A stretch of 34,513 nt of DNA from assembly GCA_024232855.1 (NCBI GenBank), contig JAAEPH010000012.1, positions 1-34,513 of the forward strand, given 5' to 3'. The notes below the pieces were generated by a model. The model made no database searches and had not been told where the DNA came from. It saw only the letters and a program-made list of their open reading frames with translations. A program made the translations under genes and the position numbers. The stretch's first letter is position 1. Every line of letters begins with the position of its first letter. The stretch comes from Gammaproteobacteria bacterium. Lineage in GTDB: Bacteria > Pseudomonadota > Gammaproteobacteria > GCA-001735895. Shown one piece after another: positions 1-34,513 of this stretch.

Positions 1-135
1 CGCTTGTCTATTGATTCCACAAGAAATATATCCTCAGTCGCTCGTAATCACCGATACGAGACTTCTTCGGATATTTCCTTGTGAAATCAATATACTGCGC
101 GATCTTTGCGCATATTTATGAATTCTCCGGGCTAG
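1..135. repeat. Fold-back intergenic repeat, copy A (left end outside window)
   Basis: This non-coding stretch aligns colinearly with 390-523 (copy B), from a shared CGCTTGT start to a shared GGGCTAG end. An internal inverted repeat pairs about 11-30 with about 71-90 (TTGATTCCACAAG against CTTGTGAAATCAA). The block CTGCGCGATC occurs at 95-104 here and at 483-492 in copy B. The right end, ATTTATGAATTCTCCGGG then CTAG (114-135), matches the right end of copy C at 6691-6712 in 20 of 22 positions. The left terminal repeat would lie just before base 1. No convincing gene is present; the short open frames here look accidental. Confidence 0.6.
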
Positions 136-270
136 ATAAAAGTTTTTCCGGCTTCGACTCTTTATACGGGAAAGTATCGATAGTTTGCCTCGATAAAGCA
201 TTGACTTATGACAAGTTAATAGTCGACCTGGGCGCGCTGCCGGATCTTCTTGTATTGATAATTTCTGGTC

Positions 271-576
271 GAACGCCCGGTAGCGGAATTAGCCGTCGTG
301 CTCCGATGGGCCATCCCTGGCCCGGTCCCGCGGCTATCCTGCCACTAGCCCGCCACTAGCCCGCATATCTCACCAGGATGGCGGTCCCTCGCTTGTTCTT
401 TGAATCCACAAGGGATTTTCTTCAGTCGGAAATACGCACTGTTATTCCGCTCCTTCAGAAACTCCCTTGTGAATCCAAAGCCCTGCGCGATCATCCCGCC
501 CCCGGGTGAGATATGCGGGCTAGTCGCTCGACGGCTAATTCCGCTCCAGGGCTTGAGTCTTCCGCGCCGGGCATTC
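271..576. repeat. Nested palindromic region (outer fold-back around copy B)
   Basis: Outer arms are 282-301 and 526-545: AGCGGAATTAGCCGTCG against CGACGGCTAATTCCGCT is a perfect 17-nt pair, about 20 nt with one mismatch. A further outer pair, GAACGCCCGG (271-280) and CCGGGCATTC (567-576), matches 9 of 10. A small hairpin GGGCCA-TCCC-TGGCCC lies at 308-323. Copy B sits inside, so the whole block reads as one element nested in another. Together with 1-270 this forms the gene-free stretch downstream of the acetylpolyamine amidohydrolase gene. Confidence 0.6.
355..524. repeat. Fold-back intergenic repeat, copy B
   Basis: Perfect 20-nt terminal inverted repeats lie at 355-374 (ACTAGCCCGCATATCTCACC) and 505-524. 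A second, inner inverted repeat pairs 398-415 with 463-480 in 16 of 18 positions (core CACAAGGGA / TCCCTTGTG). The left end is preceded by a direct duplication: GCCACTAGCCC occurs at 341-351 and again at 352-362. No ORF of credible quality lies inside. It belongs with copies A, C and D; the closest match to its ends is copy D at 23095-23452. Confidence 0.7.
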
Positions 577-586
577 TCACTCTTTA

Positions 587-1615
587 TCACCGACCCTCGT
601 AGCCTTCGAGCACGTTGACCGCGTTGATACCGATTTCCTCGACCGCGTAACCCCCTTCCATGATGAACAGGGTCGGCAGGTTCAATGCCGCGATGGTTGC
701 GCCGTAGCGTTTGAAATCGTCGCTGGCGAGTTTGAAAAAGGAAATCGGGTCGTGTTCGAAGGTGTCGACACCGAGTGATATCACCAGCGCATCGGGGGCA
801 TAATTGTTGATTTTTCGGCAAGCGTCCGCGAGCGCGTCACCCCAGGTTTTGAAACTGGTGCCGGGGGCCATCGGGTAGTTGTGATTAAACCCTTTGCCTC
901 CCCCCTGTCCGGATTCGTCGGCGTAGCCGAGAAAATGCGGAAAAGCGTCCCTCGGATCACCGTGAAGCGACAGAAACATGACGTCGGAGCGGTCGTAAAA
1001 TATCGCCTGGCTGCCGTTGCCGTGGTGAAAATCGACGTCGAGCAAGGCCACGCGTGACGCGCCCTGGTCGAGGAAAGCCTGTGCGGCAACGGCGGCGTTG
1101 TTGATGAAACAGTATCCGCCGTACATATCTCCGGCGGCGTGATGGCCGGGCGGGCGACACAGCGCGAAGGCTTCGCGGGCGCCGTCACGAAGCGCAGCCT
1201 GTGCGCTTAGCGCGACGTCGACACTGGTGCGTGCCGCCTCCCAGGTGCCATTTGAAATCGCGGTTTCGGCCGACAGTGAATAGTAGCCCAGCTTGCCGTC
1301 GATGTGATCCGGGATGCGCTGCTGCATGCCGCGCGCCGGCCAGCAGATGGCCATTGCTTCACCCTTGTAGCCCGTGGCGGCCCAATCCTCCCAGCAGGTT
1401 TCGAGAAAACGGATGAAGGCAGGGTCGTGAATTCGGGTTACCGCTTCGATATCGAAGGATTGCGGCGCGATGATCTCGCCGAGGCCGACATCCCTGACGC
1501 GTTGCAGGATATGTTCGGCGCGCACCGGGCACTCAAAGGGAGGCACCAGTTCCCCGCCGTAAAGTTCGGTTTTGGAGTCGTGCAATGCGTGCTTTTCACT
1601 GAAAACGGTTAGCAT
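587..1615 (-). CDS. aphA: Acetylpolyamine amidohydrolase (histone deacetylase family)
   Basis: This 342-aa zinc hydrolase of the arginase/deacetylase fold is expected to remove acetyl groups from acetylated polyamines in the cytoplasm, returning putrescine, cadaverine or spermidine to catabolism. Family motifs are in order: RPPGHHA near residue 152, DVDFHHGNG near 192 with the zinc-binding Asp and His, GVDTFEHDP near 280, and the substrate-loop EGGY near 318. The length equals bacterial AphA, about 341 aa. The start is supported by GAGGAG eight bases upstream. It lies 87 bp downstream of the carbamoylputrescine amidase gene on the same strand, probably one operon. A generic HDAC-like deacetylase is possible, but the polyamine neighbours favour AphA. 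Confidence 0.85.
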   Translation of the reverse strand: MLTVFSEKHALHDSKTELYGGELVPPFECPVRAEHILQRVRDVGLGEIIAPQSFDIEAVTRIHDPAFIRFLETCWEDWAATGYKGEAMAICWPARGMQQRIPDHIDGKLGYYSLSAETAISNGTWEAARTSVDVALSAQAALRDGAREAFALCRPPGHHAAGDMYGGYCFINNAAVAAQAFLDQGASRVALLDVDFHHGNGSQAIFYDRSDVMFLSLHGDPRDAFPHFLGYADESGQGGGKGFNHNYPMAPGTSFKTWGDALADACRKINNYAPDALVISLGVDTFEHDPISFFKLASDDFKRYGATIAALNLPTLFIMEGGYAVEEIGINAVNVLEGYEGR

Positions 1616-1702
1616 GTTTAATTCTCCTCAAATACTCGTGGGTCGAGTTGACAGGGAGGGCTGATAAAGGCCAGTCCGCCCGTTCGCATCGATCGATCTT
1701 AC

Positions 1703-2593
1703 TCATACGCGTTGCCTGCTGCCGTCGAGGGTGTTGATCGCCTGGTAGAGATCGGGCCTGCGATCGCGGTAAATCCCCCAGGCGTCGCGGTAGTCGCGAA
1801 TCGCACCCATGTCGAATTCATGCAAGATTACGGTTTCGCTGTGGTCATCGGCCTCGCAAACCAGCGCGCCGGTATGATCGGCGATGAACGAATGACCGTA
1901 AAAGGTTATTTCGCAGGCTGAATCCAGTGTTGCCTGTTCGCTGCCGATGCGATTGGATGCAATCACCGGCACCATGTTGGCGGCGGCGTGACCCTGCATG
2001 GTGCGCTGCCAGTGCCCGCTCGAGTCCAGGGGAGGCGACGGCGGCGGTTCGGAACCGATCGCGGTCGGGTAGAGCAGCAGCTCGGCACCCATCAGCGCCA
2101 TGCTGCGCGCCGCCTCGGGAAACCACTGGTCCCAGCAGACGCCGCAACCGATCCGGCCATAGCGGGTTTCCCAGACGCGAAAGCCGGTATCGCCGGGATT
2201 GAAGTACTGTTTCTCCTGGTAACCCGGACTGTTCGGGATATGCGATTTTCGATACAGGCCGAGAACTTCGCCACCGGCGTCGACCATCGCCAGGGAGTTG
2301 TAGAAAGCCCGGTTGGCGCGCTCGAACCAGCTGAACGGCAAGACCACGTCGAGCTCCGCGGCGAGCGCCTGGAAACGTTTGAGTGACTGGTTTTCGTCCA
2401 TGGTCGTGGCCAGTGAAAAGTGCTTCGGATCCTGTTCGATACAGAAGTAGGGTGTCTCGAACAATTCCTGGATGAGGATCACGCGGGCGCCGGCGGTGGC
2501 GGCTTCGCGAATCAGTTTTTCGGCGCGATCCAGGTTGGCTGGCAGATCCCAGCTACAGGCCATTTGCGTGGCCGCAACGCTCAGCATCGTCAT
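1703..2593 (-). CDS. aguB: N-carbamoylputrescine amidase-type nitrilase
   Basis: A 296-aa nitrilase-superfamily hydrolase. AguB converts N-carbamoylputrescine to putrescine, CO2 and ammonia, the last step of the agmatine route. The Glu-Lys-Cys triad is visible: Glu43 in QELFETPYF, Lys116 in YRKSHIPN and Cys153 in GCGVCWDQWFPE; these contexts are characteristic of AguB. The ATG at 2593 has GGAG eight bases upstream. The usual partner aguA (agmatine deiminase) is not in this window. The gene is instead followed by acetylpolyamine amidohydrolase and diverges from a PuuB-like oxidase, so it feeds putrescine into catabolism or acts on a related carbamoyl-amine. Family assignment is firm; exact substrate is inferred. 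Confidence 0.87.
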   Translation of the reverse strand: MTMLSVAATQMACSWDLPANLDRAEKLIREAATAGARVILIQELFETPYFCIEQDPKHFSLATTMDENQSLKRFQALAAELDVVLPFSWFERANRAFYNSLAMVDAGGEVLGLYRKSHIPNSPGYQEKQYFNPGDTGFRVWETRYGRIGCGVCWDQWFPEAARSMALMGAELLLYPTAIGSEPPPSPPLDSSGHWQRTMQGHAAANMVPVIASNRIGSEQATLDSACEITFYGHSFIADHTGALVCEADDHSETVILHEFDMGAIRDYRDAWGIYRDRRPDLYQAINTLDGSRQRV

Positions 2594-2712
2594 TGCACTA
2601 TCTCCGAAAAATCGATCTGGAATCCCGGATTCTTATCGATTTTCCGCGGCTTGGCTAGCAATAAAATATCGAAACGCGCACAATTCCGCGATTACCCGAT
2701 CGATATGCCTGA

Positions 2713-4008
2713 ATGTCTGAATCGCTCCCTCAAGATGCAAACGAAAATTCCCTGTGGGGCGCCGACGCGATTGCCGCTCCTCGGGCCGAGCAGCTGCGCG
2801 CCAGCCTGCGCGCCGATGTCCTGGTCGTCGGTGCTGGTTACACCGGGCTGTCGAGCGCCTTGCACCTCGCCGAAAAAGGTGTTTCGGTGGTCTTGCTCGA
2901 AGCCAGCAGCATCGGGTTCGGCGGATCTGGACGTAATGCCGGGCTTGTTAACGCCGGCATATGGAAAAATCCCGAACACGTGCGCAAGCTGATCGGTGAG
3001 GCCGCCGCCGAGCGCTTCAACGCTGCCTTGCGCGATACCCCGGCACTGGTCTTCGAACTGGTCGAACGATTTGATATGCCTTGCCAGGCGCAGCGCCGCG
3101 GTACCGTCCACATCGCTCACAGCGCTGGTGCCATGTCCTACCTCGAAGATCGCTGTCGGCAGCTGCAGGAACTCGGCGCGAGTGTCGAATTGATCGGGGG
3201 CGAGCGCTCGAGCGCGATTTCCGGGTCCCCGGTTTATCGGCATGGCGGTATCCTCGATCCGGGCGCCGGCACCATCCAGCCCCTCAGTTATGCGCGTGCG
3301 CTGGCAACCGCGGCCATGGCGCAGGGTGCGTCACTGTTTCAGCAATCGGCCATCGAAACGCTGACGCGCGCCGCCGACCGCTGGCTGGCGACCACCGCGC
3401 ATGGGCAGGTTTCCGCCGAGCAGGTGATTGTCGCGACCAATGCCTACGCCGATGGCAATAGCGCCGGGGTGCGCGAGTCAACGCTGCCGGTGTATATTTT
3501 CCAGTGCGCGACGGCGCCTTTGCCTGATGAAATGGCGGCATCGCTTATTCCCGAGCGCCAGGGGCTATGGGATACGCATAGCCTGTTGACCTCGTCGCGT
3601 ATCGATCAGCAGGGGCGTCTGGTGATGTGTGGTCCCGGCCGCTTGCAGGGTGGCCAGCGCGCATTCCGGCAAAACTGGATGACCCGCAAACGCGACATCC
3701 TTTATCCGCAGCTGCGCGGTACGCCCTGGGCCTTTCACTGGAGCGGGTGTATCGGCGTGACCTCGAACTGGATTATGCGCGTGCAGTTGCTGGCGCCCGG
3801 GGTGTTTGCCCCGGCCGGGTACAATGGCCGCGGGATCGGTACCGGAACGGCCATTGGCAAGTATCTCGCCGACATCGTCGCGAGCGGCAAGTGCGATGAT
3901 TTTCCTTTTCCGATCGAAACGCTATACCGGGAAAAATGGCCGACGTTGCGTTCGGCTTACTATGACTACGGCACGCTGGCGTTGCAGTTTGTCAGTAATC
4001 GTTGGTGA
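2713..4008 (+). CDS. puuB: FAD-dependent oxidoreductase, gamma-glutamylputrescine oxidase-like (PuuB/OrdL)
   Basis: A 431-aa DAO-family flavoprotein. The ADP-binding fold is clear: DVLVVGAGYTG with the Gly-rich loop at residues 40-45 and the acidic end of the second strand at Glu63 (LLEASS). A further family signature, GFGGSGRNAG, follows near residue 72. The C-terminal GYNGRGIGTGTAIGKYLAD is the FAD-closing motif of PuuB/OrdL proteins. These oxidise gamma-glutamylated putrescine or related diamines to the aldehyde with release of H2O2 and ammonia. The ribosome binding site is weak, so the start is less certain. It diverges from aguB across 119 bp. Other amine or amino-acid oxidase activities are possible; no glutamyl-polyamine synthetase gene is seen here. 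Confidence 0.75.
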   Translation: MSESLPQDANENSLWGADAIAAPRAEQLRASLRADVLVVGAGYTGLSSALHLAEKGVSVVLLEASSIGFGGSGRNAGLVNAGIWKNPEHVRKLIGEAAAERFNAALRDTPALVFELVERFDMPCQAQRRGTVHIAHSAGAMSYLEDRCRQLQELGASVELIGGERSSAISGSPVYRHGGILDPGAGTIQPLSYARALATAAMAQGASLFQQSAIETLTRAADRWLATTAHGQVSAEQVIVATNAYADGNSAGVRESTLPVYIFQCATAPLPDEMAASLIPERQGLWDTHSLLTSSRIDQQGRLVMCGPGRLQGGQRAFRQNWMTRKRDILYPQLRGTPWAFHWSGCIGVTSNWIMRVQLLAPGVFAPAGYNGRGIGTGTAIGKYLADIVASGKCDDFPFPIETLYREKWPTLRSAYYDYGTLALQFVSNRW

Positions 4009-4058
4009 AACCCGATTTCCTTACCCCGGCTCGCGTGCGGCGGCTTATTTGTCTGGAA

Positions 4059-4103
4059 TTATCGGTGAGGCCCGATAAAATGTGATCGCGTGGGCGATCA
4101 CAT
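4059..4103. promoter_or_regulatory. Two adjacent hairpins between the oxidase and glutaryl-CoA dehydrogenase genes
   Basis: The first is TTATCGG-N6-CCGATAA (4059-4065/4072-4078). The second is a perfect 10-bp stem ATGTGATCGC-gtgg-GCGATCACAT (4080-4103). No T-run follows, so a simple intrinsic terminator is unlikely. The second could be an operator for a dimeric repressor or an RNA structure upstream of the acyl-CoA dehydrogenase start at 4136. Confidence 0.4.
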
Positions 4104-4135
4104 CCGGGTGATCAGAACTTAATGGACGGAATACG

Positions 4136-5320
4136 ATGACAAAAGCAAAACGAGTTTCCTTTGACTGGCAGGATCCGATGTTCCTCGATCAGCAGTTAAC
4201 GGATGAGGAACGCATGATTCGCGATGCCGCGCGCGAGTATTGCCAGGATCAACTGATGGCGCGTGTGAAGATGGCCAACCGTGACGAGGTATTCGATCGT
4301 GAAATAATGAACGAATTCGGCGAGCTGGGCCTGCTCGGCGCGACCATTCCCGAAGCGTACGGCTGTGCCGGCGTCAACTACGTGTCCTACGGGCTGGTTG
4401 CGCGCGAAGTCGAGCGCGTCGACAGTGGTTATCGTTCGGCCATGAGCGTGCAGTCCTCGCTGGTGATGCATCCGATTTACGCCTATGGCAGCGAAGCGCA
4501 GCGCCAGAAGTACCTGCCGAAACTCGCTAGCGGGGAACTGGTTGGCTGTTTTGGTCTGACCGAACCCGATGCCGGCTCGGATCCTGCCAGTATGAAAACG
4601 ACCGCGACCGCGGTCGATGGCGGTTACCGGCTCAAGGGCGCGAAGATGTGGATTACCAATTCGCCGATCGCCGATGTGGCCGTGGTCTGGGCCAAGCTCG
4701 ACGGCGTCATTCGCGGATTCATTCTCGAACGCGACATGGAAGGCTTCTCCACGCCCAGGATCGAGGGCAAGTTTTCGTTGCGCGCCTCGGTTACCGGTGA
4801 AATCGTGATGCAGGACGTATTCGTACCTGAAGAAAACCTGTTGCCGGACGTGGAAGGTCTGAAAGGTCCGTTTGGCTGCCTCAACCGCGCGCGCTACGGC
4901 ATCGCCTGGGGCTCGATGGGCGCCGCCGAATTCTGCTGGCACGCCGCGCGCCAGTATACGCTGGACAGAACCCAGTTCGGTCGGCCCCTGGCCGCGACGC
5001 AACTGGTGCAAAAGAAACTCGCCGACATGCAGACCGAAATTGCGATCGGCCTGCAGGGTTGCCTGCAAATGGGGCGCCTCATGGATGCCGATAATTGTCC
5101 GGTTGAACTGGTGTCGTTGATGAAGCGTAACAATTGCGGCAAATCGCTCGACATTGCCCGCGTCGCGCGCGATATGCACGGCGGTAACGGTGTCTCCGAC
5201 GAGTATCACGTGATTCGACATATGATGAACCTCGAAGCGGTCAATACCTACGAAGGCACGCATGACGTTCACGCCCTGATTCTGGGCCGCGCGCAGACCG
5301 GGATTCAGGCCTTCAGCTAA
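4136..5320 (+). CDS. gcdH: Glutaryl-CoA dehydrogenase
   Basis: A 394-aa FAD acyl-CoA dehydrogenase. GcdH oxidises and decarboxylates glutaryl-CoA to crotonyl-CoA and CO2, passing electrons to ETF. The family motifs [12 protein letters not shown] and [12 protein letters not shown] line the flavin site, and the catalytic base is Glu373 in [17 protein letters not shown], the location used by glutaryl-CoA dehydrogenases. The [22 protein letters not shown] stretch (positions near 330-350) is also typical of GcdH rather than short-chain dehydrogenases. ATG 4136 is preceded by GGACGGA. The stop codon directly abuts the CoA-transferase start at 5321, so the two are cotranscribed. The pair is a standard lysine/cadaverine-glutarate module. 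Confidence 0.9.
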
Positions 5321-6535
5321 ATGGCGGGTCCGCTACAGGGCTTTCGAGTTCTTGATCTGAGCCGTATCCTGGCGGGGCCCTGGGCCAGCCAGATGCTGGC
5401 CGATCTCGGTGCCGAGGTGATCAAGGTCGAGCGTCCGGGCAGCGGTGACGATACCCGCGGCTGGGGTCCGCCCTACATACCGGACCAGAGCGCCGCGGCA
5501 ACCACCGAATCGGCCTATTTTCACGGCGCAAATCGCGGCAAGCAGTCGCTGTGTATCGATATGGGGAACCCCCGGGGACAGGCTCTGATACGGGACCTGG
5601 TTCGGCACAGCGATGTGCTCATCGAAAATTTCAAGGTCGGTGGTCTGGCCCGCTATGGTCTCGATTACGATAGCCTGAAAGCGATTAATGCCAAGCTGGT
5701 TTACTGTTCGATCACGGGATTCGGCCAGACCGGCCCCTATGCCGCTCGCGCGGGCTATGACTTCATGATCCAGGCCATGGGCGGCATGATGAGCGTGACC
5801 GGTGAGGCCGAGGGACAGCCGATGAAAATCGGGGTTGCGCTGGCCGATGTGCTCACCGGGTTGTACGCCGCCAATGCGATCCAGGCGGCATTGATCCACC
5901 AGCGGGAAACAGGGCAGGGGCAATACATCGACATGGCCCTGCTCGATGTTCAGGTGGCGACGCTCGCCAACCAGGCGATGAACTACCTGGCGACCGGCAA
6001 TAGTCCTCGCCGCCTGGGCAATGCCCATCCTAATATCGTGCCCTACCAGGCATTTCAGACCGCCGATGGCTATATCATCCTCGCGGTTGGCAACGATGCC
6101 CAGTTCGAGCGCTTTTGTGATCTTGCCGAAGTGCCCGAGCTTGCCGATGACGGGCGATTTCAGAAAAACAGCGATCGTGTCAGGCATCGTCAGACCTTGG
6201 TGTCGCAAATCAGCGCCATCATGCAGTCGAAAACCAGCGCAGACTGGCTCGAGCAATTGAATGCGCGCGGTATTCCCTGTGGTCCGATCAATGATCTCGA
6301 GCAGGTGTTCGCCGACCCCCAGGTACAACATCGCGGCCTGCAACTCGAACTCGAACATCCCGTTGCGGGCAAGGTCGCGAGCGTCGCCAATCCGATCAGG
6401 TTCTCGCAAACACCGATCGAATACGACCGGGCGCCGCCGTTGTTGGGGCAGCACACCGACGCGGTGCTGCAGCGCATATTAGGCCTCGATGCCGATGTCA
6501 TAGCCGAACTACGCAACGACGCCATCGTCGCCTGA
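5321..6535 (+). CDS. CaiB/BaiF (family III) CoA-transferase, probably glutarate CoA-transferase
   Basis: A 404-aa family III CoA-transferase. These move CoA between carboxylic acids through an aspartyl-CoA anhydride intermediate. The probable catalytic Asp is Asp176 in GVALADVLTG, equivalent to Asp169 of formyl-CoA transferase. N-terminal VLDLSRILAGPWA and ADLGAEVIKVERP are classic family signatures, and the C-terminal half has RGIPCGPINDLEQVFADPQV. It begins immediately after the gcdH stop codon. By context it activates glutarate with a donor such as succinyl-CoA to make the GcdH substrate, like the human SUGCT type. The acyl specificity cannot be read from sequence. Confidence 0.85.
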   Translation: MAGPLQGFRVLDLSRILAGPWASQMLADLGAEVIKVERPGSGDDTRGWGPPYIPDQSAAATTESAYFHGANRGKQSLCIDMGNPRGQALIRDLVRHSDVLIENFKVGGLARYGLDYDSLKAINAKLVYCSITGFGQTGPYAARAGYDFMIQAMGGMMSVTGEAEGQPMKIGVALADVLTGLYAANAIQAALIHQRETGQGQYIDMALLDVQVATLANQAMNYLATGNSPRRLGNAHPNIVPYQAFQTADGYIILAVGNDAQFERFCDLAEVPELADDGRFQKNSDRVRHRQTLVSQISAIMQSKTSADWLEQLNARGIPCGPINDLEQVFADPQVQHRGLQLELEHPVAGKVASVANPIRFSQTPIEYDRAPPLLGQHTDAVLQRILGLDADVIAELRNDAIVA

Positions 6536-6652
6536 CGCCCGGACCATCGGGGGCGGAATAGTGGAATCAATCCCCACGTCTTTAATCGGGTATACATAAC
6601 CCATTCCGATGTCGCTTTAATCCAGATGCAACTTGAGATCGGGGCATGTTTG

Positions 6653-6712
6653 CCCGGAAATTTCATAAATCTGCGAGAAGATCGCGCACGATTTATGAAT
6701 TTTCCGGGTTAG
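6653..6712. repeat. Minimal fold-back repeat, copy C
   Basis: Arms CCCGGAAATTTCATAAATC (6653-6671) and GATTTATGAATTTTCCGGG (6690-6708) pair in 18 of 19 positions around an 18-nt loop, and the right arm runs on to TTAG at 6712. The right arm matches the right end of copy A. It looks like the two ends of that element type with the middle removed. It lies in the 284-bp gap between the CoA-transferase and amtB, whose genes converge; the long hairpin could also stop transcription, but no T-run follows. I see nothing else in this gap. Confidence 0.6.
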
Positions 6713-6819
6713 GTTCCCGGTAAAATATCGTGTAATAATCTCTTACGCTTCCACTCAATCTTGCTCGCCAAAAAAACGATGGAGCTTGCCATCTAACCCG
6801 AATGTTTCCCATCCCGGGT

Positions 6820-8109
6820 TTACAGGTTGTACCCGCTTTCTTCGTGCGCGCTTAGATCCAGGCCTACGATTTCATCTTCCTCGTCGACGCGCAGCTCAAC
6901 CAGTACCCCTACCAGCTTCAGAATCAGCCAGGTCGCCAGCGCGGTCCAGCCAACGGTTGCAATCACGCCAAGCGCCTGCACCCCCACCTGTTGCGCCATG
7001 CCGACGCCGTCGGCAAGCCCGGCGCCACCGAGACCACTGGCGACAAAAATACCCGCCGACATCGTCCCCAGTATGCCGCCCACGCCGTGCACCGGAAAGA
7101 CATCGAGCGAATCATCGATATGCAGGCGCTGCTTGATCGTGACCGTGGCAAAAAAGCAAATACTGCCGGCGGCGAAGCCGATAAACAAAGCGGCCATCGG
7201 TCCGACAAATCCCGAAGCCGGGGTGATCGTCCCCAGGCCGGCAACCATACCGGTGACGGCGCCGAGCGCTGACGGTTTACCGTAACGTTTCCATTCAATC
7301 ATCATCCAGGTAAATGCGCCCATGGCGGCACTGATATGCGTAACCAGCATCGCCATGCCGGCATCGCCGCCCGCGCTGAGCGCGCTACCGGCATTAAAGC
7401 CGAACCACCCGACCCAGAGCATGCCCGCGCCGGTAATCGTCATGGTCATGTTGTGCGGCATCATCGCGGTGTGGGGAAATCCCCGGCGGTTGCCGAGGAC
7501 CATCGCGGTAACGATCGCGGCGACGCCGGCGGTGATATGTACCACCGTGCCGCCGGCAAAATCGAGCAAGCCCATGTCGCCGAGCCAGCCGCCGCCCCAG
7601 ACCCAGTGGCATATCGGCAGATAGACCAGCAACAGCCAGATCGCGGAAAACATTAACATCGCCGAAAAACGCATGCGCTCGGCAAAGCCGCCGACAATCA
7701 GGGCCGGTGTAATAATTGCGAAGGTCAGTTGAAACATACTGAACACGGTTTCAGGTATCGAGCCTGCCAGGGCATCACGCGACATATCGGCCAGAAACGC
7801 CCGCGAAAGCCCTCCCCAGACCGCGTTTGCGCTGCCGCCATCTCCAAAGGCGATGCTGTAGCCGACGATTACCCAGATGATGGTCGCCACGCAGGTGATG
7901 GCGAAACACTGCATCAGCACCGAGAGCACGTTTTTGCTGCGCACCAGGCCGCCATAAAAAAGCGCCAGCCCCGGCAGTGTCATGAATAACACCAGCGCGG
8001 TCGAAGTCAAAATCCACGCGGTATCGGCACCGTTGACTCCATCCCCGGCAAACGCGTTCGAAGTTGGCAGCAAGCCGAGCAGGCTTGTTAACAGGGCATA
8101 TCTCTTCAT
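6820..8109 (-). CDS. amtB: Ammonium transporter AmtB
   Basis: A 429-aa inner-membrane ammonium channel with an N-terminal signal sequence (ending near SNAFA) and about eleven hydrophobic segments. The paired pore histidines are present in GGTVVHITAG and FPVHGVGGILGT, and FYGGLVRSKNVLSV is the family signature. The C-terminal tail is the cytoplasmic contact for GlnK and ends in ESGYNL. ATG at 8109 is preferred over the GTG at 8112 because the GGGGG ribosome binding site sits five bases upstream of the ATG. glnK ends nine bases upstream, giving the standard glnK-amtB operon in which GlnK plugs the channel when nitrogen is plentiful. Confidence 0.96.
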   Translation of the reverse strand: MKRYALLTSLLGLLPTSNAFAGDGVNGADTAWILTSTALVLFMTLPGLALFYGGLVRSKNVLSVLMQCFAITCVATIIWVIVGYSIAFGDGGSANAVWGGLSRAFLADMSRDALAGSIPETVFSMFQLTFAIITPALIVGGFAERMRFSAMLMFSAIWLLLVYLPICHWVWGGGWLGDMGLLDFAGGTVVHITAGVAAIVTAMVLGNRRGFPHTAMMPHNMTMTITGAGMLWVGWFGFNAGSALSAGGDAGMAMLVTHISAAMGAFTWMMIEWKRYGKPSALGAVTGMVAGLGTITPASGFVGPMAALFIGFAAGSICFFATVTIKQRLHIDDSLDVFPVHGVGGILGTMSAGIFVASGLGGAGLADGVGMAQQVGVQALGVIATVGWTALATWLILKLVGVLVELRVDEEDEIVGLDLSAHEESGYNL

Positions 8110-8118
8110 CACGGCCCC

Positions 8119-8457
8119 CTACAACGCACTGGTGCCGGTTTCGCTGGTGCGAACACGGACCGCATTTTCGAGTGGCATGATGAAAATCTTGCCATCGCCG
8201 ATCTTGCCGGTCCTGGCCGACTCGATAATCGCGTCAACCACGGCGTCGAGTTGGTCGTCGTCAATCGCGATTTCGATTTTGACCTTGGGGATGTAATCGA
8301 CGACGTACTCGGCGCCGCGATAAAGTTCGGTGTGCCCTTTCTGGCGCCCGAAACCCTTGACTTCATAGACGGTTAAACCCTGAACGCCTATCTCCGACAA
8401 CGCGCTTCGCACATCGTCGAGTTTGAATGGTTTGATGATTGCGGCAACTAATTTCAA
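8119..8457 (-). CDS. glnK: Nitrogen regulatory PII protein GlnK (TTG start)
   Basis: A 112-aa PII signal protein that binds ATP/ADP and 2-oxoglutarate and gates AmtB. The T-loop contains Tyr51 (ELYRGAEYVVD), the uridylylation site. The family signature TGKIGDGKIFIMPLENAVRVRT is at residues 83-104 with minor variation. A longer frame runs upstream to 8490, but family length (112 aa) and the expected N-terminus MKLVAAIIKPFKLDDV place the start at the TTG codon at 8457, with GGGGGAG four bases upstream. A TTG start lowers translation, which may matter for GlnK:AmtB stoichiometry. It is the first gene of the glnK-amtB operon. Confidence 0.93.
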   Translation of the reverse strand: MKLVAAIIKPFKLDDVRSALSEIGVQGLTVYEVKGFGRQKGHTELYRGAEYVVDYIPKVKIEIAIDDDQLDAVVDAIIESARTGKIGDGKIFIMPLENAVRVRTSETGTSAL

Positions 8458-8502
8458 AACGCTCCCCCGGTACACGAGAATGTCGCGCAACGATACCCGG
8501 AA

Positions 8503-8529
8503 ATATTATGGCTGTCAGATACGGGTCAA
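8503..8529 (-). promoter_or_regulatory. Possible sigma70-like promoter of glnK-amtB
   Basis: Read on the minus strand, TTGACC (8529-8524) and TAATAT (8508-8503) are separated by 15 bp, shorter than ideal. I did not find a clean sigma54 -24/-12 element; the best GG-N10-GC match overlaps the NtrC-like site and is weak. Confidence 0.3.
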
Positions 8530-8563
8530 TTATGCGACCCCGGGGGAAACTTATCGCCAAAAA

Positions 8564-8580
8564 TGCACCAACCGAGTGCA
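8564..8580. promoter_or_regulatory. NtrC-like binding site upstream of glnK
   Basis: TGCACCAACCGAGTGCA fits the NtrC (GlnG) consensus TGCACC-N5-GGTGCA with one mismatch. It lies 107 bp upstream of the glnK start, in the gap below the epimerase gene. NtrC activation of glnK-amtB under nitrogen limitation is the known pattern in Gammaproteobacteria, so location and sequence agree. Confidence 0.55.
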
Positions 8581-8644
8581 TTCACGCGGCTGAAGGTTTG
8601 TCCTCGAGGGTTCAGTCCGTAAGTTCACCCAGGTTTGCCGGGTC

Positions 8645-9676
8645 TCAGGGTTTACCGGGCCAGGTGTCGCTGAGGCGGTAACCGCCCGGCCAGGGGTCAT
8701 CGGGGTCGAGCATGATCTGGTGGGTTCCGCTGACCCAGGCGCGGCCACGGATGGATGGAATGATTGCGCTCTTGTCGCCGACACGGGTTTCTTCGACGAT
8801 GCTGCAATCGAAGCGTGAATCGATGATCGAACGGCCGATCATTTTGTCACCGGCTTGCATCAATCCCCGGGCATGCAGTACCGCCATGCGCGCCGAACAA
8901 CCCGTGCCGCAAGGGGAACGATCGAGTTTACCCGGATCGATGGCGACCGTATTGCGACTGACGCGAATTCCGTTTTCCTCGCGTATCGGCAGTGTGAATT
9001 CGCAGAAGGAAACATGTGACCAGTCGCGATTGGTGGGGTGGCGGAAGCCGAGTTGATCAGTCGCCGCCGCACTGATCCTGGCGCCGAGCCGGGCCAGGTC
9101 GAAGGCTTCGTCGGGCTTGATTTCGAAGCCGAGTGCGGCCGCATCGACGAGGACGAAACTATCGCCGCCGTAGGCGGTGTCGACGCTCAGGGTACCCACC
9201 CCTTCGACTTCGAGGGTGGCGTTCAGCTGATCGGCAAACGAGGGCACATTATGAACCTCGATGCTTTGTGCCTTGCCGTTTTCGCAGTAAGCCTTTACCG
9301 GCACCAGGCCGCCGGGCGCTTCGAGGATAAACTCGGTCACCGGTTCCTGCATGGCGACCAGGCCGGTGTCGAGCAAAACGGTGGACACGCAGATCGAATT
9401 GGAGCCCGACATCGGCGGGGTGTGTTCCGGTTCCATGATGATAAATCCAAACCTGGCCTGCGGATGCTTCGCCGGGACCAGCAGGTTGATGTGCTTGAAT
9501 ACGCCGCCGCGCGGTTCGTTCAAAACCAGGTTGCGTAAGCCGTTGTCGCTATCGATCCAGCGCGCCTGTTGCCACAGGGTTTCACCCGGTGGCGGGCTGA
9601 CGCCGCCGACGATCACGTTACCCACTTCGCCTTCGGCGTGGCAGGAGACCATGTGAATGATTTTTGAGCTTCTCAT
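8645..9676 (-). CDS. Proline racemase-superfamily enzyme, probable 4-hydroxyproline 2-epimerase
   Basis: A 343-aa member of the proline racemase family, which interconverts L- and D-forms of proline or hydroxyproline, or dehydrates 3-hydroxyproline. The second catalytic position is Cys256 in [17 protein letters not shown]. The first, normally Cys in an MCGHG motif, is Ser90 here (PPMSGSNS). Ser-Cys pairs occur in this superfamily, and 4-hydroxyproline epimerase is the likeliest role, but the exact activity is open. The N-terminal motif is [15 protein letters not shown]. The start ATG overlaps the stop of the upstream membrane-protein gene (ATGA), so the two are translationally coupled. No other hydroxyproline catabolic genes are adjacent. 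Confidence 0.75.
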
Positions 9677-10161
9677 GTTCTACTGAAATGTATCCGGAAA
9701 TGAACCAGCCAGGCAATGATAAAGCAGAAATAGATTCCCAGCGCCCATCCGATGCTTGAATGCAACCGGACTTCTTGGTCAGGATTCGCCAGAATCGCCA
9801 GTTGCACGGTAAATATCGCCAAAAGCAGGTGGACTACGCCCATGATTATCATCTGGCGTTGGAAAAATGCCCGGGTGTGTTCCAGTCTTTCGGGCGCGAG
9901 CCAGTATTCGCGATTGGGTATTTTCAAGGAAAAACCGATGCGCTTTTCGGACCGGCGCGGCACAAAAATGAAAATACCGACCAACATCGCAACCATGGAC
10001 AGATAAATGCCAAAGAAAACGTTTCTGCCGGACCAGTCGTTGGGCGCGCCACGCCCATCGAAATGCGAGGCCACCACCTCGGGCATTTGCGGATAGTAAT
10101 ACAACACCTGTGCCGCGGCGAGGAGCACGAGGCAATAGAAAAGGCGCCGCGGCGCGCTCAT
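9673..10161 (-). CDS. Small membrane protein, DUF1648-like
   Basis: A 162-aa inner-membrane protein with about four hydrophobic segments: residues 7-23, 47-66, 103-124 and 138-155. After the first segment comes a P-x-x-V-x-x-HF-x-x-x-G-x-P-x-x-W pattern ([18 protein letters not shown]), which resembles the DUF1648 domain of bacterial SdpI-type membrane proteins. Function unknown. Its stop codon overlaps the epimerase start by four bases, so it is made together with that enzyme; a role linked to amino-acid uptake would be speculation. Start ATG 10161 has GGAG about 11 bases upstream. Confidence 0.65.
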
Positions 10162-10186
10162 GCGGAGGCCGTCTCCGGTGGTAGTG

Positions 10187-10570
10187 CTACTGGTACTCGA
10201 AAGATTTACTGCTCAGCACCGCGCGATCGTCATCGAGCACATTGACGGTCCAGGTTCCCTTCCAGGCGGGGATCAGGGTTTTGCTGGTCCAGACGCGCCA
10301 ACGCGCGGCCTTCACCTCGAAGCTCTTCTCGAACATGACCTTGTCATTATAGGTCCATTGATGCGTCACGGTTTGACCCGACATATCGGCTAGCTCAGTG
10401 AAAAATGAGATCGACGTAAAGGAACTGCTGTCGATGCTATCCACCATGATCACCGGTTCTCGGTTGTCGATACCAATGGTAAAAAGTGCGCGGCTTATTT
10501 CGCCGGCATATCCGCTGCCGCTGTAGGCAAGCGCGGCTGAAAGTACCAGGGATTTCAGAGGTAAGTGCAT
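10187..10570 (-). CDS. Exported DUF2914-like protein
   Basis: A 127-aa protein with a signal peptide (residues 1 to about 22, hydrophobic LVLSAALAYS) and a single domain. The VTHQWTYNDKVMFEKSFEV then RWRVWTSKTLIPAWKGTWTV pattern (residues about 67-108) resembles DUF2914, a small beta-rich domain of unknown function often found in periplasmic or envelope proteins. GGAGA lies six bases upstream of the ATG. It sits 25 bp upstream of the DUF1648-like gene on the same strand and is probably the first gene of that operon. No enzymatic residues are evident. Confidence 0.65.
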   Translation of the reverse strand: MHLPLKSLVLSAALAYSGSGYAGEISRALFTIGIDNREPVIMVDSIDSSSFTSISFFTELADMSGQTVTHQWTYNDKVMFEKSFEVKAARWRVWTSKTLIPAWKGTWTVNVLDDDRAVLSSKSFEYQ

Positions 10571-10653
10571 TGAAGTCTCCTTGACTGTGTTGGTTCTGAC
10601 TATAGCAACAATTATCGGGGTTTGCAGTAGCGCCGTATGGCTTGAAAACGGTC

Positions 10654-11541
10654 TTAGACGGGGAGGTCTCGGCGCCGCTGCTCGCGCAACAGATCGATCA
10701 TCGCCTCGGCGCTCAATGACAGGGTCCGACCCTTGCGGGTAACGATGCCGAGTGGGCGCTGCACGTCCAGCCCATGCAGGTTCTGCGCGACCAGGCTCGT
10801 ATCGACCATGCTCCGCGGAAGAATGCTCCAGCCCAGGTTGGCGGACACCATTACCTTGATGGTTTCCAGGTAATTGGTTTCGAGAATGATGTTGAGTCGA
10901 TCCTGCGTGCCGGCGAACAGGGTGTTGATTATCTTACGGGTAAAGGTTCCGGTCGAAGGCAGAATCGCGGCGTACTGCAACAACATTTCTGGAACGATAT
11001 CGGTCTGGTTGGCCAGTTCGTGGTCAGCAGCCAGTACGACGACCATCTGGTCTATCCATACAGGCTCGCAATGGAGACGCTCATCCGCCAGTTCGGGCAG
11101 CGTAACGATGGCGAGTTCGAGGTCGTTTGCGGCGACCGCCACGCAGGCGTCTTCCGAATCCATGAAGTGAAGGTCGAGGTCGACTTGCGGATAGAGGATT
11201 TTGAAATCGCGCAGCGCCTGTGGCAATCGATGTAAGCCGATGTGGTGGCTGGTGGCAAAACCGAGGCTTCCGCTCGGCACTCCCTGTTGCCGGCTCAAGC
11301 CGGAACGAAAGGATTTCAGTTCCTGCAGGATGCGTTCGGCATGTGGTTTGAAGGCCTTGCCGTTTGGCGTCAGGATGCTGCGTTTGCCGATGCGATCGAA
11401 CAGTGGCACCTTGAGGTTGCTTTCCAGCTGACGTATTCGCTTGCTGACCGCGGGCTGGGTAACGTGCAGCTTCTCGGCGGCGAGTGAGAAGGACTCGAGC
11501 TCGGCAATCGCGAGGAAGGCGTTGATCTGGCTGATTTGCAT
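10654..11541 (-). CDS. LysR-family transcriptional regulator divergent from leuC
   Basis: A 295-aa LysR-type regulator. The winged helix-turn-helix is at residues 1-60 (SFSLAAEKLHVTQPAVSKRIRQLE), followed by the helical linker and a periplasmic-binding-like effector domain to the end. It diverges from leuC across 97 bp that hold a palindrome of the LysR-box type (11546-11560), so self-regulation and control of the leucine operon are likely by analogy with similar arrangements in pseudomonads. The effector-domain start RQQGVPSGSLGFATSHHIGLHRLP resembles CysB/CbbR-like subgroups only in general; the ligand is not identifiable. Confidence 0.87.
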   Translation of the reverse strand: MQISQINAFLAIAELESFSLAAEKLHVTQPAVSKRIRQLESNLKVPLFDRIGKRSILTPNGKAFKPHAERILQELKSFRSGLSRQQGVPSGSLGFATSHHIGLHRLPQALRDFKILYPQVDLDLHFMDSEDACVAVAANDLELAIVTLPELADERLHCEPVWIDQMVVVLAADHELANQTDIVPEMLLQYAAILPSTGTFTRKIINTLFAGTQDRLNIILETNYLETIKVMVSANLGWSILPRSMVDTSLVAQNLHGLDVQRPLGIVTRKGRTLSLSAEAMIDLLREQRRRDLPV

Positions 11542-11545
11542 AACT

Positions 11546-11560
11546 ATTCCAAATAGGAAT
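11546..11560. promoter_or_regulatory. LysR-box-like palindrome
   Basis: ATTCC-AAATA-GGAAT is a perfect 15-bp palindrome of the T-N11-A type bound by LysR proteins. It starts five bases before the regulator's ATG and 79 bp before leuC. An AT-rich 8-bp inverted repeat, TAAAATAA (11561-11568) with TTATTTTA (11588-11595), follows directly. Both could serve autoregulation and activation of leuC. Confidence 0.5.
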
Positions 11561-11638
11561 TAAAATAATGAAAATTATGAATTAGAGTTATTTTAAATCC
11601 AGGCGTAAAATCATACAAGTTATTTACTGGTACTGACG

Positions 11639-13057
11639 ATGACTGGAAAAACCTTATACGACAAGATCTGGGATTTGCACCAGGTGCATGGCGACGACGA
11701 TGCGTCGGCGCTGCTGTATATCGATCGCCACCTGGTGCACGAAGTGACTTCACCGCAAGCCTTCGAAGGGCTTGAAATCGCGCAGCGCCCGCTCTGGCGC
11801 AAACGCTCGATACTGGCCGTGCCCGATCACAACGTGCCCACGACCGGGCTTGAACAGGGTATTACCGACCCGGTGGCGCGCCTTCAGGTCGATACGCTCA
11901 ACGTCAATTGCGACAAGTATGAGCTGACCGAATTCAAGATGGGCGATATACGCCAGGGCATCGTACACGTTATCGGCCCGGAGCAGGGTGCTACCCTGCC
12001 GGGTATGACGGTGGTCTGCGGAGACTCGCATACGTCAACTCACGGGGCTTTCGCCGCGCTCGCGTTCGGCATTGGCACCTCCGAGGTCGAGCATGTCATG
12101 GCGACGCAATGCCTGATTCAGAAAAAGTCGAAAAACATGCGTGTTACCGTAACCGGAGCCGTTGCCGAGGGTATTACCGCCAAGGATATCGTCTTGCATA
12201 TCATCGGTGAGATCGGCACTGCTGGCGGTACCGGCTGTACCATCGAGTTTGCCGGTGAAGCCATTACCGACCTTTCCATGGAAGGACGAATGACGGTCTG
12301 CAACATGACCATCGAGGCCGGCGCGCGCGCCGGCCTGATCGCCTGCGATCAAACCACGCTGGCTTATATCGAGGGGCGTCCGTTTGCGCCCAGCGGTGAA
12401 ACCTGGGATCAGGCGGTCGAGGCCTGGAGTGATCTGCATTCCGATGAAGATGCGATTTTTGATCGCGAAGTCGTCATCGATGCCGCCGATATTGCACCGC
12501 AGGTAACCTGGGGCACTTCACCGGAAATGGTTTGCGCCGTAAGCGACAGGATCCCCGACCCGGCGCGGGAGCCGGATCCGATCAGGGCCGGCGGCATGCG
12601 GGCGGCGCTCGATTACATGGGCCTGGAGGCAAATGCAACCTTCGACGAAGTGAGGGTGGACAAGATTTTCATCGGCTCCTGCACCAACTCGCGCATCGAG
12701 GATTTGCGCGCCGCGGCGATAGTCCTCAAGGGGCGAAAGCTGGCGGACAACGTCAAACTCGCCATGGTGGTTCCCGGGTCGGGATTGATTAAGCAGCAGG
12801 CCGAGGAAGAGGGTCTGGACCGGGTCTTCCTTACGGCGGGCTTCGAGTGGCGCGAGCCGGGCTGTTCGATGTGCCTGGGTATGAATGCCGATCGCCTCGA
12901 GCCCGGCGAACGTTGCGCCTCGACCTCGAATCGCAATTTCGAGGGGCGCCAGGGCCAGGGCGGCCGCACTCACCTGGTTTCGCCGGCGATGGCGGCGGCG
13001 GCCGCTGTCAAGGGATATTTTGTAGATGTGCGTAGGCTGACGCGAGGTGAAGCATGA
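11639..13057 (+). CDS. leuC: 3-isopropylmalate dehydratase large subunit
   Basis: A 472-aa aconitase-family subunit (E. coli 466 aa). With LeuD it isomerises 2-isopropylmalate to 3-isopropylmalate in leucine synthesis. The three cysteines binding the 4Fe-4S cluster are Cys348 (IGSCTNSR), Cys409 and Cys412 (GCSMCLGMN). N-terminal [13 protein letters not shown] and [20 protein letters not shown] are typical of LeuC. The ribosome binding site is weak. The stop overlaps leuD by four bases (ATGA), giving translational coupling of the two subunits. Confidence 0.97.
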
Positions 13058-13689
13058 ACAGGTTTGAAAAATTCACCGGTATCGTCGCCGCGATCGATCG
13101 CCCCAACATCGATACCGATGCGATTATTCCAAAGCAGTACCTGAAATCGATCAAGCGCTCCGGGTTTGGCGTCAACCTGTTTGATGACTGGCGTTATCTC
13201 GATCCGGGTGAACCCGGCCAGGATCATTCGCAGCGTCGTATAAACCCGCAGTTCGTACTCAATCGGGAACCATACCGGCATGCGCAGATTTTGCTGGCGC
13301 GCGAAAACTTCGCTTGCGGCTCATCGCGCGAACATGCGGTCTGGGCGTTGATGGACTTCGGTATCAGGGTCGTGATTGCGCCCAGCTTCGCCGATATTTT
13401 CTACAACAACTCGTTCAAGAACGGGCTGCTGCCGATAACGCTCGGCGGCGTGCGGGTCGATCAACTGTTTGCCGAACTCGATGGTCGGCGGGATTACCAG
13501 TTAAACGTGGATCTCGAGCGGCAGGTGGTCACCAATACAGACGGTATCGAAATGGCATTTGAAATCGATGAGTTTCGCAAGTACTGCCTGTTAAACGGAC
13601 TCGACGACATTGGTCTGACCATGCAAAAATCCGACCTGATCACTTCATTCGAGCTGCAGTATTATCAGAAGCTGCCGTGGTTGAAATAG
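13054..13689 (+). CDS. leuD: 3-isopropylmalate dehydratase small subunit
   Basis: A 211-aa swivel-domain partner of LeuC (E. coli 201 aa). Motifs include [20 protein letters not shown] near the N-terminus, the substrate-specifying [15 protein letters not shown] and the [21 protein letters not shown] stretch around residues 108-128. It starts inside the last codon of leuC and is followed after 13 bases by leuB. It completes the heterodimeric isomerase. Confidence 0.97.
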
Positions 13690-13702
13690 GGAGTGCAAAC
13701 CT

Positions 13703-14791
13703 ATGACTTCTAAAATTGCAATCCTGGCGGGTGACGGCATCGGGCCGGAAATCATTGCCGCCGCGGAAAAGGTGATCGAATGTTTGCGGCAAGATTTCGC
13801 TTTTGCCGCCGAACTCGAACCCGCCGCGATCGGCGGCGCCGGGTATGATCAACATGGTCAACCCCTTCCCGAACAAACGCTGGATATCTGCAAACAGGCG
13901 GACGCGATATTGTTTGGCGCCATCGGTGGCCCGCAATACGACGGGCTCGCGGGCGAATTGCGCCCGGAAAAGGGTTTGCTGAATTTGCGCTCGTCCCTGT
14001 CCCTGTTTTCAAACTTGCGCCCGGCTATTCTTTATCCGCAGCTGGCTTCCGCCTCCAGCCTGAAATCCGAACTGGTCGCAGGTCTCGACATAATGATTGT
14101 GCGTGAACTGACCGGGGGTATATATTTCGGCGGGCCGCGTGGAATTCGCGAGCGCGAAGACGGCAGCCGGGAAGGCTTTAACACCATGGTTTATGCCGAG
14201 CATGAAATCGAGCGCATCGCACGTTCCGCATTCGATATCGCGCGCCTGCGTAATCGCGGCCTGTGTTCGGTGGATAAAGCCAACGTACTCGAAGTTTCCG
14301 AACTCTGGCGCGAGGTGGTGGATCGGGTTGCCGAGGACTATGCCGACGTTACGGTGAGTCACCTGTATGTCGATAATGCCGCCATGCAGCTGGTGCGGGC
14401 GCCCAGGCAATTCGATGTCATTGTTACCGGCAACCTGTTCGGCGACATTCTCTCCGACACCGCGGCAATGCTGACCGGGTCGATCGGCATGCTGCCGTCG
14501 GCCTCGCTCGACGAGAACGGCAAGGGGATGTTTGAACCGGTGCACGGCTCGGCGCCCGATATCGCGGGCAATAACCTGGCTAATCCGCTGGCGACGATAC
14601 TTTCGCTGGCGATGATGTTGCGTTACAGCCTGCAACAGCCGCAACTCGCCGAGCTGATCGAAGCCGCGGTCGGTGCGGTGCTCGATCAGGGCTTACGCAC
14701 GGCCGATATCGCCGCCGGCGCAAGCAGTGTGGGTACACGCGAGATGGGCGATGCGGTGGTGGCGGCAATTCGTGCGGCTGGCGGCCGTTAG
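13703..14791 (+). CDS. leuB: 3-isopropylmalate dehydrogenase
   Basis: A 362-aa NAD-dependent decarboxylating dehydrogenase that converts 3-isopropylmalate to 2-oxoisocaproate (via the 2-isopropyl-3-oxosuccinate intermediate), the third leucine-specific step. It shows the N-terminal [11 protein letters not shown], the substrate-binding [14 protein letters not shown] and [10 protein letters not shown], and the metal and cofactor-binding [14 protein letters not shown] and [12 protein letters not shown] segments. Length is normal. A GGGAG ribosome binding site precedes the ATG. It is third in the leuCDB operon and is followed after 16 bp by asd. Confidence 0.97.
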
Positions 14792-14807
14792 GTCAAAGAG
14801 GAATGAA

Positions 14808-15923
14808 ATGAAAAGAGTTGGATTTGTAGGCTGGCGCGGCATGGTCGGATCGGTGCTGATGCAGCGTATGCTGGATGAACAGGATTTCTCGCAGATCGAA
14901 GAGCCTGTATTTTTTAGCACCTCGCAAGCGGGCGAGCGCGGGCCGGACATCGGCAAGGATATTCCGCTGCTGCAGGATGCCAACGACCTGCAACAGTTGA
15001 AAACGATGGATGCGATCGTCAGCTGCCAGGGCGGCGACTACACAAAATCGGTACATGCGCAGCTGCACGCCGGTGGTTGGAAGGGTTACTGGGTCGACGC
15101 CGCTTCGACACTACGCATGGAGGATGACAGTATCATCATCCTCGATCCGGTAAACCGCTCCGTGATCGACGCAGCGCTGGCTTCGGGTTGCCGGGATTTT
15201 ATCGGCGGCAATTGCACGGTGAGCCTGATGATGATGGCAATGGGCGGCCTGTTTGATCACGACCTGGTCGAGTGGATGAGCGTCATGACTTATCAGGCTG
15301 CCTCGGGCGGGGGCGCGCGCCATATGCGTGAGTTGATTTCCGGAATGGGGAGCCTGCAGCAGAGCGTGGTGGATCTACTGGACGATCCCGCGTCGGCGAT
15401 ACTCGAAATCGATCGCCTGGTAACCGAACGCCTGCGTTCCCCGGATTATCCCAGCGAACAGTTCGGAGTACCCCTGGCCGGAAGCCTGATTCCATGGATC
15501 GACGCGCAGCGCGACAATGGTCAGAGCCGTGAAGAATGGAAAGCCGGCGTCGAAGCGAACAAGATTCTCGGACGCAGGCAAAGCCTGATTCCCATCGATG
15601 GGCTGTGTGTGCGCGTCGGTGCGATGCGCTGTCATTCGCAGGCGCTGACCGTCAAGTTGAGGCGCGACGTCCCCGTCGATGAAATCATGCAGATGCTTGC
15701 CGAGTCCAACGACTGGGTCAGCGTGTTGCCGAACGACAGGCAAATCTCGATGCAGCGCCTTACGCCGGCGGCGGTCACCGGGTCCCTGGACATACCGGTG
15801 GGCAGATTGCGCAAACTGAATATGGGTGACGAGTATCTAGCCGCTTTTACGGTTGGCGATCAGCTGCTATGGGGCGCCGCGGAACCCTTGCGTCGCATGC
15901 TCAATATCCTGCATGAGCATTAG
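14808..15923 (+). CDS. asd: Aspartate-semialdehyde dehydrogenase
   Basis: A 371-aa NADPH enzyme that reduces aspartyl phosphate to aspartate semialdehyde, the branch point to lysine, threonine and methionine (E. coli 367 aa). It has the dinucleotide-binding [18 protein letters not shown], the active-site Cys136 in [12 protein letters not shown] and the later [13 protein letters not shown] with the catalytic His. A longer frame opens upstream inside leuB, but ATG 14808 has GAGG at the right distance and matches family N-termini. It follows leuB, the common gammaproteobacterial arrangement, and overlaps the following usg gene. Confidence 0.97.
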
Positions 15924-16875
15924 CGTGACACATCGCGTCGCGCTCTCGCATGCCGGCGGAGTCGCTGCCGAGGCGATTCTGGAAAAATTATCCGAATCCG
16001 GCATCGCGCCGGATTCGCTGGTTTTACTCGACCACGAATCGAATGCCGGCAAGCGCCTGCCCTATGGTGGTAGCCATCTGCGGCTGGCCGATCAGGCGCA
16101 GTATGATTTATCGAGTTGTGCGCTATTGTTGATGCCGCAGGCCGACACGGAGCTGGAAACGGCGGCGCTGCGGCAGGGCTGCCTGTTGTTAAGTCACTCG
16201 ATTTCGGACCCGCGTCCCGCCGTTTTTCTCGCGGCCGGCGGACAAGAACCCGAGCTGTCTTATACCGAAACCAGGATACGACTCGCCGGCCCTGAACTCT
16301 GCTGCCTGTTACCATCGCTGATCGAACTCGATAAGCTGGCTGGAATTTCGCAATTGAACATAACCCTGCTACGCAGTGCCGAATTTCACGGCAAGGCCGG
16401 AATCGATGAACTCGCCTCGCAAACCGTGAACCTGCTGAATGGCCGTCCTGTCGAATCTTCGGTGTTCTCGCAGCAGATGGCTTTTAACCTGTTGCCGGAG
16501 CCGCTGGATTGGGCAGTTGAGACCGATCTACGGCGCTATTTGGGAACTAGTTCATATCCGATAGCGCTGCAAACGGTTAATGTACCGATATTCCATGGTT
16601 TTGTCGCAGCAGTGCAGATTCGGCTTGCGACTGACGTTGTTCTGGAAGATTGCATAAAATGCCTGTCAGCACTGGATAAGGTGACGCTCAAGGAGTCGGA
16701 TGCAAGTCCAATATCCGATTGTAATCAATCGTTTAGCTGTGTAATAAGCCACCTGGAGCAGGCGCCGAATCAACCCTCCAGCCTTCAATTCTGGATGGTT
16801 GCGGACCCCATGAGATACGGATTGGCAAATAATTACGTGAATGTTACAGACTTTTTGCTAAAATCTTTTTTGTAA
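15913..16875 (+). CDS. usg: USG-1-like protein (asd paralogue of unclear function)
   Basis: A 320-aa protein resembling aspartate-semialdehyde dehydrogenase in fold but with divergent motifs, as in the USG-1 family found next to asd and upstream of fimV or truA. The C-terminal half keeps [17 protein letters not shown] and [12 protein letters not shown], typical of USG-1. At the place of the active Cys there is GPELCCLL, so a cysteine survives but not the normal GGNC setting; activity as a dehydrogenase is doubtful. The chosen ATG 15913 overlaps the end of asd by 11 bases; the frame is open further upstream but inside asd. The last 350 bases are more AT-rich than the neighbours. Confidence 0.8.
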
Positions 16876-16997
16876 TCTATAGTTACAACTACTTGTGAAA
16901 GTGCTTTCTTTAAAGTAAATTCTCTGACTATCATCATAGGTGCATGGATTAAGGCACTTTTTTATAAGAAACCGGTCGGGGAGCTGGGAGACGAAAC

Positions 16998-19900
16998 GTG
17001 CGTAATCTAGGTCTAATAGTAGCATTGTGGTTAGCGGCGTTGTTGCCGCTAAACAGCCTTGCCCTGGGTCTTGGCAAGATTGAAGTCAATTCATTCCTGA
17101 ACCAGCCCCTGAATGCTGAAATCGAAGTGATATCCGCTCGCCCCGGGGAAGTCGACGATCTGCTGGTCAGCCTGGCGTCGCGGGAAGCCTTCACCCGGGC
17201 AGGCCTGGCGCGCCCACAACACCTCACCGGCCTCAGGTTTGCGATTAAAAAGAATGAAGAAGGCGATCACGCGGTCATCATAGTCAGCAGCAGAGACGCG
17301 ATCAAAGAACCCTTTCTTAATTTCCTCATAGAAGCCGACTGGTCGAAGGGCCGGTTGTTGCGTGAATTCACCGTACTCCTGGACCCACCCTTTTTCGCGG
17401 ATCAGCCGGCTGCGGCTGAACCCGCCGCCGAAACGCCCACACCCAGTGAAGACCCGGCTGTCAGCGAGGTTGGCGAACAGTCGCAAGTTAGCACCGGCGT
17501 AGCCGACGAACCGGAGACCTCAAGTGGCACCATAACCGAACCCATCGCGCTCTCGGAAGATACATCGAGTTCGCAATCGGTGAGTTCACCCGCGAGTAGC
17601 GAGTATGTCACTGACGAATCTAAAAACATCATCGAAGGTGATGTTTTAATCGTTAAGGGGGACACCTTGTGGAGCACTGCTTCGCGCTACAAGGACGAAG
17701 ACCACAGCATGGCCCAGGTGATGCTGGCCTTTCTGAGGACCAATCCAGCTGCGTTTGCGAATGGAAACATCAATAACCTCAAGGTTGGTTCGGTTTTACG
17801 TGCGCCCAGCGCTGATGAACTCGATGCGATGGGCAAGCAGGCGGCCTATGCCGAGGTGCTGCTGCAAAATGGCCTGTGGGACGAGTACGTCGCTCGTGTC
17901 AGTGGCGGATCTGTCACGTCTGATGGGTCCGACGCGTCAACCACGGGGGGTGACTCTGGTGAGCAGGCGGGTGGTGAACTGAGTTTGCTACTGCCGGGAG
18001 ATGGCGATGGCGAGTCTACCGGAATTGGCGATAGCGCCGATGTCGATCAGTTACGTACCAAGCTGGCGCTTGCCGAGGAAGAACTTGAAGCCACGCGCAT
18101 CGAAAACATGGACCTGGAATCGCGTATTGCCGAACTTCAGGCGCGGCTCTCCAAGGTCGAAGAACTACAGAAAATGGTCGAGATCGAAGACGATAGTCTC
18201 GCCCAGTTACAGGCCGATCAGGCAAGCGATACCGCGGAAGCCGACAGCCAGGATAGTGTAGATGCGACGATGGCAGCAGATGCTGTCACAGAAACCATCC
18301 AGGCCGATGAAGAAGCCTTGCTTGAAGAGTTGCTTGCTGAAGAGGCGGCGGCTCAGGCGGAGGAACAGGCCGCGCAACAGCAGGGTGATATGGTCGCCGA
18401 TACCGGTGACAGCGCTGCTAGCGAAGACGGCATTGCGAGCGATGAGGTCGTGGACGAGACTGCACCTGTCGATCAAGCCGAAAGCGATCAGATGGCGGAT
18501 GATGAATCACAGACCAGCGCCGTAACAGCGCCGCCGGCACCGGTGATTGTCACCCAACCCGCCTCTCGCTCAAGTTCGATTTTTGATGGCATATTGCCGC
18601 AGAACATTATCGACATGATAGCGCCGATTGCCGGCCTTCTCGGTGATCCGATTATCCTGGCGGCGATCGGTGGCGTCATCGTGCTGTTGTTGGTGCTGGT
18701 CGTTGTAAAACGCAGGAAAGCCGGGCAAGAAGACGGCGACGGTGCGGATGTTAAGGTATCGGCTGAAGACGACCTGTTCGCGAGCGACGACGAAGAGGAA
18801 CTCACCCCTATTCATTTGGCGGAAGCGGATGAACACCTCTATACCGATATCAAGGTGCCATCCGAAGTGGGCATGGATCTATCCGAAGTGGATACCTCGG
18901 CCGCGGAAGAATCGGTAGAGGAGCCGGAAGATAAGTTCTCCTCTACCGCGATCATTCAAGCAGGCGAAATGCAGGAACCAGAAGAACCGGCGCCTGCCGC
19001 GGCCGTTGCCGAGCAGGATGATGTCCTCAATGAAGTTGACGTCTACCTTGCCTATGGTCTTTATGATAACGCCGAGGATCTGCTGGTAACCAGTTTGGGC
19101 GATAATCCGGATCGACCGGATTATCGCTCGAAACTGCTGGATACTTATTTCGCAACCAAAAATGCGGACGCCTTTGTCGGCGAAGCGGAAAAACTCAAGG
19201 AGATGGGGGATTCGGCTGCCTCTTACTGGGGTCGCGTGCAGATCATGGGCTACGAACTTGCTCCCGATAACGCCCTGTTTTCGGATGCCAAGGATAGTGG
19301 GCTCAGTGCCGCCGATCTCGAAATTGCCAAGCCCCAGGAAGCGGATTTTGATCTCGGCTCAAGCGACGAAGACGATACTAACTTTTCGGAGGCCGACTTT
19401 AACCTTAGCGAGGAGGGCGATAACCTTAGCGAAGGGGGCGCTGGTACGGATTTTCCCGTGGACGCAACAAACGACGAAGCCGGCGACCTGGCGGTAACCC
19501 AGCAGGTTTCAGTGGTTGATGAATTGCCATCGCTCGATGACGACGATGCCGATGCCGGCGATGTCGCTGACGATCTGCTGGAACTTCCGGACGATATAGA
19601 TGATGAACTCGAATTCTCGATGGATGACGAGGAGGTCGGCGACGATCTGCAATTAGCGGAAGACCTGGATTTGCCGGATGATCTGGATCTTGAGCCCGAA
19701 GTAGCCGCGGACGAACTCGAAGCGGCCGCCGACGAGCTCGATGCGATCGCAGATCTCGATTTGGTGGAAGATCAGGAATCCAGGCCAGTTAGCGAAGATA
19801 CCTTACTGGACATTTTAGACGAGGACGACGATGAAGCGGTCGACCTGGTCTCGGAAGAATCGAGCGCGGTTGAAGATTCACTCGAACTGGATACGGATGA

Positions 19901-20642
19901 CGATGCAATCGATTTCGATATCGGCGATGACATTAGCGTCGATGATGACGAACTGGACCTCGATGATGCGGTAGAGTTGAGCCCGCTGGAAGAAGATGAC
20001 GCCGCTTTCGCCACAACCGCAATTATTACTCCGAACTACGAAGAAACCGCAGTCATGGACAGGGATGTTAGCGCCGGCGCCGAAGATAATGCAGGCACCG
20101 ATGATACCAGAGAAATTTATCTGGGCATGGGAGACACCGATGTCGTGGAAGCCGTCGAAGCTGCCGAAGGCGATGATATCGATTTCGGCATCGATGATAC
20201 GGCGATGCGCACCGATGATGATGTCGCTGAAATGACTGGCGAGCTGGTGCTCGATATGGGCGATGACGACGATTCCGAGGATATCTCCATCATCGATTTC
20301 GGTGGCGACGATTTCGTCGAGCCTACCGAAGTTGTTCCAATAGCCGACGATACCGATGACGATGACTTCGTGATCGATGACGATGATGCTGAAGATATCA
20401 GGACGGGTGCATTCGCTCCGGGTGACTTCGATGCACCGACCAAGCAGATTGCATCAATCGATGACATCGACGATTTGATATTACCCGATGACGTTGACGA
20501 GGTTTCGACAAAACTCGACCTGGCGCGTGCATTTATTGACATGGGTGATACCGAGGGCGCGCGCGGCAGCCTCGAGGAAGTCATGTCCGAGGGTAATGCC
20601 GATCAAAAGGCCGAAGCAAAGACCTTGCTCGATCAGATCTAG
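16998..20642 (+). CDS. fimV: FimV-family polar hub protein
   Basis: A 1214-aa inner-membrane protein. Order of parts: signal peptide (1 to about 23), conserved N-terminal periplasmic domain (LGLGKIEVNSFLNQPLNAEI onward to about 130), LysM peptidoglycan-binding segment (about 213-272, VKGDTLWSTASRY), coiled coil (about 347-405), one membrane span (about 550-571), cytoplasmic TPR-like segment (about 673-740), a very acidic Asp/Glu-rich stretch (about 790-1160) and the small C-terminal FimV domain (about 1169-1214, LDLARAFIDMGDTEGARGSL). FimV proteins organise the cell pole, type IV pili and twitching in Pseudomonas. GTG start with GGGAG seven bases upstream. Position between usg and truA is the standard one. 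Confidence 0.93.
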   Translation: MRNLGLIVALWLAALLPLNSLALGLGKIEVNSFLNQPLNAEIEVISARPGEVDDLLVSLASREAFTRAGLARPQHLTGLRFAIKKNEEGDHAVIIVSSRDAIKEPFLNFLIEADWSKGRLLREFTVLLDPPFFADQPAAAEPAAETPTPSEDPAVSEVGEQSQVSTGVADEPETSSGTITEPIALSEDTSSSQSVSSPASSEYVTDESKNIIEGDVLIVKGDTLWSTASRYKDEDHSMAQVMLAFLRTNPAAFANGNINNLKVGSVLRAPSADELDAMGKQAAYAEVLLQNGLWDEYVARVSGGSVTSDGSDASTTGGDSGEQAGGELSLLLPGDGDGESTGIGDSADVDQLRTKLALAEEELEATRIENMDLESRIAELQARLSKVEELQKMVEIEDDSLAQLQADQASDTAEADSQDSVDATMAADAVTETIQADEEALLEELLAEEAAAQAEEQAAQQQGDMVADTGDSAASEDGIASDEVVDETAPVDQAESDQMADDESQTSAVTAPPAPVIVTQPASRSSSIFDGILPQNIIDMIAPIAGLLGDPIILAAIGGVIVLLLVLVVVKRRKAGQEDGDGADVKVSAEDDLFASDDEEELTPIHLAEADEHLYTDIKVPSEVGMDLSEVDTSAAEESVEEPEDKFSSTAIIQAGEMQEPEEPAPAAAVAEQDDVLNEVDVYLAYGLYDNAEDLLVTSLGDNPDRPDYRSKLLDTYFATKNADAFVGEAEKLKEMGDSAASYWGRVQIMGYELAPDNALFSDAKDSGLSAADLEIAKPQEADFDLGSSDEDDTNFSEADFNLSEEGDNLSEGGAGTDFPVDATNDEAGDLAVTQQVSVVDELPSLDDDDADAGDVADDLLELPDDIDDELEFSMDDEEVGDDLQLAEDLDLPDDLDLEPEVAADELEAAADELDAIADLDLVEDQESRPVSEDTLLDILDEDDDEAVDLVSEESSAVEDSLELDTDDDAIDFDIGDDISVDDDELDLDDAVELSPLEEDDAAFATTAIITPNYEETAVMDRDVSAGAEDNAGTDDTREIYLGMGDTDVVEAVEAAEGDDIDFGIDDTAMRTDDDVAEMTGELVLDMGDDDDSEDISIIDFGGDDFVEPTEVVPIADDTDDDDFVIDDDDAEDIRTGAFAPGDFDAPTKQIASIDDIDDLILPDDVDEVSTKLDLARAFIDMGDTEGARGSLEEVMSEGNADQKAEAKTLLDQI

Positions 20643-20679
20643 GTATGCAAGCGAGATAAAGTTGCAAGCGAAATTTGCG

Positions 20680-20711
20680 GGCCTGTAGTGTAAACTGCGG
20701 GCCTTTTTTTT
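20680..20711 (+). terminator. Rho-independent terminator after fimV
   Basis: Stem GCCTGTAGT (20681-20689) pairs with ACTGCGGGC (20694-20702) with two G-U pairs around a GTAA tetraloop, extended by one G-C pair, and is followed by eight T residues (20704-20711). It lies 37 bp after the fimV stop and separates fimV from truA. Confidence 0.85.
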
Positions 20712-20774
20712 GGGCGCGGGTGATAGATGTACGGATTTATGATAGTCGTAACAGCCGGGATTGGAGGCTGACGG

Positions 20775-21554
20775 GTGAAGTTCGCACTGGGTGTCGAGTA
20801 CCGCGGAACGGCCTACTGTGGCTGGCAACGCCAGCCGCATTGCGATTCTGTGCAGCGGAACCTCGAGGCTGCCCTCGGATTCGTCGCCAACGAATCGATC
20901 AAACTGGTCTGTGCCGGCCGAACCGACAGCGCAGTGCATGCGCTCGAACAGGTAGCCCACTTCGAGACATCTGCCGAGCGCAGTGAACGTGCCTGGCTGC
21001 TGGGCGCGAATTGTCGTTTGCCGCGAGATATCCGCATTAGGTGGGTTTGTCCCGTCGACGATGATTTCCATGCGCGCTTTGGCGCACAGGCGCGCGCTTA
21101 TCGCTACATAATCTTCAATGCGGCGGTTCCCAGTGCAATTTTCCATGACCTCAGTAGCTGGGAGTTTCGTCCACTGGACCACGCCAAAATGAATGACTGC
21201 GCGCGGTTACTACTCGGCGAACACGATTTCAGCAGTTTTCGCGCGGCCGGTTGCCAGGCAAAATCCTCGAGCCGAAACATCGAGGAAATCTCGGTTGGCC
21301 GGGAGCATGACCTCGTCTATCTGGATATCAGGGCGAATGCCTTTTTGTACCACATGGTGCGAAATATTGCCGGAAGCCTGATCGAGGTTGGCAAGGGCGA
21401 GCAGGATATAGACTGGTTCGCCAGGGTCTTCAGCGCCTGCGACCGAAATCAGGCGGCCGCAACCGCGCCCGCGGCAGGCTTGTACTTTTTGTATGCGCGC
21501 TACGAAGATCGATTTAAGCTCCCCACCGCGGTGAAAAAACCCGTATTATTCTGA
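20775..21554 (+). CDS. truA: tRNA pseudouridine(38-40) synthase
   Basis: A 259-aa TruA enzyme that converts uridines 38-40 of many tRNAs to pseudouridine. The catalytic Asp51 lies in AGRTDSAVHALEQVAHFET, where most homologues have GRTDAGVHA. Later motifs ARAYRYIIFN, ASSFRAAGCQAKSSSRN-like (DFSSFRAAGC) and FLYHMVRNIAGSLIEVGKG are all present. GTG start with GGAGG seven bases upstream. The stop is two bases from the trpF start; they form one transcript starting after the fimV terminator. Confidence 0.95.
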   Translation: MKFALGVEYRGTAYCGWQRQPHCDSVQRNLEAALGFVANESIKLVCAGRTDSAVHALEQVAHFETSAERSERAWLLGANCRLPRDIRIRWVCPVDDDFHARFGAQARAYRYIIFNAAVPSAIFHDLSSWEFRPLDHAKMNDCARLLLGEHDFSSFRAAGCQAKSSSRNIEEISVGREHDLVYLDIRANAFLYHMVRNIAGSLIEVGKGEQDIDWFARVFSACDRNQAAATAPAAGLYFLYARYEDRFKLPTAVKKPVLF

Positions 21555-21556
21555 TT

Positions 21557-22213
21557 ATGAATCATCGAACGCGAATCAAGATCTGCGGGATTACCCGAAT
21601 GCAGGATGCCATCTATGTTGCCAACAAGGGTGTCGACTCGATTGGCCTGAATTTTCACCAGCCGAGTCCACGCGTGATTGATCTGGAGCAAGCCCGGGAG
21701 ATACGTCGGGCTTTGCCTCCCTTTGTTACGGTAGTCGCTTTGTTTCTGGATGAAACCGAGGACTGGATTGCCGAAGTGGTGCATCGCTTGCGTCCGGATT
21801 GCCTGCAGTTTCACGGCAATGAAACGCCGGCTTTTTGTGAAGCCTGGGAAGTCCCCTATATCAAGGCCATTCCCATGGGCAGTATTGCGGATCCGAGCGC
21901 CTACGCTCGCGAGCACGGACGGGCACAGGGTTTTTTGTTTGATAGTAACGCCGCTGGACGTCAAGGCGGATCAGGTGATACATTTGACTGGTCTAAAATC
22001 CCCTCTGCTTTCGAGCATCCGCTGGTGCTGGCCGGTGGCATAAATGCGTCAAATGTCGCCGCTGCCATTGTTCGTGTTAAGCCCTGGGGTGTTGATGTCA
22101 GCAGCGGTGTGGAAGCGTCCTGGGGTATTAAAAGTACTGAAATGATCGATCAATTTTTCCGGGAGGTAGAACGTGGCGACACCAACAACGCAAAAAGCAG
22201 TCGCGCTGATTAA
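21557..22213 (+). CDS. trpF: Phosphoribosylanthranilate isomerase
   Basis: A 218-aa beta/alpha barrel isomerase of tryptophan synthesis. The general base Cys10 is in IKICGITRMQDA and the general acid Asp129 in GFLFDSNA. GGSGDTFDWSKIP, LAGGINASNV and VDVSSGVEASWGIKS are the phosphate-binding and closing motifs. It follows truA after two bases. In relatives trpB and trpA come next and then accD; here accD follows directly, so the trp branch is split. The last 15 or so residues ([14 protein letters not shown]) are beyond the normal end and overlap a small ORF. Confidence 0.95.
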   Translation: MNHRTRIKICGITRMQDAIYVANKGVDSIGLNFHQPSPRVIDLEQAREIRRALPPFVTVVALFLDETEDWIAEVVHRLRPDCLQFHGNETPAFCEAWEVPYIKAIPMGSIADPSAYAREHGRAQGFLFDSNAAGRQGGSGDTFDWSKIPSAFEHPLVLAGGINASNVAAAIVRVKPWGVDVSSGVEASWGIKSTEMIDQFFREVERGDTNNAKSSRAD

Positions 22214-22238
22214 CCAGCTAAAGCGGAGCATCGTATGA
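22173..22238 (+). CDS. Possible 21-codon ORF bridging trpF and accD
   Basis: GTG 22173 follows a strong GGGAGG (22161-22166) by six bases. The frame reads [19 protein letters not shown] then IV and stops at TGA 22236-22238, which overlaps the accD ATG (22235) in an ATGA. It lies in a different frame over the last codons of trpF. It could be a small coupling leader that carries ribosomes to accD, or a chance frame, or the tail of a lost gene. No relative is recognised; existence as a protein is unproven. Confidence 0.35.
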
Positions 22239-23098
22239 ACTGGTTCGAAAAACTGGTGCCCTCGAAGATACGTACTTCGGGCGCCAACGATAAAAAGAAT
22301 GTCCCTGAAGGTCTTTGGGCCAAATGTAACAATTGCGATGCGATCATCTATCGCGCCGAACTGGAGCGTAACCAGGAAGTTTGCACCAAGTGTGATTTCC
22401 ATATGCGTATCGGCGCGCGGCGTCGACTGGAATCGTTTTTCGATGAAGATGGGTTTAACGAGATTGCACCCGAACTGGAAGCTGAAGACGTGCTCAAGTT
22501 CAGGGATGACAAGCGCTACCGCGACCGGCTCCAGCAGGCGCAGAAGTTGACCGGTGAAAAAGATGCACTGCTGGCAGGGCGCGGCACCGTCAAGGGTGTT
22601 GAAATGGTAGCGGTCGCTTTTGAATTTCGCTTTATGGGTGGTTCCATGGGCTCCGTGGTCGGTGAAAAGTTCGTGCGCGCAGTGAATGTCTGCATTGAAC
22701 TGGGTTTGCCGTTGATCTGTTTTACCGCAAGTGGCGGCGCACGTATGCAGGAAGCGCTGTTTTCGCTGTTGCAGATGGCCAAGACCAGCGCCGCTTTGAC
22801 GCGCCTGTCGAAACGTGGCTTACCTTATATCTGTGTTCTTACCGACCCCACCATGGGCGGTGTTTCCGCCAGTTTCGCAATGCTTGGCGATATCCATATC
22901 GCTGAGCCGGGCGCCCTCATCGGATTTGCCGGTCCTCGCGTGATTGAGCAGACGGTACGGGAAAAATTGCCTGAAACCTTTCAGCGCAGCGAGTTTCTGC
23001 TCGAGCACGGCGCCCTCGACATGATTGTCGATCGCCGTGAGCTTGCAGACAAGATCAGCTCGTTGTGCACCCTGTTAACGGGGCGTTCTGCCCCCTAG
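22235..23098 (+). CDS. accD: Acetyl-CoA carboxylase carboxyltransferase subunit beta
   Basis: A 287-aa subunit that, with AccA, transfers the carboxyl group from biotin to acetyl-CoA to form malonyl-CoA. The N-terminal zinc ribbon has Cys31, Cys34, Cys50 and Cys53 (CNNC...CTKC). The crotonase-fold core includes [37 protein letters not shown] and [19 protein letters not shown]. The stop TAG is part of the CTAG at the left end of repeat copy D, so the last codons may be set by that insertion. Downstream folC is separated by 386 bp of that element, unlike the usual close accD-folC spacing. Confidence 0.96.
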
Positions 23099-23452
23099 CC
23101 TGAATATTTCACCAGTCGGGCTTGAGCCTGTTCGTAACATACTGATTCTTGAGGAATAAATGCAGCTTTCCAGAACAAATAGAAAAGTACAGTTTGTAAC
23201 CGGCCCGAGTCCTATCCCGGTGCTGACTTGTCCAGATACGCCTGGACCTGGGCTTCCTTCGGGCCATAGCTACGGTTATGGCTTTACTCCGGGCATCCTG
23301 CTCTCCGCCTGCGGTGCCATGGGCGCACAAGGCGCCCATGTTCAAAATCGCTCCAGGCGATTTTTTCAGTCCGCCCGGAGTCCAGACGTATCTGTCCTGC
23401 GCCGGAATGCCGTATCACATCGCTCGGGATACTGGTGAAATATTCAGGCTAG
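23095..23452. repeat. Fold-back intergenic element, copy D (between accD and folC)
   Basis: A 358-bp block bounded by perfect 22-nt inverted repeats, 23095-23116 and 23431-23452, beginning CTAGCCTGAATATTTCACC and ending with CTAG. Inside, further arms pair: CAGATACGCCTGGAC with GTCCAGACGTATCTG, and CTCCGGGC with GCCCGGAG. A 9-bp hairpin CATGGGCGC-acaag-GCGCCCATG (23318-23340) and a T-rich hairpin (23344-23366) sit near the middle. The ends are like those of copy B. Open frames on both strands lack recognisable protein features. This explains nearly all of the 386-bp gap before folC; the remaining 32 bp hold no clear ribosome binding site. Confidence 0.75.
23344..23366 (+). terminator. Terminator-like hairpin inside copy D
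   Basis: AAAATCGC (23344-23351) pairs with GCGATTTT (23357-23364) around TCCAG, ending in six T residues (23361-23366), four of which lie in the stem. It directly follows the 9-bp hairpin at 23318-23340. On the plus strand it could cut transcription from accD before folC. Confidence 0.5.
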
Positions 23453-23484
23453 CAGCCTTCCCGTTTCGATCTCATACGAATTCC

Positions 23485-24765
23485 ATGCGTTTTAGTACTC
23501 TCGACCAGTGGTTGGAATGGCAAACCGCACTGCACGATAAAAGCATCGATCTGGGGCTGGAGCGGGTGCGCGTGGTAGCCGATCGCCTGGGCATCGGAAA
23601 AATCGCCGCTCGGGTGATCACGGTAGCCGGGACCAACGGCAAGGGTTCGAGCGTAGCCGCCTATGAAAACTGGCTGTGCCGAGCGGGTTACACGGTTGCG
23701 AGCTACACCTCTCCGCATCTGCTGCAATACAACGAGCGCATTAAGCACAATCTGCATGCCATCGGCGACGCTGAACTTTGCGAGGCGTTTGCGGCCGTGG
23801 AAGAGGCACGCGCGGATACGGCGCTGACCTATTTCGAGTACGGCACGCTGGCGGCACTGTATTGCATGCAGCGCTGGCAACCGGATTTCGCGATTCTTGA
23901 AGTCGGGCTTGGCGGTCGCCTGGATGCGGTCAATCTGGTCGATGCAGACCTGGTGCACCTGACCCCGATAGGCCTGGATCATCAGGCCTGGCTCGGCGAT
24001 GATCGCGAATCAATCGGCTTTGAAAAGGCGGGCGTGATGCGCGAAGGGGGGGCGGTCGTGTTGAATGATCCCGATCCACCGCAATCGGTGCTTGCCGAGA
24101 TCGTCCGGCTCGATTGTCATTGCCTGCAGTTCGATCGGGATTATCAAATTGTCCTGCAAGATGATCATCATTTCCTGTGGCGTGGCGGGGAGCTTGAGTA
24201 TAGGCTTGATAATGTCTTGAGCGGGATCCACCAGGTGCAGAACCTGGCTGGCGTTGTGGCCGGGTTGTCATTGCTTTTGCCGTTGGCGGAATTCAGTTCG
24301 CAGCAACTGCAGGAGGGTTTTCGCGGCACCCGGATTGCGGGACGACTGCAATTGCTGGAAAGCCCTCTCGCCTGCCACCTGTACGCCGATGTCGGTCACA
24401 ATCAGGACGCCGCAAGGGTGCTCGCGCGCAACCTTGAGATCCTAAAGCAGGGAAACGGCAGGTGTGTGGTTTTGCTGGGCATGCTTGAAGACAAGCAAGC
24501 GGAGCTGTTTGTCGCCGCCCTGGAATCCATCGTCGATGACTGGTGGCTGTTGACTCTGCCCTCGGATCGCGGTCTTAAGGCCATGCAGCTGGCGTCTCGA
24601 ATCGAGTCGCAGGTAGTGGCTGAACAGTGTTTTGAACGAGTTGACGATGCCCTCGAACATGCGCTGTCTTCTTTGGGTAATCAGGATATAATGCTGGTAA
24701 CCGGTTCCTTCATAACCGTCGAATTGTTACTTCGCGCGCTACCCGATTCAGGCAACCTGAACTAG
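23485..24765 (+). CDS. folC: Bifunctional dihydrofolate/folylpolyglutamate synthase
   Basis: A 426-aa Mur-ligase-family enzyme that adds glutamate to dihydropteroate and to folates. It has the early ALHDKSIDLGLERVRVVADR motif, the ATP-binding VAGTNGKGSSVAAY (residues 47-60), the DFAILEVGLGGRLDAVN segment and the central YADVGHNQDAARVLA. The frame is open back to 23278 inside repeat copy D, but ATG 23485 fits family N-termini (MRFSTLDQWLEWQ). No strong ribosome binding site precedes it. It ends one base before dedD, so folC-dedD form one unit. Confidence 0.95.
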   Translation: MRFSTLDQWLEWQTALHDKSIDLGLERVRVVADRLGIGKIAARVITVAGTNGKGSSVAAYENWLCRAGYTVASYTSPHLLQYNERIKHNLHAIGDAELCEAFAAVEEARADTALTYFEYGTLAALYCMQRWQPDFAILEVGLGGRLDAVNLVDADLVHLTPIGLDHQAWLGDDRESIGFEKAGVMREGGAVVLNDPDPPQSVLAEIVRLDCHCLQFDRDYQIVLQDDHHFLWRGGELEYRLDNVLSGIHQVQNLAGVVAGLSLLLPLAEFSSQQLQEGFRGTRIAGRLQLLESPLACHLYADVGHNQDAARVLARNLEILKQGNGRCVVLLGMLEDKQAELFVAALESIVDDWWLLTLPSDRGLKAMQLASRIESQVVAEQCFERVDDALEHALSSLGNQDIMLVTGSFITVELLLRALPDSGNLN

Positions 24766-24766
24766 T

Positions 24767-25375
24767 ATGGATCAAAATATCAAAAACCGCCTGGTTGGAA
24801 TCATCGTTGTTTTTGCGTTGGTGGTCATTTTTCTGCCAATGATCCTGGACGGCTCCGGGGTGCGTAAGGATAAACTCGAAGTCGTGATTCCGCCTTCACC
24901 CGTGGTCACCGCCAACCCGGAATTTGAAACAAAGATAATTGAACTCAACGCCAGCGTCGAAACCGTTCCCGAGCTGGAGTCGCGCTTTGTCGATGAAGTC
25001 AGCAGCGAGAACAGGGTCGATCGCAAGGACGCCGCTACCGAGCCGCCTCCGAAAACCGGTGAAAAGCCGAAGCCGAAGGTCGCTGCGGCGACGCAGCCGG
25101 CTACCGCAGCCGAAGAGGCGCCCAGGACCGGCGGTTATAGCTGGGTTTTGCAGGTCGGCAGTTTTCAGGATCGAGGCAAGGCGCTGGTACAGCGGGATAA
25201 ATTACGCAAGTCGAATATCGCAGCCGTTTTCATCGAGCAATTCAATGCCAACAACAAACCCAGTTACCGTGTTCGGCTTGGACCATTCGTCAATCGTGAG
25301 CAGACACGGGTGGCGCAGAACAAGATGAAGGCCAAGCATGGCATCGATGGCATTATTATGAAGTATGAAAGATAA
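24767..25375 (+). CDS. dedD: SPOR-domain cell-division protein DedD
   Basis: A 202-aa inner-membrane protein: one N-terminal span (residues about 9-28, VGIIVVFALVVIFLPMILDG), a Pro/Ala/Lys-rich periplasmic linker and a C-terminal SPOR domain (about 123-200, YSWVLQVGSFQDRGKALVQ ... YRVRLGPFVNREQTRVA). SPOR domains bind denuded septal peptidoglycan, and DedD helps constriction at the divisome. It starts one base after folC and precedes cvpA, the standard folC-dedD-cvpA-purF order. Confidence 0.92.
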   Translation: MDQNIKNRLVGIIVVFALVVIFLPMILDGSGVRKDKLEVVIPPSPVVTANPEFETKIIELNASVETVPELESRFVDEVSSENRVDRKDAATEPPPKTGEKPKPKVAAATQPATAAEEAPRTGGYSWVLQVGSFQDRGKALVQRDKLRKSNIAAVFIEQFNANNKPSYRVRLGPFVNREQTRVAQNKMKAKHGIDGIIMKYER

Positions 25376-25464
25376 TCCCGTTTTTCGTGTTGCCTGTTGG
25401 GCTCGCATATCGGTTGACGATATCCTGACCAATGGATGCAGCTTAAGGGCTCACGAGGACCAAA

Positions 25465-25953
25465 ATGGCCTGGATTGATCTGATTATCATCGCTGTCATC
25501 GCTTTATCCGCGTTGATCAGCCTTATTCGTGGCTTTGTCAAGGAGTCGATATCGCTCGCGACCTGGATTATTGCCGGTTTGCTCGCGTTGCGCTATTACT
25601 CGCCGATGGCGGACCTGCTCGAGCCCTTTATCGATTCTGCAAACCTGCGAAACTGGGTTGGCGGCGGCATCTTGTTCGTGGCAACCCTGGTCGTCGGTGC
25701 TATAGTCAATTTTATTGTTAGCCAACTGGTTTCAAAAACCGGCCTCAGCGGCACCGACAAGGCCCTGGGCGTCGTTTTTGGCGCCGCGCGAGGTGTTCTG
25801 ATCGTTACCATGATCGTTTTACTTGCGAGTCTCACGCCGATGCCGGAGGCGTCATGGTGGCAGGATTCGGCAATGATCGGTTTTTTTCAGCAACTGGCGG
25901 AATGGGTTAAGAGCATAGTTCCCGCGGATGCGGCGGGTAAGTTCAACTTCTGA
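25465..25953 (+). CDS. cvpA: Colicin V production family membrane protein
   Basis: A 162-aa inner-membrane protein with about four hydrophobic helices (roughly 4-20, 28-45, 64-83 and 100-120) and the family motif SLIRGFVKESISLATWI near the N-terminus. CvpA is needed for colicin V export and envelope robustness in E. coli; its molecular role is unsettled. ACGAGGA lies a few bases before the ATG. It sits between dedD and purF, 27 bp before the latter. Confidence 0.93.
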   Translation: MAWIDLIIIAVIALSALISLIRGFVKESISLATWIIAGLLALRYYSPMADLLEPFIDSANLRNWVGGGILFVATLVVGAIVNFIVSQLVSKTGLSGTDKALGVVFGAARGVLIVTMIVLLASLTPMPEASWWQDSAMIGFFQQLAEWVKSIVPADAAGKFNF

Positions 25954-25980
25954 CCAAACAACGGCCCGGATAGAAATATT

Positions 25981-27495
25981 ATGTGTGGAATAGTTGGAAC
26001 AGTCAGCCAGCGACCGGTTGCCCAGGTAATCTACGATGCGCTGCTGGTGCTGCAACATCGAGGTCAGGATGCGGCTGGAATAGTCGTCTGTGACGGAGAC
26101 CGGCTCAACCTGCGCAAGGATAACGGCCAGGTCAGCGATGTTTTTCATACCAGGCATATGTTGAAACTGACTGGAACCATGGGTATCGGTCACGTGCGTT
26201 ATCCGACCGCCGGTTGCTCTTCTTCGGCCGAAGCGCAGCCGTTTTATGTTAATTCTCCCTACGGAATAACCCTGGCCCACAACGGTAACCTGACCAATGT
26301 GGAGAAATTGAATACCGAGCTGTACCAGTCCGATTTACGCCATATCAATACCGAGTCCGACTCGGAAGTGCTGCTCAACGTGTTCGCCCACGAGTTGCAC
26401 AGCAGCGGTAGCCTGAATCTCACCGCCGAGCAGATATTTACCGCGGTTACCGAAACGCACAAACGCATCGAGGGCGCCTACGCGGTTGTCGCCATGCTTA
26501 CCGGCAAGGGGATTGTCGGATTTCGCGATCCCCATGGCATTCGGCCGCTGGTTTACGGCAAACGTGAAACCGACAGCGGTTGCGAATACATGATCGCTTC
26601 CGAAAGCGTCGCCCTGCAGACTTCGGGATTTGAACTGGTGGCCGACCTGAAGCCTGGCGAGGCGGTATACATCGATGTCGCCGGAAATATTCACCTGCGC
26701 CAGTGCGTCGCTTCACCGCAACTGAACCCCTGTATTTTCGAGTATGTCTACCTCGCCCGGCCCGATTCGATAATCGATGATATATACGTGTACAAGGCTC
26801 GTCTGCGCATGGGCGTCAAGCTGGCGCGTAAGATTCTAAAGCAGATGCCGCGGCATGATATCGATGTCGTCATTCCGATTCCGGACACCAGCCGCCCGGC
26901 CGCGATCGAACTGGCCTATCACCTGAGCGTAAAGTTTCGCGAAGGCTTCATCAAGAATCGTTATATCGGTCGTACCTTCATCATGCCGGGCCAGCATTTG
27001 CGTAATAAGTCAGTGCGCCAGAAACTCAACCCGATCGGTATCGAGTTCAAGGGTAAAAACGTTTTACTGGTGGACGACTCGATCGTAAGGGGCACCACAT
27101 CCAAGCAAATCATTCAGATGGCGCGCGAGGCAGGTGCAAAAAAGGTTTATATTGCTTCCGCCGCGCCACCGGTGCGCTACCCTAACGTGTATGGCATAGA
27201 CATGCCCGCGGCGCAGGAGTTGGTTGCCCACGATCGCAGCGATGCCGAGATCGCCGAGTACATCGGCGCGGACTGGTTGATTTACCAGGATCTCTCCGAT
27301 CTCGTCGATGCGGTGCAAAAGGGGAATCGTAGTATCGAGACCTTCGATTGTTCCTGCTTTGACGGCCACTATGTAACCCGCACGGTAGGTAACGAATACC
27401 TCGTCAAAATCAGTAAGCTTCGTAACGATTCGGCCATGGGTCACGGTGATGAGCAAACCAACGTGGTCGGCATGGAACTGCATAACAACGCCTGA
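25981..27495 (+). CDS. purF: Amidophosphoribosyltransferase
   Basis: A 504-aa enzyme for the first committed step of purine synthesis: PRPP plus glutamine to 5-phosphoribosylamine. The N-terminal nucleophile is Cys2 (MCGIVGTV), exposed after Met removal, with HRGQDAAG and [11 protein letters not shown] in the glutaminase domain. The PRPP loop is [18 protein letters not shown] (about residues 361-378). Length matches E. coli PurF (505 aa). The stop codon shares its last base with the next start (TGATG), so the downstream YkuD gene is translationally coupled. Confidence 0.97.
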
Positions 27496-28034
27496 TGGAC
27501 TGGCACACCCTCAGTCGTGAAATTGCCAACAAGTTGAGCGGCAACCACGCGCTTGCCGACGAAAGGCCCATTATCTACATCGATTCCAGGCAACAGCAGC
27601 TGCTGTGGATTGATGTCGAGGCGGAAAATAGCAACAGCTATCCGATTTCGACCGCGGCCAACGGCATGGGCAATCGCATGGAGTCCTTTAAAACGCCTTT
27701 CGGAATTCATCGCATCCGTCAAAAAATTGGGGGTGGGGAACCCAGTGGCATGGTGTTCGAATCGCGTGAATCGGTCGGCAGGATTGCCACCAGTCTCGAT
27801 AATCGCGACACGGATGAAATCACCTCGCGCATTCTGTGGCTCGATGGTCTGGAGCAGGGGATTAACCACGGTGGCGTATACGATACCTTTAACCGTTTCA
27901 TTTATATTCATGGCACCTCGGATGAAAAACGCATCGGCGAGCCGGTTTCAGCCGGCTGTATCCGCATGAAAAACAACGATATTATTGAATTGTTTGATGA
28001 AGCCCTGGTCGACGACATCGTTTTGATCAGGTAA
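27495..28034 (+). CDS. Signal-less YkuD-domain protein (candidate cytosolic L,D-carboxypeptidase)
   Basis: A 179-aa L,D-transpeptidase-fold (YkuD) protein. The catalytic motif is intact: His139 (YIHGTSDEKRIGEP) and Cys155, Arg157 in SAGCIRM. There is no signal peptide or membrane span, unlike classic periplasmic L,D-transpeptidases. A cytoplasmic YkuD protein of Acinetobacter (ElsL/LdtK) acts as an L,D-carboxypeptidase in peptidoglycan recycling; this protein could do the same job, but that is inference. Its start overlaps the purF stop by one base, and it interrupts the usual purF-metZ order. Confidence 0.8.
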   Translation: MDWHTLSREIANKLSGNHALADERPIIYIDSRQQQLLWIDVEAENSNSYPISTAANGMGNRMESFKTPFGIHRIRQKIGGGEPSGMVFESRESVGRIATSLDNRDTDEITSRILWLDGLEQGINHGGVYDTFNRFIYIHGTSDEKRIGEPVSAGCIRMKNNDIIELFDEALVDDIVLIR

Positions 28035-28254
28035 CCACAGTTAATTACCAGGCCGGCCATGCTGGTAAAATCGCGAACCCGCACGGTCCCCTCATTCACC
28101 ACTCGTACCCGAAATCGAGCCTGTATATAATGTACAGCCTGGTTACTCGTGACGAGATTGCTGAGCGTGATACCAATAACCGGGCCGACGGCCACCGCAG
28201 GCTGCATTGATTAAACCCGACAATTGAGAACAATAGATCAGGGGCTTCATCTGC

Positions 28255-29397
28255 ATGGGAGGGTTACAAAGAGTATGTTTATTAGCGGTGTTGCTTTTTC
28301 TGCAGTATGGTTGTGCGTCCTATGACAAGTACCCGGTCGATGCAAAATTGCTGGAAGAGCCGGTAAAAACAACCGTTGATTCCGCAGCTGCGCAATATTA
28401 CCTGAATCACTATCTGCAGGGCGAGCGGTTAGACGCAAAGCTCGATCTGCGTATCGACGGCGTCTACCAGCACTACTCGGCGGCATTTCCCGACAGGGCC
28501 GCCCTGGTGCAAATTTCCAAAGAGTTTTCCAATGATTTCGCTGCGTTGTTTCTCGCTGACCGGCTTTGGCAGGATCAGCAGAACCGCGAAGTACAAACGG
28601 TTTTTCGGCATTACCTGTCGATGCCCGAAGAACAGTTGTATGTCCCGCCTCCGTCGGTGGAAGACTATGTCATTTTACTGGTGCCCGGTTGGAACTATGC
28701 AAATAACGGTCACGTAACAGGCTCCGATTTTGCGGCCCCGAGACGCCTTCTCGATCGGCTCGAAATCGAAAATTACCTGCTGCTGGTGCCATCGAACGGC
28801 TCGGTTTTGCAATCGGCCAGCGTCATCGCGGAGTCCATCCTGGAACACAGCGAGACCGGCAAGAAAATTATCATCATCGGCGCCAGCGCGGCGGGGCCGG
28901 CCATTCATTACACGTTGGGCAAGTTGCTCGATCATGACCATCTTGTCGATGTGGTCGCATGGGTAAACCTCGGAGGCATACTACAGGGTAGCCCGCTGGT
29001 TGATTACTTTCAGGAGTGGCCGCAGAAAATGGTGCTCAACATCGCGTTGGCGCTATATGGTTGGGACAATCAGGAAATCATGTCGATGTCGGCCGTGCAA
29101 TCCAGGGAACGCGTCAAGTCTCTCGAGCTACCCGCGGGAATCGTTGTCATTAACTATATGGGCCTGTCGTTAACCGGCAGCCTGAGCAGTTTATCGACCT
29201 ATAAATATCCCCTTATTGCCGACCAGGGACCAAATGACGGGCTGACGCCGCTGGTTGATATCATCGCACCGGGGGGCATGACTTTGGTAGCGATCGGCAG
29301 TGATCACTACTTTGCGGAAGACCCCGAGATCAATCTCAAGACCATTGCCATGGTAAAGACTGTATTCGAACTGATGCGGCGGCGGCAGGTGGAATAG
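28255..29397 (+). CDS. Exported alpha/beta-hydrolase-fold protein, possibly a lipoprotein
   Basis: A 380-aa protein with a hydrophobic N-terminus ending in LQYGC (Cys20), an imperfect lipobox, so lipid attachment is possible but unsure. The hydrolase core shows VILLVPGWNY, the nucleophile elbow IIIGASAAGP with Ser211, an acidic loop QGPNDGLTP with Asp328 and a final IGSDHYF with His351, an ordered Ser-Asp-His set. The NDGL loop resembles lipases and esterases with a lid. Substrate unknown. A 220-bp gap separates it from the YkuD gene; it lies between purF and metZ, where most relatives have no gene. Confidence 0.7.
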   Translation: MGGLQRVCLLAVLLFLQYGCASYDKYPVDAKLLEEPVKTTVDSAAAQYYLNHYLQGERLDAKLDLRIDGVYQHYSAAFPDRAALVQISKEFSNDFAALFLADRLWQDQQNREVQTVFRHYLSMPEEQLYVPPPSVEDYVILLVPGWNYANNGHVTGSDFAAPRRLLDRLEIENYLLLVPSNGSVLQSASVIAESILEHSETGKKIIIIGASAAGPAIHYTLGKLLDHDHLVDVVAWVNLGGILQGSPLVDYFQEWPQKMVLNIALALYGWDNQEIMSMSAVQSRERVKSLELPAGIVVINYMGLSLTGSLSSLSTYKYPLIADQGPNDGLTPLVDIIAPGGMTLVAIGSDHYFAEDPEINLKTIAMVKTVFELMRRRQVE

Positions 29398-29413
29398 AGA
29401 ACCCGGATGTGTC

Positions 29414-29442
29414 TTGACATCCGCTATTCATCGTCATAAGGT
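29414..29442 (+). promoter_or_regulatory. Possible metZ promoter
   Basis: TTGACA (29414-29419) is a perfect -35 box, followed after exactly 17 bp by TAAGGT (29437-29442), a poor -10. It overlaps a 7-bp hairpin CGGATGT-gtcttg-ACATCCG (29404-29423) and lies about 145 bp before the metZ start. Confidence 0.35.
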
Positions 29443-29587
29443 TCCGCGGTAGCGCCGATTTGTTACTCGGCTTGCAGGCGCTGCGGAACTCGATACGGTT
29501 CCAGAAATAAATTTGCTAAAGAGGGTGGTCCTGAATTCTTTCCGTACCTACTCGCTTCCGAGTTTTTCTTTTTCCTGGAGAAACTCC

Positions 29588-30766
29588 GTGACAGAAAACA
29601 ATTTTGCTTTTGACACCACCGCGATAAGAAGCGGGCACAGGCGTACTGCCGAACTCGAACACAGTGAAGCAATCTTCGCGACATCGAGCTTCGTTTTTGA
29701 AAATGCCGCCCAGGCCGCCGCACGATTTTCCGGGGCGGAACCGGGCAATATTTACTCGCGCTTTACAAACCCCACAACAAGAACTTTTGAAGAAAGACTG
29801 GCGGCCATGGAAGGAGGGCAGAGTTGCGTTGCGACCGCCTCCGGCATGGCGGCGATTACCAGCCTGTGTATGGCGACCCTGCAGATGGGAGATCATATCG
29901 TCAGTTCGCGTTCGATATTCGGCACGACCACGACCCTGTTCGAGAAATACCTGCCACGCTTTGGCATCGAAACGAGCTTTGTTACACAAACCGATCTGCG
30001 CGATTGGGAGAATTCGATCCGCGAAAACACGCGCCTGCTGTTTGTAGAGACTCCGTCAAACCCGCTGGCCGAAATTGCTGACATCCGCAGGCTCGCCGAG
30101 TTGGCGCATGACAATAACTGTTTGCTGGTGGTTGATAACTGTTTTTGCACACCTGCTCTGCAACGCCCCCTCGAACTGGGCGCGGACCTGGTGGTACATT
30201 CGGTAACCAAGTATCTCGACGGGCAGGGACGTATCGTCGGCGGCGCCGTGGTGGGTCCCGATCCGCTGGTCAATGAAGATGTGTTCGGTGTTATTCGCGC
30301 CACCGGTCCGGCCATGAGCCCGTTTAGCGCCTGGGTAGCGTTGAAAGGTCTGGAAACACTCAGTCTGCGCATGAAGGCACATTGTGAGCAGGCCCTGCTG
30401 CTGGCGAGATTTCTCGAACAACATCCACGGGTGCGTTGCGTCTATCACGCAGGGTTGGAATCGCATCCCCAGCACGAGCTTGCCAGGTCTCAGCAAAGCG
30501 GGTTTGGCGGCGTCGTTTCCTTTGTTGTCGAGGGTGGGCGGGAAAGTGCCTGGCGGGTAATAGACGCCACTGAAACCCTGTCGATCACGGCAAATCTTGG
30601 TGACGTCAAAACTACCATCACGCATCCGTCAACGACCACGCACGGGCGTGTCAGCGCCGAACTGAAAGCCAGCGCCGGTATCGAGGAAGGCTTGTTGCGG
30701 GTTGCCGTTGGCCTCGAAAATATCGACGACATCATCGCCGACCTGTCGCGGGGCCTGGATGGCTGA
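29588..30766 (+). CDS. metZ: O-succinylhomoserine sulfhydrylase
   Basis: A 392-aa PLP enzyme of the Cys/Met metabolism family, making homocysteine from O-succinylhomoserine and sulfide. The PLP lysine is Lys208 in HSVTKYLDGQGRIVGG; SGMAAITSL, YSRFTNPTTRTFEERLA and ETPSNPLAEIADI are family motifs. The frame opens at 29513, but GTG 29588 has CTGGAG seven bases upstream and gives a family-like N-terminus (TENNFAFDTTAIRSGHRRT). MetZ follows purF closely in Pseudomonas; here two genes intervene. Related cystathionine synthases are possible, but the motif set fits MetZ. Confidence 0.9.
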   Translation: MTENNFAFDTTAIRSGHRRTAELEHSEAIFATSSFVFENAAQAAARFSGAEPGNIYSRFTNPTTRTFEERLAAMEGGQSCVATASGMAAITSLCMATLQMGDHIVSSRSIFGTTTTLFEKYLPRFGIETSFVTQTDLRDWENSIRENTRLLFVETPSNPLAEIADIRRLAELAHDNNCLLVVDNCFCTPALQRPLELGADLVVHSVTKYLDGQGRIVGGAVVGPDPLVNEDVFGVIRATGPAMSPFSAWVALKGLETLSLRMKAHCEQALLLARFLEQHPRVRCVYHAGLESHPQHELARSQQSGFGGVVSFVVEGGRESAWRVIDATETLSITANLGDVKTTITHPSTTTHGRVSAELKASAGIEEGLLRVAVGLENIDDIIADLSRGLDG

Positions 30767-30794
30767 ACTGTTTCAGCAAGTAGAATCCGCTATC

Positions 30795-30813
30795 CTAGCC
30801 CGCATCGCTTACC
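30795..30813. repeat. Possible relic end of the CTAG fold-back family
   Basis: CTAGCCCGCATCGCTTACC matches the end of copy B (CTAGCCCGCATATCTCACC) at 16 of 19 positions and, like the flank of copy B, is preceded by GCTATC. No inverted partner is seen in the 245-bp gap between metZ and lpxH. It may be a degraded copy or chance. Confidence 0.3.
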
Positions 30814-31011
30814 ACTGCTGTCGGGAGAGCGAGTTGAGTGTCGATCGCCCATCTTGCCGATCCGATGATCCCGGGCGTCCCGACGCGCCGCACTGATTGA
30901 TCCAGGAAAGCTGGAGCGGCGCAGTGTCGCCATCGATTCGGGTCGGATCAAGCCTTTGCAGGCTTTCGCTCACATCGAGTTCAACGCCGTAAATATCGCC
31001 CTCGACGAATG

Positions 31012-31731
31012 CTACACTCTCGCGTCGGTCAGCTTGAAGCCGCTTGCCCGGCTCCAGCTCAGATAGCTGGGCCCGGGATTCCAGTCACCGAGGACGATGC
31101 GCTGCAAGCTTGCATCATTGCGATGCACCGCGGGGCGATGCGTGTGACCGTGAATAATCACGTCGGCATTGTTTTCATCGAAACAGTCTGCGACGGCGAT
31201 TGCGTTGACATCCATGATCTCACCGGATTTCTGGTGCATGGCCCTGGCACTGTCGTCGCGCAATTGCGCTGCGATCTTGCGGCGTTCCTGCAGCGGTCTC
31301 GCAAGAAAGCCGGATTTCCACTCCGGGTTGCGCACCATCGCGCGAAAGACCTGGTAGTCGTGATCGTCGCTGCAGAGGCTGTCACCATGGATCAAAACCA
31401 CCCGCGATTGATCCAGCTGCAGGATAAGGGGTTCCTCCAGCAGGATCATGCCGACCTTGTATGCAAATTTTTCTCCCAGCAGGAAATCGCGGTTACCGGC
31501 TATAAAAAATACCTTGCAGGAATCAGCGAGGTGCCGCAGCGACTCGATCACCGTGTTGTGATCGTCCGCCGGGTCGTCGTCACCCAGCCAGACCTCGAAC
31601 AGGTCCCCCAGAATATAGAGGTAACGGGCCTCGCGGGCCCGTGTTTGCAAAAATTCAACCAGCGCCCGCGTTATCTCGGGCCGGCCAGCGTCGAGATGGC
31701 AGTCGGAGATAAACAGGTGTTCATCACTCAT
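31012..31731 (-). CDS. lpxH: UDP-2,3-diacylglucosamine diphosphatase
   Basis: A 239-aa metallophosphoesterase (E. coli 240 aa) that cleaves UDP-2,3-diacylglucosamine to lipid X and UMP in lipid A synthesis, acting at the inner membrane. All metal-binding motifs are in order: ISDCHLD (residues 8-14), LGDLFEVWLGDDD (about 41-53), GNRDFLLG, HGDSLCSDDHDYQ and HGHTHRPAVH. It starts 15 bp after the ppiB stop and is the second gene of a ppiB-lpxH operon. No good ribosome binding site is seen before the ATG, so translation may depend on ppiB. Confidence 0.96.
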   Translation of the reverse strand: MSDEHLFISDCHLDAGRPEITRALVEFLQTRAREARYLYILGDLFEVWLGDDDPADDHNTVIESLRHLADSCKVFFIAGNRDFLLGEKFAYKVGMILLEEPLILQLDQSRVVLIHGDSLCSDDHDYQVFRAMVRNPEWKSGFLARPLQERRKIAAQLRDDSARAMHQKSGEIMDVNAIAVADCFDENNADVIIHGHTHRPAVHRNDASLQRIVLGDWNPGPSYLSWSRASGFKLTDARV

Positions 31732-31746
31732 GCCGGCAGGCCTGGA

Positions 31747-32355
31747 CTACTGCCGGCTGACCCCGGTAATGGTGATGGTCTCGTTCGGAACGTTCTGATG
31801 AGCACCCTTGTTGCCGGTTGGTACCTGGGCGATAGCGTCGACCACGTCCATGCCATCGACGACCTTGCCGAAGACAGCGTAGCCCCAGCCCTGCATTGAC
31901 TCGCTGGTAAAATTCAGGAATGCATTGTCGGCATGATTGACAAAAAACTGGGAAGTCGCCGAGTGGGGTTCGCCGGTACGCGCCATGGCCAGGGTGCCGC
32001 GATCATTTTTGAGACCGTTATTGGCTTCATTCTGGATTGGTGCGCGCTTGCTCGGCTTATCCCGCATGTCGGCGGTTATGCCTCCGCCCTGTATCATGAA
32101 GTTGGGGATGACACGATGGAAGGTCGTATCGACGAAATAACCGTCATCCACATAGGCGAGGAAGTTCTCGCTGGTGTTGGGAGCATTTTGCATGTCGAGC
32201 TCGATCTTGATGTTGCCCATCGTGGTTTCAAACAGCACGATCGGGTTGCCAGCAGTTGTTTCATTCATTGGTGTTCCACCTTTGATGTTGGGAAAAAATA
32301 CCAGGGACAGAATAGCTGCGAGCACGACCCCGACAGGTAATAGCGTTTTTTTCAT
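31747..32355 (-). CDS. ppiB: Exported cyclophilin-type peptidyl-prolyl isomerase
   Basis: A 202-aa cyclophilin with an N-terminal hydrophobic segment ([21 protein letters not shown]) that targets it to, or anchors it in, the inner membrane facing the periplasm. The isomerase core has [29 protein letters not shown] and [17 protein letters not shown]. An ATG at 32361 is in frame, but AAGGA sits six bases before the ATG at 32355 and directly against the other, so 32355 is chosen. E. coli PpiB lacks such a leader, so a PpiA-like location is likely. It diverges from cysS and precedes lpxH. Confidence 0.88.
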
Positions 32356-32496
32356 CAGCATTCCTTTGGTTGAGAGGTAGCGGATTCTACTGATTTGTCA
32401 CGGTTATTGGAAGCTGACGGGCAATTAACGGTTTCGCTCGGTGGGTGCATCTTTTAAACTCTACGGCCTGTTGCAATCAACCCGTTCCCGCGTGCC

Positions 32497-33882
32497 ATGC
32501 TGAAGATATACAATAGCCTGACTAATCGAAAAGAAACCTTTGAACCGATTATTCCCGAACAGGTGCGGATGTATGTCTGTGGCATGACGGTTTACGATTA
32601 TTGCCATATTGGCCACGCCAGGGTTCTGGTGGTGTTCGACGTGGTTTACCGCTACCTGGAGCACCTCGGTTACGAGGTGACCTACGTGCGTAACATCACC
32701 GACGTCGATGACAAAATCATCAGTCGCGCCAACGAAAATGACGAGGATTGTGATCATTTGACCGAGCGCTTTATCGGAGCAATGCATGAAGATGCCGATG
32801 CGCTCGGAGTCTTGCGTCCGGACAGGGAACCGCGCGCCACCGAGACTATCGATGAGATGCTGGCAATGATCGAGGTACTCGAGCACGGCGGCTATGCCTA
32901 TCAGGCCGATAATGGCGACGTCTACTTTGCCGTTGCCAGGTTTGCCAGTTACGGCCAGCTGTCGGGCAAGAAAATTGCCGAGCTACGCGCCGGTGAACGG
33001 GTAGAAGTGGATGAGGGTAAACGGGATCCGCTGGATTTCGTGCTGTGGAAGTCCGCCAAACCCGATGAGCCCAGCTGGCCCTCGAAATATGGCAATGGCC
33101 GACCGGGCTGGCATATCGAATGCTCGGCCATGTCTCGCAATCTGCTCGGTAATCATTTCGACATTCACGGTGGAGGCCAGGATTTGCAATTTCCGCATCA
33201 CGAGAACGAGATTGCGCAGAGCGAAGCCTGTAACGGTGAAAAATTTGTCAATTACTGGATGCACAATGGTTTCGTACGCGTCAACGAGGAGAAGATGTCG
33301 AAATCGCTGGGCAATTTTTTTATCCTGCGCGACGTGCTGGAAAGTTATCGCGCGGAGGAAATTCGCTACTTTATCGTCAGCAGCCATTACCGCAGTCAGA
33401 TTAATTACTCGGAGGAACAGCTCGATAACGCGCACGCGGCGCTACAGCGGCTTTATGCCGCGCTGCAGGACACCAGGCTAACCGAAATTCCCGGGGACAG
33501 TGAGTATCAGCAGCGCTTTGAACAGGCCTTAAACGATGATTTCAATACCGCAAACGCGATTGCGGTGCTGTTTGACCTGGTCCGTGAAATCAATCGCGCC
33601 AAGAACGCCGGGCTGGAACTGCAGCATTCGCTGGCAAGCCTGTTGCGTTTCCTGGGAGGGATTTTAGGGTTGTTACAGGCCGAACCGGAAGATTTTCTGA
33701 AATCCAGGGCCGGGCCTGGAGGCGGACTGAGCGACGCCGCCATCGATGAACTGGTCGAAGCGAGATTGCAGGCGCGCGCTAATAAAGACTGGGCCAATGC
33801 CGACCGCATTCGTGATGAACTCGTCGATGCCGGCATCGTAATTGAAGATGGCAGCGATGGCACGCGCTGGCGCCGTGCCTAG
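32497..33882 (+). CDS. cysS: Cysteinyl-tRNA synthetase
   Basis: A 461-aa class I aminoacyl-tRNA synthetase (E. coli 461 aa) that charges tRNA-Cys. The HIGH motif is CHIGHAR (His37 to His40), the first zinc ligand is Cys28 in [10 protein letters not shown], further zinc residues lie in [10 protein letters not shown] and the [11 protein letters not shown] segment, and the KMSKS loop is residues 266-270. The C-terminal anticodon-binding domain is complete. No strong ribosome binding site precedes the ATG. It diverges from ppiB across 141 bp and is followed by the tRNA operon. Confidence 0.97.
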
Positions 33883-33939
33883 CCGCAATGAGCGTTGAAG
33901 TTTTGCCGTGACGCAATCGAAATAGCCGTAGTTATTCAA

Positions 33940-33968
33940 TTGACGGACATTTTTGATCGGCGTATTAT
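33940..33968 (+). promoter_or_regulatory. Promoter of the tRNA operon
   Basis: TTGACG (33940-33945), exactly 17 bp, then TATTAT (33963-33968), followed by a GC-rich TCCGCGCC discriminator of the kind that makes stable-RNA promoters subject to stringent control. It lies 26 bp before the tRNA-Pro gene. Confidence 0.75.
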
Positions 33969-33994
33969 TCCGCGCCTTGTCGAAAGGCATATGT

Positions 33995-34071
33995 CGGGGT
34001 GTAGCGCAGCCTGGTAGCGCAACTGCTTTGGGAGCAGTGGGTCGGGAGTTCGAATCTCTCCACCCCGACCA
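33995..34071 (+). tRNA. tRNA-Pro (UGG)
   Basis: A 77-nt cloverleaf with acceptor stem CGGGGTG/CACCCCG, anticodon stem ACTGC/GCAGT around loop TTTGGGA (anticodon TGG, 34029-34031), T-loop TTCGAAT and an encoded CCA end. First gene of the tRNA operon. Confidence 0.96.
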
Positions 34072-34121
34072 AGATTTATCAGCGGTGTTTGTGTAATATG
34101 CTTCACCGAGTGTTTTTACGA

Positions 34122-34443
34122 GCGCCCGTAGCTCATTTGGATAGGGCATCGGCCTTTAGGCGCACAGGTTGGGCCTGTGCACTAAGGAGCCTCGCCGGGG
34201 AAACTGAACCCGGAGAGTGGATCGCACCGTATCGGGGAAACCTTAGCAGTCCGCCTGGATCAGGCTGAGCTGATGGCAATCCCGAGGAAACCTGTTTTCG
34301 AAGGGTTCCGTAGAGACTATACGTGCGACACCTGAGATGGTGAAGAGATAGTCCAGACCACAAACTCGTAGTATGAGGCGTCGAAAGGCGTAGTTGGTAA
34401 GCTAAGCCGAGGGTAGCAGGTTCGAATCCTGCCGGGCGTGCCA
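34122..34443 (+). tRNA. argU: tRNA-Arg (UCU), interrupted by a group I intron
   Basis: The 5' exon is 34122-34156 and the 3' exon 34402-34443. Joined, they give a 77-nt tRNA with acceptor GCGCCCG/CGGGCGT, D-stem GCTC/GGGC, anticodon stem TCGGC/GCCGA, loop CTTCTAA (anticodon TCT), T-arm GCAGG-TTCGAAT-CCTGC and encoded CCA. It closely resembles E. coli argU. The intron cuts between the first and second anticodon bases. This is the only junction that restores a normal 7-nt loop with a terminal intron G. This tRNA reads AGA and AGG codons. Confidence 0.93.
34157..34401 (+). ncRNA. Group I self-splicing intron in tRNA-Arg(UCU)
   Basis: A 245-nt intron ending in G. Pairings seen: a P1-side hairpin GCACAGG/CCTGTGC (34162-34168/34174-34180); guide GGAGCC (34186-34191) facing exon GGCCTT with G-U at the splice site; P2 CTCGCCGGG/CCCGGAGAG (34191-34199/34209-34217); TCGGG/CCCGA (34232-34236/34281-34285) in the P4-P5 region; P3 TCGCAC/GTGCGA (34222-34227/34323-34328); P7 GACTA/TAGTC (34315-34319/34349-34353); P8 CACC/GGTG (34329-34332/34339-34342); and a GAAA-capped hairpin near 34378-34389. 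Size and core resemble the small IC3-type tRNA introns of Azoarcus and Agrobacterium. No homing endonuclease gene is present. Confidence 0.9.
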
Positions 34444-34449
34444 TATTAT

Positions 34450-34513
34450 GGTGGGCGTAGCTCAGTTGGTAGAGTGCAAGATTGTGATTCTTGTTGTCGT
34501 GGGTTCGATCCCC
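34450..34513 (+). tRNA. hisR: tRNA-His (GUG), cut by the window end
   Basis: Begins with the extra 5' G typical of tRNA-His (34450), acceptor GTGGGCG, D-arm GCTCAGTTGGTAGAGT, anticodon stem CAAGA/TCTTG with anticodon GTG at 34484-34486 and T-arm start GTGGGTTCGATCCCC. The acceptor 3' strand lies past the window. Confidence 0.93.

Follow-up and report, generated by a model that had tools for sequence, protein, structure and literature searches.

The tRNA-Arg(UCU) gene of the window (the whole 34,513-nucleotide stretch of DNA analysed here, which is contig C12 of genome G000, a 4.15-Mb MAG from a marine bacterium, 97% complete and divided in 546 contigs) is split by a group I intron inserted between anticodon bases U34 and C35. 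The 35-nt 5′ exon ends with TCGGCCTT and the 42-nt 3′ exon begins with CTAAGCCGA (Table 1). The gene was missed by ARAGORN when introns were disallowed, and was called as tRNA-Arg(tct) with an intron of 245 nt when they were allowed. Once joined, the exons give a cloverleaf with a UCU anticodon (computed fold, −31.4 kcal/mol). An uninterrupted tRNA-Arg(UCU) is found in 19 congeners; these intronless genes are identical at 77 of 77 bases to the query, which differs from the window exons at one base. Compared with uninterrupted congeners, the window exons show an identity of 100% (3′ exon) and 97% (5′ exon). The original prediction had placed a 245-nt insert between anticodon positions 34 and 35, which was right to the base, and had proposed that the exons join to a standard tRNA-Arg(UCU), a claim borne out by the intron-tolerant ARAGORN call, the joined-exon cloverleaf and the uninterrupted congeners.

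Table 1. Features of the split tRNA-Arg(UCU) locus, parts of its intron and related phage loci (window positions, unless a locus is named).
Feature	Position	Strand	Basis or remark
cysS	32497-33882		TIGR00435, 578 bits
tRNA-Pro(UGG), upstream neighbour	33995..34071	+	Pro-Arg-His order common to most relatives
tRNA-Arg(UCU) 5′ exon, up to anticodon position 34 (U)	34122..34156	+	sequence; ARAGORN with introns; uninterrupted in congeners
P1 exon strand GGCCUU, last U forming U.G with the guide sequence	34151..34156	+	both U.G pairs invariant (44/44)
Group I intron, IC3-like, 245 nt, no ORF; omega-G = 34401	34157..34401	+	covariation; core covariance model 143 bits; Rfam 21.2 bits
P1-extending hairpin (GCACAGG/CCUGUGC)	34162..34180	+	sequence, MFE fold; many relatives have none or a dissimilar one
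Internal guide sequence GGAGCC (P1 intron strand)	34186..34191	+	invariant, 44 introns
P2 hairpin (34192-34199 with 34209-34216)	34192..34216	+	both-side changes in 8/8 pairs
P3 5′ strand, partner 34321-34328	34222..34230	+	both-side changes in 4/8 pairs
P4 5′ strand, partner 34281-34285	34232..34236	+	both-side changes in 2/5 pairs
P5 (34241-34242/34275-34276) and P5a (34247-34249/34270-34272)	34241..34276	+	44-intron pair count
P6 (34286-34292 with 34303-34309)	34286..34309	+	P6 loop is the HEG site in relatives
Possible relic of endonuclease 3′ end, CGAAGGGTTCCGTAG = R-R-V-P-stop	34299..34313	+	T at GGTTCC position
P7 5′ strand (guanosine-binding helix), partner 34349-34353	34315..34319	+	invariant, 44 introns
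P3 3′ strand, crosses P7 (pseudoknotted core)	34321..34328	+	44-intron pair count
P8 hairpin	34329..34342	+	both-side changes in 2/4 pairs
P7 3′ strand	34349..34353	+	44-intron pair count
Hairpins P9 and P9b (GAAA closes P9b)	34365..34391	+	both-side changes in 7/8 pairs
tRNA-Arg(UCU) 3′ exon, anticodon position 35 to encoded CCA	34402..34443	+	sequence; ARAGORN with introns
tRNA-His, cut by contig end, continues on contig C97	34451..34513	+	contig-end overlap
Free-standing PF11645 endonucleases near intact tRNA-Arg(UCU), phages	L178 2351-2926, L179 1906-2441, L231-L266		

Comparative sequence analysis identifies the insert as a group I intron. An alignment was built from 44 same-site introns of three phyla that carry no homing endonuclease gene (HEG), and 53 pairs in P1, P2, P3, P4, P5, P5a, P6, P7, P8, P9 and P9b were defined on the window sequence before being counted across the alignment. 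Standard pairs occupy 98.7% of the cells, compared to 86.3% in column shuffles and 33–42% in slid versions. Both sides changed in 26 of the 53 pairs, with a covariation score of 0.372 (0.124 for shuffled and at most 0.068 for slid versions). Pairing within individual helices ranges from 92 to 100% of the cells, with both-side changes in P2, P3, P4, P5a, P6, P8, P9 and P9b. The P2, P3, P7 and P8 pairings of the original prediction are all paired in this alignment, but P7 is invariant in the 44 introns and its pairing thus receives no support from covariation. All 44 introns have a U.G at the 5′ splice site and end in G (omega-G). Because C54 faces an A in P1 of all members, the exact register of this helix rests on the tRNA reading frame. 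The MFE fold of the window intron is mildly better than that of shuffles (z −2.4). In a comparison with IC3 introns, layout and tRNA location match while the sequence of P6 is unlike the Azoarcus type.

The original prediction had proposed a covariance search for a group I core, whose outcome was divided. Rfam Intron_gpI (RF00028) scored 21.2 bits (E 0.004) at the window intron, which is below the gathering score of 50, a database threshold rather than a defining biochemical feature, and a search at that score missed the intron. With RF00028, scores of 57–78 bits were reached by the introns at this site in Aeromonas, Enterovibrio, Marinomonas and Fibrella. The core covariance model built from relatives gave 143 bits for the window, whose core is among the 18 training rows, and 101–159 bits in genomes outside the training set.

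The other arginine tRNAs of the assembly are Arg(CCG), Arg(ACG), found twice, and Arg(CCU). A second intact tRNA-Arg(UCU), named in the original prediction as an observation that would speak against it, was searched for in the assembly and none was found, in a MAG of 546 contigs that is without some tRNAs. An extra match on contig C97 was rejected as a second gene; it is the contig-end overlap leading into tRNA-His. AGA accounts for 17 of the 8801 codons in the 22 long ORFs of the window and is used in nine of them. As no other tRNA-Arg(UCU) was found, AGA decoding should depend on splicing of the intron. The claim that decoding of both AGA and AGG hangs on the split gene consequently holds for AGA; AGG does not depend on it because tRNA-Arg(CCU) is present. 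These data bear also on whether the insert could be dead, i.e., a non-splicing intron in a pseudogene, with AGA read by another tRNA. The fragmentation of the MAG, the predicted nature of splicing and the presence in some relatives of a further tRNA-Arg-like gene (about 80% identity) leave some room for this reading. It is nevertheless very improbable: the exons keep the identity to uninterrupted congeners given above, all core bases invariant across the three phyla are retained in the window copy, the assembly yielded no other tRNA-Arg(UCU), and AGA is in use in the window ORFs. Note that genome G000 has a second split tRNA gene, tRNA-Leu(UAA), with a 693-nt group I intron at 34/35 (G000:C481:4873-5652; L229). 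That intron has an antisense ORF with HNH-like Cys/His motifs and no Pfam family above cut-off.

The intron is present in five (G000, G003, G012, G013, G029) of the 24 typed genomes of the host genus and the gene is uninterrupted in the other 19; seven further genomes could not be typed and are outside the 24. One of the congeners, G029, proved to be the Olavius algarvensis Gamma 3 endosymbiont (a 100% match along 5000 nt), so this gammaproteobacterial genus includes a gutless-worm symbiont. The patchy presence within the genus, together with the failure to find a conserved accessory element, argues against a regulatory device in which splicing efficiency would set the supply of the AGA-decoding tRNA. 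We give this explanation hardly any credence, even if AGA is rare and the split gene is the only AGA decoder found. Group I introns were observed in tRNA-Gln(CUG) of five congeners (G002, G006, G012, G017, G030; L189-L193), and a weak intron-core match adjoins a LAGLIDADG-like ORF in G003 (G003:C7:41407-41614; L228).

A DNA pattern scan of 84,980 species matched at least 117 stretches, nearly all with a matching 5′ exon and full acceptor pairing. An intron at this site is carried by at least 115 contigs from Gammaproteobacteria (including Thiodiazotropha, Sedimenticola, Woeseiaceae, Aeromonas, Marinomonas and Enterovibrio), Bacilli (including Bacillus, Lysinibacillus and Thermoactinomycetaceae) and Bacteroidota, and among the matches listed the surrounding tRNA bodies are proper to each phylum. 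With the core covariance model, 51 of the 369 gammaproteobacterial genomes yielded related tRNA introns, located in the genes of tRNA-Arg(UCU), Leu(UAA), Gln(CUG), Arg(CCU), Ser(UGA) and others. The same-site contigs and the core-model matches rule out rarity of the tRNA-Arg(UCU) intron, and the original view that it is unusual in this lineage has to be abandoned in favor of a patchy distribution. Plasmids searched as possible carriers gave no PF11645 match and only weak intron-core matches; a search of E. coli returned no match.

A tree of 59 introns groups the GAGGAAAC-type Arg(UCU) introns from all three phyla in one clade (100/100), which includes also one intron located at 36/37 of tRNA-Arg(UCU) (G072). 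Five 34/35 introns fall outside this clade, those of Aeromonas, Enterovibrio, Marinomonas, Fibrella and a Chitinophagaceae MAG. The AU test rejects one origin for every Arg(UCU) 34/35 intron (p 3e-6), which implies more than one invasion of the 34/35 site. Phylum labels change four times on the main-clade tree, versus 30.8 times when shuffled, a clustering that speaks for descent or transfer mostly within phyla.

The window intron has no ORF and no intact endonuclease. The P6 loop of the G012 and G033 introns bears an ORF of family PF11645 (136 and 148 bits; cut-off 26.1) whose best solved relative is 2ost (phmmer, E 2e-7), which we take to be I-Ssp6803I. Among the at least 115 same-site introns an intact ORF is found in about 26, recognizable wrecks in about 17 and none in the rest. 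The same range is displayed by the congeners: the gene is full in G012, wrecked in G029 and missing in G000, G003 and G013. Intact, wrecked and absent genes thus place the genus at several stages of what reads, in these sequences, as a cycle of invasion and decay. The end of the ORF (last codons and stop, V-P-stop) overlaps P6 and J6/7. The 3′ strand of P6 is GG(T/C)TCC in each of the 25 typed introns whose gene is intact, and GGATCC in 40 of the 61 HEG-less ones; that of the window is GGTTCC, a hint that the endonuclease gene was lost recently. A PF11645 profile search of the G000 genome gave no match, a weak result as the controls also matched nowhere. In Bacteroidota, a tRNA-Arg(UCU) intron of another type (L041) has an antisense HNH-like ORF with no Pfam match, and the 34/35 site is perhaps used with a second kind of enzyme.

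Free-standing enzymes of the same family are encoded by Synechococcus phage Sf-FR1 (61% identity) and Acinetobacter phage Herod (44%), in both cases directly 3′ of an intact tRNA-Arg(tct). An intact tRNA-Arg(UCU) lies beside the enzyme in 32 of 37 viral loci (contigs with a relative). Two arrangements exist, with the enzyme either 3′ or 5′ of the tRNA: it is 39–77 nt downstream of tRNA-Arg(tct) in 19 of the 37 contigs, while in 13 the tRNA starts at or near the 3′ end of the enzyme gene. A 33rd viral neighbor (L230) is a tRNA called Pyl with the loop CTTCTAA. In an unrooted tree of 62 enzymes, a branch (86/81, not starred) has all 26 intron-borne enzymes on the same side, and one state change separates intron from virus. 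This topology and the position of the phage enzyme beside tRNA-Arg(UCU) suggest one capture from a phage endonuclease specific for tRNA-Arg(UCU), as in collaborative homing. The direction would be from phage to intron, in the order that collaborative homing predicts (review: PMC3984707). Salmonella phage Chennai encodes a distant PF11645 relative (31% identity; L181 1402-1989) after tRNA-Asn, which raises the possibility of family members dedicated to other tRNAs. The 484-kb uncultured phage LR756508.1 has an intron-core-like stretch (12191-12276) and a PF11645 relative (442646-442990) that are far apart.

We consider it highly probable that the window carries a homing-derived, HEG-less group I intron in tRNA-Arg(UCU) that persists by splicing; splicing, cleavage, homing and gene loss are the steps that we infer. 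The precursor tRNA would fold with GGCCUU, at the end of the 5′ exon, paired to the guide sequence GGAGCC. A P7-bound guanosine should make the first attack, after U34, and U34 once released would make the second, after G34401, joining the anticodon UCU. The insert would have arrived as a homing element: the PD-(D/E)XK endonuclease of its same-site relatives is expected to cut the anticodon region of an uninterrupted tRNA-Arg(UCU), and repair of the cut would copy the intron into the gene. The window copy would have subsequently lost the endonuclease gene, reaching a passive HEG-less stage that is kept since splicing persists. An extension to the whole Arg(UCU) 34/35 family is put forward more tentatively, its chance being close to even but short of it: this undescribed family, specific for that site and spread across the three phyla, would have acquired mobility once, through capture of a free-standing PD-(D/E)XK enzyme from phages, in which it adjoins intact tRNA-Arg(UCU) genes. 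Copies that have since become HEG-less, the window copy among them, may yet be mobilized in trans by enzymes of phages.

Mainly vertical descent with many losses, the endonuclease being incidental, would explain why the intron tree tracks phylum. It is an unlikely substitute for homing given that the intron occurs in so few of the typed congeners, that intact, wrecked and absent endonucleases are found side by side, that two unrelated intron lineages occupy the same site and that the phage enzyme adjoins the same tRNA in most loci. Vertical descent within families and occasional homing, the process preferred here for the origin of the window intron, can both hold.

Group IC3 introns are known in the bacterial genes of Azoarcus tRNA-Ile(CAU), Agrobacterium tRNA-Arg(CCU), cyanobacterial tRNA-Leu(UAA), which is interrupted at loop position 34/35, and tRNA-fMet. 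The Arg(UCU) family resembles them in size, P1–P9 layout, insertion in the anticodon loop, terminal G and U.G at the 5′ site. It differs by its host, tRNA-Arg(UCU), by forming its own clade and by the start of P6 (GAGGAAAC instead of the GAGCCAAGC of the known bacterial tRNA IC3 introns); the window intron differs from them also by an Rfam score below cut-off. In Synechocystis, the tRNA-fMet intron has a PD-(D/E)XK homing endonuclease, I-Ssp6803I (PDB 2ost). The P6-loop ORF of the relatives belongs, like it, to PF11645 and aligns to it over nearly the full length, including the D...QVK motif, but its host is tRNA-Arg(UCU), and the window copy is without ORF.

The hosts given in reviews for tRNA group I introns are cyanobacteria and alpha- and betaproteobacteria (PMC4033280), whereas the Arg(UCU) family is carried by Gammaproteobacteria, Bacilli and Bacteroidota, which are not listed for tRNA introns in PMC4033280, PMC3984707 and PMC8450103. 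No Arg(UCU) case was found described in a literature search limited to open-licence papers, which is weak evidence of novelty; the family is widespread and apparently unreported. It occupies a blind spot, this intron class being missed by tRNA gene finders and the general Rfam model, so that carrier genomes look as if they had no tRNA-Arg(UCU). tRNAscan-SE was not designed to find tRNA group I introns (PMC8450103). Intact, wrecked and empty introns within one genus provide a natural data set on how group I introns become mobile, and the free-standing phage enzyme beside the same target gene makes the capture route by collaborative homing testable. In phages, collaborative homing relies on an endonuclease that is free-standing and targets the site of intron insertion (PMC3984707). 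The present case differs in that the intron, with its putatively captured enzyme, resides in bacteria while the free-standing enzyme is in phages; it shares with that system the location of the phage PF11645 enzymes directly beside the uninterrupted gene that is the intron target.
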